DNA from: Microscillaceae bacterium
Lineage (GTDB): Bacteria; Bacteroidota; Bacteroidia; Cytophagales; Microscillaceae
Assembly: GCA_025054775.1 (NCBI GenBank)
Contig: JANWZA010000022.1
Span: 62,001 to 126,000, forward strand
Direction of reading: 5' to 3'
DNA: 64,000 nt
Below are positions 1-64,000 of this stretch, one piece after another (the first letter of the stretch is position 1; the number at the start of each line of letters is the position of its first letter). A program made the position numbers and the translations under genes. The notes beneath the pieces were generated by a model. That model saw only the letters and a program-made list of their open reading frames with translations, had not been told where the DNA came from and did not search any database.

Positions 1-583
1 TGCTGGGCTTGACGGTTTGCAGCCACTTGTTATACACAATGATAAAATTATTCTTATCTATCCGAATTTTACTGATTGTTGTGTAATCAATTTTTAAGTT
101 ATGTTTAATAAAATTTCTCAATTCTTTGCCGTCAAATTCAAAGTCAAAGAGCAAGGATTTTTGCGCAAGGGTATTGCTAACCATTGCTAAAAGTAGCTTA
201 AATTCTCTTGTTTCGTGGTTAGAAGGGGCGACATTCCAATTAAAGTCATTTAAGTAAAAGACTTCTTGCACGTCAGCATAAGGAATAAAGGCGATTTTTT
301 GGCAGTCAAAAGCGGATAGGAAGGCGGGAGGCATGACTTTGTCAAAAGTGCGGGCTTTGCCGATGGTTAAAATAAGTTGGACGAGGGCTTTGGTCAAATC
401 TACCGTGCCTCGCTTTGCCTCTGCCCATACCAAAGACTGTGGCATACTTTTGCTATTGCTTTGCAAACCACATACCGTAAAATCAATGTTGCCGATAGCC
501 GTGTGGTAGTCATATTGCCAAAAAAAGTCCTCTCCTACACGATTTTTTAGTTCTTCTTCTCTTAGGTTGATAGGATATTTCAT
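1..583 (-). CDS. Type IIG-like restriction-modification enzyme, N-terminal part (runs off the left edge)
   Basis: The reading frame is open from an ATG at 581-583 to the left edge, giving about 194 residues with no stop. The segment resembles the N-terminal nuclease part of large fused restriction endonuclease/methyltransferase proteins (type IIG, Eco57I-like). A PD-(D/E)XK-like arrangement is visible: Asp34 in the strand GNIDFTV, then WAEAKRG with Glu55 and Lys57, followed by the family-like stretch LVQLILTIGKARTFDK. These proteins cut DNA and methylate the same site. The methyltransferase motifs would lie outside the window, so the type is inferred. No separate specificity or methyltransferase gene lies on the right. 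It is transcribed in the same direction as the next gene, 125 bp away. Confidence 0.6.
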   Translation of the reverse strand, partial: MKYPINLREEELKNRVGEDFFWQYDYHTAIGNIDFTVCGLQSNSKSMPQSLVWAEAKRGTVDLTKALVQLILTIGKARTFDKVMPPAFLSAFDCQKIAFIPYADVQEVFYLNDFNWNVAPSNHETREFKLLLAMVSNTLAQKSLLFDFEFDGKELRNFIKHNLKIDYTTISKIRIDKNNFIIVYNKWLQTVKPS

Positions 584-708
584 TTTTGCTAATATTGCAA
601 AGTTTTGCTAAGCTTGTAAGCTAATTAGGTTGTAAGATACAACAAAAATTTGATTAACTACCATACTTTTGTTCTGATTGTTGTGTTTTTAATATTGTTT
701 GATACTAT

Positions 709-1623
709 CTAGTAGATTTCGTTCAATTTTTGGGCTAAAAGAGGGGCTACTGATTTTACGGTTAAAAACTCACTCTGGGAGGCTAAGGCATTAGGGTGGG
801 TATTAGTAGTAACAATTTTCTCAAATAAACCTGTACTTTTCAACTTTTCTACGGCTTGGTCAGGAAAGATACCGTGTGTTGAGATAGCAAAAATCCGATT
901 AGCTCCTGCATTTTTGTAGGCTTTGGCTGCTCCAATCAAAGAACTTCCTGTACGAATCATGTCATCATAAATTACAATATCTTTGCCTTTTACGTCAGCA
1001 TTGATACCTGTAATTTCGGTATTTTCACCACTAATTCTACGTTTGAAGACAAAAGCGGCATCTACGCCCATGTCATTAGCCAAAGACTCTACCCATTTGG
1101 CTCTGCCTGCATCGGTACAGGCTAGAATAAAATTGTTACCTGCTAATTCGCGAGCTGCTTCAATAATCAAGGGCTTACAGTACAAGTGTACGGGGCGAAT
1201 ATTGCCTTCAAAGTAATGTGGTATGCCCTCGCTATGTAAATCCATTAGGATAACATGGTTTCCTGTGCGAGTGATAGGGACGGCAGAGAAAAGCCTTGCG
1301 CGGGTTTTAGCGGTTACAATCTCTCCTTTTTTGACGGCACGCTCCATTGTAGAATAGCCATAATAAGGAATAACGATAAAGAGCGAATTAGCTCCGTGTT
1401 TTTCGGCGGCACAAGCCAAGTCATAGAGTTCTAGGGTATCGGAGTCGCTAATTGTACCTCCGATTAAAACCACGTTTTGGTTGTCTACCTCAGAGATTAG
1501 GCGTTGGTAACGTTCTCCATCGGGAAAAAACTTTACTTCTTTTTCACCCAGCTCAAAACCTTCGTATTGCGTAAGTTCTTGGGCTAAGTAGGTGTAATTT
1601 TGGGTACTAAAGACAAGTTTCAT
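709..1623 (-). CDS. Ribose-phosphate pyrophosphokinase-like protein (PRPP synthetase family)
   Basis: A 304-residue cytoplasmic protein with the PRPP synthetase architecture. Family enzymes transfer pyrophosphate from ATP to ribose 5-phosphate. Visible motifs are FPDGE (33-37), an N-terminal catalytic-type PYYGY...TAK segment (87-106), DLHSEGIPHYF (128-138, with the conserved His130) and the PRPP loop IVIYDDMIRTGSS (216-228). The DLH motif differs from the usual DLHADQIQGFF form and the region before the PRPP loop is divergent. It may therefore be a non-canonical member or a second paralogue rather than the main prs. It lies 51 bp downstream of mtnB on the same strand and may be cotranscribed, since a good promoter was not seen in the gap. 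Confidence 0.82.
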   Translation of the reverse strand: MKLVFSTQNYTYLAQELTQYEGFELGEKEVKFFPDGERYQRLISEVDNQNVVLIGGTISDSDTLELYDLACAAEKHGANSLFIVIPYYGYSTMERAVKKGEIVTAKTRARLFSAVPITRTGNHVILMDLHSEGIPHYFEGNIRPVHLYCKPLIIEAARELAGNNFILACTDAGRAKWVESLANDMGVDAAFVFKRRISGENTEITGINADVKGKDIVIYDDMIRTGSSLIGAAKAYKNAGANRIFAISTHGIFPDQAVEKLKSTGLFEKIVTTNTHPNALASQSEFLTVKSVAPLLAQKLNEIY

Positions 1624-1674
1624 GCTATTGTTCAGCTAGTTTATACATGAATGATGGTAAATATAGCTTTTTTG

Positions 1675-2337
1675 TTAGTTTTTTAGGTTTTTGATGTTTA
1701 GCCATGTTTGCTCGTAGTAAAAACATTTTAGCAGAAATTCTATTGCCTCAATATGGCGTTTTGCTTCTGACAGGCTGCTGCCCCAAGCATACAAGCCATG
1801 CCCTGACAAAAGAAAGGCATAACAGTGGGGATTACGCGTATAATATTTTTTGATTTCTTGGGTCAGTTGAGTCATATTTTGCGAGTTTTCGAAGATGGGG
1901 AGCCAAATTTTCGTTTCGTGAGTAAGAATTCCTTTGATGGCTTTTAGGATTTCTAAGTTAGCTAATTGGATACCTTTTTGAGGCAAAAAGATTTTAGATA
2001 AAATGGTAGCAAAGAGCGAGTGCGTATGTAAGACTGCTTGATTTTCGGGGTTTTCATACAAGTAAATATGTATTAAGGTTTCAGCGGAGGGGCGAAGGTG
2101 AGCATATTCGGGCAAAGGGGTGCCTTGGTCATCTATTTGCATAAGGTCGTGAGGGGTGAATTTACTTTTATCAACCCCAGAGACGGAAATGGTAAAAGTA
2201 TTTTGGTGGGGAACGGGGTTTCGGAAGGAATAATTGGTACTGGTAGCAGGCGACCAACCGCGTTGGTGAAAGAGTTGGATAATTTGTAGTAATTCTATCA
2301 AGTTTTTTTGGTAGTTTTCTTCGTAGGTAGAGAGCAT
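1675..2337 (-). CDS. mtnB: Methylthioribulose-1-phosphate dehydratase (class II aldolase/adducin fold)
   Basis: A 220-residue protein of the class II aldolase family. MtnB dehydrates 5-methylthioribulose 1-phosphate in the methionine salvage pathway. The N-terminus (QLFHQRGWSPATSTNYS) is typical of MtnB. RPSAET (83-88) supplies the acidic residue, AVLHTHSL (101-108) the two zinc-binding histidines His104 and His106, and SGHGLYAWG a third histidine, followed by the SEAKRHIEAIEFLL helix. Length matches the family. Other salvage genes are not adjacent in this window. A more general class II aldolase is possible, but the N-terminal signature favours MtnB. Confidence 0.85.
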   Translation of the reverse strand: MLSTYEENYQKNLIELLQIIQLFHQRGWSPATSTNYSFRNPVPHQNTFTISVSGVDKSKFTPHDLMQIDDQGTPLPEYAHLRPSAETLIHIYLYENPENQAVLHTHSLFATILSKIFLPQKGIQLANLEILKAIKGILTHETKIWLPIFENSQNMTQLTQEIKKYYTRNPHCYAFLLSGHGLYAWGSSLSEAKRHIEAIEFLLKCFYYEQTWLNIKNLKN

Positions 2338-2464
2338 ATTCTTTTAATTTAGTAAAAAATTAGGGGTATGTCTCATTTCAAAAGCATAGAGGTATCTGCT
2401 GCTTATGTTCTTCTCAAGAGAAGCGCACCTGCTTTCGGTGAGGTTGTTTAATTTTATATTTTGG

Positions 2465-3103
2465 CTATTTTTTTTTGCGTTTTTTGCGGTTATTGTTTTT
2501 GTTATTTTGCTGATTTTTATGCCTATCTCTACTCAGTTGCAATGAAATTTTTTTATTTTCCTCTTGGGAGAACAATCTATCTAAAATTTCTTGTGAGATT
2601 TTACCTTTTGAGAGTGTAATAAGGTGCTGCATGAGTGTTTCATCATCTATATTGTCTTTATTCCAGTTAGCATAGAATGTGCGCATAAGTTGGCTAATAT
2701 ATAGGAATTCATAGAAGCATTGTTCTTGGTCTTCGATTTCGAGGGCTTTTTCTATCAGCTTTTCAATATTTTTACCGTAGTGTTTGTAAGTGATTTCATT
2801 TGTGCTGTAGGGTACTTTTTGGGGTTTTCTACCTAAGGCACTTTTCTCGGGCATGGGGTAAGGGCTGTCAATATCTAACTCAAAATGAGACATGATATAC
2901 AAATCGTCCCAGTATTTGCTTTGGTATTCTACATTGTTTTTTGTTTCAGGGGTTAGTTGTTTCATAAGAGCTACCAGGGCGTAAGCATAATTGGTTCGTT
3001 GTTGGCGGTCCTCTATAGAGGCAATGTATTGGACTAGTTTTTGTATATTTCTGCCGTATTCTCTTAGAATGATTTCTTCTTGTTGGGTGTTATAGTTGTG
3101 CAT
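2465..3103 (-). CDS. DUF4290 domain-containing protein
   Basis: A Bacteroidota-specific protein of unknown function, 212 residues. It is helical and charged, with two related segments built around EYGRNIQKLV and KHYGKNIEKLI, suggesting an internal duplication, and a very basic tail rich in Lys, Asn and Arg ending in KKRKKK. The chosen start is the ATG at 3103. A longer frame begins at 3136, but a TATCTTTG -7 box on the minus strand (3134-3141) covers that position, so transcription would begin inside the extension. It lies 51 bp downstream of the exonuclease gene. No catalytic motif is visible and no function is assigned. Confidence 0.8.
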   Translation of the reverse strand: MHNYNTQQEEIILREYGRNIQKLVQYIASIEDRQQRTNYAYALVALMKQLTPETKNNVEYQSKYWDDLYIMSHFELDIDSPYPMPEKSALGRKPQKVPYSTNEITYKHYGKNIEKLIEKALEIEDQEQCFYEFLYISQLMRTFYANWNKDNIDDETLMQHLITLSKGKISQEILDRLFSQEENKKISLQLSRDRHKNQQNNKNNNRKKRKKK

Positions 3104-3133
3104 TGTACTTAATAGAAGGTTTATTTTAATGTG

Positions 3134-3141
3134 CAAAGATA
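3134..3141 (-). promoter_or_regulatory. Bacteroidota -7 box for the DUF4290 gene
   Basis: TATCTTTG on the minus strand fits TAnnTTTG and lies about 30 bp upstream of the ATG at 3103. A TTG occurs upstream, but only 16 bp away, shorter than the usual 19-21, so the -33 element is uncertain. Confidence 0.4.
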
Positions 3142-3154
3142 ATATTTTTTTAGT

Positions 3155-3874
3155 CTACAACTCACTTAAAATATTTTCTTGGGGAATAAGGGGAAGCATA
3201 TTCATTTTAAGCAATACCTGTGCAGTAGCTACTACATCCTTTTCACAATAACGTGCTATTTTTAATAAGTCATTTTCATTCCAGAAAATATGGTTTACAT
3301 CTGCTCCTGACATATCGCTTTTAGGGGTGGGGATGTCAAAGATATGACACAGGAGTTCCAAACTTGTGAAGGCTTTTTTATCTCCGAATTTCCACATTTC
3401 TAAGGTATCTAAATGGGGGATTTCCCATGGCTTTTTATTTTGCAGGTCCAAGATAGAGGGGATAGGAATTTGATTAACAATGAATCTTCTGCAAAGGTAA
3501 GGGTAGTCAAATTCCTTACCATTGTGAGCACAAAGCAACCAACAGCTAAACTTGGCATCTAAAAGAGTTTGAAGTTCTTTAAGTAAAATAGCTTCCTCGC
3601 GGTGAAAAATAGATTTTAACTTAAAAAAAATCTGATTTTGTTTGCTATATAAAAAGCCCATGCTTACGCAAATAATTTTTCCGAACTCGGCGTAAATAGC
3701 TGCTAATTGTTCGTATTTTTCTGCTGGTGTGCAGTCTGCCTTGCCGATGCTTTGGGCTTTACGTTCCCACAAGCGTTGAGTCATTTCATTTAATTCGTGC
3801 CAAGTGGGTTTTTGTCTGACGGTCTCTATATCGATGAATAATACTTTGCTACTAATTTGTTGAAAGGTGAGCAT
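3155..3874 (-). CDS. PolB-like 3'-5' exonuclease (DEDDy family)
   Basis: A 239-residue protein of the predicted 3'-5' exonuclease PolB-like family. The three exonuclease motifs are present. Exo I is FIDIET (Asp15, Glu17), Exo II is AHNGKEFDYPYL with the second Asp, and Exo III is YCEKDVVATAQ, a YxxxD motif that places it in the DEDDy group. These metal-dependent nucleases remove nucleotides from 3' ends and probably act in repair or proofreading, although this subfamily is poorly characterised. There is no polymerase domain. Its neighbours, Uma2 (26 bp upstream) and DUF4290, give no clear pathway. Confidence 0.85.
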   Translation of the reverse strand: MLTFQQISSKVLFIDIETVRQKPTWHELNEMTQRLWERKAQSIGKADCTPAEKYEQLAAIYAEFGKIICVSMGFLYSKQNQIFFKLKSIFHREEAILLKELQTLLDAKFSCWLLCAHNGKEFDYPYLCRRFIVNQIPIPSILDLQNKKPWEIPHLDTLEMWKFGDKKAFTSLELLCHIFDIPTPKSDMSGADVNHIFWNENDLLKIARYCEKDVVATAQVLLKMNMLPLIPQENILSEL

Positions 3875-3900
3875 AAGATGTCAAAACTTGGCTATCGTTA

Positions 3901-4908
3901 TTAGCGTTGTTTGGGTTTTGTAAACAACTCTTCAGGTATAAGCCCTAACTCTTTTAGTTTAGCCATTAAAATGCGGTTTGCCTCTTCTGCTTCTTGACGG
4001 GCAAGGGCCTCTTCTTGAGCTTTACGCTCTGCTTCTTGACGGGCGAGGGCTTCGGCTTCGGCACGTTGAGCCTCTTCTTGAGCTTTACGCTCTGCTTCTT
4101 GACGGGCAAGGGCTTCGGCTTCGGCACGTTGAGCCTCTTCTTGAGCTTTACGCTCTGCTTCTTTGCGTTTTGTCTCTTCTTCAGCTATGCCTTCTGCTCC
4201 TGTCCGCAACACGTTTCCTACTTTATCGCACCAACGTACATACAAGGCCTTGGCTCCCTCAAACAAACCTTCCCACAAGCGTAAGCCTAAAGTTATTTCG
4301 GGCATGTAGTTACTCTCCTCAGACTTGTATGGGACATACTCCTTGCCCTCTAAACGAAATATATTCAAGTCTTCTTTATATAGTTCGTGATACGGGTCGT
4401 GAATAATATAGTATAACACTCCCATATCGGCATATATTTTAAACTTGCTTGTGTTTTCGCCGCCTGTTTTGTTAGATACTATTTCTATCACTAGCTCGGG
4501 GGGCTTTTTCATTCGCCATAGAAAGTAGCACTTGTTCTTTTTGTCCTTTCCCCACTCTTCTGGCATACATACATCAAAACTTAAAAACATGTCAGGTACG
4601 ACGGGCATGGTATTGTAATCATAGTAAATGCCCACGTTAGAACAAGCCAAGAAATCGCGCTCGGTCCAGAGGTTAGCATGGAGCGGGTCAATGTAGAGGC
4701 GTTGCTGTTTTTCGGAGAATAGGTTGTCCACGGGTTTAGGGTCTTCGGTTATGTATTGAGAATAATCAATCAAAGGCACTTCGTAGTAAACGGTGTGAGC
4801 ATAGATAGCGGTTTCGGTGTTGTCATAAACCCATTCAAAGGTTTCGTGGAAGCCGAGTTGTTCTGCTAATGATTGTTCAGGTTTGGTAGATGTATTAGGG
4901 GTAGTCAT
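3901..4908 (-). CDS. Uma2 family endonuclease (DUF820) with a repetitive coiled-coil tail
   Basis: A 335-residue protein. Residues 20-200 are a Uma2/DUF820 restriction-nuclease-like fold. VVPDMFLSFD supplies Asp106, PPELVIEIVSNKT supplies Glu142, and SKFKIYADMGVLYYIIHDP carries the following Lys and the usual C-terminal strand. Residues from about 245 to 315 are a charged coiled coil of 21-residue repeats (EAERKAQEEAQ/RAEAEALARQ), ending in LKELGLIPEELF, a tail often seen on Uma2 proteins. The ATG at 4908 is chosen over a frame that extends 84 codons further, because a strong promoter lies at 4937-4967 and the extension is translated from a dispersed repeat. The cellular role of Uma2 proteins is not settled. 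Confidence 0.82.
   Translation of the reverse strand: MTTPNTSTKPEQSLAEQLGFHETFEWVYDNTETAIYAHTVYYEVPLIDYSQYITEDPKPVDNLFSEKQQRLYIDPLHANLWTERDFLACSNVGIYYDYNTMPVVPDMFLSFDVCMPEEWGKDKKNKCYFLWRMKKPPELVIEIVSNKTGGENTSKFKIYADMGVLYYIIHDPYHELYKEDLNIFRLEGKEYVPYKSEESNYMPEITLGLRLWEGLFEGAKALYVRWCDKVGNVLRTGAEGIAEEETKRKEAERKAQEEAQRAEAEALARQEAERKAQEEAQRAEAEALARQEAERKAQEEALARQEAEEANRILMAKLKELGLIPEELFTKPKQR
3985..4163 (-). repeat. 63-bp in-frame tandem repeat inside the Uma2 gene
   Basis: Nearly identical 63-bp units encode the 21-residue coiled-coil repeat. Two complete copies are followed by a third shortened to 14 residues. The copies differ by very few bases, so expansion and contraction are recent or ongoing. 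Changes of one unit keep the frame open. Confidence 0.8.
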
Positions 4909-4936
4909 AGAGAGTAAATGGGTTTTGGATTTCAGG

Positions 4937-4967
4937 CAAAGGTAGGATTTTTTTTTGGAAATACCAA
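4937..4967 (-). promoter_or_regulatory. Promoter of the Uma2 gene
   Basis: The minus strand carries TTG (4965-4967), a 20-bp spacer and TACCTTTG (4937-4944), matching the Bacteroidota -33/-7 form. It lies about 28 bp upstream of the ATG at 4908 and fixes that start. Confidence 0.7.
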
Positions 4968-5015
4968 CTAAAGTACAGTGCTTATTAGGGTATTGTGGTT
5001 TCTTGTTTTTTTGCG

Positions 5016-5160
5016 TTAGGGATTGAAAGGGCAAGCCCTGCAAGGGCTTGGTGCGAAGCGTCAGCGAAGCACCGAAGCGCCAGCGGAGCCCTGCAAAGCC
5101 CGCCCCTTTGCCCTTTGAGCCGTAGCGAAAAGGGCAAAGGGAACGCCCTAATCCCTTCAA
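5016..5160 (+). repeat. GC-rich dispersed repeat, copy 1 (best preserved)
   Basis: A GC-rich island in AT-rich surroundings. It starts TTAGGGATTGAAAGGGCAAG and contains short palindromic pieces such as GCCCTGCAAGGGC, GGTGCGAAGC with GCGAAGCACC, and CCCTTTGCCCTTT with AAAGGGCAAAGGG. It ends near GGGAACGCCCTAATCCCTTC. Degenerate copies sit at 17428-17542 (inverted) and 52775-52897. Open frames across it on both strands look spurious. It has no transposase and resembles a REP- or MITE-like non-coding element. It directly borders the 21-bp array that follows. Confidence 0.7.
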
Positions 5161-5228
5161 GTAGTATCATTCCATTGAATAATAAAAAAAAATAGTGATG
5201 GTTAGCAAGTTTTCAGCATCTTATGTGA

Positions 5229-5585
5229 AGATTTTAGTATTTAATGTTAGCACTTTAATACTTAATATTAATACTTTAATACTTAATGTTAAGGTTTTAT
5301 TAATTTATGTTAAAACTTTAATGATTAATGTTTAATATTTAATACTAAATGCTAATTCTCTAATACTTAATGTTAGTATTTTGGTATTTAATGTTAAATT
5401 TTTAATGATAATTTAATAACATTTATTAGTAAAAACTATGCTTTTAGTAATGAAATATTAGCTATCACTATTAAAAACTATGCTTTTAGTATTAAAAACT
5501 TAACATTTACTATTAAAAATCTAACATTTAATACTAATAACTAAATATTTATCAATAAAAACATACAATTTACTTTTGAAGAGAT
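5229..5585. repeat. AT-rich array of 21-bp repeats with a central strand switch (array A)
   Basis: About 17 degenerate units on an exact 21-bp lattice. On the left half units end in TGTTA at 5249, 5270 (ATTA), 5291, 5312, 5333, 5354, 5375 and 5396, with the core TTTAATACTTAATGTTA. From about 5418 the units are the reverse complement (core AACATTTACTATTAAAAA), still in 21-bp steps at 5418, 5439, 5460, 5481, 5502, 5523 and 5544. It ends in ACATACAATTTACTTTTGAA. All frames are broken by stops. It lies between the divergent promoters of the Uma2 and methyltransferase genes. With copy 1 of the GC-rich repeat it accounts for most of the gene-free stretch 4909-5766; the remaining 5586-5690 shows nothing recognisable. 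Confidence 0.85.
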
Positions 5586-5693
5586 ATACTTAAAGGTTGA
5601 AAGCTATTACAGCAAGAGCAGAGTTATGGATTTTAGTAACCGTAGTTTCGTAAATATAGGTTTATTGTAAAATAAATACCTCATAAAGGATTG

Positions 5694-5718
5694 CTTTGAA
5701 AAAAAAGTGCTAACTTTC
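5694..5718 (+). promoter_or_regulatory. Possible promoter of the methyltransferase gene
   Basis: A TTG near 5690-5693, a 17-bp spacer and TAACTTTC (5711-5718) give a near match to TTG/TAnnTTTG with one mismatch in the last base. The position argues for translation from the ATG at 5767 rather than from a GTG at 5707. Confidence 0.35.
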
Positions 5719-5766
5719 AAGGTTCAAAGTTGTATTTTCTATGTTCAACATTCAACTAACAAAAGC

Positions 5767-6603
5767 ATGAGCAAAAACAAAGTAGATACCAAAGAAATAG
5801 GCTTGGATATCGGGCTAATTTTTTTGGGCTATTTTCTCAAGACGGATTACCTGCATTACGGCTATTGGAAAGATAACCTTACTCCTGATATTGCAAACCT
5901 GAAACAAGCCCAAGAAAATTATACCCAACTCTTATTTGAGTACATTCCTGCGGGGGTAAAGCAGATTTTAGATGTGGGTTGTGGCTCGGGGCGTGTGGCT
6001 TACGAGCTTGTGCAAAGTGGTTATCAAGTAGAGGCAGTCTCCCCTTCCCAACGGCTCTCCGCTCACGCTTACAAATTGCTTGGAAACGACTTTCAAATCT
6101 ATCAAGGCAAATATGAAGAGGTGAAAATTGAAAAACAATACGACTTGGTGCTGTTTAGTGAGAGTTTTCAGTATATTCCCATGGAAATTTCTTTGCAAAA
6201 AAGTTATGACTTGCTACGTCCTAATGGTTATGTATTAATCTGCGACTTTTTTCAGACTGAAGCAGAGGGCAAAAGCCCCCTAGGAGGAGGACACAAATGG
6301 AAAGCCTTTGAAACATTGCTATCTACGCTCCCTTACAAGATAATTCATAACCTTGACATCACCGCCGAAATTGCCCCCACAATGACCGTAGTGAATGATT
6401 TCACCCTGCGCGTTATCCAACCTTCATGGTATATGCTCTTAGAAATACTTGAAACTAAGCTACCGTTTATTGCTAAGATTCTGAAGTGGAAATACAAAAA
6501 GAAATTAGAAAAATTGCATAACAAACACTTCAAAGGAGAGCGAAATGCCGAAAATTTTATGAAATATAAGACCTATCGGCTTCTTGTATTGCAAAAACAA
6601 TAG
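5767..6603 (+). CDS. Class I SAM-dependent methyltransferase
   Basis: A 278-residue cytoplasmic protein with a Rossmann-fold methyltransferase domain. Motif I is ILDVGCGSGRV (67-77), then an acidic strand-2 position region, then YDLVLFSESFQYIP and a DLLRPNGYVLICDFF strand, as in type 11 and sterol-like methyltransferases. The substrate cannot be read from sequence. The C-terminus is basic, rich in Lys and Tyr, and may bring the enzyme to membranes or to an acidic substrate. The ATG at 5767 is preferred over a GTG at 5707 because a -7-like box lies between them. It is followed 48 bp later by meaB, so the two may be cotranscribed, although a functional link is not obvious. Confidence 0.8.
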   Translation: MSKNKVDTKEIGLDIGLIFLGYFLKTDYLHYGYWKDNLTPDIANLKQAQENYTQLLFEYIPAGVKQILDVGCGSGRVAYELVQSGYQVEAVSPSQRLSAHAYKLLGNDFQIYQGKYEEVKIEKQYDLVLFSESFQYIPMEISLQKSYDLLRPNGYVLICDFFQTEAEGKSPLGGGHKWKAFETLLSTLPYKIIHNLDITAEIAPTMTVVNDFTLRVIQPSWYMLLEILETKLPFIAKILKWKYKKKLEKLHNKHFKGERNAENFMKYKTYRLLVLQKQ

Positions 6604-6651
6604 CTTTGTAGCAAAAAATTTAGGAGTAAAAGTTATTCATATGGCTTTGTT

Positions 6652-7641
6652 ATGGTAGCTAAACGCCTCTCAACAGAAACCTACATCCAAGGAATATTAG
6701 CCCAAGACCGCGTCATTTTAAGCAGAGCTATTACTTTGATAGAAAGCCAAGCTCCCCAAGACCAGCTGCTTGCCCAAGAGGTGTTGCAAGGCGTGGCAAA
6801 CCAACCTACCAACTCAGTCCGCATAGGAATTACAGGTGTGCCAGGAGTTGGCAAAAGCACTTTCATAGAAGCATTCGGCAATTACATCCTTTCCAAGAAT
6901 AAGAAGTTAGCAGTATTAGCCATAGACCCAAGCAGCGTGAGAACAAAAGGCAGTATCATGGGCGATAAGACACGCATGGCTACCTTAGCCTCACAACCCA
7001 ACGCTTATATTCGCCCCTCCCCCTCAAGAGGTTCATTAGGCGGCGTTGCCCACAAAACCCGTGAAACCATTACCCTACTAGAAGCAGCAGGTTTTGAGGT
7101 AATTATTGTAGAAACCCTAGGCGTAGGGCAAGCAGAAACAGCCGTAAAAAATATGACCGACTTTTTTCTCCTGCTTATGCTTGCAGGAGCAGGTGATGAG
7201 TTGCAAGGTATGAAACGCGGTATCATGGAAATGGCTGATGCCATAGCCATAAACAAAGCCGACGGAGATAACTTACGCAAAGCCCAAGCAGCTCAAGCAG
7301 AGTATCAAAATGCCTTGCATCTGTTCCCCCCTCACGAAGCCGGTTGGAAAGTGCCCGTGGGTATTTGTTCAGCAATCACTCATAAAGGTATAGCTGAAAT
7401 CTGGAATTGGATAGAAGACTATGTACAACTCACCCAAAAAAATGGCTATTGGTACAAAAAACGCCAAGAGCAACGAAAAAATGCTCTCCACGAACACATC
7501 GCTCAACGCCTACAAACCATGTTTTACACTCACCCCCACGTTAAAGAGCAAATAAATATCCTTGAAAGCCAAGTAATTCAAAACCAAATTTCTATTTTGC
7601 AAGCTACTGAACAACTCTTGAGCGTTTTTTTAGGAAAATAA
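6652..7641 (+). CDS. meaB: MeaB-type GTPase, methylmalonyl-CoA mutase chaperone
   Basis: A 329-residue G3E GTPase. MeaB protects and reloads the adenosylcobalamin-dependent methylmalonyl-CoA mutase. Signatures are Walker A GVPGVGKST (62-70), the DPSS...GSIMGDKTRM segment (92-109), PSPSRGSLGGVA (122-133), VETLGVGQAE (153-162) and NKADGDN (201-207). The C-terminal helices form the usual dimerisation extension. Length matches the family. Its client, the mutase at 44011-46137, is about 36 kb away, so the two are not in one operon here. An ArgK-type label in databases would mean the same family. Confidence 0.93.
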   Translation: MVAKRLSTETYIQGILAQDRVILSRAITLIESQAPQDQLLAQEVLQGVANQPTNSVRIGITGVPGVGKSTFIEAFGNYILSKNKKLAVLAIDPSSVRTKGSIMGDKTRMATLASQPNAYIRPSPSRGSLGGVAHKTRETITLLEAAGFEVIIVETLGVGQAETAVKNMTDFFLLLMLAGAGDELQGMKRGIMEMADAIAINKADGDNLRKAQAAQAEYQNALHLFPPHEAGWKVPVGICSAITHKGIAEIWNWIEDYVQLTQKNGYWYKKRQEQRKNALHEHIAQRLQTMFYTHPHVKEQINILESQVIQNQISILQATEQLLSVFLGK

Positions 7642-7788
7642 TTAGTCTGAATAGCAAATTAAAACGAAATGACAAGGCAGAACAACACTCTCGTTAAATT
7701 TTGTAAACAAAGCCACTTATATGTTCTATCAATCGGTAGTTAGGGTATACAAATATTGCCTTTTCTTCTCCTATCTTGTTAGATGCTC

Positions 7789-9858
7789 TCAAAAGTTCAC
7801 CTCTGCTCCAAAACCATACAAAGGGCGTATCGTTTCAGTAAAAGGTATTTCAGCATGGTCAAAAGCAATATTTCGTAAATTAGCAAAAACTACATTGTTT
7901 TTCCAAAACTTGTAAGAAATCTTGGTATTAAGGTTGAGCAAAGGTTCAAAATTTTGTGCTGAAAGGGTGTAATTTGCTAGGTAATACACATTAGCAAAGA
8001 TACTTACCTTGCCGTTAAGCAAACCTTGATAGCTAGCTTGCCACGATGCCCAAAAGTTGGGAGTGCTTTTTAGGTCAAAATACTGCGAATTGGTTTGCGT
8101 ATTTTGCTGTAAAGTGAAAGATAAGTTTGTTTGAAACTGATTGTTTTCGTAAGCAATTTTAGTAGTGACTCCCCTTTGTTGAGTATTAAAGTCAGCAATA
8201 TTTTCATACCGATAAAGGTAAGGGTATGGCTCTTCGGGATTAGCCGAAAGATCGAAAAATTGTTCAAAGGTATAATTTTTGAAAGTTTGTTGGAAGAGTT
8301 GTGTCATCAATCCAAATTTTTGCCCAAGTGCAAGGCGATACTGTAAACTAATTTGTTGGTTCTGAGGTAATCTCACTCTTTCGGCACTTGCTAAAAGGCG
8401 TTTACCATCGGGCAAATTTACATCGGGTTGAGTATAATTGCGGTGCCAATCATAAAGGAAAGGACGTGCGTGAGCTTGTGTAAAACCAAGTGCGATTTGC
8501 TGAGCGTTGCTAATTTGCCAATGTGTGGCTATGCGCAAGCTAAGGGTAGCGTGGGCTTTGTTAGGAGTAAAATGTTCGTTTCGTACCGAAATGTTAATGT
8601 TCCATTTGTTAGGCAAAAAAAATTGTTGTAGGTGTAAGCTATATGCTAAACCACTGTTCTGCACTTTTCTGTTAAAAATGCGCGAAGTGCTATCGCTATA
8701 AGGCAAATCGTTGAAAGTAGTGTTCCAAGATTGTATTTCAGGGCGCAGTTGTCCGTTTTTCCAGTCTATTTGGTAAGAAAAACTACTGTTGAAATAAGAA
8801 AAATCAAATTCATTGCCTTGATAGCCTACGGCAAAGTCTCGTTTTCCTTGTTGGTAAGAAGTTTGAATTTGGAATTTATTAGCTCTAAGGTTTAGATTAG
8901 CCCCTATACTGTTGCTGTTGCGTGTAGAGAGGGCTAAGTCTGTGGGTGAGAACCGACCTTGGGCTTGCGAGTTTTGCAAAAACACGTGCAAACTTACTTC
9001 TGCTTTGGTACTTGGCGAAAAAGTAATCCAGGCATTTGTTCCCCAATTTTGTCTACCTGCACTATTGAAGCCATTGCGTTGGCGGGCTTGTGAGTCAAAA
9101 AAAAGTAGGGAGTCTGGTTGGACAAATCGCCGTTGGCTAAATAAATAGATATTTTTCCCAAACCTTTCTAAGGAATGATAATGCCCTGATAAGCGAAATC
9201 TCCATTTTTCACCAATACCTGCTTGTAAGCTAATTCGGTGCAAATAGCTATCATTATTTGCAAGCATAGTACTTGCCTCTACTTGCAAATTTTCGGTTTT
9301 GCCTTTTTGTGTAATAATATGCACTACTCCTGTAAGGGTATTTCCTCCATAAAGTATAGAAATGGGATTATTTATTATTTCAATTTGAAAAATATCGTGT
9401 AGGTCAATAGGTAAGGCTTCCCACACAATATTTCCTTTCAGGTCGTCATTGTAAGGCATATTGTCAATTAAAAGCAAAAATTGGTGATGTGGTACTCTAC
9501 CAAAAGGATTGCCTTGCAAAATATTTTCTCCCATAAGCATTTGCACGTCATACACACCGTTCGTGGCTTGTCGTACTATCATAGACGGAGCGAGGCGTAA
9601 AACTTCGGCAATATGCGTAGCTCCGGAGAGTTGTATCTCCTTTTGAGAAATGATATGAACAGCCAAATCAGTTTCTTGAAGTTCTTGCCAGTATTTTTTA
9701 GCTGTATAGACTTGTAATTTTTTAGTTTTAGTATAATTTTTATCCAAAATATCCTCTTTAACTGCCAATTGAAAAGCAGCGAGACTATCTATACGTTGGG
9801 CTTTGGGAGAGAGCCAAGTAAAGAGAAAAAGTAAAGTAAGCAAAGATTGTATTTTCAT
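7789..9858 (-). CDS. TonB-dependent outer membrane receptor
   Basis: A 689-residue protein with a signal peptide (MKIQSLLTLLFLFTWLSPKAQ). A plug domain covers about 60-190 (IISQKEIQLSGATHIAEVL, LLIDNMPYND, IEIINNPISILYGGNTLTGVVHIIT), followed by a long series of amphipathic strands typical of the 22-strand barrel. The transported ligand is unknown. No carboxypeptidase-like N-terminal domain and no SusD partner are present, which argues against a SusC glycan system. It is the last gene of a three-gene minus-strand unit with the FN3/YD lipoprotein (28 bp upstream) and the TPR/SpoIIE phosphatase, which suggests a linked function. The receptor is somewhat shorter than many family members. Confidence 0.88.
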   Translation of the reverse strand: MKIQSLLTLLFLFTWLSPKAQRIDSLAAFQLAVKEDILDKNYTKTKKLQVYTAKKYWQELQETDLAVHIISQKEIQLSGATHIAEVLRLAPSMIVRQATNGVYDVQMLMGENILQGNPFGRVPHHQFLLLIDNMPYNDDLKGNIVWEALPIDLHDIFQIEIINNPISILYGGNTLTGVVHIITQKGKTENLQVEASTMLANNDSYLHRISLQAGIGEKWRFRLSGHYHSLERFGKNIYLFSQRRFVQPDSLLFFDSQARQRNGFNSAGRQNWGTNAWITFSPSTKAEVSLHVFLQNSQAQGRFSPTDLALSTRNSNSIGANLNLRANKFQIQTSYQQGKRDFAVGYQGNEFDFSYFNSSFSYQIDWKNGQLRPEIQSWNTTFNDLPYSDSTSRIFNRKVQNSGLAYSLHLQQFFLPNKWNINISVRNEHFTPNKAHATLSLRIATHWQISNAQQIALGFTQAHARPFLYDWHRNYTQPDVNLPDGKRLLASAERVRLPQNQQISLQYRLALGQKFGLMTQLFQQTFKNYTFEQFFDLSANPEEPYPYLYRYENIADFNTQQRGVTTKIAYENNQFQTNLSFTLQQNTQTNSQYFDLKSTPNFWASWQASYQGLLNGKVSIFANVYYLANYTLSAQNFEPLLNLNTKISYKFWKNNVVFANLRNIAFDHAEIPFTETIRPLYGFGAEVNF

Positions 9859-9886
9859 ATTTTGTTTTTGATATTGTTCTTTTTTT

Positions 9887-11443
9887 CTAATTACAATTCA
9901 TAAGACTATAATAAGCATCGGGCACACCTAACTGCTTAGTAGCAATATTGATGGAATTAAGTTCAAAGCCATAAAAATAGCTTCGGTTGAATAGATTAGG
10001 GGTAAGCGTAACTCCTACCAATTCTTCTACTACATTGTTAAGCGTGATCATAGGCTTGTAGCGAGGCATGTAATTAGTAAGCACAAAGAAGGCATAGTCT
10101 TGTCTTCGGAGTAGAGCTAAGGGGTTGAGGTTTTCGTCGTACTTGTACCTGTAGGTATAGGTTCCTACGATGTTGCTGTTAGAAATGTGAGCGGGTTCGT
10201 TTCGTTCGTACACCATTTCAATGGGTTGGTCGCGTTGATTGTAGGTATAAGTATATTTGCCTGCGAGCGTTTCTGTATTCGTAATGTCAAAATCTTTCCA
10301 AACTTTTACTCTTCCCTTTTCATCATATTCTATTTCCCATCGTCTTTTTACGTAAAGAAGCCCTGTAGTTGCATCAAACCCATCTACTAGTACCTGACTA
10401 ACCTTACCTTGGCTGTTATAGGTAAAAGTACGTCTTTCTAATACTCTACCTATGTTGGGAGCAAAGTTTTTGGTAAGTACGCCTTGCGTAATTTGGTTTT
10501 GGGCATTGTAGGAGAGTGTCCAAATAGCTCCGATATGTCTTCTACTTGCTGTAGTACCGTAACCTGTATTAGTAAATTGCCCTTGATTTTCATTTGCGGC
10601 ACTTCCGCCAAGGGCAATAGGTTTACCGCGATGTTCAATCGTAACGACTCTACCTTGGGCATCGTAGGTAAAAATTTGTCTATCTCCAAACACAGGATTG
10701 CTTGTATTGTCAATTACTTGGTCAAAAATTCGGCAGTTAGGAGTAACTGCGGGCAGGACTACTACTGTATTAGAATAAGGAGAAATGAAATTCAAGCGAA
10801 TAGCGCGTACGCGGTAGTAATATTTTGCTTCAAAGCTATCTAAATTTTTAATAATTGCAAAGGTATCTAATAGGTTAACACCGTTGTAGTCAGGCACAAT
10901 TTCGGTGAAATTAGTATCTTTGGCTACTTCCAAGCGATAAGAAGTAGCTACGCTTACTCTTCGCCAGCGAGCCACAAATCGTAAGGCGGTCCGTTCTATG
11001 GGAGCGAGGGCTTCAGGAGCGTTTACTTCGTTAGAGAGAGTTAGAGCGATAATGTTAGAGTTGTTAGAGATAGTGTTATCTGCATTTCGAGATCGTACGC
11101 GGTAATAGTAAGTTGTACCAATTTCTAAACCTACAACCTTTTCGGTTGTATCTTGAATGGCTTTGTTGTTATAATTAGGTAAGATATTTTGAAAGTTTAT
11201 ATCCGTAGCTACATCCAAAAAGAAGGTGGTTACTCCCACCAAGGGCTTCCAATTTGCTTGAAAGCTATTGTTGGTAATTTCGGTGGCAGGCAAAGCTGTA
11301 GGTACAGGGCTAAGAAATTCGGTGCGCGGAAATTGGCACATGCTTACTAAAAGCATAAGAATTAGCCCTACGTTGATTATTCTCCATCTGCTTGCAATTG
11401 AAAAAATATTTTTGAATTTGAATAAGTGCAATTTTTGTTTCAT
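9887..11443 (-). CDS. Surface protein with two fibronectin type III domains and YD-like repeats
   Basis: A 518-residue exported protein. A hydrophobic N-terminal segment (about 24-36) ends in VSMCQF, possibly a non-ideal lipobox. Two FN3-like domains follow at about 47-135 and 140-230, each with the ending YYYRVRA/S. The second half carries degenerate YD or RHS-like motifs such as FTYDAQGRVV, FTYNSQGKV, IEYDEKGRV, YTYNQRDQP and YKYDENLNP, close to DUF4595-type Bacteroidota lipoproteins. No enzyme motif is visible. It sits between the phosphatase gene (24 bp) and the TonB-dependent receptor (28 bp), so it is probably the extracellular partner of the receptor. Function unknown. Confidence 0.75.
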   Translation of the reverse strand: MKQKLHLFKFKNIFSIASRWRIINVGLILMLLVSMCQFPRTEFLSPVPTALPATEITNNSFQANWKPLVGVTTFFLDVATDINFQNILPNYNNKAIQDTTEKVVGLEIGTTYYYRVRSRNADNTISNNSNIIALTLSNEVNAPEALAPIERTALRFVARWRRVSVATSYRLEVAKDTNFTEIVPDYNGVNLLDTFAIIKNLDSFEAKYYYRVRAIRLNFISPYSNTVVVLPAVTPNCRIFDQVIDNTSNPVFGDRQIFTYDAQGRVVTIEHRGKPIALGGSAANENQGQFTNTGYGTTASRRHIGAIWTLSYNAQNQITQGVLTKNFAPNIGRVLERRTFTYNSQGKVSQVLVDGFDATTGLLYVKRRWEIEYDEKGRVKVWKDFDITNTETLAGKYTYTYNQRDQPIEMVYERNEPAHISNSNIVGTYTYRYKYDENLNPLALLRRQDYAFFVLTNYMPRYKPMITLNNVVEELVGVTLTPNLFNRSYFYGFELNSINIATKQLGVPDAYYSLMNCN

Positions 11444-11467
11444 AGTTTTATTTTTATATGGTTTGGC

Positions 11468-14140
11468 TTATAGTTCAATTCCCCATAAAAGAATATCATC
11501 TCTTTGAACAGTATCTTTTTGAAAGTTATCTAAGGCTTGTTCTATGTGTTGTGCTTGTTGTTTCATATTCACTAAGCGCGTTTCTTTAATCAGTGTAAAG
11601 AGATATTTTTCGCCAAATTTTTGTCTTTTTGCGTTGTTTTGGTCAGTTAGCCCATCACTACTTAAATAGAGGCGACTACCTTTGGGCAAAAGTACTTCTT
11701 GTGTGGTAAACTCATTAGAAGGAATCCAACCGATAGAGCGGCGCGTGGGTTTAAGCGTATTTACCTCCTCTTCATTAGGTGTTAGGTAATACAGGGGTCT
11801 TTTTGCACCTCCATAATGTATGAGGTAATTCCCATTTTTTGGTTCTAAATGGATAGCGGCAATACACATGTCCATACCTCCAGCACTCAATTCCTCTAGA
11901 TTTTCATCATTTTTTACGGAGGCTTTAATGCGTGCGTCCATTTCGTTAAGAATATCAGTAGGGTTAGTTAAGCGTTTTACTTTAATTGTATTATCTAGAA
12001 GAGTATTAGCAATCATACTCATAAAAGCTCCGGGGACGCCATGTCCAGTACAATCAATAGCAATAGCAAAGAAAATATTATCGGTATGGTTTGCCCAATA
12101 GAAATCACCTGAGACTACGTCTTTGGGTCGATAGATTATAAAGTAGTCGTTTACGTATCGTTCTATGTATTTACTGGAAGGCAAAACGGCTCTCTGTATG
12201 GTTTCTGCAACGTGAATACTTTGGGTAATTTGTTCGTATTGTTTTTCAAGAACTTTTTTCTGCTCTTCAATAAAGTCGCGTTGAGCCATGATTTCCTGCT
12301 GTTGCTGATGGAGTTCTTCATTTTGTACTTGTAGTTCTTCGTTTTGTTCGTTGATAATGGCATTTTGTTCAGCTAATTTTTTATTTTTCTTTTGATTTTG
12401 CCAATAGGCAAAAACTGCAAACACGAGCAGCATGGCTGTCAAGATGAGAGCAAGCGTAGTATAGAAGCGAATAGTTTTTTCGTCTTGGGTTTTCATTTCT
12501 TGCATTTTGAGTTTCTGCTCTTGCTCACGTTGTTTGGCTTCGGCTTGGGCTTGTTTGAGGGCATTTTCTTTTTTCAAGAGTTCGTTGGCTTGCTCTTTTT
12601 GTAGGGCGATGGCTTTTTGTCTTTCGGTTTCAATTCTTTGTTTTTCTGCTTCGGCTTTTTGTTTTTCGGTTTCAGCTTTTTGTTGGGCAAGGGCTAGAAG
12701 TTGGCTAATTCGTTCTTTTTCTAGTTGTTCATTTCTGAATTTAGCTTCGCGGAGTTCTTTTTCTTGTTTCAAGAGTTGAATTTCCTTTTCTTGTTTTTCT
12801 TTTTCGCGCAGGAGTCGTCTGTTTTCGGTGGCGGTTTTTTCTTCTAAAAGCAATAAATTTTTCAAGTCATTTTCCTCTTTTTCAATCATTTTTTGGCGTT
12901 GTTGTAATTCAGTTCGTTTTTGGTTTTCAGTTTCTTTGAGTTTATTTTCTGTTTCTTGTAGTTTTTGTAAAGTACTTTGGAATAGTTGGTTATCATTATT
13001 TTGTTGGGCTATGAGTACCAAAATTTGATAACTGGTAGCTAATACGTGGTAGGCTTTTTGCTTTTCTCCAATTTCAATAGCTGTATTCACACTTTTAAGG
13101 GCTTGGTTTAAGTTATTGGCAACCAAATAGTTAGCGGCTAAATAGTTATAAGCATCGGCTATGCTAGTAGGGTTTTGTAAATTAGTACGAATTTTCAGTG
13201 CATCTTGGTAGCAACGTTTGGCTTTGGCATATTGTTGCAAATTAGTATAAGCTACTCCTGTGTTAATAAGTAAGATAGCTTTTTTCTCTCCCTCTATATT
13301 TGAAATTTGCTTTTCGTATAGTTCTAACGCTTGCTTAAAATAGCTGTGAGCTTCCTCTACATTGCCTTTTCGTTTTGCTAAAAAGCCCAAGTTGTTATAT
13401 GTATTAGAAACTTCTACCCAATTTTTCTCCCTTTTATACAAAGGAAGCAAGGCTTCGGTATGTTGCTCTGCCAAATCATATTTGCCGATGGTTTGAGCTA
13501 TTAGCGCTAGCTCTTGTAGGGTAGCTATGGTTTGGGCAGGCTTATTTTCGGCTTGGTAGAGGTAGAGTATTTTTTGGTAATCTTGGTACGCATTTGCCCA
13601 ATCTGCAAGCATTTTATAGCAGTATGCCCGCTTTTCTAATAAGGGCAAATTAGCTTTGTTAGCTTGGCTTAGGGTAGGAATTTTATTGTAAAATTTGAGG
13701 GCTTGTGCATATTCTTGTTGCTCCTGGTAAAGGGAGGCAATTTTTTGGTATACTTCATAAAGTTGCTGTTTGTTGTTCAAAAAATCGTATAGACGTTCTG
13801 TTTGGAAATAACTTTTAAGGGCTAAATTAAAATCACGTTTTTGCCTAAAGATATCACCCAAAAGGATATGCGATTTGGCATTACCTTCTTTATAGTCTAA
13901 TTTTTCGGATAGATTTAAGGCTTCTTGGGCATAATTTTGGGCTTTATCAAAGGTGCTATTTTGATAAGCTAAATAAGCTAACTCATGAAAAATACCTACT
14001 TTGTTGGTATCCTCATTCGCCTTTGCCAATGCATTTTGAAGGGTCTGCTCGTTTTGGGCAATGCATACACCAAGTATTCCCAAATGTAGGGCGTAAGCCC
14101 ACAAAAGAAGCATGCGAAATTGAGCAGAAATTTTCTTCAT
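11468..14140 (-). CDS. TPR-repeat, membrane-anchored SpoIIE-type protein phosphatase
   Basis: An 890-residue sensor-like protein. A signal peptide (1-28) precedes about seven tetratricopeptide repeats (30-400). A long charged coiled coil follows (about 390-550), then one membrane helix (about 558-580, LALILTAMLLVFAVFAYW), a second coiled coil (585-650), and a C-terminal PP2C/SpoIIE domain with GDFYWA, IDCTGHGVPGAFMS and YLSSDGLTDQ metal-binding motifs. The TPR region should face the periplasm and the phosphatase the cytoplasm. SpoIIE-type domains dephosphorylate STAS-domain antagonists, and a STAS/HATPase pair lies at 38517-39283. It heads the unit with the FN3 and receptor genes, suggesting envelope signalling. 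Confidence 0.88.
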   Translation of the reverse strand: MKKISAQFRMLLLWAYALHLGILGVCIAQNEQTLQNALAKANEDTNKVGIFHELAYLAYQNSTFDKAQNYAQEALNLSEKLDYKEGNAKSHILLGDIFRQKRDFNLALKSYFQTERLYDFLNNKQQLYEVYQKIASLYQEQQEYAQALKFYNKIPTLSQANKANLPLLEKRAYCYKMLADWANAYQDYQKILYLYQAENKPAQTIATLQELALIAQTIGKYDLAEQHTEALLPLYKREKNWVEVSNTYNNLGFLAKRKGNVEEAHSYFKQALELYEKQISNIEGEKKAILLINTGVAYTNLQQYAKAKRCYQDALKIRTNLQNPTSIADAYNYLAANYLVANNLNQALKSVNTAIEIGEKQKAYHVLATSYQILVLIAQQNNDNQLFQSTLQKLQETENKLKETENQKRTELQQRQKMIEKEENDLKNLLLLEEKTATENRRLLREKEKQEKEIQLLKQEKELREAKFRNEQLEKERISQLLALAQQKAETEKQKAEAEKQRIETERQKAIALQKEQANELLKKENALKQAQAEAKQREQEQKLKMQEMKTQDEKTIRFYTTLALILTAMLLVFAVFAYWQNQKKNKKLAEQNAIINEQNEELQVQNEELHQQQQEIMAQRDFIEEQKKVLEKQYEQITQSIHVAETIQRAVLPSSKYIERYVNDYFIIYRPKDVVSGDFYWANHTDNIFFAIAIDCTGHGVPGAFMSMIANTLLDNTIKVKRLTNPTDILNEMDARIKASVKNDENLEELSAGGMDMCIAAIHLEPKNGNYLIHYGGAKRPLYYLTPNEEEVNTLKPTRRSIGWIPSNEFTTQEVLLPKGSRLYLSSDGLTDQNNAKRQKFGEKYLFTLIKETRLVNMKQQAQHIEQALDNFQKDTVQRDDILLWGIEL

Positions 14141-14364
14141 AAGTCAAAGTACTCCCCAAAAAATACCTTAAACCCTTCTTTATTAGCGAAAATTATGCAA
14201 TAATAGCATTTTATTATGAAAAAATAAATGTTTAGAGGGGAGAAAATGAGAAAAAGTAAAAACTTTACTTTCTTTATATCCACACAATTGAAAATGCAAA
14301 CAATTAGACAAATCCCGCTAAAAGTTCTGTAATTTTGTACCATCAATTTTTAATACTCTTTCCT

Positions 14365-15561
14365 ATGCCCAGCCAACGCGAACTCTTTTTTCGATACCTT
14401 GCTCAAACCTCACCCTCACCATTGGCGATTGAAATTGCTTATGCCCAAGGTGTGTACCTCTACACCTCTGAAGGTAAAAAAATAATTGATTTAATTTCAG
14501 GAATTGCTGTAAGTAATGTAGGGCACCGCCACCCCAAGGTACAGCAAGCTATTGAGAATCAGCTCAATAAGTATTGGCACGTCATGGTTTATGGAGAATT
14601 GATACAAAGCCCCCAAAATGAATTAGCTTATCACCTTTGCCAGACTTTGCCCTCGCACCTAAACAACGTGTACTTTACCAACTCGGGAAGTGAAGCCATT
14701 GAAGGAGCAATGAAATTAGCTAAACGCTTTACACAGCGTACCCAAATCATAACTTGCTATAATGCTTATCATGGCTCGTCGCAAGGGGCTTTGTCTATCA
14801 GTGGAAATGAAAAATTTAAGCAAGCCTATCGCCCTTTATTGCCTGATATTCAGTATATTCATTATGGTAGCTTCTCTGACCTTGATAAGATTACACGACG
14901 TACTGCCGCTGTTTTTGTGGAAACTATCCAAGGCGAAGCAGGCGTAAAAATTGCCTGCACGCATTACTTTCAAGCCCTGCAATGCAGATGCAGAGAGGTA
15001 GGGGCTTTATTAGTATTAGATGAAATTCAATCGGGTTTTGGGCGAACAGGTAAATTTTGGGCTTTTGAACACTTTGCTGTTCAGCCTGACATTCTTGTTT
15101 GTGCCAAAGGCATGGGCGGCGGTATGCCTATCGGGGCCTTTATCAGTTCGCAAGAAATCATGCGAACTCTTACCTACAACCCTATTTTAGGGCATATTAC
15201 TACCTTCGGCGGGCATCCTGTGAGTTGTGCCGCTTCGTTGGCTACTTTGCAAGTGATACAAGAAGAAAATCTTTTAGCACAAGTAGAACCCAAGGCCCAA
15301 CTTTTCAGAGAACTACTCAAACACCCTAAAATTCTGAATTTCAGAAACATAGGACTTATGATTGCCCTTGAATTTGAAAATTTTGCTACACTTAAACCTA
15401 TTATCGACAAAGCCATTCAACTCGGAGTACTTACAGATTGGTTTCTCTATTGCGATAATGCCATGCGAATTGCCCCACCGCTCATTATTACTGAAAGCCA
15501 AATCCGTGAAGCCTGCCAACTTATTTTGCAAGCTATTGAAGCGGGAATAAAACATAACTAA
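14365..15561 (+). CDS. Class III aminotransferase (aspartate aminotransferase fold, PLP)
   Basis: A 398-residue PLP enzyme of the acetylornithine/ornithine aminotransferase group. Seen are NSGSEAIEGAMKLA (cofactor phosphate and binding), the YHGSSQGALS segment, the LLVLDEIQSGFGRTG motif with the pyridine-binding Asp, and the lysine in ILVCAKGMGGGMPIG near residue 247 that forms the Schiff base. The substrate cannot be fixed: ornithine, 4-aminobutyrate or another omega-amino donor is possible. The ATG at 14365 is chosen because a TAATTTTG -7-like box at 14330-14337 overlaps the earlier TTG start. No arginine or lysine genes are adjacent. Confidence 0.85.
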   Translation: MPSQRELFFRYLAQTSPSPLAIEIAYAQGVYLYTSEGKKIIDLISGIAVSNVGHRHPKVQQAIENQLNKYWHVMVYGELIQSPQNELAYHLCQTLPSHLNNVYFTNSGSEAIEGAMKLAKRFTQRTQIITCYNAYHGSSQGALSISGNEKFKQAYRPLLPDIQYIHYGSFSDLDKITRRTAAVFVETIQGEAGVKIACTHYFQALQCRCREVGALLVLDEIQSGFGRTGKFWAFEHFAVQPDILVCAKGMGGGMPIGAFISSQEIMRTLTYNPILGHITTFGGHPVSCAASLATLQVIQEENLLAQVEPKAQLFRELLKHPKILNFRNIGLMIALEFENFATLKPIIDKAIQLGVLTDWFLYCDNAMRIAPPLIITESQIREACQLILQAIEAGIKHN

Positions 15562-15574
15562 CTTTCTATCAAAA

Positions 15575-16207
15575 TTATTCCAGCCCTAACCAACTCACGT
15601 CCCCTAAGCCCAAGCGAATAAGTGTGGGCTCGTCTTCGGTGCAATCTAAAATAGTAGAAGGGGTATGTTGCCCTGCCCCTCCATCAATTACAATATCTAC
15701 TTCGTGTTTGAGCATTTTGTAAATATCTTCTGGGTAGGTAGGATACTCTACAATGTCATCTAAATTTTTAATAGAAGTGGTAATGATAGGATTTTCTAAT
15801 TGTCGTACAATTTCTAAGGGAATATTATGGTCAGGAATACGAATACCTATGGTTTTTTTGTTTGTATGCAAAATTTTGGGCAATTTGCTACTCGCTTTTA
15901 GCACAAAAGTGTAAGCTCCGGGTAAGGCTTTTTTCATTATCTTGAATGTATTATCTGAAATGTTAGCATATTCAGAAATATGGCTTAAATCGGCACAAAT
16001 AATAGAAAAGTTATTTTTTCTTGGCTCAACTTTCTTTATTTTGCATAACCGCTCTACGGCACGCGGGTTGTGAATATCACAGCCCATGCCATAAATCGTA
16101 TCCGTAGGATAAACCACAATACCCCCCTCTTGTAAGCATTTTACCACTTCTTGTATTTTGCGCGGCTCTGGATTTTTAGGGTGAATTGACAAAAAAGTAG
16201 CGGGCAT
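15575..16207 (-). CDS. YciO-like YrdC/Sua5-domain protein
   Basis: A 210-residue protein of the YrdC/Sua5 fold, which binds nucleotides and RNA. TsaC and Sua5 make threonylcarbamoyl-AMP for tRNA t6A. This sequence looks closer to the YciO branch: YPTDTIYGMGCDI, a charged KKVEPRKNNFSIICADLSHISEYA segment, ALPGAYTFVLKA, KTIGIRIPDHNIP and ITTSIKN are arranged as in YciO. It could still be the organism's only t6A synthase, so both readings are kept. There is no C-terminal Sua5 domain. It converges on the aminotransferase gene with only 13 bp between the stops. Confidence 0.82.
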   Translation of the reverse strand: MPATFLSIHPKNPEPRKIQEVVKCLQEGGIVVYPTDTIYGMGCDIHNPRAVERLCKIKKVEPRKNNFSIICADLSHISEYANISDNTFKIMKKALPGAYTFVLKASSKLPKILHTNKKTIGIRIPDHNIPLEIVRQLENPIITTSIKNLDDIVEYPTYPEDIYKMLKHEVDIVIDGGAGQHTPSTILDCTEDEPTLIRLGLGDVSWLGLE

Positions 16208-16263
16208 AGTTTGGATTATTGAGTGTTAAACGTTAGGTTAAATTTGGTGTTGAGGTGAGTTGG

Positions 16264-16770
16264 CTAGAATAAGTACACGCTTTTTTCGCTTTCATTCAGT
16301 GTTACTTTTACGTGTTCCTGCAAAGTAGTAGCTAACTGATAGCCCACATAGTCAGCAGAGATGGGGAAATTGTGGTGTTGCCTATCCACCAAGACAGCAG
16401 TTTGTATTTTCTTTACATTCGTATTGATAAAGCACCGCAAGCTATATACCAAAGTTTTGCCTGTATTTAGTACATCATCGCACAAAATAATTACTTTATC
16501 TTTTATCATTTCTTTGTTTATTGGCACAAGTTGAATTTCACTTTGCGACGGGTTTTGCTTATTGATAAGAATTTGTGCTAAAGTAGTTTCTATTTTACTA
16601 ATTTGACTAAATTCTTGTAAAAGCATTTTTGCCAAAGTATAACCACTTCCCTCAATACCTGCAAAAACGATGTGGGTTTCGTCAAAATTATTTTCATAAA
16701 TTTGGTAGGCAATTCTTCTTATTTTTTGTAGAATTTGCCTCTCGTTAAGGATAAGATTTTGATTTTGCAT
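16264..16770 (-). CDS. PyrR-like phosphoribosyltransferase
   Basis: A 168-residue type I phosphoribosyltransferase. It resembles PyrR along its length: ILNERQILQKIRRIAYQIYE at the start, the PRPP loop VIILCDDVLNTGKTL, and AVLVDRQHHNFPISADYVGYQL, where PyrR has the corresponding RGHRELPI segment. PyrR binds pyr mRNA in some bacteria and has uracil phosphoribosyltransferase activity. No pyrimidine genes or attenuator are seen here, so a regulatory role is not supported by context. It lies 56 bp upstream of the YciO-like gene on the same strand. A general purine phosphoribosyltransferase is less likely. Confidence 0.75.
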   Translation of the reverse strand: MQNQNLILNERQILQKIRRIAYQIYENNFDETHIVFAGIEGSGYTLAKMLLQEFSQISKIETTLAQILINKQNPSQSEIQLVPINKEMIKDKVIILCDDVLNTGKTLVYSLRCFINTNVKKIQTAVLVDRQHHNFPISADYVGYQLATTLQEHVKVTLNESEKSVYLF

Positions 16771-16811
16771 ATTAGATGCGTTGTTTGGTGTACAACTTAA
16801 CTAAATTGCTT

Positions 16812-17315
16812 TTAGAGGTTAGCAATATCTTTGGGTTTTATACCTAAAATCGTTTTCTTTTTATCAAAGAGAATAATCCAAAACCCCACCTCTTCATTGT
16901 CAAGTATGAATTTTTGTTGAAAGCAAATTTTGGTTTTATTTTCGGCAAATTCTACGGTTTTTGTTTGAAGTGCTTGCGATTGTATGCGTATCTGGCATTC
17001 GCATTTTCTTTGCAACGAGTCTATGTTAGGCAATTTTTGCAAATCAATTTGTTGATAGGCTTTTTTAAGTGAGAGTGTAGAGTCCTTTGTCTGCAAAGCG
17101 TACAAAGCCCGCAGTAAATTTTTTTGGGCTTGAATAACCACCTCCGTACCTTTAAGCTCTACCCAACGTAGGAGTTTGGTATCTGTGAGACGTTTTACTT
17201 GCCGTTGTCTTACTTCTTGAGCAATAGCTTTGGTGTCATATTTCTCGTCATTACAGGCATAGAACCCTATGCAAACTAACAGCCCAAGCAGTGTTTTGCA
17301 AATATGTTTTTTCAT
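16812..17315 (-). CDS. Small lipoprotein of unknown function
   Basis: A 167-residue predicted lipoprotein. The signal peptide MKKHICKTLLGLLVCIGFYAC ends in a plausible lipobox, with mature Cys followed by NDEKYDTKA. The rest is helical and basic, then beta-rich at the end (FILDNEEVGFWIILFDKKKTILGI). Two further cysteines occur as KCECQ. It weakly recalls heme- or ligand-binding DUF3365-type domains, but this is not secure. The ATG at 17315 is chosen because it begins the signal peptide; a longer frame adds 29 unlikely residues and covers a TATATTTG -7 box (17332-17339). It is 41 bp upstream of the PyrR-like gene. Confidence 0.65.
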   Translation of the reverse strand: MKKHICKTLLGLLVCIGFYACNDEKYDTKAIAQEVRQRQVKRLTDTKLLRWVELKGTEVVIQAQKNLLRALYALQTKDSTLSLKKAYQQIDLQKLPNIDSLQRKCECQIRIQSQALQTKTVEFAENKTKICFQQKFILDNEEVGFWIILFDKKKTILGIKPKDIANL

Positions 17316-17331
17316 AGCAGTTTTTTTTTCG

Positions 17332-17339
17332 CAAATATA
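17332..17339 (-). promoter_or_regulatory. -7 box upstream of the small lipoprotein gene
   Basis: TATATTTG on the minus strand fits TAnnTTTG, 17 bp upstream of the ATG at 17315. No TTG is found at the expected -33 distance. Confidence 0.35.
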
Positions 17340-17427
17340 CGATGTTTGTATTGTTCTTGGAAAGTAAAGCGAGATTTTTGGTATTTGTTTAAGCCGTGGC
17401 AAAATAGCTACAAAAAAGCTACTTTTT

Positions 17428-17542
17428 GGGGTGTTCCTTTTCCCTTTTCATTTGTGGCTCAAAAAGGGTGGACTTTACAAGCTTTAATAATGTTTCGGTG
17501 CTACGTACTAAGCCTCGCGAGCTTGCCTTTTCAATCCTTAAC
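17428..17542 (-). repeat. GC-rich dispersed repeat, copy 2 (degenerate, inverted)
   Basis: Read on the minus strand this starts GTTAAGGATTGAAAAGGCAA, continues through GTAGCACCGAAAC and TTTTGAGCCACAAATGAAAA, and ends GGAACACC. It aligns in order with copy 1 but has lost most of its GC-rich palindromes. It lies in the gene-free stretch 17316-18046. The rest of that stretch shows only the -7 boxes listed separately and no RNA gene. Confidence 0.6.
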
Positions 17543-17869
17543 ACAATTTTTTCGCTATTATATTGCTATTGCTAATTTCTTCAAAGTGAATTGATAAGTA
17601 AATTTGTCAAATACTCCCAAAAAATAACCTCATCAATAGTTATCAGAACTTTGCCATAGGGTATAAGTCTGATATTCAAAAGCACAATTAGCAGCTCAAT
17701 TACTATAAAATTTTGTAGTTATTTCACAACTCACGTAGATTTTACGCCACTGCATTTTTTTGAGTATAAAACCTAACCTAAATACATTACATTTGACTCA
17801 ATGCGAAGTCAGATATAGGTAATTTACGAAAAAAAATATTTATTTCCTACAAAATATAAAAAAACTACT

Positions 17870-17877
17870 TAACTTTG
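17870..17877 (+). promoter_or_regulatory. -7 box upstream of the peroxiredoxin gene
   Basis: TAACTTTG fits TAnnTTTG. It lies about 170 bp upstream of the ATG at 18047, implying a long leader. No clear TTG at the -33 distance, so the site is tentative. Confidence 0.4.
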
Positions 17878-18046
17878 CATAGCGTTTAGGCTTGAAATCT
17901 AGTGCTTTTGTTCTATAATCTAAACTTACATTATAGAAAATTATCAAAACAATTGAATTAAATTTTTCTTTGCATTGATTTTCACGTACATATTTCATTC
18001 TTTTTCATTCTTTCAACTTTATCCAAACCTAACAATTTGTAACACT

Positions 18047-18682
18047 ATGGCTTTACAATTAGGAGATGTAGCCCCTAATTTTACGGCAGAAACCACTCAC
18101 GGGGTAATCAACTTTCACGAATGGATTGGGGATAGCTGGTGTGTGTTCTTCTCACACCCTGCTGATTTCACTCCCGTTTGTACTACAGAACTTGGTACAG
18201 TAGCTAAATATCGCTCAGAATTTGATAAGCGAAACGTAAAAACAATTGCTATCAGCGTAGATCCTATTGATTCTCACTTCGCTTGGATAAAAGACATAGA
18301 AGAGACGCAAAATACTAAATTAGATTATCCTATTATTGCAGACCCAAACCGTGTTATTGCTAATTTGTATGGCATGATACACCCTAACGCTCTTGACAAT
18401 ATGACGGTGCGTTCAGTGTTTATCATCGGACCCGATAAAAAAATTAAACTCATGCTTACTTACCCTGCCTCTACAGGTAGAAACTTTGATGAAATTATTC
18501 GTGTGATTGACTCCCTACAACTAACAGCAAACTATCAAGTAGCTACTCCTGCTAATTGGAAAGATGGCGATGACGTAATTGTAAGCACTGCTATAAAAAC
18601 TGAGGATATTCCTGCGAAATTTCCCAAAGGGCATACTGTTATTAAGCCATACCTTCGCACTACACCTCAACCGAATAAATAA
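18047..18682 (+). CDS. 1-Cys peroxiredoxin (Prx6 type)
   Basis: A 211-residue thioredoxin-fold peroxidase that reduces hydrogen peroxide and alkyl hydroperoxides in the cytoplasm. The peroxidatic Cys45 lies in HPADFTPVCTTELG, and the Prx6-type C-terminal domain follows (PANWKDGDDVIVSTAIKTED). The only other cysteine is Cys32 and there is no C-terminal resolving cysteine, which fits the 1-Cys class. The ATG at 18047 gives the standard N-terminus MALQLGDVAPNF; an upstream extension is unlike the family. It is a single-gene unit with a strong terminator at 18725-18757. Confidence 0.92.
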   Translation: MALQLGDVAPNFTAETTHGVINFHEWIGDSWCVFFSHPADFTPVCTTELGTVAKYRSEFDKRNVKTIAISVDPIDSHFAWIKDIEETQNTKLDYPIIADPNRVIANLYGMIHPNALDNMTVRSVFIIGPDKKIKLMLTYPASTGRNFDEIIRVIDSLQLTANYQVATPANWKDGDDVIVSTAIKTEDIPAKFPKGHTVIKPYLRTTPQPNK

Positions 18683-18724
18683 AATTGAATGAAGAGCTTT
18701 CAAATTGATTTTTTATTTACAAGC

Positions 18725-18757
18725 TTCCAGCCCTCAGATTTTTATTGAGGGCTGGAA
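18725..18757 (+). terminator. Intrinsic terminator-like hairpin after the peroxiredoxin gene
   Basis: A perfect 12-bp stem, TTCCAGCCCTCA paired with TGAGGGCTGGAA, around a T-rich loop, 43 bp after the stop. The following U-tract is weak (ACTGTTTC). Confidence 0.75.
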
Positions 18758-18873
18758 ACTGTTTCACTAAAATAAAAGAAGAGGTTCAAATATAACACTC
18801 AAATCATATTTTCTTATTTCCCTAAACCTTTCCTGATATGATAAGAGTATTCCTTGCTTTATTGTAGAGCAAT

Positions 18874-20223
18874 TCAAAAGTTAGTATCGATGCTTGCCTC
18901 TTGTTGCTGTGGTTTGGGTTTCGGTCTTTGAGGAGGTGGGTTGTCCTCTTTTTTAGCTAAAATAGGCTCTATGGTTAAGTCAGAGACTACTTTGTTGAGT
19001 CCTGCTGTAATTTTAATATTATGTTCTTTTTTCGCTTGGGTGTATCCATCTTTGCTTACCTTTTGTTCGAACTTATCTAAGAGCTCGGGAATCATAATGC
19101 TGTATTCTCCTGTGGCAGAGTTGCTTTTTCCTGTGGCAATAATTTTTTGGGTAGTAGGATTTACGATATGTATCAAAGCACCGGTTCCTTTTTTAGTAGA
19201 GGCATCCCTTATCACCCCTGTAATCATGAGTGTGGCACCTGGTTTCAGTTCGGGAGAGGCATTAGTAGTATTGATGTAATAAATATCTCCTTCACGGATA
19301 AAATAGGCTTCATCGCCTGAGCCTGTGAGCATAAAGCCGTAATCGTCTAAATAGGTATTGAAAGGAGCGCCGATATTAAGTACTTGGGTATGGGTATTAT
19401 TTTCAAGAATAGTAGTTTTCAAAATATCAAGTCCTCCCCATCCACCATAGCCGTCGGAAGCGAAGAAAAGTGTTTTATTATCTGCAGCAATGAAGGGGGA
19501 ACGTTCATTTCCAGGGGTACTAACAGGTAACATAACGGGATATGACCAGTTGCCCCAAGCATCTTTTCGGCTGATGTATAAATCCATTTTAGCTTCACTT
19601 CCACCTAAGGCAAAAGAAAAGATAAATGTATTACCATCAGGAGAGAAGGAGGCGCCATCAGTTCCCATGTTACCCCCACGTAGTAAGGATTGAAGACTTT
19701 TATCTTTGAAAAATTTTGTGATACCACTACCTAGGCCCACAGGAGTTCCCCACTGGTCGCCATTTAGGGTAGCTTTGTAGTAGGGACCGTTAGTTCTTTC
19801 CCAGTCTTCGCGCCAACTTTGAAAATATACTACTTGCCCATCAGGGGAGATGTTGGGTTCATCTTCGCCATTAGGGCTGTTTATGCCCAAGGGCAGAACG
19901 TAAGGAGGTTGCCATTTCCCTCCTACTTTTTGTGAAGCCCAAATATCTCCGTCGTATTGTGGTTTACCTTTTTTAGTAGTATAATATGCTTTAGACCAAG
20001 GTTGGCCACCGCGTGCAGACAAGAAATAAAGGTACTTGCCGTCAGGCGAGATAGACATATTTGTCTCTTCGTATTCTGAATTAAGTATATGTAGTGGTTG
20101 TGGTTGTATTTGTGCTAAATTAGGGTGCTTCAAAATACGCGGTGGGTTCCATTGGGCAAATATAGGAGAATAGCCCATTAACACCCCCAAAAGAGTGTTT
20201 ACAAAGAAGCGACCTACTTTCAT
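18874..20223 (-). CDS. Secreted PD40-type beta-propeller protein
   Basis: A 449-residue exported protein with signal peptide MKVGRFFVNTLLGVLMGYSPIFAQ. PD40/WD40-like repeats are recognised by MSISPDGKYLYFLS, PNISPDGQVVYFQS, ASFSPDGNTFIFSF and PFIAADNKTLFFAS, each followed by a W-rich or DLY/DIY strand. After the propeller (to about 335) comes a carboxypeptidase-regulatory-like beta domain (ITGVIRDASTKKGTGALI, SATGEYSIMIPE) and a Pro/Gln/Lys tail. Such proteins often carry an OmpA domain in this phylum; none is present here. Probably an envelope or surface protein; ligand unknown. Confidence 0.82.
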   Translation of the reverse strand: MKVGRFFVNTLLGVLMGYSPIFAQWNPPRILKHPNLAQIQPQPLHILNSEYEETNMSISPDGKYLYFLSARGGQPWSKAYYTTKKGKPQYDGDIWASQKVGGKWQPPYVLPLGINSPNGEDEPNISPDGQVVYFQSWREDWERTNGPYYKATLNGDQWGTPVGLGSGITKFFKDKSLQSLLRGGNMGTDGASFSPDGNTFIFSFALGGSEAKMDLYISRKDAWGNWSYPVMLPVSTPGNERSPFIAADNKTLFFASDGYGGWGGLDILKTTILENNTHTQVLNIGAPFNTYLDDYGFMLTGSGDEAYFIREGDIYYINTTNASPELKPGATLMITGVIRDASTKKGTGALIHIVNPTTQKIIATGKSNSATGEYSIMIPELLDKFEQKVSKDGYTQAKKEHNIKITAGLNKVVSDLTIEPILAKKEDNPPPQRPKPKPQQQEASIDTNF

Positions 20224-20302
20224 AATTCAAAGTTCCGAATATTTTACAAATAGATACGTTAAGATTTCAAAAGGTGAACTGTTACATCACAACTACTCAC
20301 TG

Positions 20303-20310
20303 CAAAGATA
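20303..20310 (-). promoter_or_regulatory. -7 box upstream of the PD40 protein gene
   Basis: TATCTTTG on the minus strand matches TAnnTTTG, about 80 bp upstream of the ATG at 20223. No TTG at the expected spacing. Confidence 0.35.
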
Positions 20311-20483
20311 GAAAAAAAATAGCTCTTTGCCGTATTTTGTCAAATTTTAGACTATAAGGAGCAGGAAAATTTTTCTTGTATTGGGTTACTGATACTGTTA
20401 GCTGTCTGTATTACTTTTCGCAAAATGCTTGTATCTACAAGTTTATTCGGTATGAAAGATTTTGCGAGGGTATGCCAAATAAT

Positions 20484-20957
20484 TCACAAACTTTCAGCTG
20501 TGAACTGAAAAGGCAAGAGGCAAGCTACATTAGGTAAGCGGTAATATTTTTCGGCTGTGGCACGAAAAAGTACTTTTATGGGTGCTTTTTGTTTGTATTC
20601 GTATTCTAACATGACCTGACGGCATGCCCCACAAGAAGCCACAGGTAGGAAATGATTTTCATTGGCTCGCTTAGCTACTACTGCCATCTGTACTATTCTT
20701 ACATTAGGAAAACCACTTCCCGCTTTGAAAAAGGCTACCCTCTCGGCACACAACCCTGAGGGATAGGCTGCATTCTCTTGGTTAGAACCTTGCACAATTT
20801 CGCCATTCTCTAATAGCAGTGCCGTACCTACCCAAAAATTAGAGTAAGGAGCATAAGCCGTAGTTGTTGCCAACTCTGCGGCTCGGATTAAAGCCCATTC
20901 TTGGGCTGAGAGGTCGGCTTGGCTTACTAAGTCATAACTTATTTGAATAGAGGGCAT
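20484..20957 (-). CDS. cdd: Cytidine deaminase
   Basis: A 157-residue zinc enzyme that deaminates cytidine and deoxycytidine in pyrimidine salvage. ENAAYPSGLCAERVAFFKA gives the first zinc cysteine and the catalytic glutamate, and VASCGACRQVMLEY gives the other two cysteines. YAPYSNFWVGTALL is the usual N-terminal substrate strand. The ATG at 20957 gives a normal length; a TTG at 21002 would add 15 residues and overlap the previous gene. It is the last gene of a run with two membrane-protein genes 35 bp upstream, with no obvious functional link. Confidence 0.92.
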   Translation of the reverse strand: MPSIQISYDLVSQADLSAQEWALIRAAELATTTAYAPYSNFWVGTALLLENGEIVQGSNQENAAYPSGLCAERVAFFKAGSGFPNVRIVQMAVVAKRANENHFLPVASCGACRQVMLEYEYKQKAPIKVLFRATAEKYYRLPNVACLLPFQFTAESL

Positions 20958-20991
20958 ATAATTTTGATAATCTCCTTTTTTGTAGTTAGTT

Positions 20992-21888
20992 TCATTTTCC
21001 AAATTGCTCTATCTCTTTGACAACAGATTTGCTATCAATTTGTTCTACCAAATTGAAATACTGAAATGTTAATACCGTATAAGTTAAAAAAGCCATTAAG
21101 GTATTAGCTATTTGCGAAATGAAGGTAGTAATTGCAATTATCCACCAAGCAGAGGATTGATTGGAGGTTAAATTTTTAGACTCAAGCGGATTGTAACCCA
21201 ATGTTTGGTATATTGTCGCTAAAAAAGCAGAAGCCGAAAAACCAATAATTGATAGGATAACAACCAAGCCTACGGTTTGAAAATATTTTTTCCAACTAAA
21301 TTTGCTCTCATTACGATAAAGGGCTTGGCAACGCTGATAGCCCTGCCAAAGTGTGGTTTCAGGCTCAAAATAACGAACTATGGGTAATAATAAAAGCAAG
21401 AAACTCCAATAAAGCCCTGGTAAAATAAATAAGACAAGCCCCAAGGCTATCATAAAAAAGAAAAATATTTGTGTAAAAATTAGCTTAAATAGTCCTTTGA
21501 ACAAGTTATCACTGATAGTCTTCAAGCTAATCTCTTCACACTCGTCAAGTTCTAATTGAAATATCCTGAATATGATTAGCATAACTACTGCCACAAGCAA
21601 TAAGTTAATAAAAAGTGCTAACAAACTGAAAATGAACATTTTGAAGGAATAGACTGCCGTATAAATTTCAAATACCCTCTCAGGTGAGTAGGAGATTTCA
21701 TTCAACCAAGCATACAAATTATCTAAAATGAGTGTATTGGAAAGTGTATTGAGCAATACGAAAGGCAAACACCATTGCAAAAATGCTATTCCTAACAGGC
21801 GGTAATGTTTGCCTATAAAGGCAAAGGATATATTTAGCACTTCGCCAAAATCACGTGTTTGGTATAAAGAGATTTTCTCTGTTTTCAT
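20992..21888 (-). CDS. Polytopic membrane protein
   Basis: A 298-residue membrane protein with about six hydrophobic segments, for instance SLLALFINLLLVAVVMLIIF and FMIALGLVLFILPGLYWSFL. The glycine/proline-rich IALGLVLFILPGLYWSFLLLLLPIV helix is typical of DUF975-like or glycerophosphodiesterase-associated membrane domains. No catalytic motif is seen. Its start overlaps the end of the SpoIIM-like gene by 38 bp, so the two are translationally linked. In this phylum SpoIIM-like proteins often sit with similar membrane proteins, MoxR and DUF58 genes; only this pair is present. Confidence 0.7.
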   Translation of the reverse strand: MKTEKISLYQTRDFGEVLNISFAFIGKHYRLLGIAFLQWCLPFVLLNTLSNTLILDNLYAWLNEISYSPERVFEIYTAVYSFKMFIFSLLALFINLLLVAVVMLIIFRIFQLELDECEEISLKTISDNLFKGLFKLIFTQIFFFFMIALGLVLFILPGLYWSFLLLLLPIVRYFEPETTLWQGYQRCQALYRNESKFSWKKYFQTVGLVVILSIIGFSASAFLATIYQTLGYNPLESKNLTSNQSSAWWIIAITTFISQIANTLMAFLTYTVLTFQYFNLVEQIDSKSVVKEIEQFGK

Positions 21889-22858
21889 GGGTTGAGTTGC
21901 GTATATTTTGATATACTTTTTGCGGATAAACGATGAAATAAAATATATTAAAGGCTAATGAGCTAAAAATAATCAATAATTTGAGTAGGGTTGGCATTTC
22001 AGTAAGGCGTGTAACAAAACTTTCTAAAAAGCCTGCGATAATAAATATCGGCACTAAACCGATTACCATTTTTACACCACGCACAGCCCCACGTTTGAAA
22101 GAGTCAAGCCGAGAATAAGTTTCGGGAAATAAAATGCTATTACCCAAAGTAAGCCCCGCAGCACCTGCTATAATAATTGCCCAAATTTCCAAAGTGCCAT
22201 GTATCCAAATGGTTAGTAATGAGGTAATGAGTAAGCCTTTTTGGTAAAAAAAGAATTGAAATGCCCCAAGCATAATGCCATTGAAGGTAAGAATATACAC
22301 CGTTCCCACTGACAAAAGCAAGCCATAAGTAAAAGCATTGAACGCAACCATGATGTTATTAAAGGTAATACCCAAAAACATGGTCGTAGGTCGCATACTT
22401 TTGTAAATTGCCATTGGGTCATTACAGCGAATATTCTCTAAGGTTTGGTTCACGTAGTCATCACCTAAAATAAGTCTTACAAAGGTATCATCGTGGGCAG
22501 TAGAAACAAAACCTATCAGCACGGCGGCAAGGAAAAATAGAAAAGAAAGTAAGATGAGTTTGCGTGTTTCATACAAAATGATAGGGAGTTCATAAAGCCA
22601 AAATGAAATAAAACGATTAGTTTTTTCTTTCTTATTCTTGTAAATAGACAAATGCAGTTGTGTAGCCAAATTATTTAAGTAGTGAGTCGTTTTACTTCGG
22701 GGATAATAAGTTCGGGCGTAAGCCAAATCATTAGTAACTTCAATAAAAAGATGGGCTAATGTATCAGGGTTGATGGAAGAGTGAGGTGTATTGCGGAGTT
22801 CTTTTTCAAAATTTCGCCATTTTTCTGCATTTTTTTTTATGAATACGGCTTCTTTCAT
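21851..22858 (-). CDS. SpoIIM (DUF95) family membrane protein
   Basis: A 335-residue membrane protein of the stage II sporulation M/DUF95 family. The soluble N-terminus (MKEAVFIKKNAEKWRNFE) has the usual helical segment, then five to six membrane helices with the family motif NNIMVAFNAFTYGLLL and the HGTLEIWAIIIAGAAGL segment. The organism type does not sporulate; the family also occurs in non-sporulating bacteria, where it is linked to membrane stress or envelope clusters. The ATG at 22858 is preferred to a start at 22903. It is divergent from the polysaccharide genes across about 98 bp. Confidence 0.85.
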   Translation of the reverse strand: MKEAVFIKKNAEKWRNFEKELRNTPHSSINPDTLAHLFIEVTNDLAYARTYYPRSKTTHYLNNLATQLHLSIYKNKKEKTNRFISFWLYELPIILYETRKLILLSFLFFLAAVLIGFVSTAHDDTFVRLILGDDYVNQTLENIRCNDPMAIYKSMRPTTMFLGITFNNIMVAFNAFTYGLLLSVGTVYILTFNGIMLGAFQFFFYQKGLLITSLLTIWIHGTLEIWAIIIAGAAGLTLGNSILFPETYSRLDSFKRGAVRGVKMVIGLVPIFIIAGFLESFVTRLTEMPTLLKLLIIFSSLAFNIFYFIVYPQKVYQNIRNSTHENRENLFIPNT

Positions 22859-22866
22859 AGGTGTAA

Positions 22867-22899
22867 TTTGTAGTTTGTTTGCTATTTTTGTTAGCTTTG
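22867..22899 (+). promoter_or_regulatory. Promoter of the O-antigen ligase gene
   Basis: TTTG (22867-22870), a 21-bp spacer and TAGCTTTG (22892-22899) fit the Bacteroidota form, about 57 bp upstream of the ATG at 22957, in the divergent gap. Confidence 0.55.
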
Positions 22900-22956
22900 C
22901 CAAATTTTTTTTACGTAGTTATTTTTATGCTATAGGGCGGCTTACTTCAAATTTGT

Positions 22957-24249
22957 ATGCCTTTGCTAACACCTAAAATTCATACAAACATACAAAATTC
23001 CTTGTTATTTATAGCAGTAGCAACGCTTTTTTTCCCGCGTTTTCCTGCTGTAAATAGTACATGCCTTATTTTGCTCGTATTAAATTGGCTCGCTGAAGGT
23101 AATTTTCAACAAAAGTGGCACTATTTCAAAAAAAATGCACTTTTACAGATTATGGTTATTTTTTTTGGATTACACATTTTAGGGCTAATTCATACTACTA
23201 ACCTGAAGCGTGGCTTATTTGAATTGCAAGTGAAGTTGCCCCTGCTAGTATTACCTTTGGTAGTAGGAACTATGGGAGTTTTATCTAAAAATATGTTAGA
23301 AAAATTACTAAAAACTTTTGTATTTACACTCACTTTCGTTTCATTTTTTTGTCTTTTAGTGGCTACTTGGAGAAACTACCAAACCCCCACTACTTGGCAA
23401 ACTTACTTCGTACACCACGAATTAGGGAAGGTAATCGGTTTGCACCCTGCTTACTTTTCGGCAATGGTAATTTTTGGTTTTTATGTGGTATTGTATTTTT
23501 TGTATCATTATTGGCATACTTACAAGCCTCTCTTTAAGGGCTTATTTTTGATTTTATTACCTTATTTCACTATTTTCTTACTCTTGCTCTCTATTCGTAT
23601 GCAGTTGCTCACTTTTGGTTTTTTGTTGTTTATTATGGTTTTGTGGGCTTCTTATGAACATCACCAACTTCAAAAAGGTATTTTGTTAAGCAGCCTTTTG
23701 GTACTGATTTTGGTAGGATTGATTTATTTCAACCCAATTACCTATCAGCGTTTCAAGGATGCTTTAGATTTTAGCAAAAAAATAGAACTTGACAAAGAAA
23801 AAGACCATACTTTGGGCAAAACTTGGGACGGGCGCGCCCTCCGCATAGCCCAATGGCAGTGTGCTTTGAGTGTAATAGAAAAAAATTGGCTCGTGGGCGT
23901 AGGTACAGGGGATTGCTTTGACGAACTGCAAAAAAGTTATCAAGCCCATAATTTTCTCTTTGCTTCTAAATACAATAGCTATGATGCTCATAACCAATAC
24001 CTTGAAACCGCTATGGGCTTGGGCATAATAGGGCTAATACTATTTTTGTGGATTATTTTCGCTCATTTGAATACTGCCTGGAATAACAAAGCCTTTTTGT
24101 ATGTCGTGTTAGTGATAAGTTTTATGGCAACTGCTGTTACCGAAAATGTTTTGTGCCGAAACCAAGGTGTAGTTTTTTTTACACTTATCTTGTTTTTGCT
24201 TCACAATTATTACCACCATGCTAACCAACAATACACTGCAAAGATTTGA
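22957..24249 (+). CDS. O-antigen ligase/polymerase family membrane protein
   Basis: A 430-residue polytopic protein of the Wzy_C/O-antigen ligase family with about eleven hydrophobic helices. The large periplasmic loop contains LVGVGTGDCFDEL and the signature YDAHNQYLETAMGLGIIGLILFL near residues 345-367, characteristic of ligases that transfer or polymerise lipid-linked polysaccharide. Whether it acts as ligase (WaaL-like) or polymerase (Wzy-like) is not decided by the sequence. The next gene, a WecG/TagA glycosyltransferase, overlaps its end by 32 bp, so the pair is probably translationally coupled and works on surface polysaccharide. Confidence 0.82.
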   Translation: MPLLTPKIHTNIQNSLLFIAVATLFFPRFPAVNSTCLILLVLNWLAEGNFQQKWHYFKKNALLQIMVIFFGLHILGLIHTTNLKRGLFELQVKLPLLVLPLVVGTMGVLSKNMLEKLLKTFVFTLTFVSFFCLLVATWRNYQTPTTWQTYFVHHELGKVIGLHPAYFSAMVIFGFYVVLYFLYHYWHTYKPLFKGLFLILLPYFTIFLLLLSIRMQLLTFGFLLFIMVLWASYEHHQLQKGILLSSLLVLILVGLIYFNPITYQRFKDALDFSKKIELDKEKDHTLGKTWDGRALRIAQWQCALSVIEKNWLVGVGTGDCFDELQKSYQAHNFLFASKYNSYDAHNQYLETAMGLGIIGLILFLWIIFAHLNTAWNNKAFLYVVLVISFMATAVTENVLCRNQGVVFFTLILFLLHNYYHHANQQYTAKI

Positions 24250-24991
24250 AAAAAGACGCCTTTGGGCAATAGAATATGCTATTTTAGACTATGAATTAGC
24301 TTCTGACGTAATTATTGAAAAAGCCCTTGCACGACAAAGCTACGCCGTTTTTGCTTTGCCTGTGCATGGACTTATCACAGCTATCCAAGACCAAGCCATG
24401 CAACAAGCCGTGCAAAAAGCCGATATGATAACTCCTGACGGGCAACCTATCCGTTGGGCTTTGAATAGTTTTTACAAAGTGGGGCTAAAAGACCGCGTGT
24501 ACGGTCCTTTGCTCACTCTCAAAGTATTAGAAAAAGCTAATCCACTTGGGTTACGTATATATTTGTATGGTGGAAATACAGAGGAAACTTTGCAAAAATT
24601 TCAGGCATTTATTCAAAAAAACTTTCCAAACATACAAATTTGCGGGGCTTTTCGCGAAGAAAAACCTACCGATAATTTGATAGATATTGAAGCCTTAAAA
24701 GCTACGCGACCGCATATTGTTTTGGTGGGGCGTGGTTGCCCAACACAAGAAATTTGGGTAGCTTCGCAAAAAGGCAATATTCCTGCCGTAATGATGGCGG
24801 TAGGAGCTGCTTTTGCTTTCCATGCGGGTACAATAGCCCAGGCCCCTATATGGATGCAAAAAATGGGCTTAGAATGGCTCTTCCGCCTTATTCAAGAACC
24901 TAAACGCCTCTGGAAACGATACCTCACTACGAATAGTTATTTTATCTATCTATTCATAAAACACCGCTTTTTCTTGCGAAGACCTTACTAA
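24218..24991 (+). CDS. WecG/TagA/CpsF family glycosyltransferase
   Basis: A 257-residue glycosyltransferase of family GT26, which adds a sugar such as N-acetylmannosamine(uronate) to a lipid-linked acceptor at the cytoplasmic face. Seen are VHGLITAIQDQAM, ADMITPDGQPIRWAL (the conserved TPDG/P-W segment), RVYGPLL, LYGGN and VLVGRGCPTQEIWVA, and GAAFAFHAG...APIWMQKMGLEWLFRL in the C-terminal half. The exact sugar is unknown. It starts inside the ligase gene (32-bp overlap). Together they look like a small surface-polysaccharide unit, separate from any large cluster. Confidence 0.88.
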   Translation: MLTNNTLQRFEKRRLWAIEYAILDYELASDVIIEKALARQSYAVFALPVHGLITAIQDQAMQQAVQKADMITPDGQPIRWALNSFYKVGLKDRVYGPLLTLKVLEKANPLGLRIYLYGGNTEETLQKFQAFIQKNFPNIQICGAFREEKPTDNLIDIEALKATRPHIVLVGRGCPTQEIWVASQKGNIPAVMMAVGAAFAFHAGTIAQAPIWMQKMGLEWLFRLIQEPKRLWKRYLTTNSYFIYLFIKHRFFLRRPY

Positions 24992-25065
24992 GGCAAATCT
25001 CAAATCTTAACTTTTTTGTATGTTTGCAACGCTTTTTTTATTAGCTGAATTGATAACGTACCTCT

Positions 25066-26829
25066 ATGCTTAGAACGCACCATTGCAACGAACTGAACCT
25101 ACAACACCTTAACCAAAAAGTAACCTTAGCCGCTTGGGTAAAAACCTTGCGTGATAAAGGAAAAATTATTTTTGTAGATATTAGAGATAAGTTTGGCATT
25201 ACGCAATTGCGTGCTGAAGAAGGCAAATCTCCTCCCGAAGTGATTGAAACCATGCGAAAACTTGGGCGCGAGTTTGTAGTGCAGGTTACGGGTACAGTTA
25301 TTGAGCGTGCCTCTAAAAATCCTGACTTGCCCACAGGAGAAATTGAAATTGAAGTGGAACATATACAAATTCTCAACCCTTCCAAAGTACCGCCTTTTTT
25401 GATTGAAGACGAAACCGACGGCGGAGAGGACCTCCGTATGAGGTATCGGTATTTAGACTTGCGTAGAAATACAATACGAAAAAATTTAGAACTCCGCCAC
25501 AGAATAGCACAAGCCACACGCCATTACCTTGATAGTCAGGGCTTTATTGAGGTAGAAACCCCCATGCTTATCAAATCTACACCTGAGGGTGCGCGCGACT
25601 TTCTTGTCCCCAGCCGCATGAATTTAGGTGAATTCTATGCCTTGCCTCAATCCCCTCAAACTTTTAAGCAATTACTTATGGTATCAGGGTTTGACCGTTA
25701 CTTTCAAATTGTGAAATGTTTTAGAGATGAAGACCTACGTGCCGACAGACAACCCGAATTTACCCAAATAGACTGTGAAATGTCTTTTGTAACTCAAGAA
25801 GATGTTTTGCAAATGTTTGAGGGTTTGATAAGGTATCTTTTCCAACAAATCAAAGGTTTGGAACTGCCTGCTTTTCCACGTATGCGTTATGATGATGCTA
25901 TGCGTTTATACGGTTCGGATAAGCCAGATACACGCTTCGGTATGCCTTTTGTAGAATTGAACGAATTAGTAAAAGGCAAAGGATTTCAAGTATTTGACTC
26001 AGCTGAACTTGTGGTAGGCATTTGTGCCAAAGGGTGTGCCGAATACACACGCAAGCAATTAGATGAATTAACCGAATTTGTAAAACGACCTCAAATTGGA
26101 GCAAAAGGGTTAGTTTATGTCAAGTGCAATGCCGATGGTACGTTCAAATCTTCGGTAGATAAATTTTATACCGAAACCGATTTGCAACAGTGGGCAACCA
26201 AAATGCAAGCTGAAAAAGGTGATTTGTTGCTCATCCTGTCAGGCGAAACAAACAAAGTACGTAAACAACTTTGTGAACTTCGTTTGGAAATGGGCAATCG
26301 ATTAGGGTTGAGAGATAAAAATCAATATAGTTGTCTTTGGATAATTGATTTTCCTTTGTTGGAATACAACGAAGAAGATAAACGTTTTTACGCCATGCAC
26401 CATCCTTTCACCTCACCCAAACCTGAGGATTTACCTTTATTAGATAACGAAAGCGAATATGCTAACATCAAAGCAAATGCCTATGATATGGTTATCAATG
26501 GAGTAGAGGTTGGCGGTGGTTCTATTCGGATTTACCAACGCCCTTTACAAGAGAAAATGTTAAGTATTTTAGGGTTTTCCCCTGAGGAGGCAAAGGCTCA
26601 GTTCGGTTTTCTTATGGAAGCATTTGAGTTCGGAGCACCCCCGCACGGAGGTATCGCCTTTGGATTTGATAGATTGTGTAGCCTCTTTGGTGGGGCAGAT
26701 ACCATTCGCGATTTTATTGCCTTTCCTAAAAATAATGCAGGACGCGATGTAATGATAAATTCTCCCGCACCTATTTCACAAGCACAACTTGACGAGTTGG
26801 GCATACGACTTGTAAATAAAAAAGCATAA
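25066..26829 (+). CDS. aspS: Aspartyl-tRNA synthetase
   Basis: A 587-residue class II synthetase of the bacterial type. It has the N-terminal OB anticodon-binding domain (1-105, [23 protein letters not shown]), class II motif 2 with [19 protein letters not shown], the large bacterial GAD insertion domain in the middle, and motif 3 GIAFGFDRL near the C-terminus. Length matches bacterial AspRS. It may also charge tRNA-Asn in bacteria lacking AsnRS, which cannot be judged here. It follows the glycosyltransferase gene by 74 bp and precedes the Cache protein by 28 bp. Confidence 0.97.
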
Positions 26830-26857
26830 AATAACACACCTATAAACTCCAAAAAAA

Positions 26858-27931
26858 ATGACCATCAAAGAGCGAAATAGACTAGGTATTTTGCTGGCTT
26901 CTACCCTCATTTTTTTAGTGGTGGTAGTTTGTCTTTTCGGTTATCTAAAACATCAAGAAACAATTCTCTCTGAAGGGGAAAAACAGGCTTTTCAACAACT
27001 TAACCACATAAAAGAACTGCTTGATGTGTATGGACAAAAACGTAATCAACTCATTAACAACTATTTACGTAATATTCGCCAAATTTTAGAAAAGCGAGGG
27101 CAAATTACAGAAAATAAAGATGTTTTACTGCAAATAGAAATCAAAAAGCAAATTACCCAAGAGGTAATTAACGAGGAGGTACCACAATGGAAAATTGGCA
27201 ATGAACAGCTACAGTATAATTTAGATTTGTTTGATGAAATTTTAGCTAAAACTACTTGCCCTGCTGCACTTTATCAAAAAACGGATAAAGGCTATTTGCG
27301 AGTAGGTGTAACGCAAAACGAACTTATCAATGCGGTAGCAGGCTATTATTTCATTCCTAATGGAGAAGAGGTGGTTTCAGTGGTAGAGTCAGGCTCTATT
27401 TATACAAGCCGTACTATGGTAGGGGCAAAAGAATTTTTAGCCATTCATCAACCTTTGCAAGTAGAAGGCAAAATAAAAGGCATGCTTGTGATTAGTGTGA
27501 GAGAAGATTACCTAAAAGTAATTCCCACATTGAAAGTCAAAGAAAATCAAAAGGCTACGACTTTTTTATATGCTATCAATAAAACAGGTACAATTGCCGT
27601 ACACCCTAAAAGTGTTGGGCTAAATCTTCGCACGGCAGAACCTGAATTTTGGAAATATCTCAAAAAAAACAAGGAAAAGCTACAAAACGCTCCGCAAGCC
27701 TATTTCCTAGAAGGCAAATTCAAAAGTACATGGCAATACGTATTTTATGATTACCACACCGAAAACTACTGGCTCATAGAAGCTGACTACACCGAACAGC
27801 AAACCCAAAATTTCTATCACTGGATTAGTTTGGGGTTTGCGGGCATAGTGGCAAGTATAGTTTTTGTTGTTTTATTTTTAGGTTTATATTGGCTGAAATA
27901 TCGTTCAAAAGAAAAGGAAGTGGCAGATTAA
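26858..27931 (+). CDS. Membrane-anchored Cache-domain protein without an output domain
   Basis: A 357-residue protein with two membrane helices (about 10-28, LASTLIFLVVVVCLFGYL, and 326-347, GFAGIVASIVFVVLFLGLYWL) enclosing a periplasmic region of about 290 residues. The region looks like a Cache3-Cache2 type ligand sensor: long helix, then LAKTTCPAALYQKTDKGYLRVG, PLQVEGKIKGMLVISV, and a distal FLYAINKTGTIAVHPKSVGLNL. Such domains normally feed histidine kinases, cyclases or chemoreceptors, but only about 10 cytoplasmic residues follow the second helix. It is 28 bp after aspS. Output must come from a partner encoded elsewhere, if any. Confidence 0.75.
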   Translation: MTIKERNRLGILLASTLIFLVVVVCLFGYLKHQETILSEGEKQAFQQLNHIKELLDVYGQKRNQLINNYLRNIRQILEKRGQITENKDVLLQIEIKKQITQEVINEEVPQWKIGNEQLQYNLDLFDEILAKTTCPAALYQKTDKGYLRVGVTQNELINAVAGYYFIPNGEEVVSVVESGSIYTSRTMVGAKEFLAIHQPLQVEGKIKGMLVISVREDYLKVIPTLKVKENQKATTFLYAINKTGTIAVHPKSVGLNLRTAEPEFWKYLKKNKEKLQNAPQAYFLEGKFKSTWQYVFYDYHTENYWLIEADYTEQQTQNFYHWISLGFAGIVASIVFVVLFLGLYWLKYRSKEKEVAD

Positions 27932-28123
27932 TCTGTTTTTGAGGGAAAGGGCACAGCAAAGTTTGTAAATGCAAGTAACTTTCTTGCATAAACACAAGCC
28001 TTTTTTAAGAGATTAACTTTGAAAATCAATAAGTTATAATACAAAAATTCTTGATTTCCTAAAATTCAATGCTGTTTTTTTTTGTATTGCTTGCAGATTT
28101 TCCTAAACCTTTAGCAAGGGCAC

Positions 28124-28166
28124 GGACACAAAATTTACGGCATTTTATGCCCTTTACTTTGTGTCC
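28124..28166. terminator. Convergent-gene hairpin between the Cache gene and the GH13 gene
   Basis: Nested stems: GGACACAAA (28124-28132) pairs perfectly with TTTGTGTCC (28158-28166), with an inner GGCAT/ATGCC stem. It lies between two converging genes and could serve both strands, although flanking U-tracts are short. Confidence 0.6.
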
Positions 28167-28182
28167 ATATTAGCAAAGGTTG

Positions 28183-30909
28183 CTATTCACGTAGCCACAT
28201 CCTGAAACTTACTTTGGGCATTTTTACCGAAAGCGTTTGCTCACCTTTTACGAGTTGATATACCTTCTCATCTTTTACACCTTGTAGGTGGTTTACGGCT
28301 TGGTTGTTACCAATTAGTTTCCAGTTTCCTTTGGGAAATTGTACATTAACAAAAGTATTCTCCTTCTCTTCAGTATTGATGAGTACCAACACTTTGTTAT
28401 TCACGAAATAGCCTAACATGTAAGGATTTTGGGGCTCAATCCATTGGTAATAATCTTTGGGCAATGGTTCAGCATTACGAAAGACTTTACCTGCCTCACT
28501 CAAACGAAATTTGGTAAGACCTTGCCAAAAAGCAAGCATGCCTTTGTAATCACAGTAGGTATCCTTATCTCCAAAAGTTTTGCCTACATTTTCCCATAAA
28601 AACATATTAGCGTTGCGCATATTGTAGGTATCGCGTTTACCATGCAAAAATACTTTGATACCTGCTTTGGTTTCTTTGTAAACCTCTTGCAAGGGGGCTA
28701 ATCCTTTACTTCGCATAATTTCAGTACCTCCGTGTATTACGATCGGGCCTTGTGATGTGTAAAGTAAAACAGCAGCAATTTTGTAATTGTCTTCATCAAC
28801 GCCAAACCTGCCATCAAAATCTTTTTTGGCAAATTGGTCAGCCAAGGTCCAGTTATCGTGAATGTCTAAATAGTTAATGCCACTAATAGGTGTTTTATCT
28901 TCAGGAAATTGAGCGGCAAGCCCTTTTTTTACATTTTCACGCTCTTTGTAATTACCTCCTGCAAATCCTCTATCTGTAGCTTTATTTTTTGGATTAGAGA
29001 CAGGTCCTTTGAAGGCATTGCGAGCATCATCTTGGAAAAAGGTAATAGGTGCATCAGCTTTGTACCAGTCCCAATCGGGGTTATTTTCAAAGTCAGGGTC
29101 ATTAGAGCCAATCCAAGGTTCACCGTAAATAATAATATCAGGAGGGAGAGCATTTTTAAGGGCGATGAGGGTTTGTTGGTCAATCTGCCCTGCAAGGTCA
29201 ATACGGAAGCCGTCGATACCAAACTCTTCAATCCAATGTTTGCATTGGTCAATGAGCCAACGTTGTACCATAGGTCGATTTTCAAATTTTACTTCGTTGC
29301 CATATTCGCCAATGTGTTCAAAATTTTTGGTACGGTAGTAATACAACTTGTCTAGGGCGTTGAAATGCAAGAGGGCATCGTGCTTATCCATATTTTCACC
29401 TGTATGGTTAGGTACGATATCAATAATTACGGCAATGCCCTTGTCATGAAAGGCTTGTACTAGATCTCTAAATTGGTTACGCTCCTCACCGGGTTGCGTA
29501 CCTTTTTTGTAGCGATAGCGGCTCTCTACGGCAAAGGCGTGGGTAGTGCGATAACCCCATTCATACCATTCCATGTTGATTCCTTGCTCTATCATATACG
29601 GGTCATCTTTGAAAGAGGCTTGCCAATCATCTGATTTCCAGTGCAAAAACTCTTGCACAGGCATAAGGTGTACTACGTTAATGCCTAAATCTACCAAATA
29701 ATCAAAGCCGATTTTTTGTCCTTTGCTATTTCTTAGCCCTGACTTGATAAAAGCGGGAATAGTTCCTTTCATTTCAGGTTCTACGGGGAGTTGTAGCGTA
29801 AAGTCCTCTATATGAACTTCATAGGCGACGATATCTTGCATCTTAGGTCTACCATTCTTGAGCGGGGTAGCAGGTTTAGTCTTTTCCCATACACGGCATT
29901 TGCCCCAACTATCCAGGCTTACGCGGGCATATGGGTCTGAAATTTTTACAGGGTGCGTCTCATAAAAGAAGTTGCCTGGTTCGGCATAACCATGCACAGT
30001 GAAGTCATAGTAAACTCCTTTCAAATTTTCATTAGCAATATATTCCCACACACCGTCATCGTCTTGTTTCATATCGTGGGTTTGGTAAGGTTCGGTATCA
30101 TCGGGCTGTTTATAGAGATAAAGTTTCATAGCTGTGGCACGTGGAGCGAAGATACGAAAACTTGTTTTGGTGTTGTTGTCAAAAATTTCTGCTCCAAGAG
30201 GTTTGTTAGAATAGATTTCTCTAAACCAGCCGTCAAAAGAACAATGAGCTTTGAGGTTTTGAGAGGGGATTTCTAGGAAATAGACGCGTTTTATATCCAG
30301 GTCTACAGCAGGGGTGAGCAATAGCTGTGAGGCAGTATTAGGTAATACGCTTGCAACAGGAATAATCTCACCTTGGGCATTAGTAAGTTTGTATTCTTTT
30401 GGATTAAGTGGGGCAGTTAGATTTCCTTCTAAGATAACCCAAATAGTTCTTTTTCTGCGAATTTCGGCTTTGAGGCGTAAGGGTTTTTCTTTGAAAACTA
30501 GATTTCCCCCTTTCTGGTTTGTAGCTTCGGCAGGAGGGGCAAGCCATTCTCCTTGATTGATGCGGAACTTAAATTCAGAGAAAGGTTTTATCACTTCCAT
30601 ATCTTTATTCTCTATGGCAAGTCCCCACAAGTCAGTATTTATTTTTTTGAGTTGCCATCGGCTATCATTCATGTTTTCGTTCCAGCCTCTAAAAGAACCT
30701 GTAACTACTACTTGTTGTGGACTTTTCACTTTGTATAACTTTTCAGAAAAAAGAAAATGCGTGATTTGCTTACGTTGGGCATAGCCTTGGGTAATTTCTA
30801 CCTGGCTAAATTCATCGTCTTGCGGTGCAGTACTTTGGGCTTGTAATCGGGGGCTTAATGGCGAAATTAGCCCACATAACAATAAAAGTTTTCGGACAGC
30901 GTGTTTCAT
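28183..30909 (-). CDS. Exported GH13 alpha-glucan hydrolase (pullulanase-like)
   Basis: A 908-residue secreted enzyme. The signal peptide is KHAVRKLLLLCGLISPLSPR with an LQAQ end. Two CBM48-type modules are apparent (about 45-115, VVVTGSFRGWN, and 225-330, TSFRIFAPRATAMKLYLY), then the GH13 barrel (350-780). Catalytic sites seen: DIVPNHTGE (region I), GFRIDLAGQ with the nucleophile Asp, IIYGEPW with the acid/base Glu, and NYLDIHDNWTL with the stabilising Asp. It degrades alpha-1,6 and/or alpha-1,4 glucans outside the cell. The type I pullulanase YNWGYDP motif is replaced by YEWGYRT, so specificity is open. ATG at 30909 is chosen over a TTG four codons earlier. Confidence 0.88.
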   Translation of the reverse strand: MKHAVRKLLLLCGLISPLSPRLQAQSTAPQDDEFSQVEITQGYAQRKQITHFLFSEKLYKVKSPQQVVVTGSFRGWNENMNDSRWQLKKINTDLWGLAIENKDMEVIKPFSEFKFRINQGEWLAPPAEATNQKGGNLVFKEKPLRLKAEIRRKRTIWVILEGNLTAPLNPKEYKLTNAQGEIIPVASVLPNTASQLLLTPAVDLDIKRVYFLEIPSQNLKAHCSFDGWFREIYSNKPLGAEIFDNNTKTSFRIFAPRATAMKLYLYKQPDDTEPYQTHDMKQDDDGVWEYIANENLKGVYYDFTVHGYAEPGNFFYETHPVKISDPYARVSLDSWGKCRVWEKTKPATPLKNGRPKMQDIVAYEVHIEDFTLQLPVEPEMKGTIPAFIKSGLRNSKGQKIGFDYLVDLGINVVHLMPVQEFLHWKSDDWQASFKDDPYMIEQGINMEWYEWGYRTTHAFAVESRYRYKKGTQPGEERNQFRDLVQAFHDKGIAVIIDIVPNHTGENMDKHDALLHFNALDKLYYYRTKNFEHIGEYGNEVKFENRPMVQRWLIDQCKHWIEEFGIDGFRIDLAGQIDQQTLIALKNALPPDIIIYGEPWIGSNDPDFENNPDWDWYKADAPITFFQDDARNAFKGPVSNPKNKATDRGFAGGNYKERENVKKGLAAQFPEDKTPISGINYLDIHDNWTLADQFAKKDFDGRFGVDEDNYKIAAVLLYTSQGPIVIHGGTEIMRSKGLAPLQEVYKETKAGIKVFLHGKRDTYNMRNANMFLWENVGKTFGDKDTYCDYKGMLAFWQGLTKFRLSEAGKVFRNAEPLPKDYYQWIEPQNPYMLGYFVNNKVLVLINTEEKENTFVNVQFPKGNWKLIGNNQAVNHLQGVKDEKVYQLVKGEQTLSVKMPKVSFRMWLRE

Positions 30910-30949
30910 ATTACTTAGCAAAAAATGGATAAAATGTATAGTTATTTGC

Positions 30950-30980
30950 CAAAAGTAAGCATAAAAGATGTTTCAGACAA
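30950..30980 (-). promoter_or_regulatory. Promoter of the GH13 gene
   Basis: Minus strand TTG (30978-30980), a 20-bp spacer and TACTTTTG (30950-30957), about 40 bp upstream of the ATG at 30909. A full match to the Bacteroidota consensus. Confidence 0.65.
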
Positions 30981-31084
30981 ATTTATACTTGTATACTTGC
31001 TTAAACTACTTTTTGTAAAAACTACTTCTTCATTAGGTTATCGGTATTTCTATTTTTTAATAGGAACTTAGTTTTTGTCTTTTG

Positions 31085-34000
31085 CTAGCTTTGCCCTCTA
31101 AGGCAGATATTTTTGTAAGCACAATATACACAATTCTCCTCATTAGGTGTTTGTATGAAGGGTTCTTGTGGGTTGGTAAGTCGGGCTAAAATTTGTGTTA
31201 AGTATTGCTCAGAAATTTCAATGTATTTCTGCAAATCCTCAGCAATAAAAGCATACCGCTGTGAGTCTCCTTTTTTTTCAGACTTGGCAGTAATTTCTAA
31301 AAACATTTTTTCAGGTTTTTGCAAATTGTAAATACCTGCTGTCAGGACTTCGGTAGGAGCTATTTGGGCTAAATAAGAGGTAGCGGGAAATTGTTTTTGG
31401 CTAATTTTTTTTGCCAAAATATACTTATAGAGCCAAAGTTGGCGAATATAGTTAGCAGTATCGTCTTGCAAAAGTGTTTGTTCTAAATTTTCGTGGATAA
31501 TTTTCAAACTTTTTTCATCTATACTTCCTGTTTTGTAGTCTACAATCCGAATTTGATTGTCAAAGCGGTCAATTCTGTCAATAATACCTTTGAGCGTAAC
31601 ACGCATTTCTTTGCCATGCAAAATAGTTTGCAAATGCGTAGAAAGCAACGGCACAAACTCTTGCCGTAGTTGGCGTTTTTGGGTGCGATTTTCAAGGGCA
31701 ATAATTTGAAAATTTTGGTTTTTGGCTTGCATTTCTGCAATTTGATGTTCCAAAAAACGCTTTACATATTCGGTAGCCATTTGCCTATTGATGTAGTTTT
31801 TGCCTACCATAATGTATTGTTTGTAGGCGTGTTCCTCAAATTTTTGGCTTACCCAAAATTCTATATTTTCCAATATTTCGGAAAGTTTTTCAGGACTAAT
31901 TTCGTGCTTTTCATTTAAGTTTTGGCGAAAAATCTCCTCCAAAATTTCGTGAATAATTGTACCAAAGTCAGTGTTAGAGAGGTACTCATCGGCAACCGTA
32001 ACCTCTGAAATTTGAGCAATTTGATTGAAATAAAATTTGAGCGAGCAAGTAATAAACATATTCACTTCGGAAGGTGAAAGCCCTTGCTCTATCTTTTGGA
32101 ATATTTTTTCTAAAATTTCGCTTGTTTTAGGAATGGTAATACTGTATGGTTGTTTCTCAGAGGATTGTGGTATAAATGCTTGCTTGTGAACGAGCTGTAT
32201 ATGTGGATTAGCTTTGCACAAATCGTTTTCTATTTGGTGAATAAACCTACTTTTCTCCTCTCCGCCATACGTATCAGAGGGTAACACGTACACAAGGGCA
32301 ACTCTTTTGGCACGTTGCAAAAGCCTAAAAAAGTGGTAACTGGTGATGGCATCATTTTCTTGGTAAGTAGGCAAGCCATAAGCAAAGGCAATATCCAAAG
32401 GGATAAAAGAATTAGCTTTTTTACTTTTAGGCAAGATGGTTTCATTAACCGAAAGCACGATTACGTTGTCAAAGTCTAAGGTGCGCGTTTCTAACAAGCC
32501 CATGATTTGCAAAATGGTATTTTCGTCATTGTCCAATGGTACGGTGGCTTCGCGAAAGGCTTGGTACAAAAAAATACGGAAGGTGCGCATACTAAAACTA
32601 CGTCGTCGGCTTTGCAAAAAGGTTTTCAAATTGCTAATAATTTCCATAAATTGCTCAAAATAGCGCGCCTCAAATACATTTTCTTGTGGATTCAGCAGTT
32701 GCATCAAAAGTTCAAAATTTTCAATAGCTGCTAGCGGACTTTTCCAATGTTCAAAAAGTGCTTTTAGTAGGTTTTGGTAAGGGGTTAGTTCGGCTTGAAG
32801 CTCAGGAGAAAGTTCAGTATTTTCTGGGGTTTTGGTCAAATTTTGCAAAGCAAGGGTTTCTTGGGCTAAAATTTCTAAAATTTCGGCTTGCGAAAGATAA
32901 ATACGGTTGTGCTTATTAATGTGGTAAATGATATTTTGAATAATACTTCGCTGTTGGGTTTCGTTAGTGTTTGCTGTATTTTCAGTTTCAACTGGAGGCA
33001 GATTTTCTTGATTTAGTTCGGCTTTTTGGGCTATTTTAGCTTTTTGTTTGCGTTCAAATTGCCTCACAAAGGGGTGATTGAGTAGCTTGGTTACGGTGCG
33101 GTAGCTAAATTTTGTTTCACTTTCGCCTTGCTCATTTTTTAGGGTATAACGCAACGTATGTTGCTCAAAAAGAATATCTACAAAAGTAAACAAAGCCGAA
33201 TTTTTGAGAGGCAAGCCCATGGTTATGTTCATGCCCTCGTATTGTGGGTGTATGGCGTGGATAAGCGGTAGCAAAATATTTTCGTCAGCCAGCACGATAA
33301 CTGTAGGGGTATTTTTTTCTAAAACTTGCCAATCGCTCAGGAGTTGATTAGCTACTTTACCTTGTAAAGAGGCATTGCTTACGCTAATGGTTTCAATTTG
33401 TTTGGGTTGAGTAAGTAGATAGTCTGTTTGAAATAAAAATTTATCAAACTTATCTTTGAGCCAAGTTTTTTTGTATTTTTTCAAAAAAATTCCTGCTTTA
33501 TTCTCTTGGCTATATTCCATATAATACGTATCGGCATCGGTGAGAAAGGTTGCTTTTTGGTATTTGATTAGTTTGGAAATAAAGTGTTCTTCGGCTTTGC
33601 TCAAATAGTTGAAACCTACAAAAAAATAATGCTCATATTGGGATTTTTCCAAAAAATAATGCTCCACGTTCTCCGCCAAAGCCCTATACATCATGCCCAT
33701 ATAGCTTTGCCCTTGTTGCGTGAGCAAGGCTTTAAATTTTTGGTAGGTAGTGGCTAAATTTTCCCAAAGTTTGAAGTAACGGTCGATGCTTTCAGTAGGT
33801 TGCCTGTCAGGACTCCAACGTTCGATGTTTTTTATGTCATACAAATTTTCAAAAAGTGTTTCAGCGTGGATCAAGTGGCGGTCTATTTGGTCAAAATCAT
33901 GAAGCAAGATATAGCCCCACGAAGTAAAGCGTTCTAGGGAGGTTTCAGGCGCTAGTTCGTGAAAAATATCATACATTTCTAGAAGCAAGATAATGGGGTT

Positions 34001-34216
34001 GGTAGGTCGGCCTTGGGGATTACGATAATAAATTTCACTAATAAATTGCTCTATATGCGTAATATAGGGCAAATGATTTAGCTTAAGTTCTTTGAAGACA
34101 CGCATCAATTCGAAGCAAGCGCGGCGAGTAGGCAAAATGATACAACTTTTTTCTAACTTTTTGGCTTCATTAGTAGCAATGATATGCTGGGCAGTCAAAA
34201 GTAGAAAAGGTTTCAT
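31085..34216 (-). CDS. AddB-like PD-(D/E)XK nuclease with iron-sulfur cysteines
   Basis: A 1043-residue protein resembling the AddB subunit of AddAB-type double-strand-break repair nucleases. The C-terminal RecB-like nuclease is clear: GIIDRIDRFDNQIRIVDYKTGS near 877-893, with the DYK catalytic pair. A 4Fe-4S set follows the AddB layout: Cys about 724 in MFITCSLKFYF, and Cys1029, Cys1032 and Cys1038 in NCVYCAYKNIC at the end. The N-terminal half is helicase-like but no Walker A GxxGxGK is visible near FLLLTAQHIIATNEAKKLEKS, so ATPase activity is doubtful. The AddA partner is not in the window. The neighbouring HELIH gene follows 15 bp away. Confidence 0.82.
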   Translation of the reverse strand: MKPFLLLTAQHIIATNEAKKLEKSCIILPTRRACFELMRVFKELKLNHLPYITHIEQFISEIYYRNPQGRPTNPIILLLEMYDIFHELAPETSLERFTSWGYILLHDFDQIDRHLIHAETLFENLYDIKNIERWSPDRQPTESIDRYFKLWENLATTYQKFKALLTQQGQSYMGMMYRALAENVEHYFLEKSQYEHYFFVGFNYLSKAEEHFISKLIKYQKATFLTDADTYYMEYSQENKAGIFLKKYKKTWLKDKFDKFLFQTDYLLTQPKQIETISVSNASLQGKVANQLLSDWQVLEKNTPTVIVLADENILLPLIHAIHPQYEGMNITMGLPLKNSALFTFVDILFEQHTLRYTLKNEQGESETKFSYRTVTKLLNHPFVRQFERKQKAKIAQKAELNQENLPPVETENTANTNETQQRSIIQNIIYHINKHNRIYLSQAEILEILAQETLALQNLTKTPENTELSPELQAELTPYQNLLKALFEHWKSPLAAIENFELLMQLLNPQENVFEARYFEQFMEIISNLKTFLQSRRRSFSMRTFRIFLYQAFREATVPLDNDENTILQIMGLLETRTLDFDNVIVLSVNETILPKSKKANSFIPLDIAFAYGLPTYQENDAITSYHFFRLLQRAKRVALVYVLPSDTYGGEEKSRFIHQIENDLCKANPHIQLVHKQAFIPQSSEKQPYSITIPKTSEILEKIFQKIEQGLSPSEVNMFITCSLKFYFNQIAQISEVTVADEYLSNTDFGTIIHEILEEIFRQNLNEKHEISPEKLSEILENIEFWVSQKFEEHAYKQYIMVGKNYINRQMATEYVKRFLEHQIAEMQAKNQNFQIIALENRTQKRQLRQEFVPLLSTHLQTILHGKEMRVTLKGIIDRIDRFDNQIRIVDYKTGSIDEKSLKIIHENLEQTLLQDDTANYIRQLWLYKYILAKKISQKQFPATSYLAQIAPTEVLTAGIYNLQKPEKMFLEITAKSEKKGDSQRYAFIAEDLQKYIEISEQYLTQILARLTNPQEPFIQTPNEENCVYCAYKNICLRGQS

Positions 34217-34231
34217 GAGAGGTTTTGATTT

Positions 34232-34582
34232 TTAAGGTTGTTTCCTGAGATATTTTATCCAAGCCCAAAGGGGGCGGGTTTGTAGGTAGTTCAAATTATC
34301 TTCATTTTGATAGGCTTCGCGCTCAAAGCATATTTCATAGTAGGCGCGTTGGCTGTCCCAATACACAAGCCAATTATACAAAAAAAATAGTCCATAAAGC
34401 AAATAAAAGGGTAAGATTAACAGCTCGATTTGTTGGCGAAAGTGTATAAGTTCGTGATTGATTAGGTATCTATTAGTAGCAAAATTTTTCTCTTTTATCA
34501 AAATAAAAGGAAATAATGCTACTGCTGCAAACTGCAAAAAAGGCACGTGAACGATAACATAAAAAGGTTTTTGAGGTTTCAT
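34232..34582 (-). CDS. Small membrane protein with an HELIH metallopeptidase motif
   Basis: A 116-residue protein with two hydrophobic stretches (VHVPFLQFAAVALFPFILI and LLILPFYLLYGLFFLYNWLVYW). Between them lies NHELIHFRQQ (His42-Glu-Leu-Ile-His), a zinc-metallopeptidase HExxH motif, and further on FEREAYQNE, which could supply a gluzincin-type third ligand (Glu). The arrangement recalls minimal M48/M56-like peptidases, but the protein is much shorter. It is 15 bp upstream of the AddB-like gene on the same strand. Peptidase activity is inferred only from the motif. Confidence 0.6.
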   Translation of the reverse strand: MKPQKPFYVIVHVPFLQFAAVALFPFILIKEKNFATNRYLINHELIHFRQQIELLILPFYLLYGLFFLYNWLVYWDSQRAYYEICFEREAYQNEDNLNYLQTRPLWAWIKYLRKQP

Positions 34583-35038
34583 AATTTTAATGCTTAATTA
34601 GGCTCACTAAAAAAACAAGAAATTTCGCTTTTTTTAATAAGAAGAAACGATCATTGTTTTTTTCTTTGTGTAAATTCTGAAAGATACTCTTTTGCAATTT
34701 TACTGCGGTTGCTAAGCGGTTTTGTATCATTTTGCAACATTTAAGTTTGCAAGAAATAAAGTTTATTTTGAGTTCTTAGCAAGATACAGTTTTTGAGCTA
34801 CTACCTAATAAATAAAATAAGCAAATACCCTTTTTGTATTATTAGGCTGCTTTTTTTTCCCTCAAATATACCAATTTCAGTAAGAAGAAACTACCCTACT
34901 TGGCTTGAAATAAATTCAATTTTATTTGCATAGCTTATTTTTCTTACTTTACTTTGCAAGTTGCCAAGGTTTTCTTCTTAGAAAGAAACTTACTTACCGA
35001 GTAGTAGAAAATAAAACCTTTTTTTTGACTTTCATTTT
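34583..35038. other. Gene-free stretch between the HELIH and fabG genes
   Basis: About 455 bp of AT-rich DNA between divergent genes. No reading frame, RNA gene or repeat family was recognised. A TTACTTTG about 90 bp upstream of fabG resembles a -7 box with one mismatch. Confidence 0.5.
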
Positions 35039-35785
35039 ATGAAACTTTTAGCAGGCAAAACAGCCCTTATTACAGGGGCTTCACGGGGTATAGGTAGAGC
35101 TATTGCTCTCCGATTTGCTGAACATGGGGCAAATGTAGCTTTTACTTATCTTTCTAGTGTAGAAAAAGGGCAATCTTTGGAGCAGGAACTCGTGCAGAAA
35201 GGAGTCAAAGCTAGGGGCTATCGCTCAGATGCTTCCGTATTTAGTGAGGCAGAGAATTTGATAAACCAAGTAGTAAACGAGTTTGGTGCTTTGGATATTT
35301 TAGTGAATAATGCAGGTATTACTCAAGATAGTCTACTTTTGCGTATGACCGAAGAGCAGTGGGACAGGGTGATGCAAGTAAACCTCAAATCGGTATTTGC
35401 CCTTACCAAAGCTGCCATTAAGCCCATGATAAAGCAAAAAAATGGCTCTATTATTAACCTCACTTCTGTAGTGGGTATACGAGGCAATGCAGGACAAGCC
35501 AACTACGCCGCCTCCAAAGCAGGAATGATCGGCTTTACAAAATCAGTAGCTCTAGAACTCGGCTCTCGCAACATCCGCGCTAATGCAATCGCTCCTGGAT
35601 TTATCCTTACTGAAATGACAGGAGAACTCCAAGAAAAGCTACGCGAAGAATGGGAGAAGAGTATTCCACTTAAACGTAGCGGGCAAGCCGAAGAAGTAGC
35701 GGATTGTGCCGTATTCCTAGCCTCTGACATGGCAAAGTACATCACAGGGCAGGTAATTCAAGTAGATGGCGGTATGCTCACCTAA
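35039..35785 (+). CDS. fabG: 3-oxoacyl-ACP reductase
   Basis: A 248-residue short-chain dehydrogenase that reduces 3-oxoacyl-ACP with NADPH in fatty acid elongation. Seen are the cofactor motif TGASRGIGRA (14-23), the NNAG segment, the catalytic Ser in INLTSVVGI, and the YAASKAG motif with the catalytic Tyr and Lys. The ending ITGQVIQVDGGM is typical of FabG. Length and all signatures match. It stands alone, not with other fab genes. Some paralogues act on other ketones, but the sequence looks canonical. Confidence 0.93.
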   Translation: MKLLAGKTALITGASRGIGRAIALRFAEHGANVAFTYLSSVEKGQSLEQELVQKGVKARGYRSDASVFSEAENLINQVVNEFGALDILVNNAGITQDSLLLRMTEEQWDRVMQVNLKSVFALTKAAIKPMIKQKNGSIINLTSVVGIRGNAGQANYAASKAGMIGFTKSVALELGSRNIRANAIAPGFILTEMTGELQEKLREEWEKSIPLKRSGQAEEVADCAVFLASDMAKYITGQVIQVDGGMLT

Positions 35786-35961
35786 TTTGTGAAACAACTC
35801 TTGAAATTCGGAAAGGTCTTGAAAGTTATTGAGGTAATGCCTCGCATAAAGATACCAAACTAAGCGGCTTATTCAATAACCTTACCCCTTGAAAGCAAAA
35901 CAAAAAGAGCCAAGAGAACTCCCAAAAAAGTTTTAACCTTTCTTAATCAATATTAATGGTA

Positions 35962-36310
35962 AAATTTTACCATTTAATATTACATTTTTAGTGTATGATA
36001 TTGCAGTTTTAATGCTTAATGTTAAGACTTTAATATTCAATGTTAAAACTTCAGTGTTTAATATTAAGTTTTTAATGTTCAATGTTAAGAATTTAGTGTT
36101 TAATGTTAAGATTTAAGTATTCAATGTTAAGACTTTGTTATTTAATGTTATAATTTTAACATTAAAGGTTAAAATTTTAGTATTATATATTAACCTTTTA
36201 GCGTTAAAAACTAAACATTAAGTATTAAAAACCATGCATTTACTAATAAATAGTAAACATTTACTATTAAATAGCAAACATTGAGTAATAAAAACTTACA
36301 AAATACTTTT
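35962..36310. repeat. AT-rich array of 21-bp repeats with a central strand switch (array B)
   Basis: About 16 units on an exact 21-bp lattice, the same family as array A. Left-half units end in GTTA or ATTA at 36024, 36045, 36066, 36087, 36108, 36129, 36150, 36171 and 36192. From 36193 on, the reverse-complement form appears (for example AACATTTACTATTAAATAG). The right edge AAAACTTACAAAATACTTTT resembles that of array A. A perfect palindrome TGGTAAAATTTTACCA lies at about 35957-35972, at the left edge. The array sits between the converging fabG and nadC genes and, with a short inverted repeat at 35827-35880, explains most of the stretch 35786-36379. Confidence 0.85.
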
Positions 36311-36379
36311 GTAAAGGTATGTTATAAGATTTCTATTTGTGATAATATCCTTAAAGAGGCTTACAGGATTGATAAAATG

Positions 36380-37240
36380 CTACCGAATAGCTTTAAGACT
36401 CATATCCAAACTTTTATAGGAATGAGTTAGAGCTCCTATGGATATGAAATCCACCCCTGTTTCGGCAATAGGAACGACGGTTTGCAAATCAATCCCTCCT
36501 GAGGCTTCAGTAGGTATACGTTTGTTGATTAACTTAACGGCTTCTTTGAGGTCAGGTAAAGAGAAATTATCTAACATAATAAAATCAACCCCTCCTGTGG
36601 CTAACACCTGCTCTACCTCGTGCAAATTACGGACTTCTATTTCTATCTTTAGTTTTTTTTGCGTGTATTCGAGGTAATTTTTGGCATTTTCAATGGCTTG
36701 GGTAATTCCTCCTGCATAGTCAATGTGGTTATCTTTGAGCATAATCATATCATACAACCCAACTCTGTGGTTCATACCTCCACCAATGTAAACTGCCCAC
36801 TTTTCCATGAGGCGAAAGTTAGGAGTGGTTTTGCGGGTATCTAATAGTTTGGTGTGCGTGTGAGCGATGGCTTGCACATATTGGTGCGTAAGGGTGGCAA
36901 TTCCGCTCATGCGTTGCATGCAATTTAAGACTAATCTCTCTGCCGTCAAAATAGAACGCGCGCTTCCTGCCACTATAAGAGCCACATCCCCATGCTTGAC
37001 GGCTTGCCCGTCCTGCAATAAAATATTTACTTTAAGCGATTGGTCTAGATGCTTAAAAATTTGCTCTGCTAAGGCAACACCTGCCAAAATGCCTCGGTCT
37101 TTAATGATGAGTTGGGCCTTGCCAACAACTTCAGCAGGGACGCTGGCAAGGGTAGAGTGGTCGCCCTCCCCCACATCTTCGGCAAGGGCTCTTTCTATAA
37201 AAAGATGTATCTTCTCAGCAGTAAGGTAAGGCAAGTTCAT
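36380..37240 (-). CDS. nadC: Nicotinate-nucleotide pyrophosphorylase (carboxylating)
   Basis: A 286-residue enzyme that converts quinolinate and PRPP to nicotinate mononucleotide in NAD synthesis. Typical segments: ALAEDVGEGDHST near the start, RLVLNCMQRMSGIATLT, DTRKTTPNFRLMEKWAVYIGGGMNHRVGLYDMIMLKDNH, IEIEVRNL, and FIMLDN. Length matches QAPRTase. Downstream of the promoter at 37284-37315, which lies within the 3' end of tgt. nadA and nadB are not in the window. Confidence 0.95.
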   Translation of the reverse strand: MNLPYLTAEKIHLFIERALAEDVGEGDHSTLASVPAEVVGKAQLIIKDRGILAGVALAEQIFKHLDQSLKVNILLQDGQAVKHGDVALIVAGSARSILTAERLVLNCMQRMSGIATLTHQYVQAIAHTHTKLLDTRKTTPNFRLMEKWAVYIGGGMNHRVGLYDMIMLKDNHIDYAGGITQAIENAKNYLEYTQKKLKIEIEVRNLHEVEQVLATGGVDFIMLDNFSLPDLKEAVKLINKRIPTEASGGIDLQTVVPIAETGVDFISIGALTHSYKSLDMSLKAIR

Positions 37241-37283
37241 AAAAGAGCAAGGAAGTTAGGCTTTGAAATGTATTTGCAGGTGG

Positions 37284-37315
37284 CAAAGTTAAATTTTTTG
37301 TGTGATAATCGGCAA
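37284..37315 (-). promoter_or_regulatory. Promoter of nadC inside the end of tgt
   Basis: Minus strand TTG (37313-37315), 21-bp spacer and TAACTTTG (37284-37291), ending 43 bp upstream of the nadC ATG. The -7 box covers the tgt stop codon at 37289-37291. Confidence 0.6.
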
Positions 37316-38419
37316 AATAGTTGCTTTCCATTGGCTAAATGTTTGGTTTTGAATCTGTTTGCGGGCTTCGCTTACAAGCCAAAGGTAAAAGCGTAAGTTG
37401 TGTAAAGTAGCTATTTGCGCCCCTAAAATCTCTCGGCTAATAATCAAGTGCCGAAGATAAGCCTTTGAATAGTAAGTACTTGCGTAACCGCCTAGCTGCT
37501 CATCAATGGGTGAGCCGTCAGCTTCCCACTTTTTATTTTTTATGTTGATAATACCTTGTGTGGTAAAAAGTGTGCCGTTGCGTGCATTGCGCGTGGGCAT
37601 TACACAATCAAACATATCTACGCCAAGGGCAATGCTTTCTAAAATATTAGCAGGAGTACCTACGCCCATAAGGTAACGTGGCTTCTCTTGAGGCAGAATT
37701 TCATTCACCAAAGCAATGGTTTCATACATTTGTTCTACAGGTTCGCCAACGGCTAACCCACCGATAGCGTTTCCCGCACAATCTTGCAAAGCTACAAACT
37801 CTGCTGATTGCTTGCGTAAATCTTTATATATACTCCCCTGCACAATAGGAAACAGCACCTGCTCCTTGCCATACAATGGTTCGGTCTGCTCAAACTGCCT
37901 GATACAACGCTCTAACCAGCGGTGCGTAAGGTGCATAGATCTTTCGGCATAGCTGTATTCGCAAGGGTAAGGTGGACACTCATCAAATGCCATTATAATA
38001 TCTGCTCCAATGACTCGCTGCGTATTGATCACATTTTCAGGAGTGAACACGTGCCGTGAGCCATCAATATGCGATTGAAACTTTACGCCCTCTTCCGTAA
38101 TTTTACGTATGCCTGCCAGTGAGTACACTTGGTAGCCGCCGCTGTCAGTCAAAATAGGTCTATTCCAGTGATTAAACCCATGTAAGCCACCTAACTTTCT
38201 CAAAATTTCTAATCCTGGGCGCAAATAAAGATGATAGGTATTGCCTAAAATAATTTGTGCTTGAATATCTTGCTCTAATTCGCGTTGGTGTACAGCTTTG
38301 ACCGTCCCTGCCGTACCTACAGGCATAAAGATAGGAGTATCTATTTCACCTCGCTCTGTATAAATTTTGCCCACACGTGCCTGCGTAGTGGCATCACGTG
38401 CTTTGATTTCAAACCTCAT
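37289..38419 (-). CDS. tgt: tRNA-guanine transglycosylase lacking the usual zinc cysteines
   Basis: A 376-residue enzyme that replaces guanine with a queuosine precursor at position 34 of GUN-anticodon tRNAs. It has LTDSGGYQVYSL (catalytic Asp92), MAFDECPP, GGLAVGEP, and the nucleophile Asp in GVDMFDCVMPTRNARNG (268-271). The structural zinc site of the bacterial enzyme is a CxCxxC plus a His. At residues 308-315 the cysteines are absent (QLGGYAST), while the His in ATLHNLRFYL remains. The same loss is recalled in other Bacteroidota Tgt proteins, so it may be lineage-wide. It lies about 100 bp downstream of the STAS/HATPase unit, on the same strand. Confidence 0.93.
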   Translation of the reverse strand: MRFEIKARDATTQARVGKIYTERGEIDTPIFMPVGTAGTVKAVHQRELEQDIQAQIILGNTYHLYLRPGLEILRKLGGLHGFNHWNRPILTDSGGYQVYSLAGIRKITEEGVKFQSHIDGSRHVFTPENVINTQRVIGADIIMAFDECPPYPCEYSYAERSMHLTHRWLERCIRQFEQTEPLYGKEQVLFPIVQGSIYKDLRKQSAEFVALQDCAGNAIGGLAVGEPVEQMYETIALVNEILPQEKPRYLMGVGTPANILESIALGVDMFDCVMPTRNARNGTLFTTQGIINIKNKKWEADGSPIDEQLGGYASTYYSKAYLRHLIISREILGAQIATLHNLRFYLWLVSEARKQIQNQTFSQWKATILPIITQKI

Positions 38420-38516
38420 GGCTGGTTGCCGTTTTCATTTCGTTATGTCAGGTAGGGCTTTGAGTTTTGCTATCATAACTTGTAATTTATTTTTTGAAGA
38501 AGGTTCTCCTAACAAG

Positions 38517-38954
38517 TTATGGGTTGTTTCGTAAAAACTTTTTAGTCATTCTCCATAGACTATAGCCTCTCTCGCGTCTAACTTCTACACTATCCATAAT
38601 ACGCGAAACAAGCATTAGCCCCATACCTCCTTTTCTCTTGTCGTTAATTAACTTTTGTAAGTTAGGAGTTTGGTAATTAGTATTGGGGTCAAAAGAATCA
38701 TTATTGTAGTCTGTAATTTCAAAAATAAGTTCATCATTACAATCTTTAATATTCAACTCAATAATTTGATTAGGGTTGTCTTGTGAGGCATGAATAATTA
38801 AGTTACTGCAAATTTCATCCACGGCTAGCACAAGTTGGTTGTTCTCTATATCCGATAACATAAGATTTTTCAAGGCAGCACTCACAAATTCTCTAATTTG
38901 TATGAGGCTTTCTTTTCTAGCATTAGCTTTATAGTAATGATGATACCTCCTCAT
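38517..38954 (-). CDS. RsbW/SpoIIAB-like HATPase (anti-sigma-type kinase)
   Basis: A 145-residue GHKL ATPase. It has an N box in LAVDEICSNLIIHA and the G1/G2 region ITDYNNDSFDPN and KGGMGLMLVSRIMD. Such proteins phosphorylate a STAS antagonist on serine and bind the target protein when unphosphorylated. The start codon overlaps the stop of the STAS gene in an ATGA arrangement, so the two are translationally coupled. The target is unknown, since no alternative sigma factor is adjacent; non-sigma targets are common outside Firmicutes. Confidence 0.85.
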   Translation of the reverse strand: MRRYHHYYKANARKESLIQIREFVSAALKNLMLSDIENNQLVLAVDEICSNLIIHASQDNPNQIIELNIKDCNDELIFEITDYNNDSFDPNTNYQTPNLQKLINDKRKGGMGLMLVSRIMDSVEVRRERGYSLWRMTKKFLRNNP

Positions 38955-39283
38955 AACTTCTTTCGGGCTTCTTGTTCAGTGGCAGCGATTGTAAGCAGTG
39001 TATCTAGTCCTACAATTTGAAATACATTTCTTACTTTGGGGCTTAATCCAAACAGTACCAAAGTTATATTTCGCTCTTCAAATTCCTTTATGTAAGACAT
39101 AAATACACCCACACCCGCCGAAGAGATATAATTGAGGTTCGTACAATCTACCAAGAGCTTTTTCTTTTGCTGAGCTACTGCTTGCTCTATGGCTTTATCT
39201 AAGTTGATAGCAGAAGCTGCATCTAAATCCCCGAAAATTTGTATAGTTCTAGAATCAGCTTGGTCAAAGTAATTAATTTGCAT
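38951..39283 (-). CDS. STAS-domain anti-anti-sigma-type protein
   Basis: A 110-residue single STAS domain. The phosphorylation segment is LVDCTNLNYISSAGVGVFMS, with Ser54 and Ser55 at the expected phosphorylated position (DSxG-like). It pairs with the HATPase gene, which overlaps it by 4 bp. The likely phosphatase is a SpoIIE-type protein such as the one at 11468-14140, but that link is inferred. The ATG at 39283 is chosen because a longer frame adds 21 residues unlike the family. Confidence 0.88.
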   Translation of the reverse strand: MQINYFDQADSRTIQIFGDLDAASAINLDKAIEQAVAQQKKKLLVDCTNLNYISSAGVGVFMSYIKEFEERNITLVLFGLSPKVRNVFQIVGLDTLLTIAATEQEARKKL

Positions 39284-39394
39284 GGTCAAAATATAGATTT
39301 GGGACTTATGCGGTAAGTCAAAACCGCAAATAAGATAATTAAACAAATTTTCATTTTGATAAAATAAGCAAAAGATGTACCTTTACCTTAGTAG

Positions 39395-39402
39395 CAAAAG
39401 TA
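39395..39402 (-). promoter_or_regulatory. -7 box upstream of the STAS gene
   Basis: TACTTTTG on the minus strand fits TAnnTTTG, about 110 bp upstream of the ATG at 39283. No well-placed TTG. Confidence 0.35.
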
Positions 39403-39428
39403 CACCTTGAATTTTATGTAGCCGAAAC

Positions 39429-40187
39429 TTATTCACGCATTTGGTTGTAATCTTTTCGCTTAAGCTTAATTGGACAGGCTCTACCAATATCAGGAAAGGC
39501 ATAGCTTAGCGTTACTACGGTAAAAAAATACATATCTCTATCCTTTGGATTTCCTGTGTAGTAAGCTGCAGGTCTTGGAGTATAAACCTGTCCACTAACA
39601 TCTACTCCAACATCGTCCAAATAATCGGTAAAAGTAAAGCGTGAACCGAACTCTAATCCTAAATTCCAATTATCTTTCAATACTGTCTTAAAACCTATCC
39701 CCAAAGGAATACTTGCAGTAATTGTAGGATATTTAGGCTGAATGTTGGTTACGGATTGAAAGTTAGTAATTCCTACTCCTCCAAATAAGTATGGACTAAA
39801 AGTAATTGGATTTTTTTTAGAACCACCTCTAAAATTGAAAAAATTATATTCTAACTGCCCTGATACCTCTAAAAGGATAGTTACGAAACGATGATTCCTA
39901 GCCCTTGCGAAAGGATCTGAAGCACTGGAGTCCTTTGCACCGATGCGTCCGTAAGCTAAGTTAGCCCTCAGACTAAGAGCATTACTAAAATTGAAGCGGT
40001 AAAATCCACTAAACGTTGGTCTCACAGAGCGATAATTCAATATAACAGGTGAAAGTTCTCCTTTGTAATGAGCCAACCCCGCAGTAATACCTAATTCATG
40101 AGTTTGCGCGTAGCTGTATTTCTCAGATATGCTACCAAGAAAGATACTTACAATCCCTAAAAGAAAAATTATATTTACTCTCTTCAT
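39429..40187 (-). CDS. DUF6089 outer-membrane beta-barrel protein, copy 1
   Basis: A 252-residue predicted outer-membrane barrel with signal peptide MKRVNIIFLLGIVSIFLGS. Eight or so amphipathic strands follow, such as HELGITAGLAHYKGELS, SLRANLAYGRIGA, and SFGGVGITNF-like segments, then NLGLEFGSRFTFTDYLDDV, the family's most recognisable motif, and YFFTVVTLSYAF. It closely resembles the next gene upstream (40216-41199), 28 bp away, and is probably its duplicate. Function unknown; family members are found beside gliding/T9SS genes in this phylum. Confidence 0.8.
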   Translation of the reverse strand: MKRVNIIFLLGIVSIFLGSISEKYSYAQTHELGITAGLAHYKGELSPVILNYRSVRPTFSGFYRFNFSNALSLRANLAYGRIGAKDSSASDPFARARNHRFVTILLEVSGQLEYNFFNFRGGSKKNPITFSPYLFGGVGITNFQSVTNIQPKYPTITASIPLGIGFKTVLKDNWNLGLEFGSRFTFTDYLDDVGVDVSGQVYTPRPAAYYTGNPKDRDMYFFTVVTLSYAFPDIGRACPIKLKRKDYNQMRE

Positions 40188-40215
40188 TTAAGTTAAAGTT
40201 TTGTAACTTGATTGA

Positions 40216-41199
40216 TTATTTAAATCTAGGACAACGCAATCCCACGTTCACAATGTAAGTAAGGTGAAATCCTGTTACCAAGTAAATATCTCTTTGGCCT
40301 GGGTCGCCACGCTTATCGCCTTTTGCTCCAAAACCACTCACCGTTTCATATACATTTCCTTGTGAACCAATGATGTTTACTAATGGATTAATCGTTTGCG
40401 TAATTCTATCCACATCTCTTGTACCGAAACGTACCCCTCCTGTGGGTTCTAGGGTTCTATTTGCCATTGCAATAACGAGGGGATCGCCTAGATCATCAGG
40501 ATCTGCGTAGTTACCACTTACATCATCAAGATAATCAGTGAAAGTATAACGAAACACTGCCTCAAAAGATAAATCCCAACGGTCATCTAATTTCCAACGT
40601 ATTCCTGCTCCAAGAGGAACCACAGGAGTAAACAACGAATAGCGGCGAGCATACCCTGGGCGTCCCTGTCCTTCAGTTCCAAGAGGTTGTAAGTTTACCC
40701 AATCTCCACCGAAAGCTTGAGGAGTGCGTGCCTTTGGATTATGATGAATCATTCCAATACCAATCTCTGCATAAGGAGTCCACTTCTTACGTCGGTAGTA
40801 CTGTCCCCCACTCGGAAAAAAATCTACATTAATAGTACCTGCTAATTCTATAATGTCGTTTCTAAAATGAGCATTACGTATGTGCCTAAATCGGTGCCTT
40901 TCATGATTTATATCTGCTGCTTTGAAATCGGAGGCAGTAATCCGTCCCCAATTCAAATTTGCTTGCACATGCACTCTCGGACTCAACTTCCGAATCAAGT
41001 GTAGACCTATATTAGGACGAGTTGCTGAAATATCAGTACTTACATACTGCGTAAGCGGATTCAAATCACCAAAGTAATTTATGGCATTCAGCTGCACACC
41101 CACAGCATAGTAGCCAATATCTCTTCTTTGGGCTTGCAAATGCATCGAAAGCAATAATGCAAGGCTTGGGAGCAAAAGAGAAAGGGTAATTTTTTTCAT
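40216..41199 (-). CDS. DUF6089 outer-membrane beta-barrel protein, copy 2
   Basis: A 327-residue predicted outer-membrane barrel. Signal peptide MKKITLSLLLPSLALLLSMH with LQAQ. It shares with the downstream copy the YAVGVQLNAINYFGDLNP strand, WTPYAEIGIGMIHHNP, the DLSFEAVFRYTFTDYLDDV motif, and the end FHLTYIVNVGLRCP. It is longer because of a 60-residue insertion after the DYLDD motif. The ATG at 41199 is chosen because a promoter at 41212-41243 lies inside a 25-residue extension. It heads a two-gene unit with copy 1. Confidence 0.8.
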   Translation of the reverse strand: MKKITLSLLLPSLALLLSMHLQAQRRDIGYYAVGVQLNAINYFGDLNPLTQYVSTDISATRPNIGLHLIRKLSPRVHVQANLNWGRITASDFKAADINHERHRFRHIRNAHFRNDIIELAGTINVDFFPSGGQYYRRKKWTPYAEIGIGMIHHNPKARTPQAFGGDWVNLQPLGTEGQGRPGYARRYSLFTPVVPLGAGIRWKLDDRWDLSFEAVFRYTFTDYLDDVSGNYADPDDLGDPLVIAMANRTLEPTGGVRFGTRDVDRITQTINPLVNIIGSQGNVYETVSGFGAKGDKRGDPGQRDIYLVTGFHLTYIVNVGLRCPRFK

Positions 41200-41211
41200 A
41201 GAGACAAACAA

Positions 41212-41243
41212 CAAATCTATATCCTTAATTGAAAAAACACCAA
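41212..41243 (-). promoter_or_regulatory. Promoter of the DUF6089 pair
   Basis: Minus strand TTG (41241-41243), 21-bp spacer, TAGATTTG (41212-41219), 13 bp upstream of the ATG at 41199. It excludes the longer reading frame. Confidence 0.6.
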
Positions 41244-41457
41244 CTTGATAGTTCAATAGATTTAGTTCATTCACAAAAAAGATAAAATGCGGGGATACAC
41301 TATTTTCACTTTAAGTACATCTCTTGCAACCGATATCTACGTAAGGCTTTCAAAAAAGTTTTGTTTTTTGTAATTTATTTTTTTGAATTTGTATAAAAAA
41401 TGAAAGCAGGGTTATTACCAAATAACCGATATAAGTAACTTTTTGAGCAAAAAAGTA

Positions 41458-41465
41458 TATCTTTG
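41458..41465 (+). promoter_or_regulatory. -7 box upstream of ruvB
   Basis: TATCTTTG fits TAnnTTTG, 33 bp upstream of the ruvB ATG. The nearest TTG is too close, so the -33 element is unclear. Confidence 0.45.
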
Positions 41466-41498
41466 TAGTGTAAACTAATTTATTTTACACTCTTTATC

Positions 41499-42533
41499 AT
41501 GCGAAAAGATTATTTGAGAGGAGAAAAAGAACACCTTTCAGAAGCCGAGAAAGTGATAGAAAAAGCCCTCAGACCTCTTACTTTTTCTGATTTCACAGGG
41601 CAAAGCAAAGTTGTTCAAAACCTAAACATATTTGTAGAAGCCGCTCAAAAACGAAAAGAAGCTCTTGACCACGTCCTTTTGCACGGTCCTCCTGGTTTAG
41701 GAAAAACTACCCTTGCTCATATCATTGCTAACGAATTGAAAACTAATATCAAAATTACCTCTGGACCTGTATTAGATAAACCTAGCGACTTGGCAGGGCT
41801 GCTTACTAACCTAGAACCTTTTGATGTGCTCTTTATTGATGAGATTCACCGCCTCAATCCAATCGTTGAGGAGTATCTCTACTCTGCCATGGAGGACTAC
41901 AAAATTGACATCATGCTTGACTCTGGACCTAATGCCCGTAGTATCCAAATTAACCTTAATCCTTTTACACTAATTGGAGCTACCACACGCTCAGGGCTAC
42001 TTACTGCTCCCTTAAGAGCAAGGTTTGGTATTACAGCAAGGTTGGAATATTATGACGCCGAACTATTAACTAAAATCGTAAAACGCTCTTGTGCTATCCT
42101 TAACACACCCATTGAAGACGAAGCCGCTTTCGAAATCGCCCGCAGAAGCAGAGGCACACCCCGAATTGCTAATAACTTGCTTCGCAGAACGCGCGATTTT
42201 GCCCAAGTCAAATCCGAAGGTAAAATTACCAAAGAAATTGCCCGCTTAGCTCTAGATGCCCTCGAAGTTGATGAATATGGCTTAGATGAAATGGACAATC
42301 GCATTTTAAGTGTTATCATTGAAAAATTTAAGGGAGGCCCTGTCGGTATTGCTACTATCGCTGCCGCTTGTGGTGAGGAAGCTGAAACGATTGAAGAAGT
42401 GTACGAGCCCTTTTTAATCAAAGAAGGATTTATCAAACGCACCGCCAGAGGAAGAGAAGCCACAGAATTAGCCTATAAGCATTTAGGATTCAACCCTAAA
42501 AACAATTTGTACAACCAACAACTTTTTGAGTGA
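41499..42533 (+). CDS. ruvB: Holliday junction branch migration helicase RuvB
   Basis: A 344-residue AAA+ ATPase that drives branch migration with RuvA. Walker [10 protein letters not shown] (63-71), Walker [10 protein letters not shown] (about 110-118), [11 protein letters not shown] (sensor 1 region), [13 protein letters not shown] (arginine/sensor 2) and a C-terminal winged-helix domain. Length matches RuvB. ruvA and ruvC are not adjacent. The histidine kinase gene follows 98 bp later on the same strand with its own -7-like box. Confidence 0.97.
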
Positions 42534-42584
42534 AGTTAAGTTTCTTTTAATGGTTTATTGATTTCTCTTTTATTCAAAAAGTGC

Positions 42585-42592
42585 TAATTTTG
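42585..42592 (+). promoter_or_regulatory. -7 box upstream of the histidine kinase gene
   Basis: TAATTTTG fits TAnnTTTG, 39 bp upstream of the ATG at 42632. A TTG lies 24 bp further upstream, slightly longer than the usual spacing. Confidence 0.4.
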
Positions 42593-42631
42593 AAAACTAA
42601 ATTTAGTGTCTAAACTTAACATAGTTTCCCT

Positions 42632-43888
42632 ATGAAAACTCCTCCTATACCTGCTAACGAGAAACAACGCTTACACGCCTTACAGCGATATAAAATTTTA
42701 GATACTCCTTTTGAAAAAGAATATGACGATATTGTTAAACTAATTGCTGAAATATGCGAAGTCCCTTTTGCCCTTATTTCTCTTATTGACAGCCACAGGC
42801 AATGGAACAAAGCTATGTTAGGTAATATCCAACAAAATGTTGAGCGTAACCTCACTTTTTGTGCCCATGCCATTAACCAAAACGATTTGTTTGTTATTGA
42901 AGACGCTCTCAATGACGACCGCGTAGCAGACAACCCCTTCGTAGTTAATCCACCAGGAGTTCGCTTTTATGCAGGTAAACCGCTAACCACACCTGACGGC
43001 TACAACATCGGAACCCTCTGTGTGATTGATACTCAACCTCGAAAACTGAACGAAAAGCAAAAACTAGCCCTTGAAGTACTAGCAAATCAAGTAATCAAGC
43101 AACTAGAACTGCGAATAAAAATACGCGAATTAGAGTCAGCTACATTAGAAATAAAACATCAAAGTGCTGTTTTACAAAAGCAAAGTAAAAAATTAAAAGC
43201 TCTTAATGAAACCAAAGATACTTTGTTAGCCATTATTAGCCATGACCTGCGAAGTCCACTTAATGCTTTGACAGGGCTACTTTCTATTCTAGAACAAAAC
43301 CTCATTTCGCAAGAAGACTTTATTTTTCATACCCGATTGCTCAAAGATAAACTAAATAACTTGAATAATACCCTAGAAACTCTCCTCCACTGGGCAAGCA
43401 GCCAATTAAAACACACCACTACCAAAGCCGAAAACATTGACCTCAAAGTGATAAGCCAAGAAATTGTAGATTTTTTGTCAGATATAGCAAAAAACAAAAA
43501 CATAGTAATCAAGAATAATATCACTAATCCTGCTTGGGCGTGGGCTGATAAAAACCACATGCGTCTAGTTCTCCGAAATTTGATAAGTAATGCCATTAAA
43601 TTCACCCATGAGGGAGGTGAGATAACTATTTGGGCAGAAAAAAATAATCATACCCTGAAAGTTTTTGTAAAAGATACAGGCGTTGGCATAAGCCCTGAAA
43701 AGCAAAAACAACTTTTTTCTTCTTTTGGTATAGACAAAAGTACAAGAGGTACAAAAGGTGAAAGCGGTACAGGGTTAGGGCTTATGCTTTGTAAAGAATT
43801 TTTAGAAAAAAATTGTGGTAAAATCGGCTTTGAAAGCCAACCTGGAAAAGGTTCTACCTTTTTCTTTACTATCCCTGCCTCATGTTAA
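42632..43888 (+). CDS. GAF-domain sensor histidine kinase
   Basis: A 418-residue cytoplasmic kinase with no membrane segment. The GAF domain (about 20-165) contains VPFALISLIDSHRQWNKAM and GTLCVIDTQPRKL. After a short coiled coil comes HisKA with ISHDLRSPLNAL (His about 206), then the HATPase with NLISNAIKFTHEGG, VKDTGVGISPEKQ and GTGLGLMLCKEFL. Autophosphorylation on His and transfer to a response regulator is expected. No response regulator gene is adjacent. The sensed ligand is unknown; GAF domains of this type are often attached to soluble kinases. Confidence 0.9.
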   Translation: MKTPPIPANEKQRLHALQRYKILDTPFEKEYDDIVKLIAEICEVPFALISLIDSHRQWNKAMLGNIQQNVERNLTFCAHAINQNDLFVIEDALNDDRVADNPFVVNPPGVRFYAGKPLTTPDGYNIGTLCVIDTQPRKLNEKQKLALEVLANQVIKQLELRIKIRELESATLEIKHQSAVLQKQSKKLKALNETKDTLLAIISHDLRSPLNALTGLLSILEQNLISQEDFIFHTRLLKDKLNNLNNTLETLLHWASSQLKHTTTKAENIDLKVISQEIVDFLSDIAKNKNIVIKNNITNPAWAWADKNHMRLVLRNLISNAIKFTHEGGEITIWAEKNNHTLKVFVKDTGVGISPEKQKQLFSSFGIDKSTRGTKGESGTGLGLMLCKEFLEKNCGKIGFESQPGKGSTFFFTIPASC

Positions 43889-44010
43889 GCAAAAATCTAT
43901 GCTTGTTTGCTAACACTTACTAAGTAAAAACTTAAACTCTATCTTGCATCTCTATAACTACAAATCTCCTTAATATTAGTTTTGTCTTACCTTCAAACAA
44001 ACATACTCCT

Positions 44011-46137
44011 ATGAAACCTAATTTTACTCAACTTGGTTTGCAACTTAACAAGTTTTCAACTTTACAACCCATACTTGAAAAAAATTTTACCTCGTATGAA
44101 GGTATTTTAATTAAACCTCTCTATACAGAACAAGACATAAAGCCGATAGAACACCTCCACTTTATCGCGGGTGTACCTCCATACTTGCGAGGCCCTTATG
44201 CCAGTATGTATACACAACGTCCTTGGACTATTCGCCAGTACGCGGGCTTTTCTACAGCAGAAGAAAGCAATGCTTTTTATCGTCGTAATCTAGCGGCAGG
44301 GCAAAAAGGCTTGTCAATTGCCTTTGATTTAGCTACACATAGAGGCTACGACTCTGACCACCCACGTGTTGTAGGTGATGTAGGCAAGGCAGGCGTGGCA
44401 ATAGATACAGTAGAAGACATGAAAATACTCTTTGAGGGTATTCCCTTAGATAAAATGTCCGTTTCTATGACCATGAACGGTGCAGTAATCCCTATCATGG
44501 CTTTCTATATTGTTGCAGCAGAAGAACAGGGAGTTGCCCCACAAAAATTAAGCGGAACAATACAAAATGACATCCTAAAAGAATTTATGGTACGTAATAC
44601 CTACATCTACCCGCCTGCCCCCAGCATGAGAATTATTGCCGATATTTTTGCTTACACCGCTCAATATATGCCTAAGTTCAACTCTATTTCTATCTCTGGG
44701 TATCACATGCACGAAGCAGGAGCCCCTGCACACCTCGAACTTGCTTACACACTAGCAAACGGACTAGAATATATCCGTACAGGACTGCAAGCAGGATTAA
44801 AGATAGATGATTTTGCTCCCCGACTATCCTTCTTCTGGGGAATCGGTATGCACTTTTTTATGGAAATTGCTAAAATGCGCGCAGGAAGACTGCTGTGGGC
44901 AAAAATTGTAAGGCAGTTTAATCCCCAAAACCCTACGTCTATGGCTTTGCGCACCCATTGCCAAACTTCAGGATATTCCCTTACAGAGCAAGATGTATTT
45001 AACAACGTTACGCGCACTTGTGTGGAAGCTTTAGCTGCTGCCTTCGGGCATACGCAATCCCTACATACCAACTCTCTAGATGAAGCCATAGCCCTTCCTA
45101 CGGACTTCTCGGCTCGTATCGCCCGCAACACGCAAATCTTCTTACAAGAAGAAACCGGTATTTGCCAAGTTATTGACCCTTGGGGAGGCTCATTTTATCT
45201 AGAATACCTTACCCACCAACTCTGCCATAAGGCCTGGAAACTAATTCAAGAGGTTGAAGATTTGGGAGGTATGGCAAAAGCGATTGAAACAGGCTTACCC
45301 AAAATACGAATAGAGGAAGCAGCTACCAAAAAGCAAGCACGAATCGATGCAGGTAAGGAAATTATTGTAGGAGTCAATAAGTTTAGACCCGAAAACGAGC
45401 CCCCAATTGAAATTCTAGAGATAGATAATACTGCAGTAAGAAATAAACAAATAGAACGATTAGCCCAAATTAAAGCACAACGCAATAATCAAGAAGTTGA
45501 GCAAGCCCTCGAAGCAATTACATACGCCGCACAAACTAAACAAGGCAACCTACTAGAGCTGGCAGTGCAAGCAGCTCGTAAACGTGCTACCCTAGGAGAA
45601 ATTTCACAAGCCATGGAAAAAGTTTTTGGCAGATACCAAGCCACAATACGCACCATCTCAGGAATTTATGCCTCCGAAATTACCGATGATGAAAACTTTA
45701 AAATCGCTCAACAATTAGCAGATAAATTTGCAGACATAGAAGGGCGAAGACCACGCATCCTCATCGCAAAAATGGGGCAAGATGGACACGATAGGGGAGC
45801 AAAAATAATCGCAACTAGCTTTGCAGACCTAGGTTTTGACGTAGACATCGGTTCGTTATTCCAAACTCCCGAAGAAGTAGCCTTACAAGCAATCGAAAAC
45901 GACGTACACGTTATCGGTGTGTCCAGCCTCGCAGCAGGGCATAAGACTTTAGTCCCACAACTTATTAACGAACTAAAAAAGTATAACCGAGATGATATTA
46001 TGGTAGTAGTAGGCGGAGTTATTCCACCACAAGATTACGATTTCCTTTATAAAGCAGGTGTAAAAGCTATCTATGGACCAGGTACTATTATTGCCGTCGC
46101 CGCACAAAACATACTAAAAAACTTAATGAATAACTAA
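44011..46137 (+). CDS. mutB: Methylmalonyl-CoA mutase, large (catalytic) subunit
   Basis: A 708-residue adenosylcobalamin enzyme that interconverts methylmalonyl-CoA and succinyl-CoA. The N-terminal TIM barrel has [27 protein letters not shown]-like segments ([14 protein letters not shown]). The C-terminal B12-binding domain carries DGHDRG (591-596) with His593 as the axial cobalt ligand, followed by [14 protein letters not shown] and [14 protein letters not shown]. The length and domain order match the large subunit. The small-subunit gene mutA is not in the window. MeaB is at 6652-7641, and B12 uptake genes lie at 54962-57951. Confidence 0.96.
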
Positions 46138-46211
46138 AATTTTTTCCAAGTATATAACCTTACATATTTTTCACCATAAAATAAAAAACAAAATATTATT
46201 TAATTAAATTT

Positions 46212-46245
46212 AAGTACTTTTCTCTTCTTAGAAAGAAAAGTGCTT
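46212..46245 (+). terminator. Intrinsic terminator after the mutase gene
   Basis: AAGTACTTTTCT pairs with AGAAAAGTGCTT (one G-U pair) around a short loop, 75 bp after the stop, followed by TTAATATTTTGTT. Confidence 0.6.
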
Positions 46246-46282
46246 TAATATTTTGTTATCCTAAATACAAATTAATATATGC

Positions 46283-46660
46283 TTTTAACAAATAAAAGTG
46301 TTATCTTAAAAATACAAGCACTACCAATAAAATTAAAAAATATAATACTTTTATTTTACATGATACACCTAAACTTAAAAAGTATATTACCTTTAACTTT
46401 TTTAATATACTTTAACTTAAAAAATATACTACTTCAACTTTAACTATTATGCTTTAACTTAAAAAATATACTAACCTAAATTTATGTATTGTATTTTAAC
46501 TTAAAAAATATATATCAAAGAATTTGTAATATACGATTTAATTTTTGAAATATACTAAAAAAAATTAAGTAATATACTTTTACTTATAAAAGTATATTAC
46601 CTAAAAAATTTAATTTACTAATTAAGTTTTTTTGTTTATTATTTAAGTTTTAAGTATAGT
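46283..46660. repeat. AT-rich array of 21-bp repeats, different sequence (array C)
   Basis: About 18 degenerate units on a 21-bp lattice. The best units, TTTAACTTAAAAAATAT, start in phase at 46409, 46451 and 46493, exactly 42 bp apart, with more diverged units at the 21-bp positions between them and on both sides (46367, 46388, 46430, 46472, 46514, 46535 and onwards). Consensus ends in ATATAC. It differs from arrays A and B and has no clear strand switch. It sits between converging mutB and the GH10-like gene and fills the gene-free stretch 46138-46673 together with two terminators. Confidence 0.75.
46557..46598 (-). terminator. Intrinsic terminator for the GH10-like/aspartokinase unit
   Basis: A perfect 11-bp stem, AATATACTTTT (46571-46581) with AAAAGTATATT (46588-46598), loop of 6. 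Read on the minus strand it is followed by a run of eight T (46557-46564). It lies inside array C, about 75 bp after the stop at 46674. Confidence 0.65.
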
Positions 46661-46673
46661 AATTTTATTATTT

Positions 46674-48209
46674 TTATTTAGATAATAAAAGTGCTTTACT
46701 TTCGTTATGCAGTCTATCGCAAGCAGATACGGCAAATTTGTATTGCATTGTGTCTATAAGTTTTATAGTTAATTTGTTTTCTTTTTGAATTCTCCATAAA
46801 AATTCACTATTTTCTTGATCAAAAGAAGTATTTTTATTGTAACGATAAATAACAAAATAATGTGTACCTTGCGGTACGTCCCATTCAAAACTACGATGCG
46901 TTTCCGTATCTTTAATTTGTAAGTTAAATGGAGATACTAAAACCTGAGGAGACTTCCAAGGCATGGCAGGTAATAAGGCTTTGTATAGGTAAAACTTATT
47001 TCGGAGTGTATCAGTTATCCCGCAAGGATTTTGTAAAAAGAATTTACCTCTAAAAAAGATACTTCCTAAAAGAGTACTTTCCTTACGTAATAAACGAATT
47101 TGATTAGGCAATTCGGAGGGATAATTCCAGTTTTTATCGGTATCATTATCTATTTTGTAAAAGCCATGTCCAATGTAAATATGTATTCCTAAATTTTGTT
47201 TAGCCCACCAATCAAGTAAAACTTTATAGTCTGCTTTTGGATGATTGATACTCCAATATAATTGTGGAGCTATGTAATCTATCCAACCCTGTTTTGCCCA
47301 TTTTAGTATATCGGCATATAAATTATCATAACTAGTATGCTCTAAAAATGTATTAGAGCCGTTTGCATCAAGACTCTTATTTCGCCAAATTCCTAAAGGG
47401 CTAATTCCAAATTTTACCCAAGGCTTTACAAGTCTTATACTATCACTTATTGCTTGAATAAATACATCTATATTATGCCTTCGCCAGTCATGAATATTAC
47501 TAAAACCTTTTCCATATTGAGCAAATTCCTTTTCGTCAGGAAAAGGAACTTCGGGAACAATATAAGGATAAAAATAATCATCAAATTGTACGCCGTCAAT
47601 ATCATATTTTTTTACCACTTCCATAACTACTTTTATTAAATACGCCCTTACCTCAGGCAAAGCAGGATTAAAATGCTTACTTTCACGATATTCTATAAAC
47701 CATTCAGGCTTCTGAAAAGTAATATGTGTACTATCTATTTTTGTTTTTTTTGTGTGTAAGACTGCTCTGTAAGGGTTAAACCAAGCGTGTAGTTCCATAT
47801 TATATTTATGTGCCTCATAGATAGCTAAGGCAAGTGGGTCATATTCCGATTTTTGCCCTTCTTTACCCGAGAGATAGCGAGAAGTAGGTACAAACTCACT
47901 TACATAAAAAGCATCTGCCATAGAACGCACCTGAAACACAATAGCATTGATACCGTTTTTATAATATTCCGCTATCATGCGTTTAAGTTCTTGTTGTTGT
48001 TCTTGACTATTCATGTTTTTCCGTGGTGGAAAGTCCTTATAATCAAGTGTACTAATCCAAACACCTCTAAATTCACGTTTAGGATATAAATATTTTGAGT
48101 TATTTTTATTATTGTAAATTGATAAGTTATTTTCACAACTATAAAATAAGAAAGCTACAAAACAAATATTTAATAAAATTAAGTATTTGTAAGTATTTAA
48201 AGAGTACAT
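46674..48209 (-). CDS. GH10-like (DUF187) family lipoprotein
   Basis: A 511-residue predicted lipoprotein. The signal peptide ends in FLFYSC with mature Cys25. The main domain is the glycosyl hydrolase-like DUF187/YngK family: REFRGVWISTLDYKDFPP, GINAIVFQVRSMADAFY, ELHAWFNPYRAVL, YDIDGVQFDDYFYPY and IDYIAPQLYWSINHP. A C-terminal FN3-like beta domain (about 420-505) follows. Such proteins are thought to cleave cell-wall or surface glycans, but few are characterised. It follows aspartokinase by 3 bp and shares its transcription unit. Confidence 0.85.
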   Translation of the reverse strand: MYSLNTYKYLILLNICFVAFLFYSCENNLSIYNNKNNSKYLYPKREFRGVWISTLDYKDFPPRKNMNSQEQQQELKRMIAEYYKNGINAIVFQVRSMADAFYVSEFVPTSRYLSGKEGQKSEYDPLALAIYEAHKYNMELHAWFNPYRAVLHTKKTKIDSTHITFQKPEWFIEYRESKHFNPALPEVRAYLIKVVMEVVKKYDIDGVQFDDYFYPYIVPEVPFPDEKEFAQYGKGFSNIHDWRRHNIDVFIQAISDSIRLVKPWVKFGISPLGIWRNKSLDANGSNTFLEHTSYDNLYADILKWAKQGWIDYIAPQLYWSINHPKADYKVLLDWWAKQNLGIHIYIGHGFYKIDNDTDKNWNYPSELPNQIRLLRKESTLLGSIFFRGKFFLQNPCGITDTLRNKFYLYKALLPAMPWKSPQVLVSPFNLQIKDTETHRSFEWDVPQGTHYFVIYRYNKNTSFDQENSEFLWRIQKENKLTIKLIDTMQYKFAVSACDRLHNESKALLLSK

Positions 48210-48212
48210 GTA

Positions 48213-49502
48213 TTAATTTTTTAGAATAAGTTGTATAAAATTTTCTTTTTGAATTTGTAAAATAATTTCTTTATTAGAAGAGATTTGTTTTATTGTGGTT
48301 TCATCAGCGTTTTTTATAGTAACAAGTTGTAAATTATCCTGTATTTTTATTGTAAATTCCTTTTCTAATTTTTTTTGTAAGGTTTTTATTTTTTCTTCTT
48401 GCTTATCTATACAAAAACTTATATCAAAAGCAGTTTGCTGTAAAGCATATATTTTTAAGTTATATTGGGCAAAATTTTCTATTAAGGTATTGAGGCGTGC
48501 AGTATCTAAGTAATTTATTTTTTTAAGACTAAACGTAATCAGTGTTTGATTATCTTTTATCATAATAGCAGGTATCATTTTTATTACTTTAGTGTTATTG
48601 ATGCAAGTACCTATTTGTAAAGGCTGAAGAAAAGACTTTACATATAAAGGGATGTTACTTTGTTGCAAGGGTGCAATAGTTTTAGGGTGAATAACGCTTG
48701 CTCCATAAAAACTCATTTCAGCGGCTTCTTCATAAGAGAGTTGAGCAAAAAGTTGAGCTTGAGAAAAACGTTTAGGATCTGCATTCAGAACACCTGCTAC
48801 ATCTTTCCAAATAGTAAGGCTTTGCGCGTTTAAGGCTGAGGCAAAAATAGCTGCACTGTAGTCTGACCCTTCTCTTCCTAGGGTAGTAGGCTGTTTTTTA
48901 GCATTTGCTCCAATAAAACCTTGTGTAATAACAAGGTTATCTGTTAAGAGTGGTAAAATATTTTGCTTAATCAAGCGATGAGTAAGGCTAAAATTTACTT
49001 TGGCTTCTCTCCAAGTGCTGTCAGTACGGATAAGTTGCTGAGCGTTAGCCCAAATTATTTGGAAATTTTGTTTACGTAAAAACAGATATACAATTTTGGA
49101 GGAAATCCATTCACCAAGTGAAACTAGTTTATCATACAATTGGTCAAAATTAGCTATATTTTGTTTTGTTTTTTTATTTTTTTGCTTGATAATAAGGCTT
49201 ATTGTATTTTGCAAAGCTTGTAAAAACTCTTGCATAAGGCTTTGCGTTTCGGGATTAGTTTTGCCTAATAGTTTTTCGGTAATTAGCTGATGATAAGTAA
49301 GTATGTTATTAAGTTTCTCGGTATAGTCCTGTAAGTTCCAAGCGGTATGGAACAAGTCTTCTAGGGCATTAGTAGTTTTACCCATAGCTGAAACTACGAT
49401 GAGTAGTCGTTTTTCATTTCTAAATGGTTCAACAATAGGCAAAATGTTTTCTATAAGGGCTGCACTTTTGAGAGAAGCACCTCCAAACTTAAATACTTTC
49501 AT
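48213..49502 (-). CDS. Aspartate kinase
   Basis: A 429-residue monofunctional aspartokinase, the first step of lysine, threonine and methionine synthesis. Motifs: MKVFKFGGASLKS at the start, SAMGKTTNAL, TLGREGSDYSAAIFASAL and IWKDVAGVLNADPK for ATP and aspartate binding. The last 140 residues hold two ACT-like regulatory domains, the second rather diverged. No homoserine dehydrogenase fusion. It is the first gene of a minus-strand unit with the GH10-like lipoprotein gene 3 bp later; this pairing is unusual. Which end product inhibits it cannot be read from the sequence. Confidence 0.93.
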   Translation of the reverse strand: MKVFKFGGASLKSAALIENILPIVEPFRNEKRLLIVVSAMGKTTNALEDLFHTAWNLQDYTEKLNNILTYHQLITEKLLGKTNPETQSLMQEFLQALQNTISLIIKQKNKKTKQNIANFDQLYDKLVSLGEWISSKIVYLFLRKQNFQIIWANAQQLIRTDSTWREAKVNFSLTHRLIKQNILPLLTDNLVITQGFIGANAKKQPTTLGREGSDYSAAIFASALNAQSLTIWKDVAGVLNADPKRFSQAQLFAQLSYEEAAEMSFYGASVIHPKTIAPLQQSNIPLYVKSFLQPLQIGTCINNTKVIKMIPAIMIKDNQTLITFSLKKINYLDTARLNTLIENFAQYNLKIYALQQTAFDISFCIDKQEEKIKTLQKKLEKEFTIKIQDNLQLVTIKNADETTIKQISSNKEIILQIQKENFIQLILKN

Positions 49503-49550
49503 GAGCGAAAATAGCTATTTACTTTTGTAGCAAACTTTGAAAAATGCAGG

Positions 49551-49558
49551 CAAAAGTA
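49551..49558 (-). promoter_or_regulatory. -7 box upstream of the aspartokinase gene
   Basis: TACTTTTG on the minus strand fits TAnnTTTG, about 49 bp upstream of the ATG at 49502. No TTG at the expected distance. Confidence 0.35.
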
Positions 49559-49744
49559 CGATTTTTTGGTAAAATGTTTTTTGTATAAAAAGGATTACCA
49601 CTGATTAGTTTGGGAAGTGTTTTCTGCAAAAAAGTATAGTTAAACACAAGAGTATTGGTTAGTCTTGCTCTTGGGTACATCTTTTTTGAATAAAAAAGCT
49701 AATTTTACGGCTCAAAATGTAAGGGTTTATAGAAAAAATACATT

Positions 49745-51388
49745 ATGCAAGACTCAAAGTTAGCAACATATCTATTGTTAGCTATGCTAGCAGGGATATT
49801 GTTTATTCCTTTTTTGGGGTTAGTGCCATTATTTGATTGGGATGAGGTAAACTTTGCGGAGTGTTCGAGGGAGATGTTAGTGTCGGGAAACTATGCTCGC
49901 GTTCAAATAGATTTTCAGCCATTTTGGGAAAAGCCACCGTTATTTTTTTGGTTACAAGCGTTGAGTATGCAAGTATTCGGTGTGAATGAATTTGCAGCAC
50001 GCTTTCCAAATGCATTAGTAGGAATAGCTACAGTATTAGTACTACTATACGTAGGTTCAAAGATATACAATCCTACTTTTGCGTTACTTTGGATATTAGC
50101 CTATGTAGGTTCGTTTTTGCCTCACTTTTACTTTAAGTCAGGGATAATAGATCCTCTTTTTAATTTGTTTATTTTTTTAAGTATTTACAAATTAGCGTTT
50201 TTGTCATATCATCGTTCTAAGGGTAAGCGAAATGTAGAGGCTTTTTTTGGGGGGGTATTTATTGGCTTAGCTATTTTGACCAAAGGGCCTGTGGGCTTGC
50301 TAATAGCAGTATTATGTATTCTTATTTTTTGGATAAACACGCTCAAGGTAAGTACATTTCGGTTTATAGAGGGCTTTTTGTATGTGTTAGCGGCGGTGTT
50401 GGTTTCGTCATTATGGTATGTTCCAGAGATGGTGAATAATGGTTTTTGGTTTATTAGGAAGTTTATAGATTATCAATATGGGTTAGCGTTTCGTAGCCAA
50501 GATACTGCCCATGAGCAGCCGTTTTGGTATCACTTTGTGGTATTACTGGTAGGCTGTTTTCCTGCGAGTATTTATTTTTTGCGTGGGGTAGGGATAAATA
50601 GCTATCGGCAAAGTCCGTTACAACAACATTTTCGGTTGTGGATGTTGCTCTTGTTTTGGGTAACGCTACTATTGTTTTCAATGGTAAAAGCGAAGATAGT
50701 GCATTACTCGTCTCTATGTTATTTTCCGATTACCTACATTGCGTCGGATTATATATATCAAATTTATCGGAGGAGTCAGAAATTTGCCTCTTGGCTTACG
50801 GTGTTTTTTATTATCGTAGGTTTGGTTATTAGTGTGGTTATTGGTTTTTTTCCATTTATTCCTGCTTACAAAGCCCAAATTTTACCTTTGATAGATGATA
50901 AATTTGCAGCAGCGGGGCTACAAGCTGCTGTAGTATGGACGCAGTGGGAAGCTCTCGCGGTTGTGCCTTTTTGTTTGGGTGTGTTCATTGCGGTGTTCTT
51001 TCACCGAAAGCATATTCTCTTTTCAGCATTTTCTATTTATTTAGGCACTCTTTTAACTACGCAAATTGTGATCTACGTGTATGTTCCCAAAGTAGAAAGG
51101 CATGTGCAAGGGGCAATGATAGATTTTTTGAAATCGGTAGCTAAAGAAGATGCTTATATTGCTACGATAGACTTTCGGAGTTATGCTCACTATTTTTATG
51201 GAGAAGTGGACATGAATTCTGATGCGCGTCGTTCTGATATTCAGTGGCTTACAACGGGAGAGATAGATAAACCTGCTTACTTTATAGCTCGTATTGATCG
51301 TCCTAAACCTGAAATAACACAACACCTCATAAAGCTATATGCCAAAGATGGTTTTGTGTTTTACAAGCGTGAAAAGCCACAAAAGTAG
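49745..51388 (+). CDS. GT39/ArnT-like membrane glycosyltransferase
   Basis: A 547-residue polytopic protein of the PMT/ArnT-like GT-C superfamily. The first periplasmic loop has FDWDEVNFAECSREML (the conserved acidic pair near residues 30-33), followed by PFWEKPPLFFWLQALSM. About ten to twelve membrane helices follow, then a soluble C-terminal domain. Members move a sugar from a polyprenyl carrier to lipid A or another acceptor in the periplasm. The acceptor here is unknown. It stands alone and ends in a strong terminator overlapping its stop. Confidence 0.85.
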   Translation: MQDSKLATYLLLAMLAGILFIPFLGLVPLFDWDEVNFAECSREMLVSGNYARVQIDFQPFWEKPPLFFWLQALSMQVFGVNEFAARFPNALVGIATVLVLLYVGSKIYNPTFALLWILAYVGSFLPHFYFKSGIIDPLFNLFIFLSIYKLAFLSYHRSKGKRNVEAFFGGVFIGLAILTKGPVGLLIAVLCILIFWINTLKVSTFRFIEGFLYVLAAVLVSSLWYVPEMVNNGFWFIRKFIDYQYGLAFRSQDTAHEQPFWYHFVVLLVGCFPASIYFLRGVGINSYRQSPLQQHFRLWMLLLFWVTLLLFSMVKAKIVHYSSLCYFPITYIASDYIYQIYRRSQKFASWLTVFFIIVGLVISVVIGFFPFIPAYKAQILPLIDDKFAAAGLQAAVVWTQWEALAVVPFCLGVFIAVFFHRKHILFSAFSIYLGTLLTTQIVIYVYVPKVERHVQGAMIDFLKSVAKEDAYIATIDFRSYAHYFYGEVDMNSDARRSDIQWLTTGEIDKPAYFIARIDRPKPEITQHLIKLYAKDGFVFYKREKPQK

Positions 51389-51407
51389 CGTTTTTTGTGG
51401 CTTTTTT
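51372..51407 (+). terminator. Intrinsic terminator overlapping the end of the GT39 gene
   Basis: AAAAGCCACAAAA (51372-51384) pairs perfectly with TTTTGTGGCTTTT (51393-51405), then more T. The stop codon lies in the loop. It could act on both strands, as the LOG gene converges on it. Confidence 0.75.
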
Positions 51408-51422
51408 GAGATAGGGATTTGG

Positions 51423-52139
51423 CTAGAAATTAGGTTTAAGCATGTATTTCTTGTAAAAGTCATCAATTACGCGTACTGCATCGCTAGGCGTATCTACAAT
51501 ATTTACAAGGTCTAAGTCTTCAGGGCTAATGTTTTTGTGTGCTAGGACGGTATCCTTGAGCCACTGAATAAGCCCTCCCCAGTAGCTTGAACCGTAGAGT
51601 ACAATAGGGAAGCGGGCAATTTTGCGGGTTTGAATAAGTGTAAAGGCTTCAAAAAGTTCGTCTAAGGTGCCTAACCCTCCAGGCATTACAATAAAGCCTT
51701 GTGAATAACGTACAAACATGACCTTACGAACAAAAAAGTAATCAAAATTGATAAGTTTGTCAGTATCGATGTAAGGATTAGAAAATTGTTCAAAAGGGAG
51801 GTCAATATTTAGCCCTACGGATTTGCCATTTTCTCTTCTTGCTCCCTTGTTTCCTGCTTCCATGATCCCTGGGCCGCCCCCTGTGATTACACCATAGCCG
51901 TGTCGTACTAGTTTAGCGGCGATTTCTTCGGCATCTTTATAGTATTGGTTGTCTCTTGGGGTACGTGCTGAACCAAAAATGGTAACGCAGGGTCCGATTT
52001 GTGATAGCTTTTCAAAAGCTTGCACAAATTCAGCCATTACCTTAAATACCATCCATGAGTCAGAGGTCTTTTCTTCACTCCAAGAGCGAGGCTGAAAGGC
52101 TTTTTTTATTTTAATTTCCTCTTCGTTGTTTGACTCCAT
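51423..52139 (-). CDS. LOG family protein (TIGR00730, Rossmann fold)
   Basis: A 238-residue protein. LOG proteins often release cytokinin-type bases from nucleoside monophosphates. Motifs: VTIFGSARTP, GYGVITGGGPGIMEAGNKGA and the signature MPGGLGTLDELFEAF. In bacteria many act as nucleotide hydrolases (YgdH/PpnN-like) rather than in hormone synthesis. Length and motifs fit. It lies 43 bp downstream of the MaoC-like gene on the same strand, with no obvious shared pathway. Confidence 0.9.
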   Translation of the reverse strand: MESNNEEEIKIKKAFQPRSWSEEKTSDSWMVFKVMAEFVQAFEKLSQIGPCVTIFGSARTPRDNQYYKDAEEIAAKLVRHGYGVITGGGPGIMEAGNKGARRENGKSVGLNIDLPFEQFSNPYIDTDKLINFDYFFVRKVMFVRYSQGFIVMPGGLGTLDELFEAFTLIQTRKIARFPIVLYGSSYWGGLIQWLKDTVLAHKNISPEDLDLVNIVDTPSDAVRVIDDFYKKYMLKPNF

Positions 52140-52182
52140 AGTTACTTAAATTTTTAAAAAAGTAAAAGAGTAAAATTTTTTA

Positions 52183-52587
52183 TTAGATTTGGTTTTTGTT
52201 CATAATGATAGCTTCGCCTTGTATAACGATATTTCCAGTATTTTTTTCAATAATTTGTGTAGAGATAGTAGCTCTATGCTTTTCACGGTTGATTTCTTTG
52301 ACTAAAAAAACAGCTTCGTAATTGGTATCTACGTACATAGGTTTCAAGAATTCCAGGGTTTGTTTAAGGTAGATAGTGCCTTCGCCAGGAAAGATTGTTC
52401 CAAAAACTTTAGAAAAAACACTACCTCCCAAGAAACCGTGAATAATTGGCTTTTTGAAAATAGTTTGAGCAGCATATTCTGCATCAAGGTGGATAGGGTT
52501 GCAATCCCCTGTTACGGAGGCAAATTGCTCTACTTCAGCCTGCGAGAACTGGAATGTATGTCTAAATTCCTGATTTAGTTGTATCAT
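52183..52587 (-). CDS. MaoC-like (R)-specific enoyl-CoA hydratase domain protein
   Basis: A 134-residue hot-dog-fold dehydratase. The catalytic motif GDCNPIHLDAEYA holds the Asp and His of R-specific hydratases, and GFLGGSVFSKVFGTIFPG is the usual central helix region. It hydrates trans-2-enoyl-CoA or enoyl-ACP. The physiological substrate is unknown. It is the first gene of a short unit with the LOG gene. Confidence 0.88.
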   Translation of the reverse strand: MIQLNQEFRHTFQFSQAEVEQFASVTGDCNPIHLDAEYAAQTIFKKPIIHGFLGGSVFSKVFGTIFPGEGTIYLKQTLEFLKPMYVDTNYEAVFLVKEINREKHRATISTQIIEKNTGNIVIQGEAIIMNKNQI

Positions 52588-52774
52588 TTGGCTAATGTGG
52601 ATAAATTAAAGGTTATTAAATTTTTTTAGATTTGTAAGAAATAAATTTTGGTGTAAAGATAAGAAAAACTTACACTATCTGCTTGAAACTTGGCTTTATT
52701 CTTGAAATTAGATTAAATAGTTGAAGTGTAAGGGCAAATTTGCTCAGAGTTGCTACATTAAAAGCTGAAAAATG

Positions 52775-52897
52775 TGTAGGGATTGGAAGAGCAAGTCCGC
52801 AGGGTTTGTGCAGGAGCAGCGAAGTATAAGCGAAGCCTCAGAAAGGCTGCTTTTTTACCTTTTGAGCAAGAGCGAGGAGAGTTTAAGGAACACTCAA
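52775..52897 (+). repeat. GC-rich dispersed repeat, copy 3 (degenerate)
   Basis: TAGGGATTGGAAGAGCAAG, then GCAGCGAAGTATAAGCGAAGC, a small GCCTCAGAAAGGC hairpin, TTTTGAGCAAGAGCGAGGAG and AAGGAACACTCAAAA, matching the order of copy 1 in the same orientation. It occupies the middle of the gene-free stretch 52588-53136, which otherwise holds only the promoter for the next gene. Confidence 0.6.
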
Positions 52898-53031
52898 AAA
52901 TATAATTGTTTGGCATAACCTATTGGAATAGATGCAAGAGTCAAAAAACATCTAAAATCTATCTTTTTGCCTTTGATTTTAAGAGCAGACTTTATAGAAA
53001 AGAAGGTTTTTTTCCTAATAAAGTTGCTATA

Positions 53032-53064
53032 TTGTGGGGTTTTATGTACAAAATGGTATATTTG
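53032..53064 (+). promoter_or_regulatory. Possible promoter of the MltD-like gene
   Basis: TTG (53032-53034), 22-bp spacer and TATATTTG (53057-53064), about 72 bp upstream of the ATG at 53137. The spacing is slightly long. Confidence 0.45.
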
Positions 53065-53136
53065 TGGTCAAAATCTAAACGAGTAGTCCATGCATTATTG
53101 AATTAAACTACTTCAAACTTTAAGCCATAGAAACTT

Positions 53137-54645
53137 ATGAAAAAAATTGCATTTTTTTTGGCAAAAGTATATATCATTGCTTTTTTATTTTTGAGATTTA
53201 TTGCCCTCTTATCTGCAAAAGCGGCTGCCCTTGATAGTTCGGAGGTTAAAAAAAGTGAGATAAATATTCTTGAAGATAGAGATTCCATCAGTCAGATAAT
53301 TCGTGATTATGTGCCTTCCCTTCACGAGGATATTATCCAAGACCGTCTGCAATGTATTCAAAGAGATATTAAAATGACATATCACAGCAGCGTAGGACAG
53401 TGGATTAGCTTTTATGTTGTTAAAAATAGAAATTATACGCGTACTATCCTAAATAGGAGTTCGTTTTACTTTCCTATTTTTGAAGAGGCACTACGCAAGC
53501 ACAACCTGCCTGATGAGTTGAAATATCTGGCTATTGTAGAGTCAGCCTTACAACCAAAGGCAGTTTCCATAGCAGCGGCAGCGGGTTTGTGGCAATTCAT
53601 TCCGAGTACAGGCAGAGAAATGGGGCTAGAACAGGATTGGTATATAGACGAGAGGCTGGATCTTTACAAATCCACTGAGGCAGCTTGCAAATATTTGAAG
53701 ACACTTTACAGTATGTTTGGGGACTGGCATTTGGCCATAGCTTCTTATAATTGCGGACCAGGCTGGGTACAATATGCAATAAATAAAGCAGGGGGCAAAT
53801 CGGATTTTTGGGAGATTTACAAGTATTTGCCCAGTGAAACTCGCTCTTATGTACCTGCTTTTATTTCAGTATGTTACGTTATGAACTACCTTAAAGAACA
53901 TCATATTTATGCTGATGCTCCTGAGCCTTTTATTCCCTCTGATGTGATTTTGGTAAGTAATTTTGTGAATTTAGAGGATTTAGCCCAACAGATAGGAACT
54001 CCTTTTGCTACTCTTCAACTCTTAAACCCACACTTAAAGAAAAATATAGTACCTCATGGTAAAAAAGATTATCCTATTCGTATTCCTGCGGATAAAAAAG
54101 TATATTTTGAAAATAATCGCGAAAATTTTTTACTTGCTCTTAATAAGGCGAGTCAAAAGAACTTACGCTATCAAGTAATAGCTCAAGATAATCAAGCCAG
54201 TAGTACAAAAGGTAAGAATAAGGTTATTCATACAGTAAAGTTAGGGCAGTCGCTTCCTCTTATTGCTATGCAATATGGTGTGCAAGTAGCTAACATTAAG
54301 GTTTGGAATGGGCTATATCATGATATTATCTATCCTAATCAACGTTTAGAAATTTGGACTGACAAAAATATTACAGAGCCAAACAGTTCTGCTACTACCC
54401 TTGCCTCTAATTGTCAAACGGCGGTTACAAATATTATTCCTGTTCAAAATGCAAACTATGCTAGTCAAATGACTCCTATCCAAGCTCAAACAAATAGTCA
54501 TAAGCCTACGTATCATATAATTAGGGCAGGAGATAATTTATGGGATTTAGCCCGCAAATACAATACTTCGGTAGATAGGATACGAAAACTGAATAAACTT
54601 ACTCCTAAAAGTATGCTTTTGCCAGGGCAAAAGTTGTTATTGTAG
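53137..54645 (+). CDS. MltD-like membrane-bound lytic transglycosylase with LysM domains
   Basis: A 502-residue exported enzyme. After a signal peptide, the GH23 domain (about 110-270) shows YLAIVESALQPKAVSIAAAAGLWQF with the catalytic Glu, IPSTGREMGL and IASYNCGPGWVQYAI. Two LysM motifs follow: HTVKLGQSLPLIAMQYGVQV (about 365-410, diverged) and YHIIRAGDNLWDLARKYNTS (about 458-502, canonical). It cleaves peptidoglycan glycan strands in the periplasm. The order matches MltD of proteobacteria. No lipobox is obvious, so anchoring may depend on the signal segment. Confidence 0.92.
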   Translation: MKKIAFFLAKVYIIAFLFLRFIALLSAKAAALDSSEVKKSEINILEDRDSISQIIRDYVPSLHEDIIQDRLQCIQRDIKMTYHSSVGQWISFYVVKNRNYTRTILNRSSFYFPIFEEALRKHNLPDELKYLAIVESALQPKAVSIAAAAGLWQFIPSTGREMGLEQDWYIDERLDLYKSTEAACKYLKTLYSMFGDWHLAIASYNCGPGWVQYAINKAGGKSDFWEIYKYLPSETRSYVPAFISVCYVMNYLKEHHIYADAPEPFIPSDVILVSNFVNLEDLAQQIGTPFATLQLLNPHLKKNIVPHGKKDYPIRIPADKKVYFENNRENFLLALNKASQKNLRYQVIAQDNQASSTKGKNKVIHTVKLGQSLPLIAMQYGVQVANIKVWNGLYHDIIYPNQRLEIWTDKNITEPNSSATTLASNCQTAVTNIIPVQNANYASQMTPIQAQTNSHKPTYHIIRAGDNLWDLARKYNTSVDRIRKLNKLTPKSMLLPGQKLLL

Positions 54646-54687
54646 AAAAAAGCATATATTTTTTAGGTAATATTTCATTTTTTTATA

Positions 54688-54695
54688 TAACTTTG
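54688..54695 (+). promoter_or_regulatory. -7 box of the cobalamin riboswitch transcript
   Basis: TAACTTTG fits TAnnTTTG and ends 6 bp before the first riboswitch stem, which is the right place for a transcription start. No clear TTG upstream. Confidence 0.55.
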
Positions 54696-54700
54696 CAGCG

Positions 54701-54893
54701 CTTATAGGTAGTAGCGAGCTATACACCTATCGCTTGGCTACTTGAAAAGGGAATAAGGTGCAAATCCTTAGCTGTTCCCGCAACTGTGAGTTTCGTAATA
54801 AGGCTTGTATCACAAATCCCCCTTATGCCACTGTCTTGACCAAAGATGGGAAGGCGATACAAGTTGAAACAAGCCAGGAGACCTGCCTATAAG
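54701..54893 (+). ncRNA. Cobalamin (B12) riboswitch
   Basis: A class I-type cobalamin aptamer. Stem P1 is CTTATAGGTAG (54701-54711) with CTGCCTATAAG (54883-54893). The core contains GGGAATAAGGTGCAAATCC, GCTGTTCCCGCAACTGTGA, GCCACTG, GGGAAGGCGATAC, and the B12 box AAGCCAGGAGACCTGCC (54871-54887). It should reduce expression of the btuB-btuG unit when adenosylcobalamin is plentiful. Confidence 0.93.
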
Positions 54894-54900
54894 TGTGTGG

Positions 54901-54949
54901 GTTAGTGGTTGCTTCGGGTAAAAGCACACTAACGGGTTGAATTTCCTTT
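54901..54949 (+). promoter_or_regulatory. Expression-platform hairpin after the riboswitch
   Basis: GTTAGTG (54901-54907) pairs with CACTAAC (54927-54933), extended inside by TGCTT/AAGCA, and is followed by TTTCCTTTTTT. It looks like a transcription terminator controlled by the aptamer, just upstream of the btuB ATG at 54962. Confidence 0.6.
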
Positions 54950-54961
54950 TTTAGTTTATTG

Positions 54962-56863
54962 ATGTATAAGCAACTTGTTTGCATAGTAGCAAGTGGCGGC
55001 TGGTGGCTTGTGGCTTTGCCGTTGTATGCCCAAATGTCGGACACTTTGCCTGCAGTGCGGGTATATGGTATTCCTTTGAAGGACTATACTATTGGGGCAA
55101 AGGTGGTTCGGGTGGATAGTAGCCAATTAGCTCGCCAAAATCATAACAGCCTATCTGATTTTTTGCAACAACATTTTCCATTTGCAATTCGGCAATATGG
55201 TAACGGAATGTTGGCTACAATAGCTTTTCGTGGCACTAGTCCCAACCATACAGCGGTGCTTTGGAATGGTGTAAATATCAATTCTATTACGCTTGGACAA
55301 AGTGATTTGGCAACTATCCCATTAGTTAGCCAAGAGAATATAAGTATTCATTATGGCTCAGCGAGTACGCTCTACGGCTCAGATGCCATTGGAGGAAGTA
55401 TTTATTTGCATGGTGAGCCGCAATTTAGTTCACAAATTAGTACAATTTTGCAACAAAATGTAGGTAGTTTTGGGCAAAGCTTTAGCACATGGCAATTTCG
55501 TAAAAGTAGTTCCAAATTCTACTTTCAAACGAAAACCTATTATCAGGAGGCATTAAATAATTTTCAGTTTAGAAATTTCACCAAGCCTAATTCTCCCATA
55601 GAACGGCAAAGTAATGCCCAAATTCGGGCCTGGGGAGCAGTTCAAGAAGTTGCTTTTCAACCCGAAAGCAATCAGTACCTTTCAGCCAAACTATGGTATA
55701 ATGATTTGCATAGGCATATTCAGCCCTCTATGGCTGTGAATAATGCTACTGAAACACAAGCAGATAAAAACTTGCGATTGATGTTGGATTATGTTTTACA
55801 TAATCGTTTGGGCTTGTGGAATTACAAACTTGTGTACATTTATGACGAACTTTTTTATGACCGAAAAGACCTCACTATTAGCCAAAGATGGATAGGGCAA
55901 TTAGACTATGAAAAACGATTGGGAAGACAAATTTCGCTCAAAAGTGGGGCGAATACGCAGTACATTCAAGTAAATACACGTAACTATGCCGAGCACCGTA
56001 CCGAGCAGCGTACTGATTTTTTTATACAAACGGCATATAGACCTATGCAAAAATTAGCCTTTACCTTACACCTGCGGCAAGGACTTATCGGAAAAAAAAC
56101 TATTCCCTTAGTACCATTACTCGGTTCGGAAATTATACTTTTGAAATATGAAAAACACCAACTTCAACTTAAAAATACGGTATCTACTAGTTTTAGAGTG
56201 CCTACGCTTAATGAGCGTTTTTGGCAACCTGGAGGCAATCCTAACATTTTGCCCGAGAAGGGCTTTTGTGCGGAAGCGGGTTTGTTGTACTGGTATCAGA
56301 GGCAAAAAATGGAGATGCAAATAGAGGCTACGCATTATCAAAATTGGGTAGATAATTGGATAATGTGGCTTCCTCAGGGTAGTTTTTGGTCGCCTCTCAA
56401 TATTCAAAAAGTGCATAACCGCGGGGCAGAGCTATCGGCACGCCTGAGGCATACATGGGCAAAAGTTCACCTTGTTATGCAAGGGCAATATGCCTTTACA
56501 AGGGCAACCTACGTGTATGAAAATGAAGTTACGCGCAATTTTACCAACAATCAACTGCCTTACGTGCCTGTTCACCAAGCTACTTTTCAACAAAGTCTTG
56601 ATTTTCAAGGATATAACCTTACCTTACAAAGTACTTGGACGGATGTAAGCTACACCAGTTTAGACAATTTGCAATATATCCGTGCTTTTAACCTTTGGCA
56701 CGTACAAGCGAGTAAAGTATTTCCATTGAAACAAAATAAAATTTTTATTTCACTAAGAATAAATAATCTTTTTAATACTGACTACCAAACTTATTACTTG
56801 CGAGCAATGCCTTTACGAAATTTTATGTTAAGTATTCGCTACGAATTTACTAAAAATTTATAG
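54962..56863 (+). CDS. btuB: TonB-dependent cobalamin receptor
   Basis: A 633-residue outer-membrane receptor. Signal peptide KQLVCIVASGGWWLVALPLY then AQ, plug domain (about 30-150: LSDFLQQHFPFAIRQYG, AFRGTSPNHTAVLWNGV, GSASTLYGSDAIGGSI), then a 22-strand barrel. BtuB imports vitamin B12 with TonB energy. Identity rests on the family resemblance and strongly on the cobalamin riboswitch directly upstream plus the BtuG-like gene 32 bp downstream. The ATG at 54962 is preferred to a TTG one codon earlier. Inner-membrane B12 transporter genes are not in the window. Confidence 0.9.
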   Translation: MYKQLVCIVASGGWWLVALPLYAQMSDTLPAVRVYGIPLKDYTIGAKVVRVDSSQLARQNHNSLSDFLQQHFPFAIRQYGNGMLATIAFRGTSPNHTAVLWNGVNINSITLGQSDLATIPLVSQENISIHYGSASTLYGSDAIGGSIYLHGEPQFSSQISTILQQNVGSFGQSFSTWQFRKSSSKFYFQTKTYYQEALNNFQFRNFTKPNSPIERQSNAQIRAWGAVQEVAFQPESNQYLSAKLWYNDLHRHIQPSMAVNNATETQADKNLRLMLDYVLHNRLGLWNYKLVYIYDELFYDRKDLTISQRWIGQLDYEKRLGRQISLKSGANTQYIQVNTRNYAEHRTEQRTDFFIQTAYRPMQKLAFTLHLRQGLIGKKTIPLVPLLGSEIILLKYEKHQLQLKNTVSTSFRVPTLNERFWQPGGNPNILPEKGFCAEAGLLYWYQRQKMEMQIEATHYQNWVDNWIMWLPQGSFWSPLNIQKVHNRGAELSARLRHTWAKVHLVMQGQYAFTRATYVYENEVTRNFTNNQLPYVPVHQATFQQSLDFQGYNLTLQSTWTDVSYTSLDNLQYIRAFNLWHVQASKVFPLKQNKIFISLRINNLFNTDYQTYYLRAMPLRNFMLSIRYEFTKNL

Positions 56864-56895
56864 TTTTTATTGTTTCACTTAATTTTTTTTGTAGT

Positions 56896-57951
56896 ATGTT
56901 CAAATTTCAGTACTTACGTTTTGTTTTAGTTGCCTTTTTAGCGGTGAGCTTTTTGGCTTGTAAGCGAAATAAAGATGCTCAACCCAAAGGCAAATATGAA
57001 AATGGTTTGCTCATTATTAACGAGGGCAATTTTTCGGCTTCTAACGGAGAAGTTAGTTTTTTGAAAAAGGCAGATAATAGCCTTACAAACAACATTTTTG
57101 AGATAGAGAACGGTAGACCTTTGGCTTGCATTATTCAAGATGCGGAGGTTTACAATAACCGCATTTATTTGGTAGGTAATCGTGCCGATAAAGTTGAAAT
57201 TGTAGAAGCGGGAAGTTTCAAATCAGTAGGAAGTATTACTACTAATTTGGTTAATCCAATTAGTTTTGCTGCTGTGGGCAATAAAGGCTATATTATGAAT
57301 TGGGGTCCTTTTGACAATAATTTCAATAATCCCAATCCTTTTGTGTTGGTATTTGATTTGACTAATTTCAACGTTCTCAAAACTATTCCTTTGAGTGCGC
57401 GCCCACAAGGTTGTATAGCTTACAATAATAAGGTGTATATTGCTTTAGCTGCTAGCAACAAAATTGCTATCTTGAACCCAAGCACGGATACGATTGAAGG
57501 AGATATTATTGTAGCTAACTCACCTAATCAATTAGTGATAGACAAAAATAACAAAATTTGGGCAATTTGTAGTAGTGGGGCTTTGGTACGGTTCAATCCT
57601 GCGAATAATGGTGTAGAAGCAACTATTACAGGTGTGCAAACTTCGGGTTTTAGTGAAAAATTTGCTATCAATCCTGCTAAAGATGAGTTGTATTGGCTTG
57701 CTGCCGAGCCATTTCCTTCACGCTTGGTACGTGCTTACAAGATGAGCATTACGGCTACTTCTGCTCCAAGTTCGCCCATTGTTACACGAAATAATTTGTA
57801 TGGCATAGGTGTAAGTGCCGATAACAAATTGCTTTTGGGTGATAGCAAAGCCTTCCAAGGGGCAGGGGCTTTACTTCGCTTTGATTTGAACGGCAATTTG
57901 ATTGATGAATTTACCACAGGCATTGCTCCTAGTCAATTCTTGAACCGATAG
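56896..57951 (+). CDS. btuG: BtuG-like surface lipoprotein (DUF5074 beta-propeller)
   Basis: A 351-residue predicted lipoprotein with lipobox SFLAC (Cys22) followed by KRNKDAQ. The rest is a seven-bladed beta-propeller of the YncE/DUF5074 type, with repeated blades such as GLLIINEGNFSASNGEVSFL, NRIYLVGNRADKVEIVEA, NKVYIALAASNKIAILNP and NKLLLGDSKAFQGAGALLRF. BtuG proteins of gut Bacteroides are described as high-affinity B12-binding partners of BtuB on the cell surface. The same order (riboswitch, btuB, btuG) supports this role. Function is inferred from fold and context. Confidence 0.8.
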   Translation: MFKFQYLRFVLVAFLAVSFLACKRNKDAQPKGKYENGLLIINEGNFSASNGEVSFLKKADNSLTNNIFEIENGRPLACIIQDAEVYNNRIYLVGNRADKVEIVEAGSFKSVGSITTNLVNPISFAAVGNKGYIMNWGPFDNNFNNPNPFVLVFDLTNFNVLKTIPLSARPQGCIAYNNKVYIALAASNKIAILNPSTDTIEGDIIVANSPNQLVIDKNNKIWAICSSGALVRFNPANNGVEATITGVQTSGFSEKFAINPAKDELYWLAAEPFPSRLVRAYKMSITATSAPSSPIVTRNNLYGIGVSADNKLLLGDSKAFQGAGALLRFDLNGNLIDEFTTGIAPSQFLNR

Positions 57952-58146
57952 CTTACTAACTTACTCAAAAAAACATCAGCACAAGGGCTTACACGCTTTT
58001 GTGCCTATACTAAAATTCTTGTAATTTTTCACTTTTCCAAAATTAGGAATAACTGACTTGCAAAACTTTGTGATCCATAAAAACTTAAATCTCCCTCAGT
58101 AGAGCGTAGCTGTCAAGTCAGAAAAAACCTTATAGTAAAAATTTTT

Positions 58147-58902
58147 GGTAGTGTTTTTAATGGTGTAATAATCTTTTATGGAAGGCAAAAAGAAGTATTT
58201 TTGCAATTATGGATAAAGTAATCCAAAAATTACAACACCCTTGCTGCCTTGCTTCAAAATTAGTAAGAAAACGGCAAAAAATCCAACGGGTAACCAAACT
58301 ACAATGGTAAATCTTGCAAGAAAAACCAGTAGGTCTGCAATGCTTCTAAGTCTGAGATTAAGGAACTGATGAAACATGTGTTATTCGGTAGTAGCATCAG
58401 AGACGTCGCTAAGGTACTTTCAGTGAATATAGAGGTGTACTGCGACTGATTGTAAAGTGAGCAGAAAAAGGGCAGATAAAACCTCAAAAAAACATTACAA
58501 AAGAGTACAAATTGATAAGGTTTGGCGTTTTGTTGGAAAAAAGGAAAAGAAGAGTACGGATATGGTATGCCTATTGTGGTGAAAGTAAAGGGATTGTAGC
58601 TTTTTCTATGGGTAAGCAGGATAAAAATAGAGTTAGGGATTTACTCAACGGATAAAAAGGCATTAGTATAGATTTTTGTACTACTGATGGTTAGAAAGAT
58701 TTTGCTGATTTATTAGCTTACTTTCAAAGCTGATGGGAAAAGGGAACACTGAGGGCATAAAAGGCAGAGGATGTTAGTTTAGAAGGAGAATTAGTAGATT
58801 ATTCAGACATTATAGGACTTTTCCTAAAAACTTAACTTAATCATTAGGTATTACGTAATAGTTTGAGCTAATCTAAAAATATCATACATTTGAAACACTA
58901 CC
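58147..58902 (+). mobile_element. Decayed IS1-family insertion sequence
   Basis: A 756-bp element, close to the 768 bp of IS1. The ends are inverted: GGTAGTGTTT (58147-58156) and AAACACTACC (58893-58902), with AATG continuing the match inside. No target duplication is left in the flanks. It carries broken insA- and insB-like frames. It explains most of the gene-free stretch 57952-59026. Confidence 0.75.
58171..58840 (+). pseudogene. IS1 insA/insB transposase remnant
   Basis: The 5' part has traces of InsA: MEGKKKYFCNYG at 58179, then after frame changes MKHVLFGSSIRDVAKVLSVNI, like the InsA helix-turn-helix. The 3' part is InsB: VQIDKVWRFVGKKEKK (58503-58550), WYAYCGESKGIVAFSMGKQD in another frame, and GISIDFCTTDG followed by a TAG where IS1 has Trp (about 58693). 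The DDE Glu segment was not found. Several stops and at least one frameshift make it inactive. Confidence 0.75.
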
Positions 58903-59026
58903 ACATGGTCAGCTGATTAAAATTAAATACGCAAACGCATCCAACTTTGTATAAATCAAGGTTGGATGCATGGTAAGTTTTTCCGTGTTTTTTTAAGGAT
59001 TGTTTAATTTTTGTTACCGCTTACGG

Positions 59027-59377
59027 CTATTCCCATTTAAGCTGGTCATCTTCTCCGTTCTCACTTATGGATAAGTACTCGTTATACTCTTCGGAGCTTT
59101 CGAGTCGTTCAAGATCTATATTAGGTGTGAGGTCAGATTTGACAAACTCTATTGCCTCTTGAAGTACTTCGGTAAAACGGTCAAAGTCTTCTCTGTAAAG
59201 AAAGATCTTGTGTTTTTCGTATCCGTAAGTGCCGTCGGATCTGTATTTTTTAGTACTTTCCGTTAAGGCTATGTAATAATCCTTAGAACGTGTCGATTTA
59301 ACATCAAAAAAATACGTTCTTCTTCCTGCTTTTAATCTTCTTGAAAAGACTGCGTTTCTTTCTCTGTTATCTTCCAC
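59027..59377 (-). CDS. PUR-alpha-like protein (DUF3276)
   Basis: A 116-residue small protein of the PUR/DUF3276 family found throughout Bacteroidota, related to single-stranded DNA/RNA-binding Pur-alpha. The core is RERNAVFSRRLKAGRRTYFF, DVKSTRSKDYYIALTES and YEKHKIFLYREDFDRFTEVL, with an acidic tail. The GTG at 59377 (preceded by AGGATA) is chosen over an ATG at 59491, because a strong promoter lies at 59416-59446 between them, and family members start near this point. Role unknown; nucleic acid binding is likely. Confidence 0.85.
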   Translation of the reverse strand: MEDNRERNAVFSRRLKAGRRTYFFDVKSTRSKDYYIALTESTKKYRSDGTYGYEKHKIFLYREDFDRFTEVLQEAIEFVKSDLTPNIDLERLESSEEYNEYLSISENGEDDQLKWE

Positions 59378-59415
59378 TATCCTAAAACAAAATAAGGTTA
59401 CACATTTTACAATCG

Positions 59416-59446
59416 CAAAGGTACAGCTTTGTTTTGAATAATCCAA
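59416..59446 (-). promoter_or_regulatory. Promoter of the DUF3276 gene
   Basis: Minus strand TTG (59444-59446), 20-bp spacer and TACCTTTG (59416-59423): a full Bacteroidota consensus, about 39 bp upstream of the GTG start at 59377. Confidence 0.7.
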
Positions 59447-59602
59447 AAAAATCTGTTTTTTTTCGTTAAATTTAGAAAAATAGTTTAGCATTTATTTAAA
59501 AAAAATGCGGGAGTGTTAGATTAAAAGTGGAAGTACACAAGCTCGTTATTTCAAGAATTGGTAACATTTCAATAGACTCGTTATACAATTTTTAGAATAT
59601 TT

Positions 59603-60655
59603 CTAAAATTCAGGCGTGGGCAAACCGCCACGATTTTTGGTTTTAGTACCATGCCTTACGGCATAAGGTTCAAACAAATAAGAGAGTGTAATTTCATGAA
59701 CTCCTCCTGTATTGCCCGCAAGGTTGGAAATAGTGTGATCATAGCTATAACCAACGTGAATACCGTTGTAATGCACACCTACTAATGCAACAATGGATTC
59801 GTTATTGTAAATACCTCTTACGTATTGCTTGATAGGGATACCGCGATACCAAAGCCCTAACACTAATGACTCATAAGCAAAATAAGCCCCAATGTCTAAT
59901 TGGTCAAAATTGCCTTGTCGTTTGTAAAGGAACATAGGGGAAAGATTAGCCTCTTCTGTTTCATAATTTTGTCTATACTTTCTTCCAAAAGGGCGATGCT
60001 CGTATTTAGAAAGTGGCAACCGAACACCCCCATGCACCGAAAAACGAATAGGTAGGCGGTTTTGTCCTTGGATACGTACAATATCTTGTGAAGGTCGGTT
60101 GAGGTGATGCCCTGCAACCCCTAGCCAAAAGCGTTTGTTGTAGATTACAGTTCCAGAATTTATGTCTAGATAACTAATTTGGTCAGTAGCAAAGCGTTCT
60201 GCGGTTAAGGCGCCTGTGAGTCCGTTGTTATCGTACTGGTCTCCGAAGGTGAGTTGGCTAAAGCCTAAACTACGTATAGCGTACCCTAATTGTAGCCCAG
60301 AACGAATAGCCCACTCTTCATCTAATTTGAGCCGATAGCCATACGAGCTATGTATTTCGGTAGTTTTGAGTGCTGCTTCGCTAATTTGGGTAGTACTTAC
60401 CATAAGTCCTACGCCGCTGTTATACTCCTCAAAGTTATGGTCAAACGAAAAGACAGAGGTATTAAATACTGCTCCTATCTTAGGCCACTGTATCCTATGT
60501 AGAAGCGAAGCGCGGGAATCATCCGTACCTCCTGTAAAAGCAGGGTTAAGGTACATAGGTGTAGCATAATTTTGCGAAAGTTGTGGGTCTTGCGCCTGTA
60601 TGGTACAGCAGAAGAACCCCCAGAGAAGGAATAAAGGGAATGTAATTTTTTTCAC
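59603..60655 (-). CDS. PorP/SprF family type IX secretion-associated membrane protein
   Basis: A 350-residue outer-membrane protein with signal peptide KKITFPLFLLWGFFCCTIQAQ (GTG start). The family signature DPQLSQNYATPMYLNPAFTG follows the cleavage site, then barrel strands such as SGVGLMVSTTQIS, WAIRSGLQLGYAIRSLGF, LGVAGHHLNRPSQD and GIHVGYSYDHTISNLAG. PorP/SprF proteins assist the type IX secretion system and anchor secreted cargo or gliding adhesins. No core T9SS genes (gldK-N, porV) or a long C-terminal-domain adhesin sit beside it. The GTG at 60655 is the only reasonable start for the signal peptide. Confidence 0.92.
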   Translation of the reverse strand: MKKITFPLFLLWGFFCCTIQAQDPQLSQNYATPMYLNPAFTGGTDDSRASLLHRIQWPKIGAVFNTSVFSFDHNFEEYNSGVGLMVSTTQISEAALKTTEIHSSYGYRLKLDEEWAIRSGLQLGYAIRSLGFSQLTFGDQYDNNGLTGALTAERFATDQISYLDINSGTVIYNKRFWLGVAGHHLNRPSQDIVRIQGQNRLPIRFSVHGGVRLPLSKYEHRPFGRKYRQNYETEEANLSPMFLYKRQGNFDQLDIGAYFAYESLVLGLWYRGIPIKQYVRGIYNNESIVALVGVHYNGIHVGYSYDHTISNLAGNTGGVHEITLSYLFEPYAVRHGTKTKNRGGLPTPEF

Positions 60656-60817
60656 GTTTGTTCAGTTAAATTTAACTCAAAATGTTGTTTCCTACCTGCA
60701 AGCGTTTTACGAAGTAAATTTTACCTAACTGATTTACAGGAAATAGAAGTTAGTTTTTGGGTTGCTGTTTAGTAAATTTTATGCAAAGATAAAGAAAAAT
60801 TTTCAGCCTTTTGAAAG

Positions 60818-61240
60818 TCATCTTACAAAATCATGGGAGTCGTCCTTACATTTATCAATTTTCTTTTGGAGGCGAGTTTTCCAAAAGAAGCCGTTGCGAA
60901 AAAATAGTCGCGTATTTGCCTTAAAGTTATGCCATCGGTAGCGTAGCTTGCCTATGGGGTTTTGTTTGGCTACAATTACAAACTCTACCCCATAGTACTG
61001 CATAGCTTCCTCTGCACAACGGTTGCCCAAGAGTAAGTTTTGTGCATTACGTTTGTAAAGTTTAATATACTGAGGACGCGTGGGCGTGGCGGCATCTTTT
61101 TTGCTGCCTACAATGCTAATTGTAATAGGTTTACCTGTAGCCAAAGATTGTTCTTTAATTTGATAAAACTGTCCGAAACTGATTTGTAGTTGACAAAACA
61201 ATATACTTGTTAAACAAAACAATATTGTGCTTTTTCTCAT
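60818..61240 (-). CDS. Exported protein of unknown function
   Basis: A 140-residue protein with a signal peptide (MRKSTILFCLTSILFCQLQI, then SFGQ). The mature part is basic, with YIKLYKRNAQNLLLGNRCAEEAMQ and VEFVIVAKQNPIGKLRYRWH. Three cysteines remain after cleavage. It follows the DnaJ-domain gene by 21 bp, so they are likely cotranscribed; the ATG at 61240 replaces a TTG at 61255. I recognise no family. Role unknown. Confidence 0.6.
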   Translation of the reverse strand: MRKSTILFCLTSILFCQLQISFGQFYQIKEQSLATGKPITISIVGSKKDAATPTRPQYIKLYKRNAQNLLLGNRCAEEAMQYYGVEFVIVAKQNPIGKLRYRWHNFKANTRLFFRNGFFWKTRLQKKIDKCKDDSHDFVR

Positions 61241-61261
61241 AGTCTTACCAATCAAAAGAGT

Positions 61262-62086
61262 TTATTTTTGTGGCGTTTTATTTTGGCGTTTTTGCCACTC
61301 TTCATGCTCTTGTCTCCAACGTTTATACTCTTTTTCCCACCTTTGGTAAGCGATAAGCCATTGTGTATAATCACGTATATATTTTAGACTATCTAATTTG
61401 CGAGTTTGAGGATCGGGATTTTGCTCGTAGAATTTGAGTGGCATGATGGGCTTGTTAGGAGCAATAGGTTCTAAATCTGGTACTTTAATTTGTAAATCAG
61501 GTATTTTAGGGCTACTATCTACATTTTTCTTTACTAATTTTCTACTTTTTTCTGAATGTTTTTCATAAATTCCTATCGTTGCCTCTGGCAATATACGTTC
61601 TTTTCTCTTTTGTTCTTGGTAAGATTGAACCAAGCGAACCATAATGCTAATAATTAAGAAAATAATCACAAAGTATTGCCATTTTTCAGCTTTTTGTTGG
61701 GTATATGGGTAAATATGGTTATTTTTCTCTTGTTCTTGCTGATAATAATAACTGTTTCTAAAAAAATTTTGGTAATCAGGCTGTTGTTTAGTTTCTCTAT
61801 TTTGATTTTGGGAAGTTGTGGAGGGATGGTCGCTAGTTGAGTAGTTAGTAGTTTTAGCTGCTTGTTTTTGTTTCAGTTGCCAATCATAGATAAGGCGTTT
61901 ATTTTCGTCAGAGAGTACGCGGTAGGCTTCGTTAATTTGCTTAAATAGGTCTTCTGCTGTTTTATTTTTAGGGTTGAGGTCAGGGTGGTATTGTTTGGAT
62001 AGGGTACGATATGCCTTTTTCACCTCTTCGGTAGAGGCATTGGGCGAAATATTTAATATTTGATAATAGTTTTTCATGCTTTCCAT
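61262..62086 (-). CDS. Membrane-anchored J-domain protein
   Basis: A 274-residue protein with an N-terminal J domain (4-70): [20 protein letters not shown], the HPD motif in [11 protein letters not shown], and [17 protein letters not shown]. It then has an Asn/Gln-rich linker, one membrane helix (about 133-152, [17 protein letters not shown]) and a Pro-rich C-terminal tail ending in RQNKTPQK. It lacks the Gly/Phe and zinc domains of DnaJ, so it is a type III J protein that recruits DnaK to a membrane-associated client. The next gene, an exported protein, may be related in function. Confidence 0.88.
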
Positions 62087-62158
62087 TCACGTGAGGCATA
62101 TTACGGATAAAAGCACAAAAAAATATGCCAAACTTGTTTTTAAGCAATAAAAAACTAT

Positions 62159-63394
62159 TTAATCTTGTTCTTTGGGTAGATATTGAAACATGGAAAAACG
62201 GTCAAGTTGAAAAATTTCTTGTGCTACCTCTTGTAAATCAGAGGCTTGTATTTTTTCTATTTGCTTAAAAATCTCCTCTATGGGCTCTATGTAGTCGTAG
62301 TCAATAAGGCTTTTACCCATCATGAGCATAAAATTGAGGTTACTCTCCTCACTCATAGCAAGTTGTCCTAGTAATTGTTCTTTGATGTGGTGCATTTGCC
62401 AAGAGGTAAGCGTTTTTTGGGTGAGATTTTGTAGTTCTTTCCAAATAATAGCCAAACTTTTTTCAAGATATTTCTTGTCAGTAGCAAAACTGATGCTAAA
62501 AAGACCCGTATCAAAGAAGGCTTGGTAGTTAGCTTCTACCGAATAGACGTAACCATGTTTTTCGCGCAATGCCATATTAAGCCTTGAGTTGAGACTCGCT
62601 CCGCCTAAAAAATTAGTAAGCAAAGCGAAAGGCAATCGTTCTTTAGCTTGAAAGGAATAGCTTGGCAAACCGATAACGCAATGGGCTTGTAAGGTAGGGA
62701 CTTCCTTTTGCTTCTGTTTAGGGGTGTAATGGGTAAATGGCAACCGCTGATTTTGCCTACTTTGAGCGGGAATATGGGCTAAATATTTGGTTGCCATTTT
62801 CAGCACTTTATCAAAAGGTATATTTCCTACAGAGGTGAATACGATCTTTTGTGTATCTAAATTTTCTCTAAAAAAAGCAATAAAATCCTCTCGTTGAAAT
62901 GATTGTATACTTTCGCGTGTGCCTAAAATATTATTACCTAAGGGGTGATTTTCAAATACTAAGGCATCAAACTCGTCTTGAATAGCCTCGTCAGGGCTGT
63001 CTAAATACATACTCATTTCCTCTAAAATCACTTTTCGTTCTTTCTCTAATTGGTGGGGTGGGAAGGTAGCTTCAAAGGTGACATCTGCCAAAAGTTCGAG
63101 GGCTTTTTCGTAATGTTTATCCAAAAAGGAAGCGTAGAATGCTACTTTTTCTTTGCTTGTTTCGGCATTTAGTTCGCCTCCTACGGCTTCTAAACGGTTG
63201 ATAATATGGTAGGCTTTACGTTTTTTTGTGCCTTTGAATGCCATATGCTCCCAAAAATGAGCAATACCTTGCTGGTGTGGTTGCTCGTCGCGGCTACCAA
63301 TATCTAACACAAAACCACAATGGGCTACTTTGGTATGATTTACATACTTATGGGCTATGCGAATACCATTACTGAAAGTATGTGTGTAAATCAT
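62159..63394 (-). CDS. M16 family zinc metallopeptidase
   Basis: A 411-residue insulinase-type peptidase. HFWEHMAFKGT carries the inverse motif HxxEH (His46, Glu49, His50), and a downstream Glu in KVILEEMSMYLDSPDE is the third zinc ligand. The second half has the M16 C-terminal repeat with FLGGASLNSRLNMALREKHG, typical of substrate binding. No signal peptide is visible; many Bacteroidota M16 proteins are cytoplasmic or periplasmic single-chain forms. It follows DUF5606 by 23 bp, and the J-domain gene lies 72 bp further. Confidence 0.9.
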   Translation of the reverse strand: MIYTHTFSNGIRIAHKYVNHTKVAHCGFVLDIGSRDEQPHQQGIAHFWEHMAFKGTKKRKAYHIINRLEAVGGELNAETSKEKVAFYASFLDKHYEKALELLADVTFEATFPPHQLEKERKVILEEMSMYLDSPDEAIQDEFDALVFENHPLGNNILGTRESIQSFQREDFIAFFRENLDTQKIVFTSVGNIPFDKVLKMATKYLAHIPAQSRQNQRLPFTHYTPKQKQKEVPTLQAHCVIGLPSYSFQAKERLPFALLTNFLGGASLNSRLNMALREKHGYVYSVEANYQAFFDTGLFSISFATDKKYLEKSLAIIWKELQNLTQKTLTSWQMHHIKEQLLGQLAMSEESNLNFMLMMGKSLIDYDYIEPIEEIFKQIEKIQASDLQEVAQEIFQLDRFSMFQYLPKEQD

Positions 63395-63417
63395 TGAAAC
63401 AAAGTTACAAAAGCATA

Positions 63418-63882
63418 TTAGGTATTATTTTCTTGTATATTCTCTTTTTCTCTCTTCTCGGAGTTCTCCTCTGGATTTTTGAGTAACTCAAAAGTTTGAG
63501 GAGAAAATTTTATTAAAATATTATACCAACTCACTAATTTTTTGAGGTCAGATTGATAGATTTTAGTAGTATCGGCATTAGGTAGTACTTCAAGCAAAAA
63601 TTTTGATAACTCTTCAGCAGAAGACTTGTTGTTATAGGGCAATTCCTTGCCTCCATATTTTTCAAAAATAGAGAGCAATACATTAGCTAATGGCGTAGAG
63701 CCATCTCCGTCTGTGGTGTACATAGATACTTCTTTGAGTACAGACACACGGCTGTTTGCCCCAATTGCGGTGCGGAGTTTTTTTTCGTCTATGCTTTCTA
63801 CAATTAGCCCTGTGCGTGTAGGTTTAATTACCTTAAACAAACCCGATTTACCTGAAATTGAGGCTATTACTTTCAAATCCAT
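63418..63882 (-). CDS. DUF5606 domain-containing protein
   Basis: A 154-residue protein of a Bacteroidota-restricted family. The N-terminal third (VIASISGKSGLFKVIKPTRT, GLIVESIDEKK) is an SH3-like small beta domain. Then come a helical segment with SSAEELSKFLLEVLPNAD and a charged Glu/Lys/Asn tail. It is the first gene of a unit with the M16 peptidase gene. Function unknown. A TATATTTG -7-like box at 63938-63945 is 56 bp upstream. Confidence 0.85.
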   Translation of the reverse strand: MDLKVIASISGKSGLFKVIKPTRTGLIVESIDEKKLRTAIGANSRVSVLKEVSMYTTDGDGSTPLANVLLSIFEKYGGKELPYNNKSSAEELSKFLLEVLPNADTTKIYQSDLKKLVSWYNILIKFSPQTFELLKNPEENSEKREKENIQENNT

Positions 63883-63937
63883 ACGGTTTTTGGTGGTGTT
63901 TTTTTTATTAAATGATAGTGCTTTGAAAAAAGTGGTG

Positions 63938-63945
63938 CAAATATA
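63938..63945 (-). promoter_or_regulatory. -7 box upstream of the DUF5606 gene
   Basis: TATATTTG on the minus strand fits TAnnTTTG, 56 bp upstream of the ATG at 63882. No TTG at the expected distance. Confidence 0.35.
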
Positions 63946-64000
63946 ATAAAATAAAGCCGAATTTTAATTGCTTTTGATGGTGCTAAAAAAATGCTGATTA

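What the first reader, a model, noticed from the sequence alone, without database searches (positions are those of the whole stretch)
5229..5585. 21-bp AT-rich array that reverses strand at its centre without losing phase
About 17 units lie on an exact 21-bp lattice (unit ends at 5249, 5270, 5291, 5312, 5333, 5354, 5375, 5396). From about 5418 the repeat appears as its reverse complement, still every 21 bp. 21 bp is two turns of B-DNA, so every unit presents the same face. Tandem duplication alone would not explain a kept phase across an inversion; a protein-DNA lattice, a curved-DNA element, or a long hairpin are possible. Functional meaning is inferred.
Basis: partly seen in the sequence, partly recalled or inferred. 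Interest (0 to 1): 0.8.

Follow-up and report, generated by a model that had tools for sequence, protein, structure and literature searches.

The report
Two-armed 21-bp intergenic repeat lattices
This bacterium carries at least 18 scattered, degenerate DNA repeat arrays between genes, each built on a nearly unbroken 21-base grid whose units all point toward the array's centre, which looks like a lattice held in phase with the DNA helix, although what it does has not been shown.

Summary
Window 5229-5585 has a lag-21 autocorrelation of 0.655 against 0.366 +/- 0.029 for shuffles, and the repeat turns into its reverse complement near 5409 without leaving the 21-bp grid. It is one of at least 18 such arrays in this 3.0-Mb Bacteroidota genome; a second is at window 36008-36301. 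Sixteen fitted arrays each show exactly one switch, always convergent and never divergent, with 2 indels against 1400 departures from consensus in 5565 bp. Two arrays not used in the fit show the same.

The phase survives the inversion because the unit is a near-palindromic 12-bp core (TTTAATATTAAA) plus a 9-bp polar spacer (TGTTWAGTT); only the spacer flips. Units resemble independent draws from one consensus rather than recent copies. Hairpin covariation is absent in most arrays, curvature depends on the model, and coding, terminator and promoter readings fit poorly. The genome also has a 42-bp class. A related genus has 21-bp arrays of different sequence, one in the orthologous efflux-operon gap.

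Best reading: a heptamer-derived repeat family held in register, probably as a protein-bound architectural lattice. The anatomy is shown; the function is inferred. Novelty: a new variant of bacterial intergenic satellite DNA.

The parts
5233..5408 (+). Array 1 (C23a), left arm: eight 21-bp units, consensus TTTAATAYTWAATGTTWAGTT pointing right (inward)
   Evidence: Leave-one-out row scores +8 to +17 in favour of the left-arm model; HMM switch at 5409, no indel; lag-21 z = 10
5409..5568 (-). Array 1, right arm: eight units of the same 21-mer as its reverse complement (plus strand TTTACTATTAAAAACTAAACA), same lattice phase
   Evidence: Row scores -8 to -17; TRF 5422-5572
36008..36194 (+). Array 2 (C23b), left arm, about nine units of the same family
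   Evidence: TRF, leave-one-out p = 0.002, HMM switch at 36195 without indel
36195..36301 (-). Array 2, right arm, about five units as reverse complement in the same phase
46314..46607 (.). AT-rich 42-bp lattice of a different motif (autocorrelation at lags 42, 84 and 126 only; no lag-7 or lag-21 signal; no strand switch recognised)
3901..4908 (-). Left neighbour of array 1: Uma2-family protein gene (starts at 4908, transcribed away from the array)
   Evidence: Pfam PF05685, E = 3.7e-13
5767..6603 (+). Right neighbour of array 1: SAM-dependent methyltransferase gene (divergent gap)
   Evidence: Pfam Methyltransf_23, E = 3.6e-12
35039..35785 (+). Left neighbour of array 2: FabG 3-oxoacyl-ACP reductase (convergent gap)
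   Evidence: TIGR01830, 344 bits against a cut-off of 297.75
36380..37240 (-). Right neighbour of array 2: NadC
   Evidence: TIGR00078, 320.7 bits against a cut-off of 198.4

Best explanation
Shown: array 1 is one member of a dispersed family of intergenic arrays. Each is a row of about 12-23 degenerate 21-bp units made of a near-palindromic 12-bp core (TTTAATATTAAA) and a 9-bp polar spacer (TGTTWAGTT). The spacers point inward from both ends and reverse once near the middle, and because the core is its own reverse complement the 21-bp register is kept through the switch. Inferred origin: the unit is three heptads long (21 = 3 x 7) and grew out of the TTAAATG-like heptamer repeats that litter intergenic DNA of this family. 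Inferred function: the register (two helical turns) has been held by selection because each core is a site for a symmetric, probably dimeric DNA-binding protein, so that the array is a one-faced lattice of about 12-23 bound dimers (a nucleoid-architecture, insulator or tethering element). The inward polarity would orient or limit the filament from both ends. No binding protein has been identified.
For: 18 arrays, all between annotated-size genes (two more). Single left-to-right switch in 16/16 fitted arrays, 2 indels against 1400 departures from consensus in 5565 bp; two arrays outside the fit agree with p = 0.0006 and 0.0002. Between-array unit identity (0.651 left, 0.602 right) equals that of independent draws from the column profile (0.658, 0.607), and identity falls only from 0.68 to 0.64 with distance along the arm, so units look individually held to a consensus. 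Both arms share one core register. Arrays are of limited length, 252-483 bp. A second sequence class has a 42-bp register and no heptad signal. In a related genus (G008) three loci carry 21-bp arrays with a recognisably similar core (TTTYAACGCTAAC), one in the orthologous MFP-RND gap, with spacer sequences that reverse in phase. In G008 heptamer repeats do lose register (7/8-bp mixtures), unlike the 21-bp lattices.
Against: No protein, no binding data, no expression data. The sequence family was found in no other genome searched by pattern (57 relatives, 395 of the class). Position relative to genes is unselective (divergent, convergent, tandem gaps; housekeeping neighbours). A weak inward G-over-C skew is present in ordinary gaps of this genome too (135 against 80 gaps, p = 0.0002) and strongly in G008 (68 against 23), which could point to a mutational rather than a selective cause of the polarity. 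The expected neutral indel rate was not measured in this lineage, and units copied by duplication share substitutions, so 1400 is not a count of independent events.
Confidence: 0.42

Rival explanations
1. Selectively neutral satellite: heptamer slippage, inverted seed and later duplications made the arrays; the polarity and the 21-bp register are by-products of how such repeats arise and nothing binds them specifically.
For: Heptamer repeats abound in relatives and are known in Bacteroidota intergenic regions (PMC4679880). Lag-7 signal persists in the 21-bp arrays. Short heptad palindromes in another family of the class are also only convergent (19 convergent sites, counting overlapping matches, against 0 divergent). 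Inward skew occurs in gaps without arrays. Arrays sit in random gene contexts.
Against: Near absence of indels despite about 25% departure from consensus, while G008 heptamer runs mix 7 and 8 bp. Star-like unit relations rather than nearest-neighbour similarity. 42-bp class without heptad signal. Only 21n periods among the noncoding periodicities of a 780-kb sample, though these are just two motif classes.
Confidence: 0.35
2. Long hairpin or cruciform: the arms pair in RNA or single-stranded DNA.
For: Folding energies are below dinucleotide shuffles in most arrays (z from -1.9 to -9.1); C3 and to a lesser degree C7 and C34a show extra mirror complementarity.
Against: Pairing is no better than after permuting unit order in nearly all arrays (Stouffer z 1.3, mostly from C3). 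Left arms match right arms of other arrays slightly better than their own (0.622 against 0.599). Much of the folding stability follows from unit self-complementarity. Arrays lie in all transcription contexts.
Confidence: 0.08
3. Intrinsically curved DNA: A/T tracts repeated every two turns give a planar bend kept across the inversion.
For: AAA/TTT trinucleotides have strong power at 10.5 bp. Under the Bolshoy wedge table end-to-end distance is below shuffles in 15 of 16 arrays, and on average the native centre phase gives close to the most compact path.
Against: Under the De Santis-type table there is no excess curvature and native phase is not favoured; column-permuted lattices curve almost as much (mean z -0.86 and 0.03). 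Both tables were written from memory. Overall sequence periodicity is dominated by 7 bp, not 10.5 bp.
Confidence: 0.12
4. Mobile or recombination element (integron-like or transposon-derived) whose copies spread to intergenic sites.
For: Many dispersed copies of one architecture; orthologous gaps lacking arrays are short in other orders (33 and 97 bp in G017 and G018).
Against: No shared termini or target duplications were seen; flank comparison gives only scattered short hits, one of them a different dispersed repeat. No match in viral contigs.
Confidence: 0.05

Closest known systems
Heptamer simple-sequence repeats of intergenic DNA (e.g. TAACTGA arrays in Beggiatoaceae, Cyanobacteria and some Bacteroidetes, PMC4679880)
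   Same: Intergenic, AT-rich, period related to 7 bp, dispersed copies, occurs in Bacteroidetes; intergenic regions longer than in relatives
   Different: Those are near-perfect 7-bp direct repeats, largely in one orientation to a start codon; here the unit is a degenerate 21-mer with two convergent arms and a fixed register
Bacterial satellites (non-coding tandem-repeat families, PMC6749651)
   Same: Families of tandem arrays scattered in one genome, some derived from heptamers
   Different: The strand switch at constant phase and the invariant convergent polarity are not described in the passages read
REP/BIME elements (PMC2817692, abstract)
   Same: Regularly spaced extragenic palindromic units in alternating orientations; BIMEs are binding sites of several proteins
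   Different: REPs are short hairpins with a GTAG-type end and RAYT transposases; here orientation changes once per array, units are AT-rich and have no such tag
Iteron or parS-type protein-binding arrays (own knowledge)
   Same: Repeated sites at helical multiples, some near 21-22 bp, bound by a dedicated protein
   Different: Iterons sit at one replicon locus next to the gene of their binder; here at least 18 arrays at unrelated housekeeping loci and no associated binder

Membership tests
Heptamer SSR arrays | Exact or near-exact 7-bp tandem repetition | tested here: not met
   Lag 7 identity 0.49 against 0.655 at lag 21; descent from heptamers is possible but the array is not a 7-bp repeat now
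Heptamer SSR arrays | Intergenic location | tested here: met
   All arrays lie between long ORFs; one degenerate copy runs into the N-terminus of an MFP ORF
Bacterial satellite (non-coding tandem array family) | Several arrays of related tandem units in one genome | tested here: met
   18 arrays
REP/BIME | Short stable hairpin unit with conserved GTAG or CGTC end tag and high copy number | tested here: not met
   Column counts show no such tag in the unit; about 18 arrays only
RNA hairpin or structured RNA | Compensatory pairing between arms; match to a known RNA family | tested here: not met
   No mirror pairing beyond unit permutation in 15 of 16 arrays; no Rfam match at arrays
Coding repeat (21 bp = 7 codons) | Open frame through the array with synonymous-biased variation | tested here: not met
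   No ORF of 80 aa inside 5229-5585; open frames occur in some arrays but the variable columns are not the third codon positions of the open frame (column counts)
Iteron/parS-type binding array | Cognate binding protein demonstrated or encoded alongside | not testable with these tools
   Neighbouring genes are housekeeping; binding needs an experiment
Phased A-tract curved DNA | Curvature above composition- and period-matched controls | tested here: inconclusive
   Result depends on the wedge table

The most novel reading that the evidence does not exclude
A chromosome-wide class of architectural elements: palindromic cores every two helical turns, with polar linkers that always converge on one centre, bound by a dedicated dimeric protein that forms a filament of fixed register; sequence turns over between genera while period, polarity and even some loci persist.
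Probability: 0.25. Interest if true: 0.85.

Novelty: new variant of a known kind. Interest (0 to 1): 0.62.

Why it matters
Degenerate repeats that lose sequence identity but not register are a sign that spacing itself is what is kept. If a protein reads this lattice, it would be a nucleoid element in Bacteroidota, where chromosome architecture is little known, with a built-in two-armed polarity. If it is neutral, it shows that intergenic satellites in this lineage arise with a fixed strand polarity, which is a mutational rule worth explaining.

Tried and rejected
Coding repeat (no ORF inside array 1; variable positions are not wobble positions). Terminators, promoters or 3'-UTR elements: arrays occur in convergent, divergent and tandem gaps alike, with the same polarity, and one sits inside an MFP-RND operon. 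Transcription-coupled strand asymmetry: rejected for the same reason. Long hairpin: weakened by the permutation and arm-pairing tests. Mobile element: no shared flanks or ends, none in viral contigs. Curvature: inconclusive. Known RNA family: no Rfam match at any array in the window; the only hit is a cobalamin riboswitch elsewhere. Organism name not established: no close relative came up in the named collection.

Full report
Observation. Array 1 lies between a Uma2-family gene (start 4908, minus strand) and a methyltransferase gene (start 5767, plus strand), so in a divergent gap. Lag-21 identity is 0.655 against 0.366 +/- 0.029 for shuffles. On the grid starting at 5233 the rows read TTTAGTATTTAATGTTAGCAC, TTTAATACTTAATATTAATAC and so on to about 5400, then rows of the type TTTTAGTATTAAAAACTTAACATTTACTATTAAA in which the same 21-mer is on the other strand. 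TRF independently reports period 21 on both sides.

Family. A 30-base pattern search of the whole genome found 58 plus-strand and 13 minus-strand matches and none to the reversed control. They fall into 16 places, which were fetched with flanks and laid on the 21-bp grid. A 63-position sequence profile then found two further arrays, on contigs C15 and C59, and a degenerate one upstream of the MFP gene on C32.

Polarity and register. Left- and right-arm column models were iterated and each array was scored with models trained on the others. Fourteen of 16 arrays switch once from left type to right type with p of at most 0.01; C6 is ambiguous (p = 0.1) and C25 fails only because of a 1-bp slip in its left arm. 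A cyclic profile HMM that is free to start in either type and to switch either way gives one left-to-right switch in 16 of 16, no right-to-left switch, and 2 indels (C25, and one at the edge of C58) against 1400 departures from consensus in 5565 bp. The HMM models were trained on these arrays, so the two later arrays are the independent test: C15 p = 0.0006, C59 p = 0.0002, both convergent and in phase.

Why the phase is kept. The left consensus is TTTAATAYTWAATGTTWAGTT; the right arm, reverse complemented and rotated by 12, is TTTAATATTAAATGTTWAGTT (column counts). Positions 1-12 (TTTAATATTAAA) are a palindrome and keep the same register in both arms; positions 13-21 (TGTTWAGTT) flip to AACTWAACA. 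An inversion about the dyad of any core therefore leaves the lattice intact. In the related genome G008 the same thing is seen one unit at a time: TTTCAACGCTAACATCACCGA alternates with TTTCAACGCTAACATTGGTGT on an unbroken 21-bp grid.

History of the units. Mean identity within arms is 0.704 (left) and 0.634 (right), between arrays 0.651 and 0.602; independent draws from the column profile would give 0.658 and 0.607. Identity falls only from 0.684 for neighbours to 0.637 at eight units' distance. So most of the similarity is a shared consensus, with a small excess from local copying. This is what individually constrained sites would show; saturated old duplications would also give star-like relations, but should have collected indels.

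Hairpin and curvature. Arrays fold more stably than dinucleotide shuffles, but mirrored units do not pair better than permuted ones except in C3, and left arms do not prefer their own right arm. Curvature is predicted by the Bolshoy table, where the native centre phase is on average close to the most compact one, but not by a De Santis-type table; both were entered from memory, and lattices with permuted columns curve almost as much. I treat curvature as unresolved.

Surroundings. Array contexts are divergent, convergent and tandem, and neighbours are ordinary genes (PNPase, LysS, LigA, PurL, CoaD-like, MurE-like ligase, ClpB, FabG, NadC and others). The polarity is the same in all contexts, so it does not follow transcription. 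On contig C32 arrays occupy the gap between the MFP and the RND pump genes, the gap behind the pump, and, in degenerate form, the start of the MFP ORF.

Other lattices. In an unbiased sample of about 0.78 Mb (lags 8-130) every strong noncoding periodicity was 21, 42 or 126 bp. The 42- and 126-bp hits belong to array 2 and to a second motif class with a GTAATA...TATTAC unit (C5:46938, C5:50391, window 46314-46607), which has no lag-7 signal. That makes two independent motif classes with a period that is a multiple of 21, suggestive but few. Samples of other genomes gave heterogeneous periods.

Relatives. The exact family was not found in 57 relatives or 395 genomes of the class; hits there are short heptamer runs. 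In three genomes of one genus in another family, short heptad palindromes are always convergent (9, 8 and 2 sites, overlapping matches counted separately) and never divergent. In G008, same family but another genus, 21-bp arrays occur at three places: two in MFP-RND gaps, one of them next to the best match of the C32 MFP, and one by a DNA polymerase III alpha gene (dnaE identified by eye from the sequence). Two of three arrays in MFP-RND gaps is curious, but the loci may be related by duplication.

A general skew. In gaps of 150-1500 bp without arrays, G minus C is higher in the left half than the right in 135 against 80 gaps of this genome (p = 0.0002) and in 68 against 23 gaps of G008 (arrays included; p = 2.5e-6), but not in two control sets (210/220 and 73/63). 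Gene calls were crude. So the inward polarity may be a wider property of intergenic DNA in these two genera. This is the strongest point for a mutational origin of the polarity.

Weighing. Anatomy (family, register, convergent polarity, palindromic core) is established by computation. That register is under selection is likely but rests on an indel deficit without a measured neutral rate. That a protein binds is inference. I put the protein-lattice reading at about 0.42 and the neutral satellite at 0.35.

Noticed in passing
window 46314-46607; L208:6927-7304; L208:10255-10640: A second class of AT-rich intergenic lattice with a 42-bp period (GTAATA...TATTAC unit), without heptad signal and without a recognised strand switch.
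   Followed up: partly
L265:7253-7504, L267:4117-4305, L266:6574-6783 (genome G008): 21-bp arrays of a different unit (TTTYAACGCTAACATYACCRA) in a related genus, two of three between a membrane-fusion-protein gene and its RND pump gene, one of these in the gap orthologous to array C32b.
   Followed up: partly
intergenic gaps of G000 and G008: G over C is higher in the left half than in the right half of gaps whatever the gene orientation, also in G000 gaps without arrays; absent in control genomes.
   Followed up: partly
G332, G135, G284 (another family of the class): Short intergenic heptad palindromes TTAGTNN...NNACTAA occur only in convergent orientation; the divergent pattern has no match.
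   Followed up: no
L127:9380-9521: A degenerate array runs into the MFP ORF and is readable as a seven-residue repeat (FNLKYLVFNTKRLLSNVQWLLANTTCLL) at its N-terminus; the true start is probably further in.
   Followed up: no
window ~5015-5145 and L123 ~4270-4390: A GC-richer dispersed repeat shared by the flanks of arrays C23a and C6, in opposite orientation.
   Followed up: no
window 54689-54904: Cobalamin riboswitch (Rfam RF00174, 108 bits).
   Followed up: no
window 4007-4163: Nearly perfect 63-bp tandem repeat (2.5 copies, 98%) at the 3' part of the Uma2-family ORF, probably a coding repeat.
   Followed up: no
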